Origin: Acidobacteriota bacterium
Lineage (GTDB): Bacteria > Acidobacteriota > Vicinamibacteria > Fen-336
Length of the DNA: 58,816 nucleotides
Assembly (NCBI GenBank): GCA_003223555.1
Contig: QHVM01000085.1
Coordinates: forward strand, 268,754 to 327,569
Direction: 5' to 3'
The translations under genes were made by a program, and so were the position numbers. Every line of letters starts with the position of its first letter. Position 1 is the first letter of the stretch. Shown one piece after another: positions 1 to 58,816 of this stretch. The notes beneath the pieces are model-generated. The model was not told the DNA's origin. It worked only from the letters and a program-made list of their open reading frames with translations, and searched no databases.

Positions 1-483
1 GCCGCGCGCACCCGCAACGGCAGGGTGGGCGTGATGGCCACCGCGGGCACCATCGCCTCCGAGCGATTTGCGCGACTCGTGCGGGAGCACGCGCGCAGCG
101 TCGAAGTGCTGGCCCAGGCCTGCCCGGGGCTGGCCGACCTCATCGAGGAGGGACATCTCGACGGCGAGATCCTGCGCGCGCGCCTGCTGGAGCTGACCGA
201 GCCGCTGCGCCGGGCCCGGGTCGACACCGTCGTGCTCGGCTGCACGCACTACGCCTTCGTCCGCGACCCGGTCGCGCAGGTCATGGGTGCCGGCGTCGAG
301 CTCGTCGACAGCGCGCCGGCCATCGCCCGGCGGACGCAGTCCCTGTTGCGCGACGATGGGAAGCCCCGCGAGGCGACAACCGGCTCGTTCAGGGTCCTCA
401 CGACCGGCGAGCCGCGCACCGTGGCGCCGGTCATCTCCCGCCTGTGGGGCGCCGAGGTGCCCGTGGAGTCGGTGGAGATCTGA
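1..483 (+). CDS. murI: Glutamate racemase, C-terminal part (5' end outside window)
   Basis: Converts L- to D-glutamate in the cytoplasm for peptidoglycan synthesis. The reading frame is open from base 1 and ends at TGA 481-483, so only about 160 C-terminal residues are present. Visible signatures are the GVMAT-GTI strand typical of the family and VVLGCTHYAF, which carries the second catalytic cysteine (TGC at 241-243) and its neighbouring histidine. The first catalytic cysteine would lie upstream of the window. The end VPVESVEI is a normal family terminus. The next gene faces the opposite way, so this is the last gene of its transcript. Confidence 0.9.
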   Translation, partial: AARTRNGRVGVMATAGTIASERFARLVREHARSVEVLAQACPGLADLIEEGHLDGEILRARLLELTEPLRRARVDTVVLGCTHYAFVRDPVAQVMGAGVELVDSAPAIARRTQSLLRDDGKPREATTGSFRVLTTGEPRTVAPVISRLWGAEVPVESVEI

Positions 484-501
484 GGCGGCCCGCGGGGAGC
501 T

Positions 502-954
502 TCAGCCTTCTTCGTCCACCTCCAGCAGGCGGTCGAGGATGAGGCCGTGGAAGCCGGCCGTCCCGGCGCGGAACAGCCAGCCCAGGTGCTGGCGGCACGC
601 GGCGCACTGCTCGACCAGCCAGGAGTGGGGAGGAAACCAGCTCCAATAGGCGCTGGGCTCGCCCACCGCGACACAGCCGGTGGCGTCCGAGAAACATCCG
701 ATCCTGAAGCTGAAGCCGGCCGGGTTGGCGAAGGTGTGCTCGTGGGAGCCCGCGACCTCCATGCGGGCGGCGGAGGTCGTGACCGGCAGCCGGCAGCCGG
801 CGCAAGCGAGGACCCGGCCGCTCGCCTCCTCCTCCGACGAGGATGCCGCGGGCCGCACCGTGCTCGCGGGCTCGGCGGGCCGGGCCCGGAGCAGGTCGAG
901 GGAGGCGCTCGGGCCGGCCGGGTGCGCCAGCGTGTGGTAGATTGGCGGCCTCAT
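502..954 (-). CDS. Bacterial cereblon-like CULT-domain protein
   Basis: 150 aa. The first 45 residues are low-complexity. Residues 50-145 match the CULT fold, the thalidomide-binding domain of cereblon: zinc ligands CAGC (C51, C54) and CAAC (C117, C120), an ANP turn at 76-78 (cereblon VNP), SWFPPHSW at 105-112 (cereblon SWFPGYAW), HLGWLF at 123-128 (cereblon HIGWKF) and a closing GFHGLILDRLL helix (cereblon FWGLTRSALL). The three tryptophans of the ligand cage are W106, W112 and W126. Free-standing bacterial CULT proteins of about this size are known but their natural role is not. The start is ATG at 954 with a weak ribosome site. The gene is divergent from the pullulanase gene with 58 bp between the starts. 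No Lon-like or DDB1-binding part is present. Confidence 0.85.
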   Translation of the reverse strand: MRPPIYHTLAHPAGPSASLDLLRARPAEPASTVRPAASSSEEEASGRVLACAGCRLPVTTSAARMEVAGSHEHTFANPAGFSFRIGCFSDATGCVAVGEPSAYWSWFPPHSWLVEQCAACRQHLGWLFRAGTAGFHGLILDRLLEVDEEG

Positions 955-1012
955 CGCTTCAGCAAGGATTCATCGTCTCCCGCCCGGGAGCGCACGGCAA
1001 GAGGAGCCCGCC

Positions 1013-4000
1013 ATGATGACCGCCATTCTCCCGTCTTCGGCCTCGCGACGACCCTGCACCGCGGCCCTCGCGCTCGTGTTCCTGGGGGCCGTGGCGGCTC
1101 GCGCCGCCGACACGCCGGCGCCGCGCACGGTCACGATCCCGGGAAGCTTCCAGTCCGAGCTGGGCTGCCCGGGGGACTGGCAGCCCGACTGCGCCGCGAC
1201 GCACCTGACCGACGCCACCGGCGGAGTGTGGCGGGCGACCTTCAACGTCCCCGCCGGGGACTGGGAGTACAAGGCGGCCCTCAACGACAGTTGGGACGAG
1301 AACTACGGCGCGAACGCGACGCGCAACGGACCCAACATCTCCCTGTCGCTCGGCCAGGCGGCCGCGGTCCGGTTCTACTACAGCCACGACACGCATTGGG
1401 TCACCGACAACCGCCGGTCGGTCATCGCTACCGCCCCCGGCAGCTACCAGCACCTGCTCGGCTGCCCGAGCGATTGGGACCCTTCGTGCCTGCGGGCGTG
1501 GCTGCAGGACCTCGACGGCGATGGGATCTACCGCTTTTCCACCCGACTTCCCGCGGGCAGCTACGAGGTCAAGGCCGCCATTGGCGAGAGCTGGGACGAG
1601 AACTACGGCGCGGGCGGTGCGCGCAACGGAGCCAACATTCCGTTCACCGTCCCCACCGACTGCGCGGAGATGGTGTTCACCTACGATTCGTCCAGCCACG
1701 TCCTGAGCGTGGCCCCGGCCGGGCCGGCTCCCCAGCCGACGAGCGTCACGATCGCGGGCAGCTTCCAATCGGAGGTGGGCTGCTCGGCAGACTGGCAGCC
1801 CGGTTGCGATGCCACGCATCTCGGCTTCGACGTCGAGGACGGCGTGTGGCAAGGGAGCTTCGACGTCCCCGCGGGGAGCTGGGAATACAAGGCCGCCCTG
1901 AACGACGCTTGGGACGAGAACTACGGCGCCAACGCCACCCGTAACGGCCCCAACATCTCGCTCTCGCTGGCGGAGGCCCGGACGGTCAAGTTCTACTACG
2001 ACCACCAGACGCACTGGGTGACGAGCAGCGGCAACGCCACGATCGTCACCGCGCCCGGCAGCTATCAGCACTTCCTCGGGTGCGTCGACAACTGGAGGCC
2101 CGCGTGCCTGCGTTCCTGGCTGGAGGATCCGGAGGGCGACGGGAGCTACAGCTTCTCCACCCGCGCCTTGCCGGCCGGAAGCTACGAGGTCAAAGCCGCC
2201 ATCAACGAGAGCTGGGACGAGAACTACGGGGACGGGGGCGTGCGCAACGGCCCCAACATCCCCTTCACCGTCCCGACCTCCTGCGCGGAGACGTTCTTCC
2301 GCTACGACGCGGCCAGCCACGTGCTGTCGGTCAGCACCCAGGGCGCGCCGCGGGGCAACCTGGCGCGGGCCCGGGCGCACTGGCTGTCGCGCGACACGGT
2401 TGCCTGGAACGTGGGAGCAGTCCAGCCGGGATGGACGGTCAAGCTTCACTACGACGCGCAGGGCGGTCTCACCCTGGGGCCCGACGGCGTCCACGGCGGC
2501 GTCGAGATCCCGCTCGCGTACGATCCAGCCGGGCTCAGCCCCGAGCTCAGAGCCCTCTTCCCGCACCTGGCCGCCTACCCGGCCTTCAAGGTGCCGGCGG
2601 CGCGCCTCGACGACGTCCCGGCCGCGCTCAAGAGCCAGCTCGCCGTCTCCGCCACCGACGGGTCAGGCGACCCCGTCGATGCCACGTCGCTCCAGATCCC
2701 GGGCGTGCTCGACGACCTCGACACCTACACCGGCCCGCTCGGCGTGACCTTCGACCACGGCGTGCCCACGCTCCGGCTGTGGGCTCCCACCGCGCGCTCG
2801 GTCAAGCTCCACCTCTTCGCCGATTCCAGGCCGGCCACGACCGATTCGGTCCTCGACATGAGGCCAGGAGCCTCGGGGCGGTGGGCGCTCACCGGCGATG
2901 CGAGCTGGTACGGCAAGTTCTACCTGTACGAGGTCGAGGTGTACGTGCGCTCGACCGGCCGCGTCGAGCGCAACCTCGTGACCGATCCCTACTCGGTGAG
3001 CCTCTCGCGCAACAGCCAGCGGAGCCAGATCGTCGACCTCGCCGACCCGGCGCTGAAGCCTCCCGAGTGGGACGCGCTCGCCAAGCCCGCCCTCGAGGCC
3101 CCGGAGGACATCGTCCTCTACGAGCTGCACGTGCGCGACTTCAGCGCCGGCGATGCGAGCGTGCCCGAGGGCCTGCGGGGGACGTTCAAGGCGTTCACCC
3201 AGACCGACTCCAACGGCATGAAGCACCTCGCCGCGCTCGCCCGCGCCGGCCTGACCCACGTCCACCTGCTGCCGTCGTTCGACATCGCCTCCGTCGACGA
3301 GGACAAGACCCGGTGGCAGTACCCGGCGGGGGACCTGGCCAGCTTCCCCCCCGACTCCGACCAGCAGCAGGCGGCGGTCACCTCGGTCGCCGACAAGGAC
3401 GCCTTCAACTGGGGCTACGACCCGTGGCACTACACGGTGCCGGAGGGCAGCTACGCCACCGACGCCGACGGGCCGGCCCGCATCCGCGAGTTCCGCGAGA
3501 TGGTGCAGGCCCTCGCCGGCCAGGGACTGCGGGTCGTGATCGACGTCGTCTACAACCACACCAGCGCCTCCGGGGAGAGCAGTCAGTCGGTGCTCGACCG
3601 CGTGGTCCCGGGCTACTACCACCGGCTGGACGCGGACGGGAACGTCGAGACCAGCTCCTGCTGCCAGAACACGGCCAGCGAGCACAACATGATGGAGAAG
3701 CTGCTCATCGACTCGGTGCTCACCTGGGCCCGCGCCTACAAGGTCGACGGCTTCCGCTTCGACATCATGGGCCACCACATGAAGCGCAACATGGTGAAGC
3801 TCCGTCAGGCCCTCGATGCGCTCACCCCGGCCGCGGACGGAGTGGAAGGGACGAAGGTCTACGTCTACGGCGAGGGCTGGAACTTCGGGGAGGTGGCCAA
3901 CAACGCGCGGGGCGTCAACGCCACCCAGGCCAACATGGCCGGCACCGGCATCGGCACCTTCAACGACCGCATCCGCGACGGCGCCCGTGGCGGCGGGCCT

Positions 4001-5248
4001 TTCGGCGGCCGGCAGGAGCAGGGATACCTCACCGGCCTCTTCTACGACCCCAACGCGACCAACCAGGGATCGCCCGCGGACCAGCTCGCGGCCCTTCTCC
4101 TCCGCGAGGACTGGATCCGCCTCTCGCTCGCCGGCAACCTGGCCGACTACCAGTTCGTGGACCGCAACGGGAGCCTGATCGCCGGCCGCCAGCTCGACTA
4201 CAACGGCCAGCAGGCCGGCTACACAGCGGATCCGCAGGAGGACATCAACTACGTCGACGCCCACGACGACGAGACGCTGTTCGACGCCGTCCAGCTCAAG
4301 GCTCCCGCTTCGACGCGCATGCCTGACCGGGTGCGCATGCAGGACCTCGGGATGAGCCTCGTTGTCCTCGGCCAAGGTATCCCGTTCGTCCACGCCGGCA
4401 TCGACATGCTGCGGTCGAAGTCGCTCGACCGGAACAGCTACAACTCGGGCGACTGGTTCAACAGGCTCGACTTCACCTATGCGTCCGACAACTGGGGCGT
4501 GGGGCTGCCGCCCGCCCGCGACAACGGGAACAACTGGATCGTCATGAGACCCCTGCTCGGTGACCCCGCCCTGAAACCCGTCCGCGCGGACATCGAGGCC
4601 GCCTCCGCGCACTTCCAGGAAATGCTGGCGATCCGGAAGAGCTCGAAGCTGTTCCGGCTGCGGACGGCAGCCCACGTCGAGAGCCGACTGCGCTTCCACA
4701 ACACGGGTCCCGGCCAGCTCCCGGGTCTCATCGTGATGAGCTTGTCGGACGACGACGGGGCGGTCGACCGCGCGCATGCCCGGATCGTCGTTCTCTTCAA
4801 CGCCAACCGGGACGCCGCGAGCTTCGCGGCTGCCGACTTCGCGGGGCTGCCCTTCGTCCTGCACCCGATCCTGGCCGCTTCTCACGACCCGGTCGTTCGG
4901 ACCACGTCCTTCTCCCGGGCCAGCGGCACCTTCTCGGTGCCGGCTCGCACGGCGGCGGTCTTGTGGGCGCTGCGGCCGGCGGACCAGCGGATCGGCCTGC
5001 TCGCGGGAGACATCGACGGCCTGGTGGCGAACGGGACGCTGAACCCGGGCCAGGGTAACGCGCTGTCCGTCAAGCTGCGGGCCGCGTTGGCCCAGTTCGG
5101 CCGCGGCAACAGCCAGGCGGCGGCGAACGAGCTGCGGGCCTTCGGCAACCAGGTCCGGGCCTTCGTGAGCGCGGGCATACTCTCGCCCGGGCAGGGCGCC
5201 TCCCTCGCGGGAGAGGCGCAGCAGATTACCAACCAGATCGGCCGATAG
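1013..5248 (+). CDS. pulA: Exported type I pullulanase with four X25 modules and a C-terminal FIMAH-like domain
   Basis: 1411 aa, hydrolysing alpha-1,6 bonds of pullulan or glycogen outside the cytoplasm. A signal peptide covers about residues 1-31. Four X25-type modules of about 100 aa follow (about 36-440), each with a WDENYG motif and arranged A-B-A-B. Next come the pullulanase N2-like and CBM48 domains and a GH13 barrel with ELHVRDFS (about 702), VIDVVYNHT (about 840), GFRFDIMG carrying the nucleophile Asp (about 915), YGEGWN with the acid/base Glu (about 953) and DAHDDET (about 1081). The last 85 residues ([13 protein letters not shown]... and [11 protein letters not shown]) resemble the helical FIMAH domain. 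A GAGGAG ribosome site precedes the ATG. Downstream is a convergent cupin gene. Confidence 0.92.
1123..2337 (+). repeat. In-gene tandem duplication of an X25 A-B module pair
   Basis: Two direct copies of about 600 bp (about 1123-1725 and 1741-2337) encode the same A-B pair. Module A copies share GSFQSE-GC-DW and [17 protein letters not shown]. Module B copies share GSYQH-LGC and [19 protein letters not shown] identity is high, with most changes at third codon positions. The modules therefore arose by duplication of a pair, not by four single duplications. In family pullulanases X25 domains are accessory, probably starch-contacting. Confidence 0.85.
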
Positions 5249-5254
5249 CGCTGC

Positions 5255-5674
5255 CTACGGTGCCGGCGCGGCCGGAGGCGTCGCCGCCGAGCGCCACTTG
5301 ATCACGTGGTAGGTCGCCTCGGTGGTCCCCACGTTCCGGAGCCCGTGCAGCTCGTTCGAGGCGTGGAAGATCACCGAGCCCGGCCCCAGCGGGCGGGTCT
5401 TGCCTTCGATGAACGACTCCACGTTGCCTTCGCGGATGATGATCAGCTCCTCTTCCGGATGGCGGTGGGGGGGATGCGGCGACTCGCCCGGCTTCAACGT
5501 CGTGACATGCAGCTCCAGCTCGGACAGCGTCGGCGTGGGGTTGTCGAAGAAGTGCCGGACGGCGCCCACCTTCGTCGGCTGGGGCGCGACGGAATCCCAC
5601 GGGAACACGCCGGAGCGCATCATCGTCGAGGGGGCGGGCGACTGGGCCCGCATGGCGGTGGCGGCCAGGGCCAC
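5255..5674 (-). CDS. Cupin-domain protein, probably exported
   Basis: About 139 aa from GTG 5674. The cupin core shows HPPHRHPEEELIII and a later GSVIFHASNELHGLRN, so the metal-binding His/Glu set (HxH, E and H) is complete. Enzymatic role unknown. The residues ALAATAMRAQ look like the end of a signal peptide, but the only in-frame upstream start is this GTG, giving a very short leader. A strong AGGAG lies just upstream but is best spaced for an ATG (5682) in another frame. The true start, or a sequence error, is therefore unresolved; ATG 5653 or ATG 5623 are alternatives. Convergent with pulA. Confidence 0.75.
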   Translation of the reverse strand: MALAATAMRAQSPAPSTMMRSGVFPWDSVAPQPTKVGAVRHFFDNPTPTLSELELHVTTLKPGESPHPPHRHPEEELIIIREGNVESFIEGKTRPLGPGSVIFHASNELHGLRNVGTTEATYHVIKWRSAATPPAAPAP

Positions 5675-5682
5675 ATCGTCAT
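5620..5682 (-). other. Possible 20-codon Trp/Pro-rich leader ORF overlapping the cupin gene
   Basis: ATG 5682 follows AAAGGAGATCCG, the best ribosome site in this region. It opens a 20-residue frame very rich in proline with two tryptophans. Its TGA (5620-5622) overlaps an ATGATG that is in frame with the cupin. This is either a translationally coupled leader or the trace of a frameshift in the cupin signal peptide. Confidence 0.2.
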
Positions 5683-5719
5683 CGGATCTCCTTTGCCGGA
5701 AGACTCTGGCGCTGGCGCG

Positions 5720-5762
5720 AGCATACGCCAACGGCGCGGCGCCCGCGGCGCCGTGATACGCT
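5720..5762. promoter_or_regulatory. Divergent -10-like boxes between the cupin and SGNH genes
   Basis: On the minus strand TATGCT (5725-5720) lies about 40 bases before the cupin leader ATG. On the plus strand TACGCT (5757-5762) lies 24 bases before the esterase ATG. No convincing -35 boxes are seen. Confidence 0.3.
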
Positions 5763-5786
5763 CGCGCCACGACCCGAGGAAAGCCG

Positions 5787-6581
5787 ATGAGCCGTTGGAG
5801 CCTCGCCGTGCTGGCCGTCCTGACCTTGCCCGCGGCGGCCCGGTCCCAGTCGCCGCCGCCGGCGACGCCCGCCCAGTGCGCCGAGCGCTCCGTGCAGCGG
5901 CAGGCGGAGCGCGCGGCCTCCATCCTCGGCGACTGGCCGGCCCTCGGCCGGTACCGCGATGGCAACGCCCAGCTGGCTCCGCCGGCGAAGGGCGAGGCGC
6001 GGATCGTCTTCATGGGCGACTCGATCACCGACAACTGGGACAAAGAGGGGTACGGCGGGTTCTTCCCGGGCAAGCCCTACGTCAACCGCGGCATCAGCGG
6101 CCAGACGACGCCCCAGATGCTCGTCCGTTTCCGGCCGGACGTGATCGCCCTCCACCCGAAGGTGGTCGTGATCCTGGCCGGGACCAACGACATCGCCGGC
6201 AACACGGGAGCCATGGCCCTGTCGGCGGTCGAGGACAACCTGGCCTCCATGGCCGAGCTGTCCCAGGTCCACGGCATCCGCGTCGTGCTCGCCTCGGTGC
6301 TGCCGGTCGACGACGACGACCGCGATCGCGAGGGGCACCTGCTGCTCCGCACCAACTGCCGGCCGCCGTCGCAGATCGCGGCCCTCAACCAGTGGATCCG
6401 TGACTACGCCGCCGCCCACGGCCACGTGTACCTGGACTACGCGGGGCCGCTCTCGGATGAGAAGGGGATGCTCAAGGCCGACCTCAGCGACGACGGCCTC
6501 CATCCCAACGCCAGGGGTTATGCGGTGATGGCGCCCCTGGCCGAGAAGGCCATCGCCGACGCGCTGAAGGGCAAGCGCTGA
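5787..6581 (+). CDS. Exported SGNH/GDSL-type hydrolase
   Basis: 264 aa with a signal peptide ending near ARSQ (about residue 21). Block I is [12 protein letters not shown], with the nucleophile serine near residue 79. Block II glycine is in NRGISGQTT, block III is GTNDIAGN and block V is DGLHPN with the catalytic Asp and His. The block order and length fit the lysophospholipase L1/acetylesterase-like SGNH group. The substrate is unknown; carbohydrate deacetylation would suit the pullulanase neighbourhood but is only inference. The stop overlaps the start of the next gene (TGATG), so the two are translationally coupled. Confidence 0.88.
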
Positions 6582-7063
6582 TGGACGAGGCGGCCGCCGC
6601 GTTCCGCCTGGCCACCCCGATCGGCGAGCTGATGGGCCGGGTCCGCGGCGGCGCTCTCTGCGCCCTCGACTGGGCGGGAGACTCGCGCGGGCGCGAGGGC
6701 GCGGAGGCCGCGGCGCTCCGCCGGCGGCTCGAGGCCTACTTTGCCGGAGAGCTGGAGGCCCTCGACGAGATCCCGGTCGATCCGCCGGGCACCGAGTTCC
6801 AGCGCAAGGTGTGGCAGGCGCTGCGCCGGATCCCGCCCGGCCGGACCGTCTCCTATTCCGAGCTGGCCCGCGCGGTGGGCTTCCCGTCGGCGGTGCGGGC
6901 GGTAGGGACCGCCAACGGGCGCAACCCGGTGCCCATCGTCATCCCCTGCCACCGTGTCGTCCGCTCCGACGGCAGCCTGGGCGGATACGGCGGCGGCCTC
7001 GACCGCAAACGCTGGCTGCTCGACCACGAGCGGGCACGCCTGGGGATCCTCTTCTCCCGCTGA
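6581..7063 (+). CDS. ogt: Methylated-DNA--protein-cysteine S-methyltransferase (Ogt type)
   Basis: 160 aa. Transfers alkyl groups from O6-alkylguanine to its own cysteine in a suicide reaction. The acceptor is in IPCHRVV (Cys about 123), preceded by the helix-turn-helix region [13 protein letters not shown] and the NGRNPVPI asparagine hinge, and followed by [15 protein letters not shown]. The N-terminal ribonuclease-like lobe is short, as in Ogt, and there is no Ada-type zinc or AraC part. It is coupled to the upstream hydrolase by a one-base overlap, although the functions have no obvious link. Confidence 0.93.
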
Positions 7064-7129
7064 CGCGCGCGCGGCGCCCAGGTGGTGCCGGGTCGGGTAG
7101 TACCAATCCGAGGGCTCGTCCGCACCCCG

Positions 7130-9340
7130 TCAGCGCGAGGCGGTCTCTGGCCCGAGGGCGAACGCCTCGTGGCGCTCCAGTCGGGCACCGCTCACCTCGT
7201 CCTTCACCTCCAGGGTCAGATCGTAGGAGCCGGGGGCCATGCCGTCGAGCGTCATGCCGACGAGCCGGACCAGGCGGCCGTCGGGGTCGGCGGCGATCGG
7301 AGTCGGGGCCGCCTCCCGCACGAGCCGGCCGTCGCCCGTCCGCAGCGCCAGGCCCGCGCTGACGCGAGGGCCGGCCGGAGCGGCCCGCGCGGCGCCGAAC
7401 ACCTCGAACTGGCAATACAACCGTCCGCCGGGCGCGAAGGTGCGGTGCACGGCGAGCGCGGGCTGCGGGCGCGCCTGGCCGGGGGTGCCCTCGAGCCGGT
7501 CGGTGAGGATGGGCGTCGACAGGCGCAAGGCACCCGGGCCGGGCACCTCGAAGCGCTGCGTCACCGCGCCGGTGGCGTCGCCCGCCGGGGCCCGCACGAC
7601 GACGCGGGCTTGCGCGACCCCGGGCGGCAGCTCGAACTCGCGGGTAAAGGCGCGCCACCCCGGCGACTGGCCCGCGGCAGCGCTGACCTCGAGGGCGCCG
7701 TCGTCGCGGAACGTCCGCCCGGTGTCCCGGTGCGTGACCACCACGCTGAACTCGAGGCGGGCATTGTGCGCGCCACCCTTGGGCGGCAAGCCCGCCCGGC
7801 TGGCGTCGAACTCGGCCGCCACCAGCACGCGGGTGGCATCCTGGCTCCGCGGCTCGAAGACGTAGGCCATCGCGCGCAGCGGGATGCCGGCCTCGTCGTG
7901 GGCGGAGTCGAGCGCGCGGACGACGGCCGCGTCGACGGCCGGCGCCTTCTCCTTCTTCCCCGGCCGGGCGGCGGCCTCCGCGCGCAGGCTGTACCCGCGC
8001 CGGGCCCGCACCGCGAGCCCCGGCCGCCGGACCTCGACCCGCAGCTTCCGCCACTGGCCGGCGGACTTGCCCGGCGGAGGGTGGAAGCCCAGCAGATAGA
8101 AGACCCGCGACTCGTCCGCGATGCGCTCCACGCCGCCCGCGAGGTCGTTCGTGTTGCGCACCGAGAAGCCACCGGTGTCGTCGGCGAGGGTCTGGGCCCC
8201 GGCCGAGGCCAGCACCGACTCCTCGAACCTGACCGTCGTGCGCTCCCGCGTGAGATCGCCCGCGTTGAGCGTCTCGGAGTGCTCGACGTCGTCCGCCCCG
8301 CCGTAGCCGGGCCCCTGGGCCACCAGGCCCCGCACGTCGATGAAGTAGACGGCGGTGTTCGCCTCCCGTGACGTGGCGGCGATGCCGCGCAGGTCCAGCG
8401 CCGAGTCTTCGAGGAAGCCCGGCGAGATCAGCAGGAGCGACTTGCGGCCGTGCACCGCGGCCAGAGCCTCGAGGCCCCTGCGCACCGACTGGAGGGTCAG
8501 GCGAGTCCGGTCCCGGCGCTGGGCGTCGAGGTCGGAGGCCCAGCCGCGCACCATGCCGTCGCAGGCGGTCGGGTCGCAGAGGTTGTTGCTCGCCCAGCGC
8601 CGCTTCACGCGCTCCTTGATGGCTCCCAGCGAGCCGGGCATCGCCTCGGACGCCTGGGCGGCCGCCCGGTCCGCCACGGAGCCGGACGGACCCGAGGGCA
8701 GCGCGGAGTTCATGGCCGGGGAGTCCTCGTAGTTGGCGATCCGGTAGGCTTCGTAGTCCGACATGCGGGCGTAGGTCGCGGCGTCGCCGCCCCGCCCCTT
8801 CACCCGTTGGAGCAGCGCGAGCAGGTCCGGGCGGCCCTCGGGGACGCGGGCGTTCCACCAGACCTCCCCGCTCGACGTGCCGAGCGTCACCTCGTCCCCG
8901 TCGTGGACGGCCCGGTCCATGAAGGCGGCGGCCGCGCTGCGGGCGCCCGCCGCCTGGGGAGACGGGGTTCGCAGGTCGTCGATGATGATGGCGAAGGCGC
9001 GGCCGTTGCCGCCCGCGCTCGCCGCGTTGCTGGCCACCACGGGGGGCGTGGCCGGCGGCGCCGGCGCCTCCGGCGGCGGCTCGAGGACGAAAGGCTCGAA
9101 GCTGACGATCTCCTGGGGCCTTCCGTCCTCCGTGACCACGAAGTCGTCGCGGCCGAGGCCGGCCACGGGACGCCCGGCCGAGTCGAGGACCACCGCATCG
9201 ACGGTGATGAGCTCCACCTCCGAGGAGAAGGTGGGCAGGTTGGGCGGCGCCTGGGCTCGGGCCGTGCGGCTTCCTTCCCGCAGTGCCAAAGCTCCCAGCA
9301 GCGAGACGAGCGACGGGAGCAGCGAGCGGCGTCCCATCAT
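7130..9340 (-). CDS. Exported VWFA-related protein of the acidobacterial type
   Basis: 736 aa. A signal peptide (MMGRRSLLPSLVSLLGALAL) leads into a conserved beta segment (FSSEVELITVDAVVLD) that opens the VWFA-related acidobacterial family. The VWA-like core begins FAIIIDDLRTP and continues through KSLLLISPGFLEDS. The C-terminal half is beta-sandwich-like. The canonical MIDAS DxSxS is replaced by DDLRT, as is common in this group, so metal binding is uncertain. ATG 9340 overlaps the TGA of the upstream regulator gene by four bases. The two are one operon, which suggests the regulator controls or senses this envelope protein. Function unknown. Confidence 0.82.
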   Translation of the reverse strand: MMGRRSLLPSLVSLLGALALREGSRTARAQAPPNLPTFSSEVELITVDAVVLDSAGRPVAGLGRDDFVVTEDGRPQEIVSFEPFVLEPPPEAPAPPATPPVVASNAASAGGNGRAFAIIIDDLRTPSPQAAGARSAAAAFMDRAVHDGDEVTLGTSSGEVWWNARVPEGRPDLLALLQRVKGRGGDAATYARMSDYEAYRIANYEDSPAMNSALPSGPSGSVADRAAAQASEAMPGSLGAIKERVKRRWASNNLCDPTACDGMVRGWASDLDAQRRDRTRLTLQSVRRGLEALAAVHGRKSLLLISPGFLEDSALDLRGIAATSREANTAVYFIDVRGLVAQGPGYGGADDVEHSETLNAGDLTRERTTVRFEESVLASAGAQTLADDTGGFSVRNTNDLAGGVERIADESRVFYLLGFHPPPGKSAGQWRKLRVEVRRPGLAVRARRGYSLRAEAAARPGKKEKAPAVDAAVVRALDSAHDEAGIPLRAMAYVFEPRSQDATRVLVAAEFDASRAGLPPKGGAHNARLEFSVVVTHRDTGRTFRDDGALEVSAAAGQSPGWRAFTREFELPPGVAQARVVVRAPAGDATGAVTQRFEVPGPGALRLSTPILTDRLEGTPGQARPQPALAVHRTFAPGGRLYCQFEVFGAARAAPAGPRVSAGLALRTGDGRLVREAAPTPIAADPDGRLVRLVGMTLDGMAPGSYDLTLEVKDEVSGARLERHEAFALGPETASR

Positions 9341-10032
9341 TCGAGCTCCCGCTTCGCGCCGTGCGTCTGGGTCGACGCGTCGATGAAGGCCCGCACCAGA
9401 AGCACCGCCACGCCGACCCTGATCTCGTCTCCGTCCGACAAGGCGGTCGGCCGCTCGACCCGCCGGCCATTGACGAAGGTTCCGTTCTTGCTGCCCAGGT
9501 CCTCCACGATGGCTTCGTCGACCCCGACCTGGATCCGGGCGTGCCGCCGGGAGACACTGGCCGCGTCCACCCAGACCGTGGCCTCGGGATCGCGGCCGAT
9601 CACGCTCGCGCCGTCGGCGAGGGGAACGGCCTTGCCCTCCCAGATCAAACGGAACGAGGCGGCACGCCGCGGGCGTGCACTCGTCGTCTCCCGGCGATCT
9701 ACAGAGGCCAGGAAGCGATAGCCACGGCGGGCGAGGGTCTCCACGAACCGCGGGTTCTGGGCCGAATCGCCCAGGGCGCGCCGCAGCTTGCTCACCGCCT
9801 TGTTGAGGCCGTGCTCGAAGTCGACGAACACGGCCCGGGGCCAGATCCGCTGGCGGATCTGCTCCCTCGTCACGAGCTCGCCCGGGCGTTCGACGAGCAG
9901 GGCCATCACCTGGAAAGGCTGCTCCTGGAGCGAGATCCTTACCCCCTTGCGCCGGAGCTCTCCCGTCGCGAGGTCGGCCTCGAAGGCGCCGAAGCGCACA
10001 ACGGTGAGGGCCGGTCCACTCGGGGGGGCCAC
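9337..10032 (-). CDS. Winged-helix DNA-binding / FHA-domain regulator
   Basis: 231 aa from GTG 10032, or 245 aa from TTG 10074. Residues 8-105 are an OmpR/PhoB-type winged helix (FQVMALLVERPGELVTREQI, LNKAVSKLRRALGD, VETLARRGYRF). Residues about 125-215 are an FHA domain with GRDPE, SRRHARI and GSKNGTFVNG, the phosphothreonine-binding loops. There is no receiver or transmembrane segment. The fusion suggests gene control through binding of a protein phosphorylated by a Ser/Thr kinase; the kinase at 12809-15541 is a nearby candidate but the link is inference. The gene overlaps the VWFA gene by four bases. Confidence 0.85.
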   Translation of the reverse strand: MAPPSGPALTVVRFGAFEADLATGELRRKGVRISLQEQPFQVMALLVERPGELVTREQIRQRIWPRAVFVDFEHGLNKAVSKLRRALGDSAQNPRFVETLARRGYRFLASVDRRETTSARPRRAASFRLIWEGKAVPLADGASVIGRDPEATVWVDAASVSRRHARIQVGVDEAIVEDLGSKNGTFVNGRRVERPTALSDGDEIRVGVAVLLVRAFIDASTQTHGAKRELE

Positions 10033-10038
10033 GAGCGG

Positions 10039-10044
10039 ATTGTA
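10039..10044 (-). promoter_or_regulatory. -10-like box of a possibly leaderless regulator transcript
   Basis: On the minus strand TACAAT is followed by six bases and then GTG 10032. That places transcription start at or beside the start codon. No clear -35 is seen, and there is no Shine-Dalgarno sequence before this GTG. Confidence 0.35.
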
Positions 10045-10188
10045 GCAGTGGTGTCGGGGATCCCCCGCCGTCAAGGCCGTTCGGGACCGGAGGTTGCCGG
10101 GGCAGGCAGGGAGGACCTGGAAGGGACGTGGCGTCCATTTCCAAGCGGGCCGGCTTGGCCGAGATTAGGTCCAACTCAGGAGGCGATC

Positions 10189-10743
10189 ATGAACCATACT
10201 TCAGTAGCGATGCTCATCGGCGTGGCCGTCCTGGCCACGGCGTGCGGCGACAGCCCGACTTCACCCGACAGCTTCACGCCACCGGACGGCACGTACCGGT
10301 CGGTCTTCTCGGCAGTGCTCGGCCCCGGGGTCGGGGGGTTGAGCGTCACGCCGGTGCCGACCGCGGCCGGAACGTTCGACGCCATCTTCAAGGTGCGCGT
10401 CGAGAAGGCGCGGCCGAACACGACCTACTACGTCCAGCGTGCTCCCGAGGTCGGACGGCCCAACGGGGCAGACGGTGTCTGCCAGCGCGCCCTCGCCCTC
10501 TCGCCCTGGTCGGCCGGCGACCCCCCAGCGGCGGCATTTGTGACCTTCCCGCAGCCCGCGCTCCCCGGTGGGCTGGCCTCGTTCACCACGCAGCCGAACG
10601 GCAACGGCTCGATCGACTTCGAGTACGGGACGCCCAACATCGCGGCGGGGCTGGCCTTCGACGTGATGTTCCGCGTGGTGGACGACACGGCGGCCCCGAC
10701 GGCCGAGCTGCGGAGCGGCTGCTTGACGGTCACCGCGAAGTGA
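10189..10743 (+). CDS. Small exported lipoprotein, family member 1
   Basis: 184 aa. A lipoprotein signal ends in VLATACGDS, with the lipid-modified cysteine near residue 20, followed by a Pro/Ser-rich linker. The mature part is predicted beta-rich and contains PPDGTYRSVFSAV, a YYVQRAPEVG strand, ADGVCQRA and a C-terminal ELRSGCLTV. The two cysteines near the middle and end may form a disulfide. It is a paralogue of the next gene. AGGAGG sits seven bases before the ATG. Not recognised as a named family; function unknown. Confidence 0.78.
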   Translation: MNHTSVAMLIGVAVLATACGDSPTSPDSFTPPDGTYRSVFSAVLGPGVGGLSVTPVPTAAGTFDAIFKVRVEKARPNTTYYVQRAPEVGRPNGADGVCQRALALSPWSAGDPPAAAFVTFPQPALPGGLASFTTQPNGNGSIDFEYGTPNIAAGLAFDVMFRVVDDTAAPTAELRSGCLTVTAK

Positions 10744-10772
10744 TTGACGGTGTGGAACGTGGGGCATATCCT
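10744..10772 (+). promoter_or_regulatory. Sigma-70-type promoter before the second small lipoprotein
   Basis: TTGACG (10744-10749), a 17-base spacer and TATCCT (10767-10772), starting at the very end of the preceding gene and 36 bases before the next ATG. This is one of the two best-formed promoters in the window. Confidence 0.55.
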
Positions 10773-10808
10773 TTGCGCACGTACCTCGGCCGGCGGCGGA
10801 GGTGGACC

Positions 10809-11369
10809 ATGGCGCCGCGCGCTTCGTTCGCTTTCCTGGTCCTGCCGGCAGCGCTCAGCGGGTGCCACTATGCCGGCGAGGCCACGTCGGCGTGTTACGT
10901 CCAGCCGCCCGACGGCACGAACCAGTCGGCGCTCTACCGCGTCTCGGGCGGGGGAACCTGCGGCACCGGGGGCACCAGCATCACATCGTTCGCCGTCCCC
11001 GAAGGCACCTTCGCGGCCACGATCCGGTTCCGCGTCCGGGGCGCGCTGCCGAACAGGGCGTACCTCATGCAGCGGGCCGCCGAGGTCGGCAACGTCCCGC
11101 TGGTGGCCGACGGCGTGTGCCAGCGCGCGGACGGCCTGCCGCCGTGGCCGCCCACCGACCAGCGGTTCTTCACGTTCGTCGACCCGAGCACAGGCGCGGG
11201 CCGTACGCTCACGACAGACGCAAACGGCGACGGCTCACTGGACTTCGAGCACCACTCGGCCTCCATCCAAACGGGCACGCAGTTCGACGTCGAGATGCGG
11301 CTCGTCGATGACGCGACGGCGCCCACGAGCGAGCTGCGCAGCGGGTGCATGACGGTGCTCGCCAAGTGA
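10809..11369 (+). CDS. Small exported lipoprotein, family member 2
   Basis: 186 aa. The signal peptide ends LPAALSGCHYAG, with a lipobox cysteine near residue 18. It shares the plan of the upstream gene: QPPDGTNQSALYR, the IRFRVRGALPNRAYLMQRAAEVG region, ADGVCQRADGL, NGDGSLDFEH, DVEMRLVDD and ELRSGCMTVLAK. The two genes are a tandem duplication that has diverged strongly except around both cysteines and the last 30 residues. It has its own promoter (10744-10772). Function unknown. Confidence 0.76.
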   Translation: MAPRASFAFLVLPAALSGCHYAGEATSACYVQPPDGTNQSALYRVSGGGTCGTGGTSITSFAVPEGTFAATIRFRVRGALPNRAYLMQRAAEVGNVPLVADGVCQRADGLPPWPPTDQRFFTFVDPSTGAGRTLTTDANGDGSLDFEHHSASIQTGTQFDVEMRLVDDATAPTSELRSGCMTVLAK

Positions 11370-11379
11370 GGAGGGGACA

Positions 11380-11901
11380 ATGAGGCTGGTGGCGGCAGCG
11401 GTGGCGGTCAGCCTGGTGGCGGCGGCTGCCGATCGCGCGGAGTCCTGCGGCGACAAGTTCCTGCGCGTCGGGAGGGGAGCGCGCTATCAGCGCGGGTACG
11501 CGGCCATCCGGGCGGCGTGCATCCTCATCTACGCCGACCCGCGGTCGCCCCTGGCCGGCGCCCTGCGCGAGCTGGAGCCCGCGTTGAAGCGCGCCGGTCA
11601 CAGTCCCCGGGTAGTGGAGTCGCCGGGGGCGGTCGGGCCCGCTCTCGTTACCGGCCACTACAACGTCGTTATCGCACCGGTCGAGGACGTGGGCCTCGTG
11701 CAGGCGCAAGCGCAGGGCCTGGCGGCCAGGTTCGACGTGCTGCCGGTCCTGCACCGGCCTTCGGCCAGCGCGCGTACCGCCGCGGAGCACGACTACCACT
11801 GCGTGGCCGAGGCCCCCGGGCGGAAGGGCGACGTCCTCGCGTCCATCGACGACGTGATGGAGCGCCTCGCCAAGGGCGGGCAGAACCGCAAGGAGCGCTG
11901 A
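11380..11901 (+). CDS. Exported receiver-like protein of unknown function
   Basis: 173 aa with a Sec signal peptide (cleavage near ADRAES, about residue 22). The mature part begins with a Cys-Gly motif. It then alternates strands and helices as in a CheY-like fold: AACILIYADPRSPLAGALRELEPALKRAGH, YNVVIAPVED and FDVLPVLHRP. The usual phospho-acceptor Asp cluster is not obvious, so this would be a pseudo-receiver outside the cytoplasm. A strong GAGGAGGGG lies before the ATG. It sits seven bases before the outer-membrane barrel gene, suggesting shared function. Not a named family to me. Confidence 0.7.
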   Translation: MRLVAAAVAVSLVAAAADRAESCGDKFLRVGRGARYQRGYAAIRAACILIYADPRSPLAGALRELEPALKRAGHSPRVVESPGAVGPALVTGHYNVVIAPVEDVGLVQAQAQGLAARFDVLPVLHRPSASARTAAEHDYHCVAEAPGRKGDVLASIDDVMERLAKGGQNRKER

Positions 11902-11908
11902 GGCCGCG

Positions 11909-12802
11909 GTGTCCCGCCGCATTGGCGGCGCCACCCTCGCGTTGGGCATCGCGCTTCCCTCCCTGGCCGCGGCCCAGGCCTGGCTGCCCGAGAAGGGAGA
12001 AGGCGCGCTGGCCCTGACCGCGGCCGACTACGCATACGACGGCCACTTCGACTCGGACGGAAGCCGTGACCCCTTCGGCGGCACCCATGCGCGAAGCATC
12101 GCCGCCGAGGTCACCTACGGCATCACCGGCCGGCTGGCCATCACCGGCAGCCTGCCGTTCATCACGACCCGCCTGAGCGGCTCCTTCCCGCCCGGCGTCC
12201 CCCTCGGCCCGCTCGACGATGGGCGTTACCACGGCGACTTCCAGGACTTCCGGGCCGACCTGCGCTTCATGGCACTGGCCGGGCCGCTCGCGCTAACGCC
12301 CGTCCTGGGCGTGAACGTCCCGTCGCACCGCTACGAGGTGATCGGCGAGGCCGTCCCCGGCAAGCGCACGCGCGAGGTGTTCGCGGGCATGAACGTGGGG
12401 CGGGCCCTGGGATCGCGCGCCTACGTGCACGCGCGATACGTCTACAGTTGGGTCCAGAAGGTCGTCCCCGACGTGCGGAAGCTCGACCGGAGCAACCTGG
12501 ATGCGGAAGCGGGCGGCTCGGTCGTCCGGCGCGCAACGCTGCGCGGCCTCGCGTTGCTGCAGGTGAGCCACGGCGGGCTGAACCTGGAAGACATGCGCAC
12601 CCGTCCGGGGTTCTTCCGCGACCACGACCGGGCGGCGCGAACCAACTACCTGAACGTCGGCGCGGGCACCACCTTCGAGGCCACACACTCGCTCGACATA
12701 TACTTCGTCTTCGTCAAGACCGTCTGGGGCGAGAACGCCCATCAGGCGCGCTCCTTCTCCCTGGGAGCGAGCTGGCAGTTCGGCGGGGGATGGGGAAGCT
12801 AG
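11909..12802 (+). CDS. Outer-membrane beta-barrel protein
   Basis: 297 aa from GTG 11909, with AAGGAG at the end of the preceding gene as ribosome site. The signal peptide ends LPSLAAAQA. The mature protein alternates short amphipathic strands with turns (GEGALALTAADYAY, ARSIAAEVTYGITGRLAITGSLPF, YLNVGAGTTFEA, YFVFVKTVWG, SFSLGASWQFGGG), typical of a 12-16 strand barrel of the transporter-like group. It is co-directional and nearly contiguous with the receiver-like protein. Cargo unknown. Convergent with the kinase gene, six bases apart. Confidence 0.75.
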   Translation: MSRRIGGATLALGIALPSLAAAQAWLPEKGEGALALTAADYAYDGHFDSDGSRDPFGGTHARSIAAEVTYGITGRLAITGSLPFITTRLSGSFPPGVPLGPLDDGRYHGDFQDFRADLRFMALAGPLALTPVLGVNVPSHRYEVIGEAVPGKRTREVFAGMNVGRALGSRAYVHARYVYSWVQKVVPDVRKLDRSNLDAEAGGSVVRRATLRGLALLQVSHGGLNLEDMRTRPGFFRDHDRAARTNYLNVGAGTTFEATHSLDIYFVFVKTVWGENAHQARSFSLGASWQFGGGWGS

Positions 12803-12808
12803 CCGCCG

Positions 12809-15541
12809 TCAGCGCGGTGGGGCGGCCCGGCGGAACAGTCGGTCGAGCGGACCGGTGGGCTCGAACCCCTCGAGCAGCCACAGGTCCCCCCGCAGCCTCA
12901 GGATCGAGGTCAGGAAGCGGCGGCCATCCGGCGCGAGGCTGAACCCGCGCAGGGGATCGTCGCTGGGAGGCGAGGGTCCCAGGTCCTTGGTCACCACGGC
13001 CTCAGCGCCCGTCGCGGTGTCGATGGATACGAGCTGGAGGCGGGCCGCTTCGCCGGGCCGCACGGCGTAGATCCGCCGGCCGTCGCGCGACCAGCCATGC
13101 GCGAGCGGTATGTCCTCGCTCAATGCCCGCGTCTTCGCGCCATCGGCCGAGACGAGGGTGAAGCCTTCGCGGGTGTCGCAGGTGATCCACTGCCCGTCCG
13201 GCGACCAGCGCGGGTTCGACGGGTAGACGACGCCTTCCTTCAGCAGAGTGGGCGCTCCGCCTCCCCCCGCGCGGGTTTTCGCGAGGCCCCAGCGAGCCTG
13301 CCGGCGGAACACGAAGGCCAGCCAGTTGCCGTCGGGCGACCATGTAGGCGCGTCCTGGTAGGTGTCGTCCGTGACGACCTGCACCGCGGGGCCTCCGGCG
13401 GCCGCGGAGACCCAGATGCGGAATCCCGTGGGCCCGCGGCGCTGGTAGGCGAGGCGCTGGCCGTCGGGCGAGAAGGCCAGCCCGCCGAGCAGGAACGTCT
13501 CGCCGTCGGGGAAACTGGCCGACGTGACGAGCGGGCGCTCGAGCGTCCCGCCGGCGCTGCGCAGCCAGATCTCCTGCCGGCCCGATCGGTCCGTGACATA
13601 GGCGTACTGGTTGCCCACGGGCGACCACGCAGGATCAGCCTCCGTGCGGGAGGTGGCGAGGACAGTCCGTAGCGCCGACCCGTTCAGCGGGACCTCGACC
13701 AGGTCGTAGTCCTCCTCCTGTACGGTGAAGGCGAGGGAACGGCCATCCGGCGACACTGCCGGGTACTGCTCGGACCCGCTGGTGGCGGTGATAGGCAGCA
13801 AGGTGGCGCCTCGCGTGTCCGCCATCCACAGGTGCGTCCCCGGGGTCCGGGCGCGGAACTCGCCTGCGAACACGATGCGGCGCGAGTCCGGCATCCAGCT
13901 GAACGGAGCCGGGTCTGGCAGTCGGGGCAGGGCCAGCAGCGCCGGCTTGGGCGCGCCGCCCGCCGCGGGCACGAGCCAGAATTCTGGGTTGGCGTACCCC
14001 GCCTCGGACCCGCTGGCGTTCGACGTGGCGGCGCCCCAGAGCCCCAGGTGCGTCCCGTCCGGCGAGAAGTGCAGGAACCCGCGGGCGAAGCGCTTCTCCG
14101 CGAAGGGCGGCTGCCTGTAACGCGTGGGCTCCGCCCCGGGCGGGGAAGACACCCACAACGACTGCAGGAAGTTGCCCTGGTAGTTCTCCTCGCGCAGGAG
14201 GAACAGCGTGAGGCCATCCGGCGAGAGGGCGGCCGCGCTGACGTCGCGGAGCAGCAGCTCGGGCGTGCCGCCCGCGGCCCCGACGGACCACAGCCCTTCC
14301 GACTCACCCGCCAGCGACACGTAGAACACGCGCCGGCCGTCGCGGGCCCAGAACGGGGCGTCACAGTCCCGCATCGAGCGGGTGACCTGCGCGGCCATGG
14401 ACGACCCCAGGCTGCGCGTGAACACCTGGAGCACGCCGTCCTTCTCGCCGAGGTATGCGAGGGTCCGGCCGTCCGCGGACCAGGCGGGCGACCCCTCGTA
14501 GCCGGGCTCCGTGGCCAGGGGCGTGAAGCGGTAAGAGGCGAGGTCAGGGCCGGCCACGCGGCCCACCCACACCACGAGCGCCGCCAAGGCGCAGAGCAAG
14601 AGGAGGGCGAGGCCGGCGGTCAGGCTCCGAGCCCGGGGAGGGCGCGGCGGTGCGAGGCCGGCTCGGGCGGGCCCGCTCGGCGTCCGCCGCTCCGTCTCCG
14701 AAAGGGTCTCGAGGGCGAAGGCCAGGTCGCGCGCGGACTGGAACCTCGCGTCGACCTCCTTCTCGAGGCACCGCCGGACGATGCGCTCGATGGCGGGCGG
14801 CACCTCCGCGCCGGCCACGCCCATCTCCGCCGGCTCCTCCCGCAGGATCGCGCTCATGGTGTCGGCCGCGGTCGCGCCCTCGAACGGCCGCCGCCCCGTC
14901 AGCATCTCGTAGAGCACGCTGCCCAGCGAGAAGATATCGGAGCGATGGTCCACTCGCAGGCCACGCACCTGCTCCGGAGACATGTAGCCGGCCGTCCCCA
15001 GCACCGTCCCGGGATCGGTGCCCACGGCGGGCACCGAGGCTGTCTCGTCCCCGGGCACGGTGGCGCCGCCGAACTTGGCGAGGCCGAAGTCGAGGATCTT
15101 GACCCGCCCCTCCGGAGTCACGAACAGGTTCTCGGGCTTGAGGTCCCGATGGATGATGCCCTTGGCGTGGGCGGCGGCCAGCCCGTGAGCCGCCTGGATC
15201 GCGTAGTCGAGGGCCTGGCGCGTGGAAAGCGGGCCATGGAGCCGGTCACGCATCGTCTGGCCTTCGAGCAGCTCGCAGACGACGTAGGAGACGCGATCGT
15301 GGCGGCCCACGTCGTAGAGGGCGATCAAATTCGGATGGTTGAGGGCGCCGGCGGCCCGCGCTTCCTGCTCGAAGCGTCGGAGGCGGTCGTCGTCCTCAGC
15401 GACGGCGGAGGGCAGGACCTTGATCGCGACCGGGCGTCCCAGGCGGGTATCGCGGGCCCGGTAGACCTCGCCCATGCCGCCGACTCCGAGCACGCCGACG
15501 ATTTCGTATGGGCCGAGGCGCTCGCCGCCCGCCAGCATCAT
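12809..15541 (-). CDS. Ser/Thr protein kinase with transmembrane segment and TolB-like PD40 propeller
   Basis: 910 aa. The kinase domain (about 11-275) has the glycine loop [14 protein letters not shown], the lysine in PVAIKVLP, the catalytic loop HRDLKPEN (about 129), DFGLAKFG (about 152) and GYMSPEQ. A proline-rich juxtamembrane stretch precedes one TM helix (about 307-332). The exported part carries repeated SPDG/WSPDG strands of a WD40-like PD40 propeller (about 345-890). Such fusions are common in Acidobacteriota and probably sense an extracellular ligand. The start [14 protein letters not shown] was chosen because the kinase core begins right after it. Possible partner: the FHA regulator at 9337. 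Confidence 0.9.
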
Positions 15542-15554
15542 GTCGGGGGGCAGG

Positions 15555-15560
15555 ATTATA
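15555..15560 (-). promoter_or_regulatory. -10 box of the kinase gene
   Basis: A consensus TATAAT on the minus strand, 13 bases upstream of the kinase ATG, giving a very short leader. A weak TTGGAG lies 20 bases further upstream, which is too far for a standard spacer. Confidence 0.4.
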
Positions 15561-15603
15561 GCGTAGGCGCGGGGCGCGGCCTCCAAGGGACTGGATGTGA
15601 CGG

Positions 15604-15632
15604 TTGCCAATGCCCCGAGGAAAGCGTATGAA
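15604..15632 (+). promoter_or_regulatory. Sigma-70-type promoter of the tricorn-like protease gene
   Basis: TTGCCA (15604-15609), a 17-base spacer and TATGAA (15627-15632), 35 bases before the ATG. A GGAGG at 15656-15660 is the ribosome site. It shares the 126-base divergent region with the kinase promoter. Confidence 0.5.
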
Positions 15633-15667
15633 CGGCGGTCGTTGCGCGTCTGCCTGGAGGGATCAAG

Positions 15668-18600
15668 ATGATGCCGCTCCCCGGCCGCCTGGTCGTCGCT
15701 TCGCTCGCGCTCGCGTGCGCCGTCGCCCCGACCGTGCGGTCGGCGGACGGACCGCTGCCCGACGGCTTCTATCGCTATCCCGCGATCGGGGCGGGCGTCA
15801 TCGTGTTCGCCTCCGAGGGCGACCTCTGGAAGGTGCCGGCCGCCGGCGGGGTGGCCATGCGCCTCACCGCCCACGAGGGCGAGGAGCGTTTCCCGCGGAT
15901 CTCTCCCGACGGCCGCCTCATCGCCTTCACCGCGCAGTACGAGGGCAACGACGACGTGTACGTGATGCCCCTCTCGGGCGGCGAGCCGGCGCGCATCACC
16001 TTCCATCCCGCCTCCGACCAGGCCATCGGGTGGACTTCCGACGGCAAGGTCCTCTTCCGCAGCCGCCGCGACCACCCGCACGGCGACTACCGCGTCTACT
16101 CCGTCTCACCCGAGGGCGGCATCCCGCAGATGGTGCCCCTCGAGCCCGCGGCCTGGATCAGCTACGAGCCGGGCGGAGGCCGGATCGCCTTCCAGAAGAT
16201 GGGCCTCGAGTTCCACAACTGGAAGCGCTACAAGGGCGGCGAGGCCGAGGACATCTACGTCGGCACCCTCCAGCCGCTGGCCTTCACCGAAGTCACTCGC
16301 TACGACGGCAAGGACGCGTTTCCGATGTGGGCTTCCGACGGCCGCATCTACTTCGTGACCGACCGCTGGGGACGCCCGAACCTGGCCTCCATGAAGCCCG
16401 ACGGAAGCGACGTCAAGCGGCTGACGCGCTTCGACGACTACGACGTGCGCTGGCCGGCCCTGGGGGACGGGAGGATCGTCTACCAGCACAAGATGGACAT
16501 CTGGGCCTACGACCTCACCACCGGGCGGAACGAGCAGGTGCCGATCCAGCTTCCCAGCGACCGCTTGCAGGTGCGGGAACGGTTCGTGGACCCCAAGCCC
16601 GGCTCGTGGACCCTCAGCCGGGACGGCGAGCGGATCGCCCTCGAGACCCGCGGCGACGCCTTCGTGGCCCGCACGAAGAGGAAGGGGCTCATCCGCCGCA
16701 TCACCGAGAGCAGCCTGGCCCGGACGAAGTTCCCCACGTTCTCGCCCGACGGCAAGACGATTGCCACCTGGACGGAGGTGAACGGCGAGGAGCAGCTCCT
16801 GCTCCAGGCGGCGGACAACGGCGCGGCGCCGAGGCAGCTCGGGTCGGTGGGGCCCGGATGGCACTTTGCCCCCGCGTGGTCGCCGGACGGCAAGAAGATC
16901 GCCTGGGGAGACGAGAAATACCACCTGCAGGTGAGCGACGCGGCGAGCGGCGCGGTGACGCCGGTGGACCAGGGCGAGTGGGAGATCTCGCGCTACGTCT
17001 GGTCGCCGGACAGCCGGTACCTGGCCTACGTCGTGGTCCTCAAGAACCTCTACAACCAGGTGAAGGTGTGGGACGCGCAGGCGAGGAAGGTCTACGAGGC
17101 GTCCGACCCTCTCTACAGCTCCTTCTCCCCGGCCTGGGACCCGAAGGGCAAGTACCTCTACTTCCTGTCCGATCGCTTCATCAACCCCCGCCTCGACCGC
17201 TTCGAGGCCCGGTTCATCGTGGACGAGGCCACGGTCCCGTGCGTGGTGGCGCTGCAGGCCGACGGGGCGCTGCCCTTCGCGCCTCGCGGCGACACGGACC
17301 CCGCCAAGCCGGACGAGAAGAAGGAGGACGCCGACAAGAAGGACGGGAGGAAGGAGACCGCCGAGAAGGGCGAGAAGGCCAGGAAGGAGGCGGCCGAGAA
17401 GGCGGAGGCCAGGGTCGAGCCGATCAAGATCGACTTCGACGGCCTCGCCGAACGCCTGGTGCAGGTGCCGGTCACGCCGGCCAACTACGACGATCTGCGG
17501 GCCGTGGAGGGCAAGCTGCATTGGCTGAAGGTCGCCAACCGGGGACTGGCGCCCCCGGGGGCGGAGGACGCCCAGGACAACCCGGGCGCCGAGCTGCAGA
17601 CCTTCGACATCGACAAGGAGAAGGCGACGACGGTGACTGCGGGAGTGCTCGCCTACGACGTGTCGATGAACGGCAAGGTCCTCGTCTACCAGACGAAGGA
17701 CGGCTTCACGCGCATCGAGGCCGGCGCCGCCGCGGCGCCCAAGGACGAGGCGGCCGCCGAGGCGAAGGTCGACCTGTCGGGCTGGACGGTGCGGATCAAT
17801 CCCCGCGACGAATGGAAGCAGATGCTGCACGAAGCCTGGCGGCTGGACCGGGACTTCTTCTACGACCAGCAGATGCACGGCGTCGACTGGGAAGGCGTGT
17901 GGAAGCAGTATGGGCCGCTGGCCGAGCGCATCTCCTCGCGCGACGACCTGGCCGACATGCTGGGCGAGATGTTCGGCGAGCTCAACGTGGGCCACGCCTA
18001 CCAGGGGGGCGGCGACGTCCGCCGGGCCAAGGCGGTAGGCACGGGGCTGCTCGCAGCCGACCTCGACTACGACCCGGCGAGCGGCTTCTGGCAGATCAAG
18101 AAGATCTACCGCGGCGATTATCCGGACCCGCAGTGGAGCTCTCCCCTCGCCCGGCCCGATCTCCGCGTCAAGCCGGGGCAGTGGCTGGTCGCGATCGACG
18201 GCCGGCCGCTGGCGAAGGGCGAAGACTACCTGCGCCGGCTGCAGGGCCGGGCGGGGCAGGAGGTCGAGCTGTCGATCGCGGACGCACCCCGGGTCGAGGG
18301 AGCGCGGCGGGTGGTCGTCAAGACGGCCGGCAACGACCAGCGCATCCGCTACGCCACCTGGATCCGAGAGATGCGCGACTACGTGGACAGGAAGAGCAAC
18401 GGTCAGATCGGCTACCTGCATCTCTACGACATGGGCGGGCTGGGCCTGCGCCAGTTCTCGCGCGATTTCGCTCCCCAGTGGCGCAAGAGGGGGCTCATCG
18501 TGGACGACCGCTGGAACCACGGCGGGTTCGTGGCGCCGATGATCCTCTCCCATCTCGACCGCAAGGTGCTGGCGGTCGGCGGCACCCGCTACGGCAGCGT

Positions 18601-19021
18601 CGATACGGTGCCGTCGCACGCCTCCCCGCGCTATCTGGCCGCCCTCATCAACCGCCAGGGGGGCAGCGACTGCGAGACACTCGCCCTCGGCTTCAAGGAG
18701 TTCAAGCTGGGGCCGGTCATCGGCACCCGGACCTGGGGCGGCTGGGTGGGGATCCGGGGCGACAAGCCGTTGCGCGACGGCGGCATGATCACGCAGCCGG
18801 AGTTCGGCGGCTGGGACCCTGCCGGGAAGACGTGGATCATCGAGGGCCACGGGATCGACCCCGACGTGGAGCTGGACCTCGCCCCCGACGGCCTCATCCA
18901 CGGCAAGGACGTGCAGCTCGACTACGCCATCGAGGAGATCCTCCAGCGGATCGCCAAGGACCCGCGGGACTTGCCGGTGGCGCCGCCGATCCTTCCCCGA
19001 CCGCTCAAGCCGGTCAACTGA
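15668..19021 (+). CDS. Tricorn-type S41 serine protease, exported
   Basis: 1117 aa. A signal peptide (to about residue 27) is followed by a PD40 propeller region (about 30-540) with SPDG strands. A Lys/Glu-rich linker spans about 543-585. The catalytic half has the C1 helix DEWKQMLHEAWRLDRDFFYD, LNVGHAYQGG with the likely catalytic His (about 776), a PDZ domain (about 795-880) and the S41 core GQIGYLHLYDMGG. The nucleophile lies in GGSDCE (Ser about 1000, next Asp for the oxyanion hole) and a charged partner in IIEGHGIDPD. Residues match tricorn in order. It would degrade peptides in the periplasm. MM start follows GGAGG. Confidence 0.9.
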   Translation: MMPLPGRLVVASLALACAVAPTVRSADGPLPDGFYRYPAIGAGVIVFASEGDLWKVPAAGGVAMRLTAHEGEERFPRISPDGRLIAFTAQYEGNDDVYVMPLSGGEPARITFHPASDQAIGWTSDGKVLFRSRRDHPHGDYRVYSVSPEGGIPQMVPLEPAAWISYEPGGGRIAFQKMGLEFHNWKRYKGGEAEDIYVGTLQPLAFTEVTRYDGKDAFPMWASDGRIYFVTDRWGRPNLASMKPDGSDVKRLTRFDDYDVRWPALGDGRIVYQHKMDIWAYDLTTGRNEQVPIQLPSDRLQVRERFVDPKPGSWTLSRDGERIALETRGDAFVARTKRKGLIRRITESSLARTKFPTFSPDGKTIATWTEVNGEEQLLLQAADNGAAPRQLGSVGPGWHFAPAWSPDGKKIAWGDEKYHLQVSDAASGAVTPVDQGEWEISRYVWSPDSRYLAYVVVLKNLYNQVKVWDAQARKVYEASDPLYSSFSPAWDPKGKYLYFLSDRFINPRLDRFEARFIVDEATVPCVVALQADGALPFAPRGDTDPAKPDEKKEDADKKDGRKETAEKGEKARKEAAEKAEARVEPIKIDFDGLAERLVQVPVTPANYDDLRAVEGKLHWLKVANRGLAPPGAEDAQDNPGAELQTFDIDKEKATTVTAGVLAYDVSMNGKVLVYQTKDGFTRIEAGAAAAPKDEAAAEAKVDLSGWTVRINPRDEWKQMLHEAWRLDRDFFYDQQMHGVDWEGVWKQYGPLAERISSRDDLADMLGEMFGELNVGHAYQGGGDVRRAKAVGTGLLAADLDYDPASGFWQIKKIYRGDYPDPQWSSPLARPDLRVKPGQWLVAIDGRPLAKGEDYLRRLQGRAGQEVELSIADAPRVEGARRVVVKTAGNDQRIRYATWIREMRDYVDRKSNGQIGYLHLYDMGGLGLRQFSRDFAPQWRKRGLIVDDRWNHGGFVAPMILSHLDRKVLAVGGTRYGSVDTVPSHASPRYLAALINRQGGSDCETLALGFKEFKLGPVIGTRTWGGWVGIRGDKPLRDGGMITQPEFGGWDPAGKTWIIEGHGIDPDVELDLAPDGLIHGKDVQLDYAIEEILQRIAKDPRDLPVAPPILPRPLKPVN

Positions 19022-19109
19022 CCGGCCCGTCCCAGGCCACCCCCGCCAGATCGGTCTTAAGGCTTGCGCAGCCGACGGATCCGGGGGGAGGACGATGTAA
19101 CTCGCTACG

Positions 19110-19133
19110 GGTCAATGAGCTTCGTCATTGACC
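19110..19133. promoter_or_regulatory. 9-bp perfect palindrome with TGA-N6-TCA core
   Basis: GGTCAATGA, a six-base centre GCTTCG and TCATTGACC. It lies between the protease stop and the GTG start at 19145. The arms and spacing fit a CRP/FNR-type operator; as RNA it would form a nine-pair hairpin with no T-run after it, so it is not a classical terminator. Confidence 0.45.
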
Positions 19134-19144
19134 GGCCCTGACTC

Positions 19145-21628
19145 GTGCGGTACCCTGGCTGGCTCGAAGCGCGCCGGAACGCGTGGGCGCGCACGTTTCG
19201 GGGGCACGTGGCAGAAGACCAGGATCTGCAAGAGGCCGTCTACGAGCTGCACGAGTACCTGTCGGACCGGATCTCGCCCCTGCTCGTGGCCGGCTCCCTG
19301 GGAATGCTTCTGCAGTACCCCGCGAAGCTGGTCGCCTCCGAGATCTGGGCCTGGACGGAGCGCCAGCGGCTAGCCGCAGGGGACGTGCCCGCGTCGGACT
19401 TCCTCTTCCACGCCGTGAAGAAGGTGTCCCTCATGGGGGAGTTCGAGTTCATCTCGAAAGAGGTGCTCGCGCAGTACCTCCGCCGGCTGGGCGACGCGGT
19501 GATGCCCTACTGCCCGGACGCCGAGAAGGACCTGCTCCGGCAGAACCTGGAGCGGCTCGCCAACGCGGCCGCCACCGCGGCCGCCACTCCGGTCGGCATA
19601 ATCCACCGCCAGGGGGGCAGTGACGCGGCGGCCCGGCCCACGCGGCCCGCCCCGGCCAGCAACCTCCCGCCGGCGGTGGCCCTCGGCCTGCGCCGGCTCT
19701 CCCTCTTCCTGGAACGCCTGCGACCCCAGTCTCCGGCCGCCGCGCCGGCCGAGCAGCGCACCGAGGTCGCGTCCCAGTTCATGACCGCCGCCGCCGTGCA
19801 GGCCTCGACGGAGAAGGAGCTGGCGGAGCACCTGGAGTCGCTGCACCAGCTCGGCATCGACACCCAGCCCGACAAGGTCTTCCGGGCCCTGGCGGGCAGC
19901 CTGGCCGGGTGGGGCGCCCTGCCGGCCCCCGCCGGGGGGGAAGCACCGGGGATCGGCGGCCAGTTGGGCGCGATGCGCAAGATCGTCACCCTGGCCGAGG
20001 ACCCGGCCGAGGGCGCCAAGCGCTTCCGGGAGCTGGTTCACGCGGCCATCGAGCAGTTCAACGCCGGCCACCTCGGGCGGGCGGTGGTGATGTTCGAGCT
20101 GGCGGAGCAGCTGGTGGCCGAACAGAAGGTGAAGCCGGTCTTCGTGGAGCCGCTGCGCAAGGGCGGCCACGAGTACCTGGATGCCACGCGGCTGCGCAAG
20201 CTCGCGGAGCGGCCGGACGCCCGGGCCTCCTTGCGCACCATCCTCGATTTCTTCCTCTCGCTGCAGCCCGATGGCCTGTTGCGGGACCTCAATGGCGAGC
20301 CCAACCGCGACCGGCGCCATGAGCTGCTGGGGCTGCTCGAGGTCCACGGCCCGCCGGCGCGGGCCAAGGCGCTGGAGCTGCTGCGAGCCTCGGTCGAGGA
20401 GGGGGCGAACCCCGATCCCTACTTCCAGATGAACCTCGTCTACCTCCTGCGCGTGATCCCCCGGCCCGAGGACTCCACGGTGGAGGACGAGGTCGGCCTC
20501 GTCATGCAGTCGACCGGACGCTCGAGTCCGCCCCCGCTCGTGAAACAGGTCATCGGGTACCTGGCCGCGACGCGCCACGAGAAGACCGAGCGGGCCCTCA
20601 TCACGTATCTGCGGGTGTTCGAGAGCATGCTCATCCAGCCGGACACCGCCGTCTACAGCCAGGTGGACATCGAGGTGCTCCTGGACCGGGTCTGCGCCGC
20701 TCTCGCCCGCTACGGGACCCCCCGGGCCTGGCGGGCGATGGTCGATCACGGCTTGAAGACCGAGCTGCGCCTGGGCAGCACGATGTCGCGGCTGGCCGAG
20801 GCCGGCCGCCAGGACCTCTCGGGGAGCAAGGACATCGTCGAGCGCCTGCTCGCCGCCCTCAAGGCGGAGCTGCCGCGCACGGTGCTGGGCTTCACGGTCA
20901 AGAAGAACGACGAGCGGATCGCGTGCCTGATCCAGGCGTTGTCGGGAACGCCCCTGCCGGAGGTGGCCGCGGCGATGCAGGAGATCGCCGACAAGCACCC
21001 CGGCCAGCGGATCGCCGAGCTGGCGACCAAGGCCCTGGCCACGCTGAAGGCGGCCGGCAAGCCAGCCGAGCCTCCGGCCGGCTTGTCGGGCGACCTCGAC
21101 CTGTTCGGCCTGCCCGGCCTGCTGCAGACGCTGGGCCAGACCCAGCTCACCGGGGTGCTGAGCCTGATGAATGCCCAGGGCAAGGCGGAAGCGACGTTGC
21201 TGCTCGATCGCGGGAAGTTCCGCGGCGCCCAGTTCCGGACCATCCGGGGCGAGGAGGCGATGTACGAGCTGTTCGAGAGACCTTTCCCTGGCACGTTCGC
21301 CTTCGTCAGCCGTGCCGACGTCGCGTCCCAGGCCGCCGCCGCCGCCGCGCAGGAGCTGCTGGGCCTGATCCTGGAGGGCGTGCGAAGGTACGACGAGTTC
21401 AAGCGCTCGGCGGCGATCGTGCCTGACGGGGTGCGGCTCCAGGTGGCCGACCACCCATCGACACCGCTCCCGGACGAGGACGAGGACTTCACCAAATACG
21501 TCTGGACGAAGGCCGCCGCGGGGACGACCGTCACCGAATGCGAGTCGAGCATCGCCACCGATTCCTACCGCGTCCGCCGCCTGCTGGCGCACTGGGTCGA
21601 GGAAGGCGCCCTGGCCGCCGCATCCTGA
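19145..21628 (+). CDS. DUF4388-domain protein with helical repeats
   Basis: 827 aa, no signal peptide or membrane segment, so cytoplasmic. The first 600 residues are almost wholly helical and look like an ARM/HEAT-type solenoid, interrupted by a low-complexity Pro/Ala linker near 155-180. DUF4388 is at about 647-725 (LSGDLDLFGLPGLLQTLGQTQLTGVLSL, LLDRGKFRGAQF, EEAMYELF). The end (about 770-827) has a winged-helix look (DSYRVRRLLAHWVEEGALA). DUF4388 is linked to gliding and signalling proteins in deltaproteobacteria and acidobacteria, without a known biochemical role. Start GTG 19145 is uncertain; GTG 19208 is an alternative. Confidence 0.75.
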   Translation: MRYPGWLEARRNAWARTFRGHVAEDQDLQEAVYELHEYLSDRISPLLVAGSLGMLLQYPAKLVASEIWAWTERQRLAAGDVPASDFLFHAVKKVSLMGEFEFISKEVLAQYLRRLGDAVMPYCPDAEKDLLRQNLERLANAAATAAATPVGIIHRQGGSDAAARPTRPAPASNLPPAVALGLRRLSLFLERLRPQSPAAAPAEQRTEVASQFMTAAAVQASTEKELAEHLESLHQLGIDTQPDKVFRALAGSLAGWGALPAPAGGEAPGIGGQLGAMRKIVTLAEDPAEGAKRFRELVHAAIEQFNAGHLGRAVVMFELAEQLVAEQKVKPVFVEPLRKGGHEYLDATRLRKLAERPDARASLRTILDFFLSLQPDGLLRDLNGEPNRDRRHELLGLLEVHGPPARAKALELLRASVEEGANPDPYFQMNLVYLLRVIPRPEDSTVEDEVGLVMQSTGRSSPPPLVKQVIGYLAATRHEKTERALITYLRVFESMLIQPDTAVYSQVDIEVLLDRVCAALARYGTPRAWRAMVDHGLKTELRLGSTMSRLAEAGRQDLSGSKDIVERLLAALKAELPRTVLGFTVKKNDERIACLIQALSGTPLPEVAAAMQEIADKHPGQRIAELATKALATLKAAGKPAEPPAGLSGDLDLFGLPGLLQTLGQTQLTGVLSLMNAQGKAEATLLLDRGKFRGAQFRTIRGEEAMYELFERPFPGTFAFVSRADVASQAAAAAAQELLGLILEGVRRYDEFKRSAAIVPDGVRLQVADHPSTPLPDEDEDFTKYVWTKAAAGTTVTECESSIATDSYRVRRLLAHWVEEGALAAAS

Positions 21629-21665
21629 GCCGACCCCGGCCCGCGCCCCCGGCGATCGGGTTCGA

Positions 21666-23012
21666 CTACCGGTTTGCCAGCCGGGCCTGGACCTGGCGCG
21701 CGGCCCGCTGGCCGCTGGCGATGGCTCCGGCGACCGTGCCCATCTCCTCCGGCTCGGTCGCCTCGCCGGCGAAGAACAGCGTGCCTGCGCACGGGCGGGC
21801 GAGCGCGCGCTGGGCGGGCAGGCCGCCGACGCCGACGTAGCTGTAGGCGCCGCGGCTGAAGGGATCGCGCCGCCAGTCGTGGAACTGCCACGACTCGATC
21901 AGCTCTTCCAGCCGCGGGCGCGGGACGTCCAGGGCCCGCGCGAGGCTGTCCAGCGCGCGATCGACGAGGCCCGCCTCGTCAAGCTCGCTGAGCGCATCGG
22001 CGCGGGGGCCGCCCGCCCACGCGGTGACGACCGGCACGCGCCACGGGTTGGCCGTCCACCAGGTGGGGAAGTCGCCGCGCCGGTCGTGAAGGAAGTCGAT
22101 GCGGTCGGCCTCTCCAAGGGCCGGCGCGGCGCGCCGCCGGAAGAAGCCGTCCTCGTCCCAGAAGGCCTCCCGGAACCGGAGCACGAGCTTGCAGACGTGG
22201 CTCACTTCCATCCCCTGCGTGGCGGCCCGCAGCGCGGGCGGCAGGGGGTCGAACCGCACGGCCCCCGTCTCGGTCGGCGCCGCCTTCAGGACGCCCAGGG
22301 GCAGGGTGACGATCGCGGCGCGGGCCCGCAAGCGGCTCCGCTGCGACCCGGCCGCCGAGCGATAGCCCACCTCGACTTCGCCCCGCCGCCACCGCACCTC
22401 TTCGACCACGCAGGCCAGGCGGAGCCGGGCCCGCTCGGGATCGAGGCCGGATCGCAGCCACTGCACGATGCCGAAGTAACCGTCGGCCAGGCGGTACTGC
22501 CGCTGGGAGTCGCCGGCCTCGCCGCCCGCGGAGGCGAGCGATCGGGCGCTGACGCGGTCGACGTGGGCGGCGTAATAGCCTTCGACGAAGAGCCGGGCCA
22601 TCGTCCGCGTGGGCTCGCCCACGCGCCGTCCGGCCAGGAAGCGGGCGAAGGAGGTGTCGGCGCCCTTGCTCGGGATCCGCTCCAGCAGCCGGCCGAAGCG
22701 GGACCAGACCTCGCCCATGGGCCGAAGGCGTCCGTGCTCGGCCCAGACGTGCTCGTCGGGCAGCTCGACGATGGCGAGGCCGGCCGCGGCCGCGACGTCG
22801 CGCGTGGCCCGTGCTTCACCGTGCAGGAACTCGGGACCCAGCTCGATCGGCAGCGGCCACTCGGGGTCCTGGACGGTCAGGATTCGCCCGCCGATGCGGG
22901 GCCGGGCCTCCAGCACCACCACTGCGTGCCCGGCGTCGGAGAGCGCGCGTGCGGCGGCGAGCCCCGCCGCGCCCGCTCCGATCACGACGGCATCGGCTCG
23001 GCCGCTCGCCAT
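21666..23012 (-). CDS. FAD-dependent amine oxidase / flavin monoamine oxidase family protein
   Basis: 448 aa. The N-terminus carries the FAD-binding VVIGAGAAGLAAARALSDAG and LEARPRIGGRI. The family's substrate-domain features follow (ELGPEFLHGE, VTLPLGVLKA, WDEDGFF). The C-terminal FAD motif LFFAGEATEPEEMGTVAGAI is complete. It oxidises an amine, possibly a polyamine, to an aldehyde with release of H2O2, or acts on a related substrate such as a carotenoid. No signal peptide. Start ATG 23012 was chosen because the Rossmann motif follows directly. It diverges from the UdgX gene with six bases between start codons. Confidence 0.87.
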   Translation of the reverse strand: MASGRADAVVIGAGAAGLAAARALSDAGHAVVVLEARPRIGGRILTVQDPEWPLPIELGPEFLHGEARATRDVAAAAGLAIVELPDEHVWAEHGRLRPMGEVWSRFGRLLERIPSKGADTSFARFLAGRRVGEPTRTMARLFVEGYYAAHVDRVSARSLASAGGEAGDSQRQYRLADGYFGIVQWLRSGLDPERARLRLACVVEEVRWRRGEVEVGYRSAAGSQRSRLRARAAIVTLPLGVLKAAPTETGAVRFDPLPPALRAATQGMEVSHVCKLVLRFREAFWDEDGFFRRRAAPALGEADRIDFLHDRRGDFPTWWTANPWRVPVVTAWAGGPRADALSELDEAGLVDRALDSLARALDVPRPRLEELIESWQFHDWRRDPFSRGAYSYVGVGGLPAQRALARPCAGTLFFAGEATEPEEMGTVAGAIASGQRAARQVQARLANR

Positions 23013-23018
23013 TGACCT

Positions 23019-24011
23019 ATGATGACACCAGCGCCCGTGACGACGAGGCAGGTCCGGATCGAGCCCCGCTTCGAGAGCTGGCAGAGCGCCGCCCGCGAGC
23101 TGCTCCGGGAGGGCGTGCCGCCGGAGACGATCGAGTGGCTCGAGGCGACGGGCGGCGAGTTTTGCCCGGCTCCGGTCATGGGCGAGCCAGGCGTCCACCG
23201 CGTCCCGCGTCGCTTCGTGGAGATCGCCCGCCAGGTGGCCGGGCATCCGTCGGCGGGCCGATGGGCCCTCCTCTACCGGGTGCTGTGGCGCGTCGTCCAC
23301 GAGGACCACGACCTGCTCCGGCTGGAGACCGACGCCGACATCAGCGTCCTGGTCGCGATGGAGAAGGCGGTGCGCTCGGCCGCTCCGTTCGTGCCGCCCG
23401 AGGCCTCGTTGGAGGAGCTGCGCCAGGCGGCGAGGATCTGCACCGGCTGCGACCTCCATCGGGCCGCCACCCAGACCGTCTTCGGCCAGGGCTCCGAAGC
23501 GTCCCGCATCGCCCTCGTCGGGGAGCAGCCCGGCGACCAGGAGGACGTCCAGGGCCTTCCCTTCGTCGGGCCGGCCGGCCAGGTGCTGGACCGCGCGCTC
23601 GGCGAAGTCGGCCTCCGGCGCGAGGAGATCTACCTCACCAACGTCGTCAAGCACTTCAAGTTCATCCCGACCGGCAAGCGGCGGCTGCACGCCACGCCCC
23701 AGGAGCCCGAGATCCTCGCCTGCCGGCCGTGGCTCGAAGCGGAGCTGCAGGCGGTGCGTCCGGAGGTGCTCGTCTGCCTGGGCGCGACCGCCTCGCGGGC
23801 GGTCTTCGGCCCCGCCTTCCGGCTCATGAAGCAGCGGGGCCTGTTCCTGGCCACGCGGTGGACGGCCCGTTCGATGGCGACACTCCATCCTTCGGCCGTG
23901 CTCCGCGCGCCGGACGAAGAGGGGCAGGAGCGTCTCTACGGGCTGCTCAAGCAGGACCTGACGACAGCGGTGGCGGAGCTGGGCCGCGCGGGCCGATCCG
24001 CGGGGGGCTGA
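23019..24011 (+). CDS. UdgX-type uracil-DNA glycosylase with a short DUF4130-like N-terminal part
   Basis: 330 aa. The core (about 125-325) has the 4Fe-4S family-4 cysteine motif start (ICTGCDLHRAATQTVFGQG), GEQPGDQED (about 167), PFVGPAGQVLDRAL, the UdgX-specific KRRLH loop (about 220-224, whose His is the residue that becomes covalently linked to the abasic site) and HPSAVLRA. UdgX removes uracil and stays cross-linked to DNA. The first 110 residues resemble a shortened DUF4130 segment (RRFVEIARQVAGHPSAGRW, LYRVLWRVVHEDHDLL), usually found next to UdgX in fused or adjacent form. Start MMTPAP overlaps the divergent region; GTG 23036 is an alternative. Confidence 0.88.
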   Translation: MMTPAPVTTRQVRIEPRFESWQSAARELLREGVPPETIEWLEATGGEFCPAPVMGEPGVHRVPRRFVEIARQVAGHPSAGRWALLYRVLWRVVHEDHDLLRLETDADISVLVAMEKAVRSAAPFVPPEASLEELRQAARICTGCDLHRAATQTVFGQGSEASRIALVGEQPGDQEDVQGLPFVGPAGQVLDRALGEVGLRREEIYLTNVVKHFKFIPTGKRRLHATPQEPEILACRPWLEAELQAVRPEVLVCLGATASRAVFGPAFRLMKQRGLFLATRWTARSMATLHPSAVLRAPDEEGQERLYGLLKQDLTTAVAELGRAGRSAGG

Positions 24012-24338
24012 TCACCCGCTCGCGCTTCGAAGCACGAGCCGGTCCGCGGAGGCCGACACGATCACCAGCGCCTGAGCGGGGGACTGCGAGCCCGGGGAGA
24101 ACAGCGTCAGCCGCTCGCCCTCGATCTGCCACCGCCCCTCCGCGCCTTCGCTGCGGTCGGTCGGCCCCGGCCGCGCGCCTCTCAGCGTGCCGTCCTTGCC
24201 CAGCTCGATCGATCGCCGGCCGCGCGAGGGTGGAAACGGGAAGGAGGCCGGCCGGAAGACCATCTCGTCCCCGTGGTCTTCCTCGTGGGAATGGACCCAT
24301 CGCTGGTGCAGCCAGTCGGGCGGCGCGTCGGACGGCAT
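24012..24338 (-). CDS. Conserved small protein of unknown function
   Basis: 108 aa. It begins with a His/Trp/Asp/Glu-rich block (WLHQRWVHSHEEDHGDEMVF) followed by a predicted beta-rich, lipocalin-like remainder (GRWQIEGERLTLF, LVIVSASADRLVLRS). No signal peptide or membrane segment. It starts 15 bases after the M43 protease stop and is probably the last gene of the PilZ-protease-small protein operon. It abuts the UdgX gene tail to tail with no gap. I do not recognise a named domain. Confidence 0.65.
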   Translation of the reverse strand: MPSDAPPDWLHQRWVHSHEEDHGDEMVFRPASFPFPPSRGRRSIELGKDGTLRGARPGPTDRSEGAEGRWQIEGERLTLFSPGSQSPAQALVIVSASADRLVLRSASG

Positions 24339-24353
24339 GATTCGTCGGGCCGG

Positions 24354-25265
24354 CTACTTGCCGATGCTGCTCCGCGGGCCGTCGAGGCTCGCCTGCATGC
24401 GAACCACCTGCTGGGCGGTGAACATGAACATCGCGTCGTCGTCGACGTAGTCCATGTAGTTCATGAACATGTCCCCGTTGGGCCCGTTGTGGCAGGACAC
24501 GTGCGGGAAGCGCGGCTGGCCGTAGTTGGGATGCTGTTGGGTCGGCGTGTCGGCCACGAAGTCGCTGCCGGTGCAATCCTCGGTGTCGCTCCAGACGTGC
24601 CGCAGGTTCAGCCAGTGACCGATCTCGTGCGTCGCCGAGCGCCCGAGGTCGAAGGGAGCGGTGGCGGTGCCGGTGGTGCCGAAGGCCCGGTTCAGCACGA
24701 CGACGCCGTCGGTCTTCGGTGGCCCGCCGGGGAACTGCGCGTACCCGAGCAGGCCGTCGGCGAGCGTGCAGACCCAGACGTTGAGATAGCGGTCGGAAGG
24801 CCACCCGTCGGCTCCGCCGGTGGCCTTCGCCTTCACCGAGTCGTCGGCGGGGAACGAGCCGAGCGTCGTGGGAACGTAGACGATGCCGGCGGTCTTCTTG
24901 CCGGTCGGGTCCCTGGTCGCGAGCGCGAACTGCACGCGGGCGTCGGTGACCAGCCCCAGCCAGACCGGCGGGACGCTCGAGCGGTCGGGGTTGGTCGCCC
25001 GGTAGTCCTTGTTGAGGGCGGCGAGCTGGCTCTTCACCTGGGCGGCGGCGACCTTCTCGTCGCTCGTCCGGTAGACGACGTGCACGACGGCCGGGATCGT
25101 GGTGACGCTGCCGCGCAGGCCGGCCGCCCCCGCCATGAGCCGCTCGTTGACCCGCTGCTCGAGCTCGGCCTGCCGCAGGCGGAAGTCCGGGTCCTGCTCC
25201 AGCAGGCGGTAATGGACTTGCATGGTCCCGCAGCGCCGGCGCAGGACGGGGGGGCGCTTCGTCAA
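24354..25265 (-). CDS. M43-type zinc metalloprotease (pappalysin/cytophagalysin family)
   Basis: 303 aa from TTG 25265. The metzincin motif HEIGHWLNLRHVW (about residue 208) gives three zinc ligands and the catalytic Glu; FMNYMDY supplies the Met-turn. Cysteines around the active site (EDCTGSD, VSCHNG) match the family. The N-terminal RRCGTM block, conserved in relatives, lies upstream of the first ATG (25223), so the TTG start overlapping the PilZ stop (TTGA) is preferred. No signal peptide is visible. The role may be secretion by a non-Sec route or processing within the cell; this is unresolved. Confidence 0.85.
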   Translation of the reverse strand: MTKRPPVLRRRCGTMQVHYRLLEQDPDFRLRQAELEQRVNERLMAGAAGLRGSVTTIPAVVHVVYRTSDEKVAAAQVKSQLAALNKDYRATNPDRSSVPPVWLGLVTDARVQFALATRDPTGKKTAGIVYVPTTLGSFPADDSVKAKATGGADGWPSDRYLNVWVCTLADGLLGYAQFPGGPPKTDGVVVLNRAFGTTGTATAPFDLGRSATHEIGHWLNLRHVWSDTEDCTGSDFVADTPTQQHPNYGQPRFPHVSCHNGPNGDMFMNYMDYVDDDAMFMFTAQQVVRMQASLDGPRSSIGK

Positions 25266-25660
25266 TGCCCGCGCGCCGGCGCCCGCCGGTCGAGGTCGCG
25301 CAGGTAGTCGTGGAGCAGCGCGCGGTCGGCCGGATGCATGTCGATGAAGCTGAGGCCGGCGCCGCCGATCGGCTGGCCGGGGGCGCGGCTGGGGTCCTGG
25401 CTCCAGACCACGCGTCCGGTGGCGCGGACGGGCGACTTGCCCGGCAGCCACAGGACCATCTCGACCTCGCCCTGCGCGGGCAGCGGGCGCTGGGACTGGA
25501 TGAAGAGCCCGCCCTTGCCGATGTTGGTGACGTGGTCGGACACGAACATCTGGCCGCTCACCCAGTCGACGCGGATCTCGACCTCGTAGCGCTCGTCCTT
25601 CCGCTCACGCTCGCCGTGCGGGACCTTGGCGTCGCTCATGGCTCTAAACCATTCTTGCAT
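25262..25660 (-). CDS. PilZ-domain protein
   Basis: 132 aa from ATG 25660, or 125 aa from ATG 25639. The single PilZ domain has strand DERYEVEIRVDW, the TNIGKGGLFIQS motif equivalent to N/DxSxxG, LPGKSPVRATGRVVW and GGAGLSFIDM. The pattern is that of the PlpA-like PilZ group of Myxococcus and relatives. The arginine switch before the first strand is weak, so cyclic di-GMP binding is not assured. Four-base overlap with the protease gene. A role in motility or polarity control is possible. Confidence 0.83.
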   Translation of the reverse strand: MQEWFRAMSDAKVPHGERERKDERYEVEIRVDWVSGQMFVSDHVTNIGKGGLFIQSQRPLPAQGEVEMVLWLPGKSPVRATGRVVWSQDPSRAPGQPIGGAGLSFIDMHPADRALLHDYLRDLDRRAPARGH

Positions 25661-25786
25661 ATATGCGCCATCTTCCTACTGACGGTGGCTACGCCGGGAC
25701 GTGGCATGACGCCACACAAAACGGGACGGGAGGCGACACGGCAGGGCGCGCCGGTGCCGAGCGGGTCGTCACCCGCCGCGCCGGCC

Positions 25787-26263
25787 TCACTTCGGGGCGG
25801 GCATGCCGTTCCAGATGTCGCGGAAGAGCTTCCAGGTGCCGTCCTTCTGCCGCTTCCAGACGACGACGTACTTGACGTTCTGGGACTGCTCCGGCTGGTT
25901 GGGCGGCTGGACCTTCAGGGTCGCGGTGCCGCTCTCGACCGCGAGGTTGCCGGCCGATTGGACGTCGATGGTGTTGAGCGTGACCGCCTTGATGCCCGAA
26001 TCGCGGGCGCCCTTCCAGAGGGCCTCGATGGCGGGTCTCCCGCGGGCCATCTCGCCGTCGGGAGGAAACGCGATCGCGTCCTCCGTGTAGGCCGCGGCGA
26101 CCGCCGCCATGTCGCCGCGGCCGAACGCCGCCACGAAGGCGGCATTCTGCTTCTCGATGGCCGCCCGAGCCGCATCCGTCCGGGCGGCCTGGGCGAACGC
26201 CGGGACGGCCAGGGCGACGTACGCCAGCCCCACCAAAGGCCGAATGCCAGCAAAGCGCATCAC
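25787..26263 (-). CDS. Exported NTF2-like (DUF4440/SnoaL-type) protein
   Basis: 158 aa with a Sec signal peptide ending AVPAFAQA (about residue 26). The mature part has the cone fold of the SnoaL/DUF4440 group: helix AAIEKQNAAFVAAFGRGDMAAV, AAYTEDAIAFPPDGEMARGRPAIEALW, then strands through VVVWKRQKDGTWKLFRDIW. Members bind small ligands; the role is unknown. A related protein is encoded at 37408. A minus-strand TAGGAT (26305-26300) about 37 bases before the start is a plausible -10. Confidence 0.82.
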   Translation of the reverse strand: MMRFAGIRPLVGLAYVALAVPAFAQAARTDAARAAIEKQNAAFVAAFGRGDMAAVAAAYTEDAIAFPPDGEMARGRPAIEALWKGARDSGIKAVTLNTIDVQSAGNLAVESGTATLKVQPPNQPEQSQNVKYVVVWKRQKDGTWKLFRDIWNGMPAPK

Positions 26264-26333
26264 GTCCTCCTTGAGAAAAGGCCGAGTGGGATCGCGCGTA
26301 TCCTAACTCCGATTCGATCCTCGGGAACCGTGG

Positions 26334-26339
26334 TATAAG
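26334..26339 (+). promoter_or_regulatory. -10-like box of receptor 1
   Basis: TATAAG, 25 bases before the ATG at 26364. A GGGAGGGGAGC ribosome site lies between. No clear -35. Confidence 0.35.
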
Positions 26340-26363
26340 CGCCGCGCAGTCCGGGAGGGGAGC

Positions 26364-29300
26364 ATGAGCAGGCAGGGAAGGTACGCGGCGTGGGCGGCCG
26401 TCTTCATCACGATCGCCGCCGGGCCCCGCGCGGCCGAGGCGCAGATCACCGGCTCGATCGCGGGCACCATCCGGGATGCGAGCGGGGCCGTGCTGCCCGG
26501 CGCCACCGTCACCGTCCGCGGCCCCAGCCTGCGCAAGGAGAGCGCAGCGGCGGCCAGCGGGGCGAGCGGAGCCTACCGCGTCGCGCTCATCCCGCCCGGC
26601 GTGTACGACGTGACGGTCGAGCGGCAGGGCTTCGCCGCCCAGACCCGCAAGGACGTGGAGGTGGCGATCAACCAGCAGACGACCCTCGACTTCACCCTGG
26701 CCGTGGGGGGCCGCACGGAGGCGGTGGAGGTGGCGGCCGAGATTCCGCTCGTCGAGGTCGAGCGCTCGGCGGTCTCGTCGAGGGTCTCGCAGAAGACCAT
26801 CGACGCGCTGCCCCTGAACGGGCGCAACTACGTGGACCTCATCTCGCTCGTGCCGGGGGCGTTGCCCGTGCCCGGCGGCCAGCAGGGGGCGAGCGTCTCG
26901 ATCTTCGGCGAGCGGGGCGCCGCGCTGTCGTTCCTCGTGGACGGGGCGGAGAACAACGATCCCCTGAACGGCGGTCCCTCGGTGCGCTATACCCAGGACT
27001 CCGTGCGCGAGTTCGAGGTGATCACCACCGGCTACGAGGCCGAGTTCGGCCGGGCCCAGGGCGGCGTCGCCAACATCGTCACCCGCTCGGGCGGCAACGA
27101 CTGGGCGGGCTCCGCCTTCACCTTCGTCCGCAATGACGCTCTCGACAGCTCGAACGTCCCCGGCCAGGAGCCGCCGAAGCTGGAGCGCTACCAGTGGGGG
27201 GGCACGGTCGGCGGCCCCCTCAAGCGCGACAAGGCCTACGCCCTCGGCTCGTTCGAGGTCCTGGACGAGACGCGCGGGGTGAACATCGACCGCTCCAAGA
27301 TCCCGACCTTCGTCGCGAACGGCATAGCCACGCCCGGCGGGAAGGAGGATTTCAGCGTCGGCCCCGGCACCGACGGGGTCACCGGGATGCTGAAGCTCGA
27401 CTTCACGCTGAACGACCGGAACCGCCTGGCCATCACGGGCGCCCGGTACGACCAGGACGTGAGCGGCGAGATCTCCTCGCCGGTCGCGGGCACGATCGCG
27501 CTACCCAGCGCGGCCCGCACCTCCACCGCCGACGGCACCAGCGTGATCGCCCGCGAGACGGCGGTGCTCCGGCCGACGACCTTCCTCGAGACGAGCGCGT
27601 CGTTCATCCGGGGTCACAGCGGCGCGAACCTGGAGCACACCCAGCGGATCGAACCCGTCCTCATCCTGCTCCGCAGCGGCTTCCTGCAGACGGGCGCGCC
27701 GTTCGGCAGCCGGAGCGAGCGGATCAGCAAGCGCTTCCAGCTCGCCCAGGCCCTCACCCGCGCCCTGGGGGGCGCGGCCGGCGACCACCAGCTGAAGCTC
27801 GGCTGGGACGTGAACCGCGTCACCCTCGGCGGCTTCGACGAGGTGCTCAACGACGTCGAGTACTCGGCCGCGTTCCTCAGCCCCAACGCGGCGGCGATCA
27901 ACGAGGACCTGTTCCGCCGCCTCGGCTTCGCCCAGTCCGCGGCCCGCTTCTTCACCCTCTCCGGCAACCCGGACGGCAGCCTCGACCTCGGCATCAAGGA
28001 CACCAGCCTCTCCGGCTTCGCCCAGGACAGCTGGCGCATGCGGCACGGCGTGACCCTGAACTACGGCCTGCGCTACGACTGGTCGAGCCTCTTCGGGGAC
28101 GACAAGAACAACCTCGCCCCGCGCGTGGGCGCGACCTGGGACGTGGGGCAGCGGCACAAGACGGTGGTGAAGGCGAACTGGGGGCGCTTCTTCGACCGCA
28201 ACCTGCTCGCCGCCGCCGCCACCGTGCCCGACAAGGGAGGCGTCTTCACCCGCTCGATCTTCGACGTGACGCTGCCCCGGCTGGGCGCCGACTACACTGA
28301 TTCGCTCATCGACCTCGTCATCACCTCGGGGTTCCCGACCGGCCCGGGCACGCGCAGCCCGGCCGAGAACCCCGCCTACCGCGGCTTCGCCGACGCGCTG
28401 CGCGCCGACCCGCTCGCCCTCTACAAGCTGCTCGGGATCCGGGTGAGCGACCCGTCGGTGCCGCCGGTCGTGACCGCCGACAACGTCCAGCAGCTCTCCG
28501 GCCTCAGCCCCGCCCAAGCGGTGGCCCTGCTCGAGCGGACGTTCCCCGGCACCGATTTCGAGTTCTTCGACGTACCGGGCGGCTCCATCGTCGGCAACCG
28601 CGTGCTGTCGTTCTTTCCCCGCGGCCCGCTGGGCCTGAGCCGCGACGTCTCGCGCTACGCCGAGGACCGGACGCCGTCGACCAACGCCTTCAACGTGGGC
28701 GTCGAGCAGCAGTTCCTGAACGACTTCTCCCTCGCCGTGACCTACGTCCACCGCCGCACGCGGGACCTGCTCACGCGGCGGATCGTCAACCTTTTCGACG
28801 CGGCGCCGGGCAGCCCCAACTTCGGCAAGACCACCGACGGCGGCCCGCGCATCAGCCAGGTCACCTACGACGGCCTCATCAACTACGACGGCGTCACCGT
28901 GTACCTGCGCAAGCGCTTCGGCCAGCGCTACCAGCTCGCCCTGTCCTACACGGGCTCCCGGGCGCGCGACAACCTGCTGACCGGCAACGTGGGCTCGCAG
29001 TTCAGCAACAACAACCACCCGGAGATCGACTACGGGCCCTCCAACCAGTCGGCCCCCCACGTGTTCGTGGGCAACGGATTCGCCGTCCTCCCGCTCGGCA
29101 TCAACCTCTCCGGCATCGTCTTCTGGCGCAGCGGCGCGGCGTTCAATCCCCGCGGCATCGTCGACCTCGACGGGGACGGCCTTGTCGACCAGCGCGACAC
29201 CACGCAGCCCCGCAACAAGTTCCGCACCAAGGCCTACGGCGACGTGGACGTGCGCCTGGAGAAGACCTTCGGCGTGTCCGGGCGTCAGGCCTTCAGCGTG

Positions 29301-29444
29301 CTGGCCGAGGCGTTCAACCTCCTCAACCGAGCCAACGTCAGCAACGTCACGGCGGTCTCCGGCCCGTCCTTCGGCACGCCCACCACGTTCTTCCCCGGAC
29401 GGGAGATCCAGTTCGGGGTGCGGTACCTCTTCGGTCGGCGATAG
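26364..29444 (+). CDS. Oar-like TonB-dependent receptor with carboxypeptidase-regulatory domain (receptor 1)
   Basis: 1026 aa. The signal peptide ends near AAEAQ. Residues about 28-115 form a carboxypeptidase-regulatory Ig-like domain ([22 protein letters not shown]). The plug follows ([63 protein letters not shown]), then a large barrel with alternating strands to VRYLFGRR. Oar-type proteins in Acidobacteriota and myxobacteria are thought to bring in oligomers, often carbohydrates. Substrate unknown. Strong GGAGGGG site before the ATG. Convergent with the next gene. Confidence 0.92.
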   Translation: [1026 protein letters not shown]

Positions 29445-29448
29445 CTAG

Positions 29449-30255
29449 TTACTGCAGCGAGGCGAGCATCAGGACCAGGCCGCGCTCGCCGCGCAGGTCC
29501 TCGAGCGCCTTGCCCAGGATGGCTCCCTGGGCGGCCTTCGAGTCGGTGGCTCGCATGGCGTGGCCCGCGACCGCCGACGAGGTCAGCAGGTCGCCGGCGC
29601 GGACCGGCCCGTTGACGCTCGAGGCCAGACAGTAGACGGTGCCGCTGAGCGTCAGCGTCACCCGGTCCGTCGCGGACGGGCCGGCGTTGAGCGTGATCCC
29701 GGGCCGGTAGTCGCGGGCGCCGGAGACGACACCGGCCACGCGCCGGTCGTATGGGGCGTCGGCGAGCCGCAAGGTGCCCGCATGCTCCGGATCGATGGCC
29801 ATCACCGAGCCCGGGGCCGCCGTCGTCGTGGCGGACGGGAACATCTCGGCCATGTCGCCGGGGGCCGAGAGCAGCCCCGAGTTGCCGTCGAGGATGAAGC
29901 GCGGGTTGCCGGCCGTGTTGAAGACGGCCACCTGGCCCGCGTCCTGGGCGGAAACGAGTATCACGCCCTTGGGCGCGCTGGCCCCCCGGTGATCGGCCCA
30001 GACGATGACCGCGTCGCCGACGTCGTCCGAAGTGGCGGCCACCACGACCTCGCCCGCCGAGTTGACGATCCCCAGTTCCTCGAAGGTGTCCTTCACCTGC
30101 TGTCCCGAGAGCGCGAAGGCGGAGCGCTCGCGGGACACCTGGGTCAGGGCGCCGCGGGCGCGCTCGCCCAGCGACGGCGCCTGCGCGCTGCCGGACCAGG
30201 CCGCCAGCGCAGACACGGCAAGAACGGGGAGAACGACGCGTCTCACGTTTCGCAT
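29449..30255 (-). CDS. Exported protein with a peptidase-G2-like C-terminal domain
   Basis: 268 aa with a signal peptide ending GSAQAP (about residue 26). A helical/beta middle part is followed by a C-terminal domain (about 155-268) with YDRRVAGVVSG, RVTLTLSGTVYC, VNGPVRAGDLLTSSAVAGHAM and GAILGKALEDL. The order and wording resemble the G2/IMC autoproteolytic domain of phage tail spikes and many exported bacterial proteins. The catalytic pair was not verified. Here it is a stand-alone chromosomal protein with no phage genes nearby. Function unknown. Confidence 0.65.
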   Translation of the reverse strand: MRNVRRVVLPVLAVSALAAWSGSAQAPSLGERARGALTQVSRERSAFALSGQQVKDTFEELGIVNSAGEVVVAATSDDVGDAVIVWADHRGASAPKGVILVSAQDAGQVAVFNTAGNPRFILDGNSGLLSAPGDMAEMFPSATTTAAPGSVMAIDPEHAGTLRLADAPYDRRVAGVVSGARDYRPGITLNAGPSATDRVTLTLSGTVYCLASSVNGPVRAGDLLTSSAVAGHAMRATDSKAAQGAILGKALEDLRGERGLVLMLASLQ

Positions 30256-30411
30256 TTGTGGCCTCCCGCCGGCCTGGGAAGAGACGACTGGTCCCGGCTT
30301 TGGCCAGCCGCGTGGCTCCGGGGAGGGAGCCGAGCCCTTGGAGGATCTTGCGCCCGATTGTACGCCCGTCCGTGAAGGAAGCAAGCGGACGAGCCTCCTT
30401 CAGCGCGGTGA

Positions 30412-30417
30412 TAGGAT
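30412..30417 (+). promoter_or_regulatory. -10-like box directly before an exported-protein start
   Basis: TAGGAT ends nine bases before ATG 30427, so the transcript would be leaderless or nearly so. No Shine-Dalgarno sequence is seen at this start. Confidence 0.35.
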
Positions 30418-30426
30418 CGCGGCGCC

Positions 30427-32079
30427 ATGGCCAGCAGCATCCGGCGCCTTGCGCTCCTCCTGGTGGCGCTTGTCGCGGCACTCCCGTCCTCGGGCGCACC
30501 CGCCCGCCTCGGCGACGACGCCTTCCCTCTCGCCGCCCAGAACGGCGACCGCGTGGAGGAGGTCTTCCGCCGTACGCGCCGGATGATGCACGCCTGGCTC
30601 GCGTACGCCGACGAGCGCACGCTGCTGCTGCCCGACTACCTTCCCGGCTACACTCGCGCCTCCAACCGCCCGCGCGACCTCTACACGCCCCACAACTCCG
30701 GGGCCGACAACTATCCGTACCTCGTGGCCACGGCCTTCTTCACCGACCGCGGCGTCTACGAGGGACGGATGCGCGACATGCTGCGAAACGAGATCCGCTA
30801 CACGGCGGCGCCCGACGGCGTCCCGGCCAACCTCGAGCTGAAGACCGGGAAGCTCGGCCCGCCGAGCCTGTTCGGGGCGGCCGAGTACGCCAAGGACGGG
30901 CTGCTCGCCGTCACCGAGCTGCTCGGCCGCACGCCGTGGTTCTATCGCATGGCCGACATGACCGCGGCCCTCATGCAACGCGCGCCGGTGGCGAGCGATT
31001 TCGGGGCCCTGCCCGACGAGGGCGCGGAGCTGAACGGCGACGTGCTGCAGACGCTGGTGCGGCTGGCGGCCATGACCGGCGAGCGCCGCTTCCTGGAATG
31101 GGCGGAGCGGCTGGGCGACGCGTACGTCCTCGAGGTGCTGCCGCGCAACCACGGCCTCCCCGGGTACACCTGGGACTTCGCCCGGCACCAGGGCCCTGAC
31201 CGCATGCGCCTGCGCGACCACGGCAACGAGATGGTGGTCGGGCTGGCGCTCCTGCACGCGCTGGAGACGGACCACGGGGCGCCGCGCTCCGCGTCGTACC
31301 GGCCGGCCCTGGCCCGGATGCTCGACCGCGTCCTGGCCTCCGCCAACCCCGACGGCATGCTGTACAACGAGATCCGGCCCTCCGACCTCGCCCCCCTCGA
31401 CCGCGGGCTCTCCGACAACTGGGGCTACGTGTACGGGGCCGTCTACACCTTCTTCATGGCCACGGGAGAGACGCGGTACCGTGACGCGGTCCGGCACGTC
31501 CTCGAGAACCTCCCGCGCTACCGCGGGTACGACTGGGAGAACGGCAGCCAGGACGGCTACGCCGACTCGATCGAGAGCGCCCTCTACCTCTACGCGCACG
31601 AGCCCGTCCCGGCGGCGCGGGACTGGATCGAGAGCGAGATGAGGACGCTCATCGCGTTCCAGCAGCCGGACGGCACGGTCGAGCGCTGGTACGGCGACGG
31701 GAACTGGGCCCGCACGCTGCTCCTGTATGCGATGTGGAAGACGCAGGGCTGCTTCCTCGAGGGCTGGCGCGAGGGCGTGAAGCTGGGCGCGGCGCGGGAG
31801 GGCGACCACCTGTTCGTCTCGCTAGACGGCCCGCCCGGCTACCGCGATCGGCTGCACTTCGACCACGCCCGGCACCGCCGCGACCTGAACTTCGGCCGCG
31901 ACTACGTCCGGCTCAACGAGTGGCCGGAATGGTTCGTGGTGGACGAGACGACGCTCTACCGCGTCGTGGACGGCCAGGGACGCGAATCGGTGCGGACGGG
32001 CTCGGAGCTGGCCGGAGGAATCGAGGTCGCCGCCCCCGGCCGCTGGACGGTCGAGAAGTACCTTCCGGCCGGGCCGTGA
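30427..32079 (+). CDS. Exported protein with predicted helical-toroid glycosidase-like fold
   Basis: 550 aa with a signal peptide ending SSGAPA (about residue 24). The body is alternating helices with aromatic/acidic turns (TPHNSGADNYPYLVATAFF, DNWGYVYGAVYTFFMATGE, YDWENGSQDGYADSIESALYLY, WYGDGNWARTLLLYAMW). This pattern is typical of (alpha/alpha)6 toroid glycosidases, lyases and epimerases. A small beta part forms the last 100 residues. No specific glycoside hydrolase family signature was recognised, so the catalytic role is open. The BNR-repeat gene downstream is convergent. Confidence 0.7.
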   Translation: MASSIRRLALLLVALVAALPSSGAPARLGDDAFPLAAQNGDRVEEVFRRTRRMMHAWLAYADERTLLLPDYLPGYTRASNRPRDLYTPHNSGADNYPYLVATAFFTDRGVYEGRMRDMLRNEIRYTAAPDGVPANLELKTGKLGPPSLFGAAEYAKDGLLAVTELLGRTPWFYRMADMTAALMQRAPVASDFGALPDEGAELNGDVLQTLVRLAAMTGERRFLEWAERLGDAYVLEVLPRNHGLPGYTWDFARHQGPDRMRLRDHGNEMVVGLALLHALETDHGAPRSASYRPALARMLDRVLASANPDGMLYNEIRPSDLAPLDRGLSDNWGYVYGAVYTFFMATGETRYRDAVRHVLENLPRYRGYDWENGSQDGYADSIESALYLYAHEPVPAARDWIESEMRTLIAFQQPDGTVERWYGDGNWARTLLLYAMWKTQGCFLEGWREGVKLGAAREGDHLFVSLDGPPGYRDRLHFDHARHRRDLNFGRDYVRLNEWPEWFVVDETTLYRVVDGQGRESVRTGSELAGGIEVAAPGRWTVEKYLPAGP

Positions 32080-32186
32080 GCGCGGGCTAGCCGAGCCACC
32101 TGGTCAGCCAGTCGCGGACCTCGCGACCCGAACGAAGCCTCGGTCGATTGCGCTTCATCCTCGCCGTCTCAGCCGGCCGCCGGTCG

Positions 32187-34717
32187 CTACGGCTGGGCGA
32201 TCGACCAGATGCCCCGACCGTGGGTGGCCGCGTAGAGCTTGCCGTCCGGGCCCACCGTGATGTCGAGCGCGGTCGTGTAGGGCAGGTTCGAGCCCAGCCG
32301 CGACCAGGCGGCGCCGCCGTTGCCGGAGATCACGACCCCGAGGTCGGTGGCGACGACGATCTTGCCCCGGCTGAAGAGGACGTCGTTGACCGGCACGTCG
32401 GGCAGGTTGCCGCTGACGTCCGCCCAGCTCGCGCCGCCGTCCGCCGTCTTCCAGAGATGGCCGTAGCCGGCGCCCGGGCCCTCCAGGAAGCGGCGCGAGA
32501 AGCCGTTGAAGCCGAGGTAGGCCGTGCGGCCGGTCGGGTCGGCGGGATCGATCGCGAGTCCCGAGATGTAACGGTTGGGCACGGTGGATGGCAGGGCGAC
32601 CTGGCGCCAGGCGCCGCCCGCATTGGTCGAGACGCCGCGGGCGAAGCCGTCGACGTTGCAGGGGCCGCACCAGGCGGTCCAGATCACGTCGTTCTGGCTG
32701 GCGACCACGGTCGTGGAATGGCCGGAGCCGTTGTTGAAGACCGGCACCCACTCCGGCCCGGACCGGATGGCCCAGCCCTTCGTGTTCGTCCACACGTACT
32801 GGCCGGCCGCCACCCAGTGCTGGCCGTTCACCGTGTCGGGCTCGAAGGGGGCGATGAAGCGCGGGTTGGGGTCGTGGGGGTCGAGGTCGAGCACGGAGCG
32901 GAACGTGCCGTCCGACCGGCCGCAGCTCAGCGTCAGCTCCATGGCGAGGAACACGTATTCACCAAGGATCCGGCAGCCGTCGTCGGGATCGACCAGGGTG
33001 TCGCCGCCGTCGCCGCCGAACGGCGAGCCCATCGTGCCCGCGCCAGTCAGGTCCTCCGGCAGCAGCAGCGACCCGCCGTTGTCCTGGAGACCGCCCGCCA
33101 CGGCCACTCCGCCCGGCACCTTGCCTACGGCCACCGAGTAGTACTGCAGCGTGCGGACGTTGGCGTTGAGGCTCTGCCAGTCCGTCGCGTTGCCGTTGGC
33201 GTTCACCGTGCCGCGAAGCGGCCGAGTGTAGACGCCGCCGTCGTCGCCGACGTACAGCCGGCCGTCGGCGATCGCGATCGAATGCTGGTCGGGATGGGTG
33301 GTGGGCGGGCAGGTGTTCGCCGAGTCGATGAACGACCAGCAGGAGAAGTCGAAGTTCCAGTAGGGGCCGACGGCGGTCCAGTGGGTGCCGCCGTCCCCGC
33401 TCTCGTAGACCTCCTCGAGGCCCACGAACACGTGGTCCGGGTCGTCGGGATCGACGGCGAGGAACTGGTTGTACCAGGCCTGGATGCCCGGGTGATAGAA
33501 GGTCGCCGAGTGCAGGGCCGAGCTGCTGTTCCCCAGCTCCCCCGAGCCGGCGATCTTGTTCCAGGGGCCGTCCACCCGGCCGCTGGGCGACACGTACACG
33601 CCGCTGAGAGCGGTCTGGAACGAGTGGGTGTAGTGAGCCATCGACTCCACCAGCGCGTAGAGCCGGGAGCCGTCGCTGGAGTAGGCGAAGGTGGTCCGGC
33701 CCACGTCCTGGGGGTTCAGCCCGCCGGTCGGATTGACGAGCGCGAAGCTCTCTCCGCCGTCGCTCGAGAGGTAGAAGCCGTTGTACGGCGCGCCATCGCG
33801 CCAGGCGCAGTTGGCGATGACGATCCGGCCGCCCCGGTTCGGATCGACGGCGACGTCGTTGCAGATGTCGTTGTAGGGGCTCTGCAGGTCCGGGCGCACC
33901 ACGCCGTCCACGACCGGGTCGGGTACGGGGTAGAGCACGCGCCGCCAGCTCCCCGAGCTCTTCGCGGCCGAGTGCTTCCAGACCCCGCGGGAGGTCGCGG
34001 CATAGGCCGTCCCGTTGCCGTCGAAGCGCACCTTGCCGATGGTGGTGCTCTCCAGCTCGCTGCCGCCCACGCGGTCGGTGGTGGCGAAGAGCGCGGTCTC
34101 CGGCTTGGCCAGGCGGTAGACGCCGGAGCCGACATAGGACGTGGCGCCGGTGTTGGCCTCGCCGGTCGCGAGCCAGAGGGCGCCGTCCGGAGCCAACCGA
34201 AGGTCGCCGACCGAGAGCGTCGGCAGGCCGTCGGTCAGGGGCGACCACGTCTTCCCTCCGTCGGCGGAGCGGAAGACGCCGCCCGCCGCGCCGCCCACGT
34301 AGAGGTAGCCGTCGCCGGCGGCGAGGCCGGTGATCCGCCCGGCCACCAGCCCCGCGCCGCCGCTGGAGTTCGAGGCGAAGGGATCGCGGTAGCGCGGGTC
34401 GTCGGAGTCGTAGGGCCGGCTGGTGACCTCGGTCCACGAGCTGCCGTAGACCGGAGGCCGCTGAGCGACGCGAACGCGGCGCTGTACGCGCCGGGCAAGA
34501 CGATGCCGGGGCCGGTGCGGGCCTGCGCGTACTGTTCGGCGGCGATCCGCGACTCCACGCTCTCGTCACCCGCCTCTCCGACCTTGGCCCGGCGTCCGTG
34601 GCGCGAGCGGGGGGATTCCTTTGCGACGGACCCCGGCCGCTCCGGAAGGGTGGCGCCGAGGGCCAGGGCGACCGCCGAAGCGGCGGCCAGGATCGGGAAC
34701 GGCCGGATCGTGCTCAT
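32187..34717 (-). pseudogene. Exported BNR/sortilin-like repeat protein, interrupted by a -1 base frameshift
   Basis: The signal peptide (MSTIRPFPILAAASAVALALGA) and first ~85 residues start at ATG 34717. The rest, from VYGSSWTEVTSRPYDSDDPRY to the stop at 32187, is in another frame. The switch is near 34453, where one base (probably one C in CTCCGG on the minus strand) is missing. Restored, the protein would be about 843 aa. The body has repeated GVFRSADGGKTWSPL-type BNR strands, as in sialidase- or VPS10-like propellers. Everything else is intact, so a sequencing error is as likely as a true mutation. Function unknown; an exported glycan or protein binder is plausible. Confidence 0.8.
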
Positions 34718-34754
34718 CAGGGCGAGTTCCTTTCGCGCGGGCGGGGGGACGAGG

Positions 34755-34798
34755 ATGCTAGACCGGCGCCGGCGCCGAAGTCAACGTGGCGCTAAGAT
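34755..34798. promoter_or_regulatory. Divergent -10-like boxes between the BNR gene and the amidase gene
   Basis: On the minus strand TAGCAT (34760-34755) lies 37 bases before the BNR start. On the plus strand TAAGAT (34793-34798) lies 19 bases before the amidase ATG, with GGGAGG between. Confidence 0.3.
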
Positions 34799-34817
34799 CG
34801 CCGCCCGGGAGGCACCG

Positions 34818-36419
34818 ATGACCAAGAGCATCGGCCGGCGGGAGTTCCTGGGCTACGGCGCGATCGGCGGCGCGGTGCTGGCCAGACGCCCGCCGGCCCC
34901 GGCGGAGGTCCCGCTGGAAGAGGCCACCATCGACGGCCTGCAGGAGCAAATGGAATCGGGCCGCCTGACCGCCCGCCGCCTCACGGCGGCGTATCTGGCC
35001 CGGATCGATGCGCTCGACCGGAAAGGCCCCGCGCTGCGCGCGGTCATCGAGACCAATCCCGACGCGCTGTCGATGGCCGAAGCGCTGGATGCCGAGCGCA
35101 CGGCGAGGGGCGCGCGCGGGCCCCTGCACGGCATTCCCGTCCTGCTCAAGGACAACCTCGACACGGCCGACCGCATGACGACGACCGCGGGCTCGCTGGC
35201 GCTCTCGGGTTCGATCCCGCCCCGGGACTCATTCGTCGCCCAGAAGCTGCGCCAGGCGGGGGCCGTGCTGCTCGGCAAGGCGAACCTCAGCGAGTGGGCC
35301 AACATCCGCTCCAGCCATTCGTCCAGCGGGTGGAGCGGACGCGGCGGCCAGTGCCGCAACCCCTACGTCCTCGACCGCAACCCGTGCGGCTCCAGCTCGG
35401 GCTCGGGAGTCGCGGTCTCCGCGAACCTGTGCGCCCTCGCCATCGGCACCGAGACCGATGGATCGATCGTCTGCCCGTCCAGCATCAACGGCATCGTCGG
35501 CATGAAGCCCACCGTGGGCCTGGTGAGCCGGGCCGGCATCATCCCGATCGCCCACAGCCAGGACACCGCCGGGCCGATGGCGCGCACGGTGCGCGACGCG
35601 GCGATCCTGCTCGGCGCGATCGCCGGCGCCGACCCGCGCGATCCGGCCACCGCCGAGGCCGGCCGCGCCGCCACCGACTACACGCGCTTGCTCGACCCGG
35701 ACGGCCTGCGGGGCGCGCGCATCGGCGTGGTCCGGAAGTCGTTCGGCTTCCATGCGGACGTGGACCGGGTCATGGAAGATGCGCTGGCGGAGATGAAGCG
35801 GCGGGGAGCCGTCCTCCTGGACCCCGCCGACATCCCGCACGCGGGCGAGTACGACGAGACGGAGCTGGCCGTGCTGCTCTACGAGCTGAAGGCGGACCTC
35901 AACGCCTACCTGGCGACGCTGGGGCCCGAGGCGCCCGTGCGCACGCTGGCCGACGTCATCGCGTTCAACGAGGCGCACCGGGCGGAAGAGATGCCGTACT
36001 TCGGCCAGGACCTCTTCCTCAAGGCGCAGGAGAAGGGGCCGCTCACCGACCTCGCCTACGTCGAGGCCCTCGCCCACAGCCGCCGGCTGGCCGCCCTCGA
36101 AGGCATCGACGCCGTGATGAGCCAGCAGAAGCTCGATGCCCTGGTGGCCCCGACCGGCGGACCGGCCTGGCTCACCGACCTCGTCACCGGCGACCACTTC
36201 AGCGGCGGGCTCTCCACGCCGCCCGCCGTGGCGGGGTACCCGCACGTCACGCTGCCCGCGGGTCACGTGTTCGGCCTGCCGGTCGGCATCTCTTTCGCCG
36301 GCCGGGCCGGCAGCGAGCCGACGCTGATCAGGCTCGCCTACGCCTTCGAGCAGGCGACCCGGGCCCGGCGCCCCCCGCGCTTCCTGCCCGCGGCGGACCT
36401 GAAGGCGGGCCCGTCCTGA
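34818..36419 (+). CDS. Tat-exported amidase-signature hydrolase
   Basis: 533 aa. A twin-arginine signal ([17 protein letters not shown]) is followed by the amidase-signature fold. The catalytic Lys is in LLKDNLDT (about 112), the cis-Ser in [11 protein letters not shown] (about 193) and the nucleophile Ser in [12 protein letters not shown] (about 216); the usual GMKPT and TAGPMARTV blocks follow. It hydrolyses an amide bond; the substrate cannot be told from sequence. The two following enzyme genes also carry Tat signals. The stop is followed by 76 bases to the next gene. Confidence 0.9.
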
Positions 36420-36467
36420 ATGCAAGCCTCAACGCGATGATCGGCACGCGGGCTGCCGCCGCGCGGA

Positions 36468-36473
36468 TATACT
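36468..36473 (+). promoter_or_regulatory. -10-like box of the sugar isomerase gene
   Basis: TATACT, 22 bases before ATG 36496, followed by a GAGGTG ribosome site. No clear -35. Confidence 0.35.
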
Positions 36474-36495
36474 CGCGGACGAACGAGGTGAAGCC

Positions 36496-37389
36496 ATGTC
36501 CTCCCGGCGAGACTTCCTCACCATCATGACCGCGGGCCTGGGGGCCGGCGCGATCGGGGTCCGGCGCGCCCGGGCGGCGGACGCGCCGGAGATCAAGAGT
36601 GCGCTGAACGGCCCCATCGGCCTCCAACTCTGGAGCCTGCGCGAGTATCTGCCCAAGGACCTGCCCGGAACGCTGGCCCGGGTGCGGGGGTTCGGATTCC
36701 GCGAGGTGGAAGGGGCGGGTCTCTGGCACCACACGGTGGCGGAGCTTCGGGCCGCTCTCGACGCGGCGGGCCTTCGCTGCCCGTCCGCCCACATGGGCTT
36801 CGAGCGATTGCGCGACGATCCCTCGGGCGCGTTCGCCGAGGTGAAGGCGCTCGGAGCGAGCTCGGTCGTCTGCCCGTGGATCCCGCACGGCAGCGCGTTC
36901 ACCGGTGACGACGCGGCGAAGGCGGCGGAGGCCTTCAACCGTTTCGGCAAGGCCGCCGGCGATGCCGGCCTGCGCTTCGCCTATCACTGCCACGGGTACG
37001 AGTTCGTGCCCGCGGCAGCCGGGGCGCCCGCGACGCTCTTCGACTCCCTGGCCGGCGCCACCGACCCGGCGCGGGTGGCGTTCCAGATCGACGTGTTCCA
37101 CGCCTACAACGGCGGCGCCGATCCGGTCCGGCTCATCGAGAGGTACGGCCCCCGCGTGCGCTCGCTGCACCTCAAGGACATGAAGAAGGGCCACGTGATC
37201 AAGGCGGGCAGCGCGGGGGCGGAGGCCGACGTGGACGTGCCGGTCGGCACGGGCCAGATCGACTATCCGGCCGTGCTGCGGGCGGCGAAGAAGGTCGGCA
37301 CGTCGATGTACTACCTGGAGGACGAGAGTGCCGACCCGCTCGGGCACATCCCGCAGAGCCTGGCCTACCTGGAGAGCCTCAAGCTTTAG
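36496..37389 (+). CDS. Tat-exported sugar phosphate isomerase/epimerase-like TIM barrel
   Basis: 297 aa. Tat signal SSRRDFLTIMTAGLGAGAIG. The barrel is of the xylose-isomerase-like AP_endonuc_2 group: GLQLWSLREYL, FGFREVEGAG, AYHCHGYEF, FQIDVFHAYNGG, VRSLHLKDMKKG and a final YLEDESADP. The metal ligands expected at the strand ends (Glu, Asp, His) are present. Such proteins act on free sugars or cyclic polyols, often as 3-keto-glycoside hydratases or isomerases. The Gfo/Idh oxidoreductase at 40567 is the usual partner type. Confidence 0.88.
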   Translation: MSSRRDFLTIMTAGLGAGAIGVRRARAADAPEIKSALNGPIGLQLWSLREYLPKDLPGTLARVRGFGFREVEGAGLWHHTVAELRAALDAAGLRCPSAHMGFERLRDDPSGAFAEVKALGASSVVCPWIPHGSAFTGDDAAKAAEAFNRFGKAAGDAGLRFAYHCHGYEFVPAAAGAPATLFDSLAGATDPARVAFQIDVFHAYNGGADPVRLIERYGPRVRSLHLKDMKKGHVIKAGSAGAEADVDVPVGTGQIDYPAVLRAAKKVGTSMYYLEDESADPLGHIPQSLAYLESLKL

Positions 37390-37407
37390 CGGTAGCCCCC
37401 GCCAGGG

Positions 37408-37908
37408 TCAGTGCTCGTGCGGCTTCGGCGACGGCGCGGGGGAGGCGCCGGGGCTCGAGCCGCCGGTGCGCATCGCATGGCCCTTGGCGGTGTTCTGGAT
37501 CGAGACGACCTGCCAGACGCCGTCCGACCGCTGGAAGAGGACGGTGGCCACGCCCGGTCGGGCCCGCTCGGTGCCGGTCAGCGTCCAGTTGAAGCGCGCC
37601 CAGCCCGAGTCGCCCTGGCCTCCGGTCACGACGTCCGCGATCTCGAGGTGCGGCTTCTGCGCCCGCGTGAAGAGGCGGGTGAAGAGCTGGAGCACGCGCT
37701 CCTTGCCCGCGAACAGGGCGCCGTCGTCGGCGATATAGAAGGCCTCCGCCGCCAGGGCCGACTGGTAATAGGCGAGGTCCTGGGCGTTGTAGGCGCGCAG
37801 CCCGCGGTCGACCTCGGCCACGATCTCCGGCCGGCCCGGCGCCGACGCCGGCGGCGCGTTCGGCGTTACTTGCTGAGCGACGAGCAACCCGACGGCGAGC
37901 AGGCTCAC
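37408..37908 (-). CDS. Exported NTF2-like (DUF4440) protein
   Basis: 166 aa from GTG 37908, chosen because AGGAGG ends five bases upstream. A short hydrophobic leader (VSLLAVGLLVAQQ) is followed by the DUF4440 cone fold (GLRAYNAQDLAYYQSALAAEAFYI, GKERVLQLFTRLFTR, GWARFNWTLTGTE, DGVWQVVSIQN) and a Pro/Ser/His tail. It is related to the protein at 25787 but has another insertion pattern. Role unknown. TAGGAT on the minus strand (37930-37925) 17 bases upstream is the likely -10. Convergent with the isomerase gene. Confidence 0.8.
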   Translation of the reverse strand: MSLLAVGLLVAQQVTPNAPPASAPGRPEIVAEVDRGLRAYNAQDLAYYQSALAAEAFYIADDGALFAGKERVLQLFTRLFTRAQKPHLEIADVVTGGQGDSGWARFNWTLTGTERARPGVATVLFQRSDGVWQVVSIQNTAKGHAMRTGGSSPGASPAPSPKPHEH

Positions 37909-37965
37909 GAGCACCTCCTGCCGTATCCTACCCCCGGCCCCGGGCGCGATGTAGACTCCACGCAA

Positions 37966-39453
<1,488 letters not shown>

Positions 39454-39456
39454 GCC

Positions 39457-40374
39457 TCAGGAGCGAGCCGGCCCCAGCCCGGCCGCGACGGCCTTGCCGA
39501 GCAACGCTTGCAGGCGGCCGCGGCTGGCGGGGGAGAGCGCCCGCGTCCCGCGCGCGAAGGCGCCGAGCGCGGCGCGGTCCTCCGACGGGAGGGTGGCGCG
39601 CAGCCCGCGCACGCGGTCGTAGTCGCGCAGGCGTCCTCGCTCGGCCGGACGCAGCGCGGCGAGGAGCGCGCCCTGGAGCGACTTCAGCTCCTCCGCTTCC
39701 GGAGCCGTGAGCGCCGACGAGCCGTTCTTGGCGGCCGCGTACGCGCGGCTGAAGACCTCCGGCGGGTCGGGGATGCTCCACGCGCTGCTGGACAGCACGA
39801 GCTGGATCGTCTCGGGGGCGAGGTGGGGGAGCTGCTCGCCGGCCGTCTTCAGCGCTTCCTGCCGCTCCCGCTGCTGCGCGTCGTCCATGCCCGGCGTCGA
39901 CGCGCGCCGCGGGTGCACCTGCTCATCGATCTTCGTGAAGAAGATCAGGCCGAGCCGGGTGACCACGGGCAGCCACGTGGGCCACGTCGTGGCGGCGACG
40001 TATGCGCCCGCGGCCAGGGCGGCGAGAAGGACCGCGCGCTGCAGCCACAGCCACGCGGTGGCGAGGAGCCCGCCGCCCTCGTAGACCTCGTCGTCCTGCC
40101 ACTCCTCTTCCGCATGGGCCAGGCGCAGGGACGGGAGCGAGCCGGCCGGCGCCGGGGACGGCTCGCCGTCGAGGGGCTTGAGCGGGATGACCGCGACCCC
40201 GTCGTCCGGCCTCGCCGGCCGCGACGCGGCCAGGACGTCCTTCAGCGGCCGCCAGTCGGAAGAGCCGGAGGGCTGGACCATGGCCTTCTCGTCGACCGCC
40301 CAGGTCCGGAGGCCCTGGTCGTCCACCGCGAGCACGGTGCCGTCTCCCAGACGCAGCTTGAACTGGCGAGCCAT
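39457..40374 (-). CDS. GYF-like single-TM protein, paralogue A
   Basis: 305 aa. Residues 1-48 form a small domain resembling GYF_2/DUF4339 (FKLRLGDGTVL, GLRTWAVDEKAMVQP, SDWRPLKDVL). A linker with RPARPDDGVAVIPLKPLD follows. One TM helix lies at about 110-130 (AVLLAALAAGAYVAATTW). The last 130 residues are helical (LPHLAPETIQLVLSS, LTAPEAEELKSLQGALLAALRP, ALSPASRGRLQALLGKAVA). The same four-part plan appears in the protein at 53874. Neither is in a family I can name. A CRP-type palindrome lies 65 bases before the start. Confidence 0.75.
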   Translation of the reverse strand: MARQFKLRLGDGTVLAVDDQGLRTWAVDEKAMVQPSGSSDWRPLKDVLAASRPARPDDGVAVIPLKPLDGEPSPAPAGSLPSLRLAHAEEEWQDDEVYEGGGLLATAWLWLQRAVLLAALAAGAYVAATTWPTWLPVVTRLGLIFFTKIDEQVHPRRASTPGMDDAQQRERQEALKTAGEQLPHLAPETIQLVLSSSAWSIPDPPEVFSRAYAAAKNGSSALTAPEAEELKSLQGALLAALRPAERGRLRDYDRVRGLRATLPSEDRAALGAFARGTRALSPASRGRLQALLGKAVAAGLGPARS

Positions 40375-40438
40375 GTTCCCTCCCGAGGCCGGAGGCCCGA
40401 GACAGGCAGATATGGTCGCGCTTGAAGCGCCGATGCCG

Positions 40439-40454
40439 AGTGAACGGCGTCACA
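40439..40454. promoter_or_regulatory. CRP/FNR-type palindrome upstream of paralogue A
   Basis: AGTGA-ACGGCG-TCACA. It starts 65 bases upstream of the minus-strand ATG at 40374. A CATATC box (minus strand, 40414-40409) about 32 bases from its centre may be the -10, which would put the operator centre near -44, as in class II activation. A matching arrangement precedes paralogue B. Confidence 0.5.
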
Positions 40455-40518
40455 CCGCCGGGCGGCCTGTGATCGGGACTCGACGCGCCCCGGGGGAGAA
40501 GACGAGGCGCACCTGCCG

Positions 40519-40524
40519 TATGCT
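40519..40524 (+). promoter_or_regulatory. -10-like box of the Gfo/Idh gene
   Basis: TATGCT, 42 bases before ATG 40567. A strong GAGGAGGAAG ribosome site decides that ATG over the earlier in-frame ATG 40531. Confidence 0.35.
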
Positions 40525-40566
40525 AGCGCGATGGGCGTCATCCCGATCCGGAAAGAGGAGGAAGGC

Positions 40567-41712
40567 ATGAAGAAGCAGCGGACGGACCGGCGCGGGTTCC
40601 TCAAGTCCTCCATCACCGCGGCGGGAGTGGCCTGGACCGCGGCGCGGCCGGCGGGGGCCGCGGCGGCCCCCGAGGGCCCGCCGGTCCCGGCCGGCCCGGC
40701 CCGCATCCGCTTCGCGGCGATCGGCCTCAACCACGGGCACATCAACGGGCAGGTGGACTCGGTGATCCGCGGCGGCGGCGCGCTCGGGTCCTTCTTCGCG
40801 AAGGAGCCGGACCTCGCCGCCGCGTTCTCGAAGCGCTACCCGCAGGCCAGGCTGGCCGCCAGCGAGCGCGCGATCCTCGAGGACCCCTCCATCCAGCTGG
40901 TCGTGAGCGCGTCGATCCCGAACGAGCGCGCCCCGCTGGGCATCGAGGTCATGCGGCACGGCAAGGACTTCATGGTGGACAAGCCCGGGATGACGACCCT
41001 CGAACAGCTCGCCGAGGTCCGCCGGGTGCAGGCGGAGACGAAGCGGATCTACTCGATCCTCTACAGCGAGCGGCTCGAGAACCGGGCCACGGTCAGGGCG
41101 GGCGAGCTGGTCAAGGCGGGCGCGATCGGGAAGGTCATCCAGACGGTGGGCCTGGGCCCGCACCGCATGAGCCCCCGGACTCGTCCGGCCTGGTTCTTCG
41201 AGCGCGAGCGCTACGGGGGCATCCTGTGCGACATCGCGTCGCACCAGTTCGACCAGTTCCTGTTCTTCACCGGGTCCAACCGGGCGGAGGTGGTCGCCTC
41301 GCAGGTCGCGAACGTCCATCACCCGGACCACCCCGGCCTGGAGGACTTCGGCGACGTGGTGCTGCGCGGCAACGGCGGCGCCGGCTACGTCCGCGTCGAC
41401 TGGTTCACTCCCGACGGCCTCAACACCTGGGGCGACGGGCGCCTGACGGTCCTCGGCACGGACGGCTTCATCGAGATCCGCAAGAACGTGGACATCGCCG
41501 GCCGGCCGGGCGGCGACCATCTCTTCCTGGTCGACCAGAAGCAGACGAGCTACGTGGAGTGCAAGGACCAGCCGCTGCCCTACGGCGAGCAGCTCGTGAG
41601 CGACGTCCTCGACCGCACCGAGACCGCGGTGCCGCAGGAGCACGTCTTCCTGGCGATGCAGCTCGCGCTGGAGGCGGAGAAGAAGGCCCAGCGGCTGAGC
41701 CTGCGGGGCTGA
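40567..41712 (+). CDS. Tat-exported Gfo/Idh/MocA-type oxidoreductase
   Basis: 381 aa from ATG 40567. Tat signal TDRRGFLKSSITAAG. The NAD-binding part has RFAAIGLNHGHI in place of the usual GxGxxG, SASIPNERAPLGIEVMRHGKDFMVDKPG and the EKP-like DKPG motif with the lysine expected at the active site. The C-terminal domain has the common GILCDIASHQFDQFL block. It oxidises a sugar or polyol, possibly with the Tat-exported isomerase at 36496 as partner. It is followed by an intergenic structured repeat. Confidence 0.87.
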   Translation: MKKQRTDRRGFLKSSITAAGVAWTAARPAGAAAAPEGPPVPAGPARIRFAAIGLNHGHINGQVDSVIRGGGALGSFFAKEPDLAAAFSKRYPQARLAASERAILEDPSIQLVVSASIPNERAPLGIEVMRHGKDFMVDKPGMTTLEQLAEVRRVQAETKRIYSILYSERLENRATVRAGELVKAGAIGKVIQTVGLGPHRMSPRTRPAWFFERERYGGILCDIASHQFDQFLFFTGSNRAEVVASQVANVHHPDHPGLEDFGDVVLRGNGGAGYVRVDWFTPDGLNTWGDGRLTVLGTDGFIEIRKNVDIAGRPGGDHLFLVDQKQTSYVECKDQPLPYGEQLVSDVLDRTETAVPQEHVFLAMQLALEAEKKAQRLSLRG

Positions 41713-41743
41713 CGCGTCGAGTTGGAAGCCAGGGACCACAGCT

Positions 41744-41814
41744 GCGAGCGGAGCGGGATTCACTCCCGCGAAGCGAGCGGGGGGTCTGGGGGGCGCGCCG
41801 CTAGCGCCCCCCAG
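41744..41814 (+). repeat. Two-hairpin intergenic repeat, copy 1
   Basis: A 71-base element 32 bases after the Gfo/Idh stop. The first stem is GCGGGA/TCCCGC (41753-41769). The second is an 11-bp stem CTGGGGGGCGC/GCGCCCCCCAG with loop GCCGCTA (41786-41814). Copy 2 is at 43640-43709. Confidence 0.75.
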
Positions 41815-41824
41815 CTCAAAACGC

Positions 41825-41854
41825 AAAAAGGCCGGGACCTTTCGGGCCCCGGCC
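41825..41854 (-). terminator. Rho-independent terminator of cspA
   Basis: On the minus strand a 10-bp G+C-rich stem (GGCCGGGGCC with GGTCCCGGCC, one G-T pair, loop CGAAA) is followed directly by TTTTT. It begins 22 bases after the cspA stop. It is the only clear intrinsic terminator in the window. Confidence 0.85.
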
Positions 41855-41876
41855 GGTATCGGCTCGCTCGCGAGTC

Positions 41877-42077
41877 TTACAGAGGGGTCACGTTGGCGGC
41901 GCGGGGCCCCTTCGGGCTGTCCACCACCTCGAACCTCACGCGATCGCCCTCGTTGAGGGTGCGGAAGCCCTCCGCCCGGATCTCCGAGTGGTGGACGAAC
42001 ACGTCCGGACCACCCTCACGGGAGAGGAAACCGAAACCCTTGGACTCGTTGAACCACTTGACTGTACCTTCGATCAT
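41877..42077 (-). CDS. cspA: Cold-shock protein, CspA family
   Basis: 66 aa, the usual length. A five-stranded nucleic-acid-binding barrel with RNP1 (KGFGFLS) and RNP2 (DVFVHHS). An RNA chaperone that melts secondary structure. A strong GAAGGAGG lies 12 bases before the ATG. The 189-base region between it and the divergent synthetase gene is long enough to hold a cold-responsive leader, but no cold box was identified. AGCCTA on the plus strand (42102-42107) could be its -10. Confidence 0.96.
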
Positions 42078-42201
42078 GAACGTCGGGCCTCCTTCAGCCC
42101 CAGCCTAGTTGTCAGCGTTGTCTGCAGGCGTTCACGAAGGCCGGACAGGATCGAACGACCCGTTTCCCGCGCGCCGAACAAACGGCAACTATGCAGAGCC
42201 A

Positions 42202-42233
42202 TATGCTACCACGGACCGCGGTCGGGTCATAAT
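42202..42233 (+). promoter_or_regulatory. -10-like boxes before the glutamine-synthetase-like gene
   Basis: TATGCT (42202-42207) and CATAAT (42228-42233), the latter 33 bases before ATG 42267. No matching -35 was found. GGAGGG at 42254-42259 is the ribosome site. Confidence 0.3.
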
Positions 42234-42266
42234 CTGGGGGACGCGCGCTTCCCGGAGGGACCCCTG

Positions 42267-43631
42267 ATGAACGGCTCCCGAAGCCCGGCGGACGTGCTCG
42301 AAGAGATCCGCCGATCGCCGGCGCAGAAGGTGAAGGTGGCGATCACCGACATCGACGGCATCCTGCGCGGCAAGTACGTCCACAAGGAGAAGTTCCTCTC
42401 CGCCGCGGAGTCCGGCTTCGGCTTCTGCAACGTCGTCTTCGGCTGGGACTCCTCCGACGTCTGCTACGACAACGCCCGCTACACCGGCTGGCACAGCGGC
42501 TATCCGGACGCGCTGGCGCGCATCGACCTCGCCACCTACCGCAACGTGCCCTGGGACGGGGGAGTGCCCTTCTTCCTGGCGGACTTCGAGGACGGCCAGG
42601 GCCGGCCACTCGGCGTCTGCCCTCGCCAGCTCTTCAAGCGCGTGCTGGCCCGGGCCGCGGCGCGCGGCCTCGTCCCCGATGCGGGCCTGGAGTACGAGTG
42701 GTTCAACTTCCAGGAGACGCCGCAGAGCTGGGCCGCCAAGGGGCATACCTCGCCGCAGCCGCTGACGCCGGGGATGTTCGGGTACTCGATCCTGCGCGCC
42801 GCGCACAGCCGGCCCTATTTCACCGCGCTCTTCGACGAGCTGGCCGCCTTCGGCGTGCCGCTCGAGGGCCTGCACACCGAGACCGGGCCGGGGGTGTTCG
42901 AGGGCGCCATCCTGCACGCGCCGGGCCTGGAGGCGGCCGACCGGGGCGTGCTGTTCAAGACCGCGGTCAAGGAGATCGCCCAGCGCTTCGGCGTCATGCC
43001 CACCTTCATGGCCCGCTGGAGCCGGGAGCTGCCCGGCTGCGGCTGCCACCTCCACCAGAGCCTCTGGAGCGGCGGGCGCAACGTCTTCCACGACGAGGCC
43101 GACCCGCACCGGATGAGCCGGACGTTCCGGAGCTACCTGGCCGGGCTCGTCCGCGCCCTGCCCGACCTGCTGCCCTTCTTCGCTCCCACCGTCAACAGCT
43201 ACAAGCGGCTCGTCGAGGGCTTCTGGGCCCCGACCCGCGTCACGTGGGGTGTCGACAACCGGACGGTGGCCTTCCGCGTCATCCCGGGCAGCGCGAAGTC
43301 GACCCGGCTGGAGGTGCGGGTGGGCGGGGCCGACCTCAACCCGTACCTGGCGATGGCGGCCTCGGTGGCCGCGGGCGTGTGGGGCATCGAGCAGGGGCTG
43401 GAGCTGGAGGAGGAGCCGGTGGCGGGCAGCGCGTACCAGTCCGAGCAGGCGACGCGGCTGCCGCGGTCGCTGCAGGAGGCGACCGATCGCCTCCGGCGGT
43501 CGAGCCTGGCCCGCGAGCTGCTCGGGGAGGAGTTCGTGGACCATTTCGTCCGCACGCGCGAGTGGGAGTGGCGCCAGGCCGAGCAGGCGGTCACCGACTG
43601 GGAGCTGAAGCGCTACTTCGAGATCATATGA
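42267..43631 (+). CDS. Glutamine-synthetase-family ligase, probably gamma-glutamyl-amine synthetase (PuuA-like)
   Basis: 454 aa. Catalytic-domain blocks are present: EYEWFNFQETPQS with metal-binding Glu, TETGPGVFEGAI, GCGCHLHQSLW with metal-binding His, TVNSYKRLV, DNRTVAFRVIPG and RLEVRVGGADLNPYLAMAA. There is no C-terminal adenylylation tyrosine motif. The N-terminal half is of the PuuA/GlnA4 type and not of GlnA I. These enzymes join glutamate to an amine or amino alcohol using ATP. It is the first of three enzymes in series with an alcohol and an aldehyde dehydrogenase, supporting a catabolic role. Confidence 0.85.
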   Translation: MNGSRSPADVLEEIRRSPAQKVKVAITDIDGILRGKYVHKEKFLSAAESGFGFCNVVFGWDSSDVCYDNARYTGWHSGYPDALARIDLATYRNVPWDGGVPFFLADFEDGQGRPLGVCPRQLFKRVLARAAARGLVPDAGLEYEWFNFQETPQSWAAKGHTSPQPLTPGMFGYSILRAAHSRPYFTALFDELAAFGVPLEGLHTETGPGVFEGAILHAPGLEAADRGVLFKTAVKEIAQRFGVMPTFMARWSRELPGCGCHLHQSLWSGGRNVFHDEADPHRMSRTFRSYLAGLVRALPDLLPFFAPTVNSYKRLVEGFWAPTRVTWGVDNRTVAFRVIPGSAKSTRLEVRVGGADLNPYLAMAASVAAGVWGIEQGLELEEEPVAGSAYQSEQATRLPRSLQEATDRLRRSSLARELLGEEFVDHFVRTREWEWRQAEQAVTDWELKRYFEII

Positions 43632-43639
43632 AACGCAAG

Positions 43640-43709
43640 GCGAGCGGAGCGGGACTTACTCCCGCGGAGCGAGCGGGGGTCTGGGGGGTGCGCCGCTAGC
43701 ACCCCCCAG
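43640..43709 (+). repeat. Two-hairpin intergenic repeat, copy 2
   Basis: A 70-base element nine bases after the synthetase stop. The first stem is again GCGGGA/TCCCGC. The second is CTGGGGGGTGC/GCACCCCCCAG (43681-43709), with the same loop GCCGCTA. A C-G pair of copy 1 is a T-A pair here, keeping the stem intact. The ATG of the next gene follows immediately. Confidence 0.75.
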
Positions 43710-44885
43710 ATGAATGAAATGATGACCGTCCACACCTTCAGCTTCCCGACCCTCATCCACTTCGGGCCCGGCGCCCGCCTTCGCATGGGCGAGCACCTGA
43801 AGGCGCACGGGCTTCGCCGCCCCCTCGTCGTCACCGACAGCGGGGTGGCGGCGCTGCCGCTCTTCGCCGAGGTGCTGGCCTCGCTCGGCGGCCTGGAGGC
43901 CGCGCCCTTCTCGGGAGTGGGGGGAAACCCCGTCGCATCCCAGGTGAGGGCCGGGGTCGAGGCCTTCCGCGCGCACGGGGCCGACAGCCTCATCGGCATG
44001 GGCGGGGGAGCCGCCCTGGACGTGGCCAAGGCGGTGGCGCTCATGGCCCGGCATCCGGGCGAGCTGTTCGACTACGAAGACGGCCGGCCCGACGCGCGCC
44101 CCTTCGACCAGCCGGTGCCGTACTGGGTCGCCGTGCCGACCACCGCCGGCACCGGCAGCGAGGTCGGCCGCAGCGCGGTCATCTCCGACGACCGCACGCG
44201 GGTGAAGAAGATCATCTTCTCGCCGCAGCTCCTGGCCCGCGCCGTGTTCGCCGACCCCGAGGTCACCGTCGGCCTGCCGAAGCAGGTGACGGCCGCGACC
44301 GGCATGGACGCGCTGACGCACTGCATCGAGGCCTACCTCGCCCGCGACTACCACCCGATCTGCGACGGGATCGCTGTCGAGGGCCTGCGGCTCGCCGCGC
44401 GCGCCCTGCCGCGCTGCGTCGAGACGCCGCGTGACCTGGAGGCGCGGGGCGCGATGCTGATGGCCTCCATGATGGGCGCGATCGCGTTCCAGAAGGGGCT
44501 GGGCCTCGTCCACTCCTTCGCCCACGCCCTCTCCACGGTGGCCGACCTGCACCATGGCTTCGCCAACGGCCTCATGATCGAGCACGCCTTGCGCTTCAAC
44601 CTGGAGGCGGCGCCGGATCGTTTCCGGATCATGGCCCAGACCGTCGGCCTCGATGAAGACGGCGACGGGGAGGCGTTCCTGGGCTGGCTCTCCGACTTGA
44701 AGCGGCGGATCGGCATTCCGCGCGGCCCGGCCGAGGCGGGCGTGAAGCCCGCCGAGCTGGACCGGCTCACCGAGCTGGCTTTCGCCGACACCTGCCACCT
44801 GAACAACCCGCGCCCGTGCACCGTGGAGGACTTCCGGCGGCTATGGGGCGAGGCGTTCCGGGCGGCCGCCCCTCGTTCCCCGTGA
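43710..44885 (+). CDS. Iron-containing alcohol dehydrogenase
   Basis: 391 aa. The NAD-binding half has GGGAALDVAKAVAL and PTTAGTGSEVGRSAVI. The metal half has GMDALTHCIEAYLARDYHP, GLVHSFAHALS and HHGFANGLMIEH, giving the Asp and three His ligands. It probably oxidises the hydroxyl of a gamma-glutamylated amino alcohol or another primary alcohol. The ATG at 43710 directly follows a hairpin and has no ribosome site; ATG 43719 or 43722 could be used instead. It is coupled to the aldehyde dehydrogenase by a four-base overlap. Confidence 0.88.
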   Translation: MNEMMTVHTFSFPTLIHFGPGARLRMGEHLKAHGLRRPLVVTDSGVAALPLFAEVLASLGGLEAAPFSGVGGNPVASQVRAGVEAFRAHGADSLIGMGGGAALDVAKAVALMARHPGELFDYEDGRPDARPFDQPVPYWVAVPTTAGTGSEVGRSAVISDDRTRVKKIIFSPQLLARAVFADPEVTVGLPKQVTAATGMDALTHCIEAYLARDYHPICDGIAVEGLRLAARALPRCVETPRDLEARGAMLMASMMGAIAFQKGLGLVHSFAHALSTVADLHHGFANGLMIEHALRFNLEAAPDRFRIMAQTVGLDEDGDGEAFLGWLSDLKRRIGIPRGPAEAGVKPAELDRLTELAFADTCHLNNPRPCTVEDFRRLWGEAFRAAAPRSP

Positions 44886-46249
44886 AGATCGCCAACCCCG
44901 CGACCGGCGCGGTCATCCGCGAGCTGGCCGAGGACGGCGACGGCGAGGTCGCGGGCAAGCACGAGCGCGCCCGGGGGGCCCAGCCCTCGTGGGCCGCCCG
45001 GCCCTACGAGGAGCGGGCGGCGGCGATCCGGCGTTTCCGCGACCGGCTCGTCCATCGCCGGGAGGAGGCGGCGCGGACGCTGACGTCGGAGATGGGGAAG
45101 CCCATCACCCAGTCGCGCAACGAGCTCGAGGCCCTGCCGGCGCGCATCGACTTCTTCCTCCAGACGACGCCCGAGGTGCTGCGGGAGGAGACGGTCCTCC
45201 GCCGGGAAGGACTGGAGGAGGCGATCACGCTGGAGCCGCTGGGCGTCGTCGCCAACGTCTCGGCCTGGAACTACCCGTACTTCGTGGGCTCGAACGTGTT
45301 CATCCCCGCGCTGCTGACGGGGAACTCCGTCCTCTACAAGCCGTCGGAGTACGCCACGCTCACCGGGCTGCTCATCGGCGAGGTGATGCGCGAGGCGGGC
45401 GTGCCGGAGGACGTCTTCATCGTGGTGCCGGGCGGCGGCGAGACGGGCGCCGCGGTCGCCGCCCAGGCCGTGGCCGCCCTCTGCTTCACCGGCTCGTACG
45501 CGACCGGCCGGCGCATCGCTGCCGAGGCGGCCGGGCGCCTCATCCGCTTGAACCTCGAGCTGGGCGGCAAGGACCCCGTCTACGTCGCCGACGACGTGGA
45601 GGTGGGCTCGGCCGCGGCTTCGGTGGCCGAGGGCGCTTTCTACAACACCGGACAGAGCTGCTGCGCCGTCGAGCGCGTATACGTGCACCAGGCCGTTCAC
45701 GACCGTTTCGTCGAGGCTTTCGTCGCCGCGGTCCAGTCCTACGTGGTCGGCGATCCGATGGACCCGCGGACCTTCATCGGTCCGCTCGCGCGGCCGGCCC
45801 AGATCGGCCTGCTCGAACGGCAGGTCGAGGACGCGCGCGCCAGGGGCGGTCGGCTGCTTCTGGGCGGAAAGCGCATCGCGCAGCCGGGCTCCTGGTTCGA
45901 GCCCACGGTGATCGCCGACGCGAACCCCTCGATGGAGCTGATGCGCGAGGAGAGCTTCGGCCCGCTCATCGGCGTCCAGCGCGTCGCGGACGACGGGGAA
46001 GCGGCGGTGCTGATGAACGACACGCCGTACGGTCTGACCGCCGGCGTCTACAGCTCCGACCTCGCGCGCGCGCGGCGCATCCTCTCCCGCGTCCACAGCG
46101 GCTCCGTGTACTGGAACTGCTGCGACCGCGTCAGCCCCCGCCTGCCCTGGTCCGGCCGCGGCCACTCCGGCATCGGCTCCACGCTGGGCCGGGAGGGCAT
46201 CCGGGCCTTCGTCCAGCCCAAGGCCTGGCACTTGCGCCGCCCCTCCTGA
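44882..46249 (+). CDS. NAD(P)-dependent aldehyde dehydrogenase
   Basis: 455 aa from GTG 44882, which overlaps the upstream TGA (GTGA). Features: NVSAWNYP, the PSEYATLTG cofactor region, FTGSYATGRRI, LELGGKDPVYVADD with the catalytic Glu (about 226) and NTGQSCCAVERV with the catalytic Cys (about 260), then EESFGPLIGV and the closing SGIGSTLGREG. Oxidises an aldehyde to the acid. With the upstream genes it completes an alcohol-to-acid sequence, so the likely substrate is the aldehyde made by the iron alcohol dehydrogenase. Confidence 0.92.
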   Translation: MKIANPATGAVIRELAEDGDGEVAGKHERARGAQPSWAARPYEERAAAIRRFRDRLVHRREEAARTLTSEMGKPITQSRNELEALPARIDFFLQTTPEVLREETVLRREGLEEAITLEPLGVVANVSAWNYPYFVGSNVFIPALLTGNSVLYKPSEYATLTGLLIGEVMREAGVPEDVFIVVPGGGETGAAVAAQAVAALCFTGSYATGRRIAAEAAGRLIRLNLELGGKDPVYVADDVEVGSAAASVAEGAFYNTGQSCCAVERVYVHQAVHDRFVEAFVAAVQSYVVGDPMDPRTFIGPLARPAQIGLLERQVEDARARGGRLLLGGKRIAQPGSWFEPTVIADANPSMELMREESFGPLIGVQRVADDGEAAVLMNDTPYGLTAGVYSSDLARARRILSRVHSGSVYWNCCDRVSPRLPWSGRGHSGIGSTLGREGIRAFVQPKAWHLRRPS

Positions 46250-46251
46250 TA

Positions 46252-46257
46252 TATACT
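46252..46257 (+). promoter_or_regulatory. -10-like box of receptor 2
   Basis: TATACT within TGATATATACT, 37 bases before ATG 46295, just after the aldehyde dehydrogenase stop. AGGAGG (46274-46279 region) precedes the start. A -35 is not obvious. Confidence 0.4.
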
Positions 46258-46294
46258 CCGCGCCCAAGCGAGAACCTCAAATCAGGAGGCAACC

Positions 46295-49200
46295 ATGCGC
46301 TGCCATTCCCTTCGCAGCACCGGGACGGGCGTCTCTCTAGCCGCGCTCACCGGCCTGGCGCTCACCGTCGGGGCTCCCGCGGCCCGCGCCCAGTCGACAT
46401 ACGGCGCGGTGGTGGGGGTCCTCACCGACACCACGAAGGCCGTCGTGCCCGGGGCGCCGGTGACGCTCACGGAGGTCCAGACGAACGTCAGGCGCGCCAC
46501 GACCTCCGCTCCGGACGGCAGCTACGAGTTCCTGAACCTGACCCAGGGCCGCTACCAGGTCACGGTCGAGGCGGGGGGCTTCAACAAGCGCGCCTCCGAG
46601 CCGTTCGCGGTGGCGGCCCGGCAGACGGTGCGCATCGACATGGAGCTGCAGACGGCGGGACGGACGGAGGAGGTGACGGTCAGCGGGGCCGCGCCCCTCA
46701 TCAACACGGAAAACCCGACGATCTCGGGCAGCAAGACCAACCGCGAGCTGCAACAGCTCCCCTTCACCTTCCGCACGTCCAACACCTCGCCGGTCGACAC
46801 GATCGCGGTCCTGCCCGAGGTGCAGAAGGGGAGCACCCAGTCCGACTTCTCGCTCTCCGGAGGGCAGGTCTACCAGAACGAGGTCTCGGTGGACGGGATC
46901 TCCACGACCAACGTGAGACGCAACGGCATCGGGGACGGCGGCCGGAACGTGTTCCCGTCGGTGGAGGGCATCGAGGAGATCCGGGTCAGCTCGATCAACA
47001 ACAACGCGGAGTTCGCCCAGACGGGCGACATCACCACGATCACCAAGCCCGGCACCAACGCCTGGAAGGGCAGCGCGTTCTTCAACTACAACAACGAGGG
47101 GCTCAACGCCAACCCCAACTACTTCTCGAAGAGCATCCCGAACCAGTCCGACAACAAGGACTACGGGGCGAGCCTCTCGGGCCCCATCATCAAGAACAAG
47201 ACGTTCTTCTTCCTGACCTACGAGCGGCTGCACATCGCGCGGACCGGGGTGGCCAGCGCCACCGTTCCCGAGGCGGATTTCCGCGCCGGCAACTTCTCGC
47301 GCCTGCCCTCCGCGATCATCGACCCCGGCACCGGCCAGCCCTTCCCGGGGAACATCATCCCTGCCAGCCGCATCAACCCCGTGAGCGCGATCATCCTGTC
47401 CAAGTACATTCCCGCGCCCAACGAGGGGCTGGCCCTGAACCGCTACTCGATCGACGCGACCGAGGTCAGCAACCAGATGGACCTGAGGGTCGACCACAAC
47501 TTCAGCTCCACCCACACGGCGTTCGTGCGGTTCAGCGGCAAGAACTGGAGGAAGATCAGCCCCACCAACTACCAGGCCTCCGGACCGCTCACCAACGAGA
47601 ACCCGACGCGCACCCTGGCCTTCTCGGACAACTGGGCGGTGCGGCCGACGGTCCTGAACGAGCTCCGCTTCGGCTACAGCACCTCGGACCTCACCAACCA
47701 GACCGGGCTCAAGGGACGCGACTTCGTGCAGGCGACCGGCCTGCGCCTGATCTCGCAGAGCCTGCCCGACATCACCGGGACCACCTTCATCGACATCGCC
47801 GGCTACACCCGTTTCGGCGAGTCCAAGGAGGAGCCGCTCACCACGCGCGCGATCCAGTTCGGGGACAACGTCACCTGGAGCACCGGCCGCCACACGTTCA
47901 AGGGCGGGGCCGACGTCCGGCACTACAACTGGACGAGCCCGCTCAACTTCACGGGCGCGGACGACTTCGGTGTCTTCCGCTTCCGCTCGACGCTGACCGG
48001 AGCCACGGGCAACGCCGTGGCCAACTTCCTCCTCGGGCTCCCGAGCGAGGTCGACCAGACGGCGACCGGGCCGGGGGTGGACGGGATCGCCACCCACTAC
48101 GGGTTCTTCGTCCAGGACGAGTTCCGCGTTAGCAACCGCGTGACCCTCAACCTGGGCGTCCGCTACGACCTCTACCCGGGATTCAAGGATGGCGAGCTGA
48201 ACATCACCAACTTCCTGCGGGACACGCCCAACGGGGACGTGGTGGTGCCCAACGAGGCGTCGCGGCAGCTCTCCAAGCCGGACTTCACGACCGGCCTCGG
48301 AAGCTCCAAGATCTACACCGCGGCCGAGGTGGGCTATCCCGAGGCGCTGCGCTTCACCGACTACAACAGCATCGCGCCGCGGATCGGCGTCGCCTGGCGG
48401 CCGTTCGAAGACAACCGGACCGTCCTCCGCGCGGGCTACGGCATCTACTACACGCGGATGCTGGGCGCGATCTTCAACTCGCTCACCGGCATCCACACCT
48501 CGGACAACCAGACCTACGGGAACTCGTTCGACCCGGCGACGCGCACCTTCGGCATCGTGCTGCCCAACACCTTCGCGGGGACGGCCGGACGGGGCGGGGC
48601 CGCGGTCGGCAACCAGAACTTCTCCACCGCCAACGACCCCCACTTCAAGGACCCGCAGACCCAGCAGTGGAGCCTCAGCCTCGACCGCGAGATCGGACTG
48701 CGCAACGCCTTCCGCTTCACCTACTCGGGGCGGCGTGACCGGCGGCTCACGCTGGCCCCCGACCTGAACCAGATCCAGCCGAACACCGTCGGCTTCCGCA
48801 ACCTGCCCCGCACGGCCCGGCCCTATCCCAACTGGAACCGGGTCAACACCCGCGACAACGGCGGCGAGGCCGACTACCACGACCTCACGTTCCAGCTCCG
48901 CGGGGAGGCGCGCGACGGCTTGTTCTACTCCGCCACCTACAAGTGGGCGCACGCGATCTCCAACATCGGACGACCGCTTCGACCCCGACTACACCCGCGG
49001 GAAGGTCACCGCCATCCCCGACCACCGTTTCACGGCGACGCTCATCTGGGAGCTGCCGTTCTTCAAGGGCAACAAGGCGTTCGGCGGGTGGACGCTGTCC
49101 AGCATCGTCACCGCCCAGTCCGGCTACCACCTCACGGCGTACTACAGCAGCCACTGCGGGTCGGGCACCAACTGCTACAACCCGGAGAAGGCGGACGCGG

Positions 49201-49580
49201 TCGCGGGCCAGGATCCCAACCGCGGCCCGAAGACGACGGACCAGTGGTTCAACACCGGGGCGTTCAGCAACCGCGCGTTCTTCGACGCCGCCGGCCAGCC
49301 GATCTTCGCCGGCCGTTTCGGCAACGCGCAGAAGGGCAACATCCTGGGGCCGGGCCTCTACACGATCGACATGGGACTCTTCAAGGACTTCAAGCTCCAC
49401 GGCGACACCACGCTGAGGTTCCAGGTCCAGGCCCAGAACGTCACCAATCACCCGAACCTCGGGATTCCCGAGACCGATCTTTCCAGCCCGAACTACGGCC
49501 GCATCACGACCCTGGCCGGCGCGGAGGGCTCGCCGCTCCGCAGCCGCATCGTCGTCCTCGGAGCGAGGCTGACGTTCTAG
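46295..49580 (+). pseudogene. Oar-like TonB-dependent receptor 2, split by a one-base frameshift
   Basis: The signal peptide (to about GAPAARAQ), the regulatory domain (STYGAVVGVLTDTTKAVVPGAPV), the plug (LPFTFRTSNTSPVD, YQNEVSVDGISTTNVRR, NAEFAQTGDITTITKPG) and most of the barrel read from 46295 to 48967 (891 codons). There an extra G (48968 or 48969) shifts the frame. Beyond it the other frame continues as DDRFDPDYTRGKVTAIPDHRF to the outer-membrane end GARLTF and TAG 49578-49580. Removing one G gives 1094 aa with no other defect. The original frame runs on by chance into the next gene. This could be an assembly error or a recent inactivation. Substrate unknown. Confidence 0.82.
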
Positions 49581-49600
49581 GCCGTAGCGCGCGTGCGCTC

Positions 49601-52279
49601 CTGGCCGGCGGCCTGACCGCGCTGGCCGGGAGCGCGCCGCGTCCTTCCTCTGCGGTCCGGCCCGTCCGGGAGCTTCACGCTCCGGCGGGGGAGCGTTACG
49701 CGCGCATCGACCGTGAAGGCGAGACCGTCCTGCCGAACGGGCGGCTCCTGACCCCTCGGGGCCGCCAGGTGACGACGGCGCCGCACCCGTTCGGGATGGC
49801 GCTCAGCGGCGACGGAAAGGTGCTCGTCACCGTCAACGGCGGCATCGAGCCGTTCTCGCTGACGGTCATCCGCGACCTCGACGGGGCTTCGCCGGTGGTC
49901 AGGCAGCTCCCGCCCGCGCCGCGTACCGACAAGCGGGCCCTGCCGTCGGCCTTCGTGGGCGCGGCCGTGGACGCCCCGCGGCGGCTCGTCTACGCCTCGG
50001 GAGGCGACGACGGGAGGATCGCGGTCTTCGCCCTCGACGACGGCACGGCCGCGGGCGCGATCTCCCTGTCGAGCCCTTCGCTGCCGGATCCTTTCCTCAC
50101 CGACATCGCCCTCTCCCCCGACGGCCGGCTCCTCTACGCGCTCGACCTCGCGCACTACCGGCTGGTCGTCGTGGATGCCGCCGCGCGGACCGTGCTCGCG
50201 TCGATCGGCGTGGGCCGCAACCCCTTCGCGCTCGCCCTCACGGGCGACGGCCGCCGGGCCTACGTGGCCAACATGGGGACCTTCCAGTACAGCCTGGTCG
50301 AGACCCGGGCCGGCGACGACCCGCGCGGGCTCGGGTTTCCGCCCTTCGGCTATCCATCGCGAGAGGCGCGGGAGGGTACGGTGGCGGAAGGGCGCCAGGC
50401 GCCCGGGCTCGGCGACCCCGGCGTCGACGAGGCCTGCTCGGTGTGGGGGATCGACGTGGCCGACCCGCGCCGGCCGTCGGTGGTCGCGCGTCTCAAGACC
50501 GGACTGCCGGTCGGCCCGGCCATCGGCGGGAGCAGCCCGGCCGGGCTCGCGGTCTCGGCCGACACGCTCTTCGTCAGCAACGCCACCAACGACAGCGTCG
50601 AGGCCTACGACCTGAAGGCCCACCAGCGGCGCTGGCGCGCGCTGCTGGCCCCGGAGGGCTCGATCGAAGGCCTGCGCGGCGTCCTACCCTTCGGCATCGC
50701 CCTGTCGCCGGACGGCTCACGGGTCTTCGTCGCGGAATCGGGCATCAACGCGGTCGGCGTGCTCGACGCCCGGAGCGGCGCGGTGCTCGGGCACGTGCCC
50801 GCCGGCTGGTACCCGTCGCGCGTGGCCGTGTCTCCCGGCGGCGGGCGTCTGTACGTCTCGAACGCCAAGGGATTCGGGGCGGGGCCCAACGGCGGACGCG
50901 GTTACGTGGAGGGGCCCGAAGGAAGCTACGTCGGCAACCTGATGAAGGGGACGGTCTCCCTCATGGACGTGCCCGCCGACGCGGAGCTCCGCGCGCTGAG
51001 CGATCGCGTCCGGGCCAACAACGGCTTCGTTCCCCGGCCCGTGGACCGACCGCCCGGCCATCCCGTCCCGCTCACCGGCGCCTCGTCGCGCATCCGCCAC
51101 GTCGTCCTCATTGCCAAGGAGAACCGGACGTTCGACGAGGTGTACGGCGACCTGCCGGGCGCCGACGGTGATCCCTCGCTGGCCCGCTTCGGCACGACCG
51201 GGCGGACGGTCGGGCTGCACGCGCAGGTCAGGGTCACGCCGAACCACCGGGCTCTCGCCGAGCGCTTCGCTCTCTCCGACAACTTCTACGTCGACAGCGA
51301 CGTCTCGGCCGACGGGCACCGCTGGCTGGTCGGCGCGTATGCGAACCACTGGGTGGAGACGATCACGGCCGCGGGCTACGGCGGCGGCGCGCGATGGAAG
51401 CGGACCGCGCCCGGGCGCTTGGCCCTGTTCGAGTCGAACTCCTCGCTCACGCCCGAGGACTACCTCGAGCGCGGATCGATGTGGGAGCACCTGGCCCGGG
51501 GCGGCGTCCGGTTCCGGAACTACGGCGAGGGGTTCGAGTTCGCGGGGACGGCCGAGGAGGGGGGAGAGGAGCCCACCGGCGCCCGCCTCCCGGTCAACGT
51601 CCCGATGCCGGAGGTCCTCTTCGCGGCCACCTCGCGCGAGTTCCCGGGCTTCAACATGAACATCCCGGACCAGTACCGGGCGGACGTGTTCCTGAAGGAC
51701 CTGGCCGGGCGCTACGCGTCCGGCCGCGAGGCGCTGCCACCCTTCCTCTACGTGTTCCTCCCCAACGACCACGGCGCCGAGGCGGCCCCCGAGCGCGGCT
51801 ACCCCTTCCTCGAGTCCTACGTGGCCGACAACGACCTGGCCCTGGGAAGGGTGGTGGAAGCGCTGTCACGCACGCCGTGGTGGCGCGACATGGCGATCTT
51901 CGTCACCGAGGACGACGCCCAGAGCGGCGTGGACCACGTCGATGCGCACCGCAGCCTGTGCCTCCTCATCAGCCCCTGGGCGCGGCGCGGCCACGTGTCG
52001 CACCGGCACGCGAGCACCGCGAGCATCCACAAGACGATCTACCGCATCCTCGGGCTCCCGCCGCTGCACCAGCCCGACGCCGTCGCCAGCGACCTCGGCG
52101 ATCTGTTCTCCCCGACGGCGGACGACGAGCCCTATGCCGCGCGCAGGGTGGACGCGCGGCTCTTCGATCCCGCGCGGGCCGGCGACCCCTCCGGCCCCCG
52201 CGGGCGCCGGGCCCGCCGACACCGGACCGAGATGGACGAGCCGGCGGAGGCGCGGCGCCAGCTCTCCGTCCGGCCCTGA
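49601..52279 (+). CDS. YncE-like propeller / phosphoesterase two-domain exported protein
   Basis: About 892 aa. Signal-like hydrophobic leader (LLAGGLTALAGSA), then a YVTN/YncE propeller (about 50-470; LSPDGRLLYALDLAHYRLVVVDAA, SNATNDSVEAYDL, LSPDGSRVFVAESGINAVGVLDA). The C-terminal half is an alkaline-phosphatase-superfamily phosphoesterase of the phospholipase C/acid phosphatase-like type (VVLIAKENRTFDEVYGDL, NFYVDSDVSADGHRW, FVTEDDAQSGVDHVDAHR). No ATG or GTG precedes the leader; the frame opens at the receptor stop, so CTG 49601 or translational coupling is assumed and the start is uncertain (the first GTG is near 49768). Confidence 0.8.
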   Translation: MAGGLTALAGSAPRPSSAVRPVRELHAPAGERYARIDREGETVLPNGRLLTPRGRQVTTAPHPFGMALSGDGKVLVTVNGGIEPFSLTVIRDLDGASPVVRQLPPAPRTDKRALPSAFVGAAVDAPRRLVYASGGDDGRIAVFALDDGTAAGAISLSSPSLPDPFLTDIALSPDGRLLYALDLAHYRLVVVDAAARTVLASIGVGRNPFALALTGDGRRAYVANMGTFQYSLVETRAGDDPRGLGFPPFGYPSREAREGTVAEGRQAPGLGDPGVDEACSVWGIDVADPRRPSVVARLKTGLPVGPAIGGSSPAGLAVSADTLFVSNATNDSVEAYDLKAHQRRWRALLAPEGSIEGLRGVLPFGIALSPDGSRVFVAESGINAVGVLDARSGAVLGHVPAGWYPSRVAVSPGGGRLYVSNAKGFGAGPNGGRGYVEGPEGSYVGNLMKGTVSLMDVPADAELRALSDRVRANNGFVPRPVDRPPGHPVPLTGASSRIRHVVLIAKENRTFDEVYGDLPGADGDPSLARFGTTGRTVGLHAQVRVTPNHRALAERFALSDNFYVDSDVSADGHRWLVGAYANHWVETITAAGYGGGARWKRTAPGRLALFESNSSLTPEDYLERGSMWEHLARGGVRFRNYGEGFEFAGTAEEGGEEPTGARLPVNVPMPEVLFAATSREFPGFNMNIPDQYRADVFLKDLAGRYASGREALPPFLYVFLPNDHGAEAAPERGYPFLESYVADNDLALGRVVEALSRTPWWRDMAIFVTEDDAQSGVDHVDAHRSLCLLISPWARRGHVSHRHASTASIHKTIYRILGLPPLHQPDAVASDLGDLFSPTADDEPYAARRVDARLFDPARAGDPSGPRGRRARRHRTEMDEPAEARRQLSVRP

Positions 52280-52328
52280 GGATCGCCCGCGCGTGATCCG
52301 CCGCGCGTCGGAGGAAGGAAGAGACGCG

Positions 52329-53846
52329 ATGAGCGAGAAGCCGAGAGAGCGCGACATCGTCGTCGAGGACGAGCGGACCCTGCACAGCCTCGGCTACCAG
52401 CAGGAGCTGGCCCGCAAGATGGGCGGCTTCTCGAACTACGCCATCTCGCTCTCCATCATCTGCATCCTCGCCGGAGGCGTGACGTCCTTCCACCAGGGGC
52501 TGTCGAGCGTCGGCGGGGCGGCCTTCGGCCTGGGCTGGCCCCTGGTGTGCCTGTTCTCGCTCGCGGTCGCGGCCACGATGGGGCAGGTCGCCTCCAGCTT
52601 CCCGACCGCGGGCGGGCTGTACCACTGGGCCTCCATCCTGGGCGGCAAGGGCTGGGGATGGACGACCGCGTGGCTCAATCTCCTCGGCCTCGTGGCGGCC
52701 GTGGCGGCCATCAACCTGGGGGCGCTGCGCTTCACGCTCGACTCCCTGGGGCCGCTGCTGCGGCTGGACCCGTCGCGTTGGACGCCGGCGACGCAGACGG
52801 CGGTGGCCGTCGTCGGCGTCTTCGCCATCTGCGCGTCGCAGGCGCTCGTCAACCACCTGGGCATCCGCCTCACGACACGCCTCACCGACTTCAGCGGCTA
52901 TTGGATCCTGGCCATCGCGGCCCTGCTCACCGCCGCCATGCTGTACTTCGCGCCGTCGCTGCATCCGCGCGCGCTCGTGACCTTCTCGAACTTCAGCGGC
53001 GCGCGAGGGGGGGACGTGTGGCCCGAGACGCAGAGCACGGCGCTGCTCTTCGTCCTGAGCTTCCTGCTCCCCGCCTACACCATCACCGGCTTCGACGCCT
53101 CCGCGAACACCGCGGAGGAGACGGTCGGCGCGGCGTTTCGCGTGCCGAAGGGCATCGTCAACGCGGTGGCCGTCTCCGGCCTGTCCGGCTGGGTCATGCT
53201 GTGCGCGGTCGTGGTCGCGATCCCGGACGTGGCGCGGGCGGCCTCGATGGGCCCGAGCAGCTTCGGCTGGATCCTCGGTGCCGTGTTGCCGAAGGCGCTC
53301 GCCTACTTCATCTTTGCCGGAATCGCCGTCGCCCAGTACCTGTGCGGCCTGGCCGCGGTCACTTCGGTCTCCCGGATCGCCTACGCGTTCGCCCGCGACG
53401 GCGGCATGCCGCTGTCGCGCAGGCTGCGCACGGTGTCCGACCGCTACCGCACGCCGGCGGTCGCCATCTGGACGGTGGCCCTGGCCGCCGCCCTGGCGAC
53501 GGTCTACACGCCGGTCTACGAGATCATGGCCGCCGTCACCGCCATCTTCTTGTACATCTCCTACGTGCTTCCGACCGCCCTCGGCCTGCGGGCCTACGGT
53601 CGGCGCTGGACGGCGATGGGTCCCTGGACTCTCGGTCGCTGGTACCGGCCGCTGGCCGCCCTCAGCGTCGTGGGATGCGTGGCGCTGATCGTCATTGGCA
53701 TGCAGCCACCGAACGAGAAGACGGCCTGGATCGTCGGGGGAGTCCTCTCGGCGATGGGCCTCATCTGGTTCGGCGGCGCCCGGAGCCGCTTCGCCGGTCC
53801 GCCCGAGGCCCTCCTGCGCCGAGCGCAGGCTGTCGCTCTCGACTAA
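52329..53846 (+). CDS. APC-superfamily amino acid/amine permease
   Basis: 505 aa with about 12 TM segments. The N-terminus TLHSLGYQQELARKMGGFSNYAISLSII is the hallmark of the GABA/choline/polyamine-type ACT family. TM1 loop (CILAGGVTSFHQGL), AINLGAL and the TITGFDASANTAEET motif in TM6-7 match. It imports an amino acid, GABA, choline or a small amine by ion symport. Starting ATG 52329 follows GGAGGAAGGAAG. As a carrier of an amine it would feed the ligase-dehydrogenase genes at 42267-46249 on the same strand; the two blocks are separated by receptor 2 and the phosphoesterase. Confidence 0.87.
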   Translation: MSEKPRERDIVVEDERTLHSLGYQQELARKMGGFSNYAISLSIICILAGGVTSFHQGLSSVGGAAFGLGWPLVCLFSLAVAATMGQVASSFPTAGGLYHWASILGGKGWGWTTAWLNLLGLVAAVAAINLGALRFTLDSLGPLLRLDPSRWTPATQTAVAVVGVFAICASQALVNHLGIRLTTRLTDFSGYWILAIAALLTAAMLYFAPSLHPRALVTFSNFSGARGGDVWPETQSTALLFVLSFLLPAYTITGFDASANTAEETVGAAFRVPKGIVNAVAVSGLSGWVMLCAVVVAIPDVARAASMGPSSFGWILGAVLPKALAYFIFAGIAVAQYLCGLAAVTSVSRIAYAFARDGGMPLSRRLRTVSDRYRTPAVAIWTVALAAALATVYTPVYEIMAAVTAIFLYISYVLPTALGLRAYGRRWTAMGPWTLGRWYRPLAALSVVGCVALIVIGMQPPNEKTAWIVGGVLSAMGLIWFGGARSRFAGPPEALLRRAQAVALD

Positions 53847-53873
53847 TTCAGTTGCTGCAGCCCCCCCGCGCCG

Positions 53874-55208
53874 TCACCGCGCGGCGGCGATCGCCTTGCT
53901 GTAGAGCGTCTGCAGGCGGGTGCGGCTCTCCGGCGGCAGCGTGCGCACCCCGCGCGCATAGAGCCGGAGCACGCGGGCGTCCTCTCCGGAGAGCAGGTCG
54001 CGCCCGGCGCTGATGCGGTCGTAGGCGCGCACGCGGTCGCGGTCGACCGGGCGCAGCGCGGCGAGCGCCTTGCCGCGCAGCGCGCCGAGCTCCTGCGTTT
54101 CGGCCGGCGTCAGGGCCGCCGTCCCGCGCTTGGCCGCCGTGGTCGCGCGGCGGAACAGGTCCGGAGGATCGGACGGCCCGGCGACGCTGGACATCAGGAG
54201 CTGCACGGTCTCGGGGGCCAGGTGGGGCAGCTCGCTCGCCGCGACCTGGACCTCCGGGGGGAGCGGCGGCTCTTCCTTCGGCCGCGCCGGCGCCGCCACG
54301 GGAGCCGGCTGGGCTCGCGCGCCGTCCTCGGCGAGCAGCGCATGGCCCAGCCGGTTGAGCATCGCGATCCATGCCGGCGAGGTCGCCGCCAACAGGACGG
54401 CGGCTGCGGCCAGGCCGGCGATCCGCAGAGGGCGCTTGCCCCGGAGACGGCCCAGGTCGAAGGCCCGAGCCCGGCGGATGAGCCGATCGATCCCGACCGA
54501 CACATGGCCGAGCAGTGCCGCGACCTTCGGGGGGACGCGAGGTCTCTCCGCGATCAGCTCCAGCTCTTCCAGGCTCCCTTCACCTTCGCCGGCCCATGGC
54601 TGGGACGCCGATGCGCTGTTGGCGCTGGCGGAACCCGCTCGCGGCTCGGGTGCGGTCCACCGCCACGGGCCATGGCCCCCGCCGTGGCGCTCCAGCTCCG
54701 CCGAGGCCACGTCGAGAAGGCTCTGGCTCGGAGGCTCCGGCGCGACTTCATCGTCGAGCGGCTTCAGCCGGATGACGGGGACCGCGTCGTCGGGTCTCGC
54801 CGGCCGGGGCGCGATCGGGTTGGCCCGTGGCGCGGTCGGCTTGTCCCGTGGGGTGGTCGGCCTGTCCCGCCGCTCGGTCGGCTCGGCCAGAGGGGCAGTC
54901 GCTTCGGCCAGCGGACCGACCATGGGGTTGCGGGCCAGCACGTCGTCTTCGGGCTGAGCGAACGGGATGAACGGGATCTCGTGGTCGGCCAGCTTCTTCG
55001 GCGCCGGCGGCTCGACGGATGGCGGGCGAATGGGGAGCGGAGCGGGCTCGGGGCGCGGCTGGGCCAGCACGTGCTTCAGCGGCTGCCAGCGGCGCGAGCC
55101 CGGCGGCTGCACCATGACCTTTTCTTCGAGCAGCCAGGTGCGGAGGCCGTCGTGGTCCACCTTGAGGACGGTTCCGTCTTTGAGGCGCAGGCGGTACTGA
55201 TCGGGCAT
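53874..55208 (-). CDS. GYF-like single-TM protein, paralogue B
   Basis: 444 aa. The same plan as the protein at 39457. The GYF-like head (YRLRLKDGTVL, GLRTWLLEEKVMVQP, RRWQPLKHVL) is residues 1-50. The longer linker holds short direct repeats of PT-T/A-PR type and RPARPDDAVPVIRLKPLD. One TM helix is at about 262-285 (PLRIAGLAAAAVLLAATSPAW). The last 130 residues (LPHLAPETVQLLMSS, LTPAETQELGALRGKALAALRP, RTLPPESRTRLQTLYSKAIA) are collinear with A. A CRP-type palindrome lies 61 bases before the start. Convergent with the permease gene. Function unknown. Confidence 0.75.
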   Translation of the reverse strand: MPDQYRLRLKDGTVLKVDHDGLRTWLLEEKVMVQPPGSRRWQPLKHVLAQPRPEPAPLPIRPPSVEPPAPKKLADHEIPFIPFAQPEDDVLARNPMVGPLAEATAPLAEPTERRDRPTTPRDKPTAPRANPIAPRPARPDDAVPVIRLKPLDDEVAPEPPSQSLLDVASAELERHGGGHGPWRWTAPEPRAGSASANSASASQPWAGEGEGSLEELELIAERPRVPPKVAALLGHVSVGIDRLIRRARAFDLGRLRGKRPLRIAGLAAAAVLLAATSPAWIAMLNRLGHALLAEDGARAQPAPVAAPARPKEEPPLPPEVQVAASELPHLAPETVQLLMSSVAGPSDPPDLFRRATTAAKRGTAALTPAETQELGALRGKALAALRPVDRDRVRAYDRISAGRDLLSGEDARVLRLYARGVRTLPPESRTRLQTLYSKAIAAAR

Positions 55209-55264
55209 ATACCCTCCCCCGCGCCACGCGCAGGCGGCCTATGGTCGCGCCGTGCGCCGGGCCA

Positions 55265-55288
55265 CCGGTGTGAACCCCGTCACACCGG
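55265..55288. promoter_or_regulatory. CRP/FNR-type palindrome upstream of paralogue B
   Basis: CCGGTGTGA-ACCCCG-TCACACCGG, nine-bp perfect arms around the exact TGTGA-N6-TCACA consensus. It is about 57 bases upstream of ATG 55208. A CATAGG box (minus strand, 55243-55238) gives nearly the same operator-to-box distance as in paralogue A. The promoter neighbourhood is otherwise similar too: both have TATGGTCGCGC on the plus strand. Confidence 0.6.
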
Positions 55289-55302
55289 GCGCTCTTCCTT
55301 AT

Positions 55303-56157
55303 TTATAGCGTTACGCCGAGGCGGCCCCGCAAGGCGAAGGCAAACGCCACCGACAGGGCGAAAAACGCCACGATCCATGGCGCCGGCCAGCCGAAGAGCG
55401 AGATGGAGTCCTCGCGGTAGCCGAGCGCGATGGAGGCCACGGGGCTGTCGCGCGGCAGGGGCTCTTCGGCCGGGTAGAGCAACTCGTTCAGGAGGCCGCC
55501 CGCGAGCCGGACCGGCGAGCGCCGGCGCACGGCTGCCGACACCTGCGCCGTCTTCGCGTACTCCTCGTCGCCCAGGCGCAGCTTCAGCTCGTAGTCTCCC
55601 CACTCCTGCGCCCGCAGGCGCCAGGCCAGCTCGCGCTCGGCCGGCATCCAGACCGCCGGTGTCGCCACCATGACCCCCGCCGGCGCCTCCAGCGTGGCCG
55701 CGGGCCGGCTCGACCCCTGGCTCGAAGCAGCGGCGCCGCTCCTTTCCCAGCCTTCCTTCAGCCGCACCTTCACGATGAAGTCCTCGCCCGGCCGGAGTCC
55801 CCGGTAGCCGTAGTGGAACTGGAGCTGCGCGATCACGAAGACGAGGGGCACGATCATCCACAGCATCGGCACGAGCGACAGCGCCAGGTACCTGGAGTTG
55901 TGCCGCAGGATCTCCGCCTGCGCGCGCAGGATGGCGGGGACGTCGTCGCGAAACAGGCGGATCTCGAAGAGGCAGGCATGGATCTGGCGCTTCACCGCTT
56001 CGAGCTTCGTCTGGTTGGAGGTCCACTTGAAGACGTACAGCATGCCGATCGAGACGGCGAGCGACACCGCCACGAGCCCGACGATGGGCGGCAGCGCGTG
56101 GAACGGCCAGAGCAGCCGGTCGAAGGCCGCCCGCAGCGCGCGGTTCACGAGGATCAC
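55303..56157 (-). CDS. Three-TM protein with Oxa1/EMC3-like layout
   Basis: 284 aa from GTG 56157, overlapping the upstream TGA (GTGA). TM1 is at about 20-42. A charged amphipathic, coiled-coil-like hairpin (NQTKLEAVKRQIHACLFEIRLFRDDVP...ILRHNSRYL) spans about 46-90. TM2 is at 93-115. A beta-rich exported part covers about 118-245 and TM3 lies at 258-278. The TM1/cytoplasmic coil/TM2/TM3 order is that of EMC3/DUF106-type Oxa1 proteins; a long exported insert between TM2 and TM3 is unusual. The similarity is structural inference, not sequence identity. Last gene of the phosphatase operon. Confidence 0.65.
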   Translation of the reverse strand: MILVNRALRAAFDRLLWPFHALPPIVGLVAVSLAVSIGMLYVFKWTSNQTKLEAVKRQIHACLFEIRLFRDDVPAILRAQAEILRHNSRYLALSLVPMLWMIVPLVFVIAQLQFHYGYRGLRPGEDFIVKVRLKEGWERSGAAASSQGSSRPAATLEAPAGVMVATPAVWMPAERELAWRLRAQEWGDYELKLRLGDEEYAKTAQVSAAVRRRSPVRLAGGLLNELLYPAEEPLPRDSPVASIALGYREDSISLFGWPAPWIVAFFALSVAFAFALRGRLGVTL

Positions 56158-56348
56158 GAGATGTAGCCGAGCCCCCGCAGCCTCTTCTTGATCTCCTCCT
56201 CGGTGTCGGCGCCCTCCAGCTTGGCCAGCTCCTTCTCCAGGGCGTGGTTGATGAACTCGCCCGGCGAGGAGTAGCCGGCGATCTTCGCGTAGCGCTCGAT
56301 CTTCGCCAGCAGGTCCTTGTCGATCCTGATCTTGTTCGATCCGAACAT
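56154..56348 (-). CDS. Small ribbon-helix-helix-like protein
   Basis: 64 aa. The start ATG 56348 follows GGAGAACGAAC. The body is a strand (KIRIDKDLL) followed by two helices (AKIERYAKIAGYS and SPGEFINHALEKELAKLE), the plan of ribbon-helix-helix DNA-binding proteins. The C-terminus KKRLRGLGYIS resembles the end seen in sulfatase/alkaline-phosphatase proteins. It may bind DNA, or it may be an accessory subunit of its operon neighbours. Four-base overlap with the three-TM gene. Confidence 0.75.
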   Translation of the reverse strand: MFGSNKIRIDKDLLAKIERYAKIAGYSSPGEFINHALEKELAKLEGADTEEEIKKRLRGLGYIS

Positions 56349-56416
56349 GTTCGTTCTCCGTTTGCTCTCGGCGGCCCCTGCGCGTTCCTCGGCGGCCCCT
56401 GCGTTGAACCCGTCCT

Positions 56417-58348
56417 TCATCGCCGCGGAAACCCTTCCACCCCGAACTCGGCCAGGATGGCCGCCGCCAGGTCCTGGAGCCGCGCCGCGGGCTTGCGCAG
56501 CGGCCGGCTCGTGACGAGGATGCCGGGCACGGTGTCCGGGTCCATGCAGTGGTCCCCGCTCCATTCCTCGGTGTTGTCGGTGACGACCTCCGGCATCAGC
56601 TTGCCCAGGGCGGACTCGTTCGACCCGCGGGTGCCCTTGGCATAGCCGACGACCAGGTCGGGGCCGATGTCGAGATGGCCCCGGTCGCGGTACTCCTCCC
56701 GCCGGAGGACCTTCGTCACCGCCCGCCGGCCGGTCTTGGGATCGACCGCCTGCAGCAGCTTCTCGCCGATCTCCGTGGCCAGCGCCTCCCGCTGACCGGG
56801 ATCGACGGTGCCGTCCCTCTCGCGTCCGGCCACGTTGATGTAGAGGCCGTTGAGGCCCACGGCGTACGCGCGGGTCCTCGACCAGTCCACGTTGGTGAAC
56901 AGCCCCGTGTCGTCCTTGAGGGTCGGATCGAGGGCGGCCAGGTAGCCTTCCTTCTCCAGCCAGGTGTTGAGGTGGAACGCGCGCCGCCAGCTCGTGAAGC
57001 CGTGATCGGACATCACGACGAGCAGGGCGCCGGCGTCCACCCGGGGCAGGGTCTCCCCGACGACGCGGTCGAACCGCTCGTAGACCTTCTTCACCGCGTC
57101 GGCGAAAGGCGCGTCGGTGGGCTTGTACGCGGGGTGCGCGGAGTCCATCGCCCGCCACATCATGTGGGAGACCAGGTCCCCGTTGCCGAAGTAGTAGAAG
57201 AGCAGGCCGTCGCGGAAGCGGTCGAGGACGTACGGGTATTGCCGCAGGACCTCCCCTCCGGCCATCTGCGCCTGCGTGTCGAAGTCCTCCTCCGAGAACA
57301 CGTGGCCGTTGAACGCCTTCGTGTCCTCGGGCATCCCCTGCGTGTAGAAGAGACCGGTGGAGGAGGCCAGCTCCCCGGCGAACGAGCCCGGGGTCGAGAT
57401 CGGCATCGCGGGATGGCGAGGGTCGAGGTTCAGCGGTGTCACGTACAGGCCGAAGTCGGGCCGCACCGCCTTCAGGTAGAAGCGGGCGATGACGTTCACC
57501 TTCTGGGTGGGGACGAGGGCCAGGGTGACCGGCACCCAGTCGCTCCACTCGCCGACCTTCAGCACCCGCTCCTCGTCGCCGACCACGATCTTGGCCACGG
57601 GCAGGTCGGGATCGACGTAGACGGTGAAGGGGGCCGAGATCTGCGGGGCGTCCGCCAGGAAGGGGTTGGGGGGGCCGTAGAGCAGGCCGTGCGCCACGCC
57701 GTCGTTGAAGCCGACGTTGTAGACCTTTCCGCCCGCGACGTCCTTCCCGGCCCACGTGAACGGGTCCGTCGTGTAGTACGAGAAGGTCCCGTAGGTCCCG
57801 AGGATGTCGGGCGTCCCCATGCCGGACAGCTCGCGGCGGGCGCTGCCCGAGGGAGGGAAGTTCGCCGGCATGCGCATGATCGTCGTGTGGATGCCGCGCT
57901 TCTCCAGCGGCTCCCAGAACGGCTGTCCGTACCGGAGCAGCTCGACCTTGTCCGGCGCGAGGGGGACCTGGTACTTGCCCAGCTTCAGCTTCTTCTCCGA
58001 GGGCTCGGCGCGGCTGGTGGAGAGGAAAGGGACCATCGTCTTCGGGTCGCGGTGGATGAAGTCGAAGATGCCGTGGCCGCCGGCGTCCATGCCGGTGATG
58101 AAGTTGGACCAGGCCACCGGGCTCTGGGGCGGCATCGACGTGCCGAGGGGCTGGAACGCGCCCTGGGCGGCGAGGCGCGAGAGGTTGGGCAGGCGTCCCT
58201 CGGCCATCATCCGCTTCGTCAGCTCGTAGTCCATGCCGTCGAAGCCCAGGATGATGACGCTCGTCCGGTTGTCCCCGCCGTCGCCTGGTCGTCCGCACTC
58301 GACGGCGGCGAGGGCGGCGAGGCCGAGAAACTGCCGCCGGCTAGGCAT
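56417..58348 (-). CDS. Exported alkaline-phosphatase-superfamily phosphodiesterase/phosphatase
   Basis: 643 aa. Tat-type signal SRRQFLGLAALAAVECG. The type I phosphodiesterase/nucleotide pyrophosphatase fold starts VIILGFDGMDYELTK with the first metal Asp. The nucleophile region is PPQSPVAWSNFITG. SDHGF gives later metal ligands, and WSGDHCMDPDTVPGILV the last His. The substrate is unknown. Its start overlaps the upstream phosphatase-like gene by eight bases, so the two are co-translated homologues. Downstream, 68 bases separate it from the ribbon-helix-helix-like gene. Confidence 0.88.
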   Translation of the reverse strand: MPSRRQFLGLAALAAVECGRPGDGGDNRTSVIILGFDGMDYELTKRMMAEGRLPNLSRLAAQGAFQPLGTSMPPQSPVAWSNFITGMDAGGHGIFDFIHRDPKTMVPFLSTSRAEPSEKKLKLGKYQVPLAPDKVELLRYGQPFWEPLEKRGIHTTIMRMPANFPPSGSARRELSGMGTPDILGTYGTFSYYTTDPFTWAGKDVAGGKVYNVGFNDGVAHGLLYGPPNPFLADAPQISAPFTVYVDPDLPVAKIVVGDEERVLKVGEWSDWVPVTLALVPTQKVNVIARFYLKAVRPDFGLYVTPLNLDPRHPAMPISTPGSFAGELASSTGLFYTQGMPEDTKAFNGHVFSEEDFDTQAQMAGGEVLRQYPYVLDRFRDGLLFYYFGNGDLVSHMMWRAMDSAHPAYKPTDAPFADAVKKVYERFDRVVGETLPRVDAGALLVVMSDHGFTSWRRAFHLNTWLEKEGYLAALDPTLKDDTGLFTNVDWSRTRAYAVGLNGLYINVAGRERDGTVDPGQREALATEIGEKLLQAVDPKTGRRAVTKVLRREEYRDRGHLDIGPDLVVGYAKGTRGSNESALGKLMPEVVTDNTEEWSGDHCMDPDTVPGILVTSRPLRKPAARLQDLAAAILAEFGVEGFPRR

Positions 58349-58816
58349 CCTTGAAGGCCTTCTCGTACAGCGGCTTTCCGTCCATGTGGGGAAGCGGATC
58401 GAGGCCGAAGAGGCGCAGCACCGTGGGCGCGATGTCCACCAGGGCGGGATCCTTGCGGTCGATCTTCCGGCTGGCGAAGAGCACGCCCGGGACGAGCCGG
58501 GGGTCGATGCAGTGGTCGCCGCTCCACGCCTTGACGTTGTCGTCGAAGACCGGTCCCGACACGACCCCCGTGGCCCCGTCCCACGACGTGCGGTAGCCGT
58601 CGTTGAAGCCGATGATGAGGTCGGGTGCGTTCTGGAGATACGGGCCGCGGTAGAGCCTGGCCGTGTCGAACGCCTCGTTGATCGCCACCGCGCCGGCCGC
58701 TTCGTCCCGGAGACCCGCCAGGGCGGCCATGATCTCGGCCTTGAGCCGGGCCGCCGCCTCGCCCGCCTTGACGATCCCCCGGGCTTCCCGCCCCTCCAGG
58801 TTCAAGAACATCCCGG
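58341..58816 (-). CDS. Alkaline-phosphatase-superfamily protein, C-terminal part (5' end outside window)
   Basis: At least 156 C-terminal residues; the frame is open to the window edge. It begins NLEGREARGIV, as seen late in type I phosphodiesterases, and has DLIIGFNDGYR, WSGDHCIDPRLVPGVLFASR with the metal His, and a PTVLRLFGLDPLPHMDGKPL end. It is homologous to the following gene and overlaps its start by eight bases, so the operon contains a tandem pair. Confidence 0.85.
   Translation of the reverse strand, partial: GMFLNLEGREARGIVKAGEAAARLKAEIMAALAGLRDEAAGAVAINEAFDTARLYRGPYLQNAPDLIIGFNDGYRTSWDGATGVVSGPVFDDNVKAWSGDHCIDPRLVPGVLFASRKIDRKDPALVDIAPTVLRLFGLDPLPHMDGKPLYEKAFKDA

Follow-up and report, generated by a model that had tools for sequence, protein, structure and literature searches.

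The gene at positions 502..954 on the minus strand of the window, the 58,816-nucleotide stretch of Acidobacteriota DNA analysed here, almost certainly encodes a member of the CULT family. Sequence, fold and family alignment are concordant on this identity and show a zinc-stapled beta-tent domain with a complete three-tryptophan cage in a free-standing bacterial CULT protein. The best explanation for its function, which we hold at about an even chance, is a ligand-gated receptor for cyclic imides, possibly those at damaged protein C-termini, with an N-terminal motif that recruits a partner. Free-standing bacterial CULT proteins are a published group, reported mainly from delta-proteobacteria with a few alpha- and gamma-proteobacterial members and one from a spirochete (PMC4287342), and accounts of the family that include crystal structures date back to 2014-2015 (PMC4287342, PMC4449219). 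New here are the Acidobacteriota lineage, an altered pocket rim, a genomic context shown to be uninformative and the N-terminal motif.

Protein-degrader drugs rely chiefly on cereblon as their handle, and the bacterial role of its pocket, described as unknown in a first-pass annotation of this DNA, is still not established in the literature found. The CULT protein alone is an ordinary protein of known type and changes little. Its N-terminal motif, a concrete bait for finding a bacterial partner, is the single point here that a specialist might pursue; it could reveal whether cells disposed of cyclic-imide-damaged proteins before the ubiquitin system arose.

Identity and fold of the CULT protein

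The open reading frame runs from an ATG at 954 to a stop codon at 502-504 and encodes 150 residues. In phmmer comparisons residues 47-145 matched MsCI4 (Magnetospirillum gryphiswaldense cereblon isoform 4, PDB 4v32) with an E value of 9e-21 and 38-39% identity, and human cereblon was matched at E about 1e-10, cereblon matches as a whole spanning 1e-7 to 2e-10. Neither the curated Pfam nor the NCBIfam models were matched; the Yippee/Mis18 model (PF03226) scored 17.2 bits (E 0.0057) against a Pfam gathering score of 26.6 bits, a sub-threshold match that is expected of a distant relation with a shared fold. No other domain was found with Pfam or NCBIfam, consistent with a free-standing protein, and Pfam detected no LON domain in the 150-aa frame, which is thus not a cereblon-type LON-CULT fusion. 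Inspection of residues 1-46 by eye revealed no hydrophobic stretch suggestive of a signal peptide.

An AlphaFold2 model built from 70 sequences had a mean pLDDT of 86, rising to 96-98 over residues 51-140. The model superposed on thalidomide-bound MsCI4 (4v2y_B) with a VIA Z score of 19.7 and an rmsd of 1.1 A over 102 residues (47-148), and on the human cereblon domain with Z about 18 (VIA) at 30% sequence identity, whilst Foldseek aligned it to 5amh with E 6.5e-11 and a TM score (target) of 0.91. The CULT domain (residues 47-149; 508..816, minus strand, as are all features of the CULT gene given below) has the beta-tent fold with an inserted hairpin bearing the NPxG motif, here NPAG (N77-G80; 715..726). 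The first-pass annotation had proposed this identity from the letters alone and had named two grounds for giving it up, namely the lack of a significant match to CULT profiles and a model in which the tryptophans form no cage; neither came true, the match to MsCI4 being significant and the superposition of the model on MsCI4 implying a cage of the three tryptophans.

Zinc is predicted to be bound by C51 and C54 of a CAGC sequence (793..804) and by C117 and C120 of a CAAC sequence (595..606), and all four cysteines were invariant in an alignment of 95 relatives. The aromatic cage consists of W106 (637-639), W112 (619-621) and W126 (577-579), together spanning 577..639 and aligned to W79, W85 and W99 of MsCI4, on which the cage geometry was inferred by superposition. 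Also invariant in the 95 relatives were N77, P78, W106, F107, W112, G125, W126 and F135, although the invariance of W106 and W112 arises partly by selection because 80 of the 95 came from a pattern search and one of its two patterns contains both residues; W126 and the zinc cysteines are absent from the search patterns. G80 was present in 88/95. The four cysteines and three tryptophans that the first-pass annotation had listed are therefore all in place, and its quoted FPPHSW and HLGWLF motifs are exact.

Free-standing organization, zinc cysteines, tri-Trp cage, NPxG and fold are shared with MsCI4, which lacks the approximately 27 additional N-terminal residues, comprising motif and linker, seen here. 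With the thalidomide-binding domain of human cereblon the CULT protein has in common the fold and the equivalents of the W380/W386/W400 cage, but it is without the LON domain, the DDB1-binding region and a ubiquitin system. It resembles the group I bacterial CULT proteins of Lupas et al. 2015 (PMC4287342) in being small and free-standing with no other recognised domain, and differs from those listed there in belonging to an Acidobacteriota clade and in its N-terminal motif, the latter found also in many relatives.

Ligand pocket

The pocket residues W106, W112, W126, N77 and F128 are conserved. The equivalent cage accommodates glutarimide and uracil-type rings in MsCI4 and cereblon. Thalidomide, uracil and uridine are all ligands of MsCI4 (PMC4287342), the pocket of which unfolds once ligand is lost (PMC4449219). 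The cage of the present protein would very probably bind cyclic-imide or uracil-type ligands in vitro. Cereblon reads protein C-termini that carry a cyclic imide (PMC12117711), and that the natural ligand here is likewise a protein C-terminal cyclic imide is a serious candidate reading, which we rate somewhat below an even chance.

Two positions distinguish the pocket from that of MsCI4. At the cage base, F128 occupies the position of MsCI4 Tyr101, a position that is Phe in human cereblon. Tyr101 makes an extra hydrogen bond in MsCI4 (PMC8900816), a bond predicted to be absent from the CULT protein because of the phenylalanine. The rim reads Y103-W104-S105 (640..648), whereas the family usually has E-F-[TS]: in the 95-member alignment position 103 is E in 79/95 and Y in 6/95, and position 104 is F in 72/95, H in 12/95 and W in 10/95, with W104 standing in place of human H378. 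Since the equivalent Glu76-Phe77 of MsCI4 lines a channel beside the glutarimide ring, and the rim here is Tyr103-Trp104, selectivity for those parts of a ligand that lie outside the ring may differ from that of MsCI4.

This replacement of the usual acidic rim residue, together with the many kinds of ligand that aromatic cages bind (PMC4287342), would also suit a binding or resistance protein for some other cage ligand; candidates are side chains that are methylated or cationic, compatible solutes and secondary metabolites with an imide ring. We consider this improbable, since the residues that secure the glutarimide ring in MsCI4 and cereblon are retained here and no biosynthetic cluster recurs beside CULT genes among 100 neighbours.

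Genomic context and distribution

The CULT gene lies tail-to-tail with the 3' part of murI (glutamate racemase; 1..483, plus strand; PF01177 E 8e-13, TIGR00067 E 7e-24) and is divergent from a pullulanase gene (1013..5248, plus strand; TIGR02103 1160 bits) encoding four X25 domains (PF22058 x4) and a C-terminal FIMAH domain. The first-pass annotation was correct in placing a free-standing CULT protein beside a cell-wall gene and an amylolytic gene, but these neighbours proved uninformative on its function. A functional link to murI or pullulanase was rejected, as the congener G001 carries both adjacent to one another in the absence of CULT (locus L139; murI ends at 7514 and pullulanase starts at 7616, about 100 bp apart), and the CULT carriers G005, G007, G012 and G014 contain nothing that matches this murI. 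The two neighbours are thus incidental.

A stretch at 928-957 of the window, GTGTGGTAGA(T/G)TGGC(G/C)GCCTCATC, is conserved at about 7530-7570 of the congener locus, in each case upstream of pullulanase. The CULT start codon lies within this stretch (MRPPIYHTLA, compared with MRRPLYHTRS in the CULT-less congener), which may be either the promoter of pullulanase or what is left of a lost CULT start. Because the first approximately 10 codons overlap this DNA, conserved 5' of pullulanase in a genome without CULT, the exact start of the CULT protein is uncertain; similarity to the G005 protein (LRAR) argues that translation would begin at or upstream of residue ~18. Scans around the CULT gene yielded no promoter or terminator, and no RNA element reached its gathering score in the window.

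Across 70 non-redundant loci no specific neighbour family recurred beyond single clades. An operon partner was rejected, as the sole widely found neighbour cluster (17 loci) was a broad group in scattered positions, and the commonest Pfam family among 100 neighbours occurred 3 times. Upstream neighbours were on the same strand in 41 cases and the opposite strand in 28, and downstream neighbours in 35 and 34, respectively, which is near random. The lack of a recurrent neighbour and the near-random strand arrangement indicate that the CULT gene is an accessory, self-contained unit. Clade-limited neighbours comprised a fused uroporphyrinogen-III methyltransferase/synthase in Desulfobulbales-type genomes and asnB- and fusA-like genes in Desulfobacteraceae; the fused gene lies directly 5' of CULT on the same strand in L025, L036, L041, L044, L065, L072, L078 and L092. 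In four genomes of the CULT carrier's own family a small conserved protein (MAYTYDELKKKTIDELREIAKGIDNEAVKGYTQMNKEHLLPAICKALGI..., 57-75% identical; L012 877-1344, plus; L007 4689-5483, plus; L008 4978-5355, plus; L010 4186-4572, minus) is encoded 2-7 kb from CULT amid mostly different genes, and two of the four are close relatives.

Beside CULT, the surveyed loci show no recurrent family of proteases, Lon-type proteins or unfoldases. Adjacency of CULT and LON as a precursor of cereblon was likewise rejected, the LON-domain genes of this genome being located on different contigs or 200 kb from the CULT locus. Co-occurrence with PIMT, which repairs related protein damage, was discarded as evidence, all genomes (49/49) carrying PIMT. 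The context also bears on the main rival to a cyclic-imide receptor, in which the cage would read free uracil-type bases and ligand-dependent folding would signal to a partner. Binding of uracil and uridine by MsCI4 and the solved deoxyuridine complex (4v31) are in keeping with such a pyrimidine sensor, yet genes of pyrimidine salvage or degradation do not recur beside CULT in the surveyed loci and no regulator or effector domain is attached to the protein, and we regard it as unlikely.

CULT relatives were found in 6/60 near relatives, in 12/396 genomes sampled from the phylum and in 29/297 genomes sampled from the phylum of Desulfopila. An alignment query of GTDB contigs retrieved 281 CULT stretches, and the phyla and classes represented in these contigs and in the tree were Acidobacteriota, Thermodesulfobacteriota, Myxococcota, Spirochaetota and the Alpha-, Beta- and Gammaproteobacteria; no CULT match was confirmed in viral contigs. 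In a tree of 116 rows, the resolution of which is limited by few columns, the CULT protein fell in a seven-row clade confined to its own phylum, Acidobacteriota, with support of 99/86. This placement fits vertical descent with repeated loss.

The CULT gene is missing from most relatives and therefore does nothing essential. Its absence from these and from the congener might even suggest a remnant, drifting neutrally with no present function in this genome, a reading that we consider very improbable: the frame is open, all pocket residues are kept at 45-57% identity to relatives and pN/pS in the core is 0.2 across close family pairs.

An N-terminal motif and linker

The N-terminal extension, on which the first-pass annotation is silent, contains the sequence SLDLLRARP (residues 18-26; 877..903), its own copy of the motif described below, followed by a linker (residues 27-46; 817..876) that is Pro/Ser-rich and then EEE, and is predicted from pLDDT to be disordered. 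Comparison of extensions side by side showed that a hydrophobic-hydrophobic-[LF]-[RK] motif is frequent 26-33 residues before the first Cys, consisting of 2-3 hydrophobic residues ending in Leu or Phe, then Arg or Lys and often Pro, with 20-25 polar and often acidic residues of disordered linker before the first Cys. Copies in relatives include AKYCLRIPG, AVCLLRIPA, PALFLRQST and SFYFLRIPL, to which the protein's own LDLLRARP is a middling match, and motif-bearing CULT members come from Acidobacteriota, Thermodesulfobacteriota, Spirochaetota, Myxococcota and Gammaproteobacteria. The divergent CULT subgroup formed by L135, L136 and L137, which sits on a very long branch, lacks the motif and has GGNG[AS]K shortly before the first Cys.

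An unsupervised EM motif search of 70 non-redundant extensions gave a log-likelihood of 206, compared with 138-156 in 12 shuffled sets. Between 18 and 34 residues ahead of the first Cys the regular expression matched 28/70, where 6.2 were expected and the maximum in 2000 shuffles was 17, and was at chance level in both flanking zones; this set of 70 was ranked by similarity to the present CULT protein and may favour sequences sharing its N-terminus. On 24 unseen Desulfobacterota proteins the trained score averaged 3.19 against 1.15 +- 0.375 for shuffles, whilst the strict regular expression matched 3/24 of these independent proteins with 1.7 expected, which is not clearly above chance. Enrichment is thus strong in the main set and weaker in the independent set, and the motif is present in a large part of the family but is not universal. 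In close pairs pN/pS fell from 0.82 upstream of the motif to 0.47 within it, 0.44 across the linker and 0.20 over the domain, indicating that selection on the protein sequence starts at about the motif, although the motif is no more constrained than the linker.

In two models the N-terminal segment made no confident contact with the domain (pLDDT 53-68); pLDDT of the linker was about 60 in the CULT protein and < 50 in the relative L075. These models bear on whether the N-terminus, rather than reaching a partner, docks belt-like along its own CULT domain, in the way that the extension of cereblon follows its thalidomide site (PMC4287342, PMC4449219). VIA placed the first model, from residue 32 onwards, against two cereblon chains (4tz4_C, 8ojh_B), starting at their residue 48, but the aligned stretch has a pLDDT of about 60 and the match disappears with the second model, made with motif-bearing sequences. 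The motif itself (18-26) falls outside the match and the FDxxLPxxHxYLG of cereblon is absent, leaving belt docking with only a slight chance of being correct.

A proposed role

On the reading that we prefer, a ligand-gated receptor for cyclic imides, the cage would fold around a small planar cyclic imide, which in cells might be a C-terminal glutarimide or aspartimide from a damaged protein breaking at Gln or Asn, or a mimic of one. As MsCI4 is partly unfolded without ligand, binding could act as a switch. The N-terminal motif may be a docking peptide for a partner, a weaker inference than cyclic-imide binding. A reader domain joined by a linker to a short motif is an anatomy compatible with an AAA+ protease adaptor, which makes this a candidate role: the protein might deliver proteins or peptides marked by a cyclic imide to disposal machinery, for example an AAA+ protease, as a bacterial counterpart of the part that cereblon plays in the ubiquitin system. 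This adaptor reading makes use of every part of the protein, but we hold it unlikely, because no partner is known, neighbouring genes lend no support and the motif is not universal.

SspB is a ClpXP adaptor with a tethered docking peptide, and on general knowledge the CULT protein may be likened to it, as a lead only, in its small folded reader, flexible linker and short hydrophobic-basic peptide, the docking-type peptide being N-terminal in the CULT protein; we know of no relation of sequence or fold between the two. More broadly, and at a slightly lower rating still, bacterial CULT proteins might serve a cyclic-imide degradation pathway that predates cereblon or runs parallel to it; as its adaptors they would capture in the cage proteins whose C-terminus is a cyclic imide and dock on a bacterial unfoldase or protease through the tethered N-terminal motif. 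A small stand-alone gene with no fixed partner and patchy occurrence suits an accessory quality-control or sensing protein.

Other genes in the window

Elsewhere in the window, two minus-strand frames at 39460-40374 and 53877-55208 begin similarly (MARQFKLRLGDGTVLAVDDQGLRTW and MPDQYRLRLKDGTVLKVDHDGLRTW) and are apparently paralogues, neither having a Pfam match. A frame of 1994 residues on the plus strand (46295-52276) combines an outer-membrane beta-barrel with a C-terminal phosphoesterase (PF25183, PF04185) in an apparent fusion.
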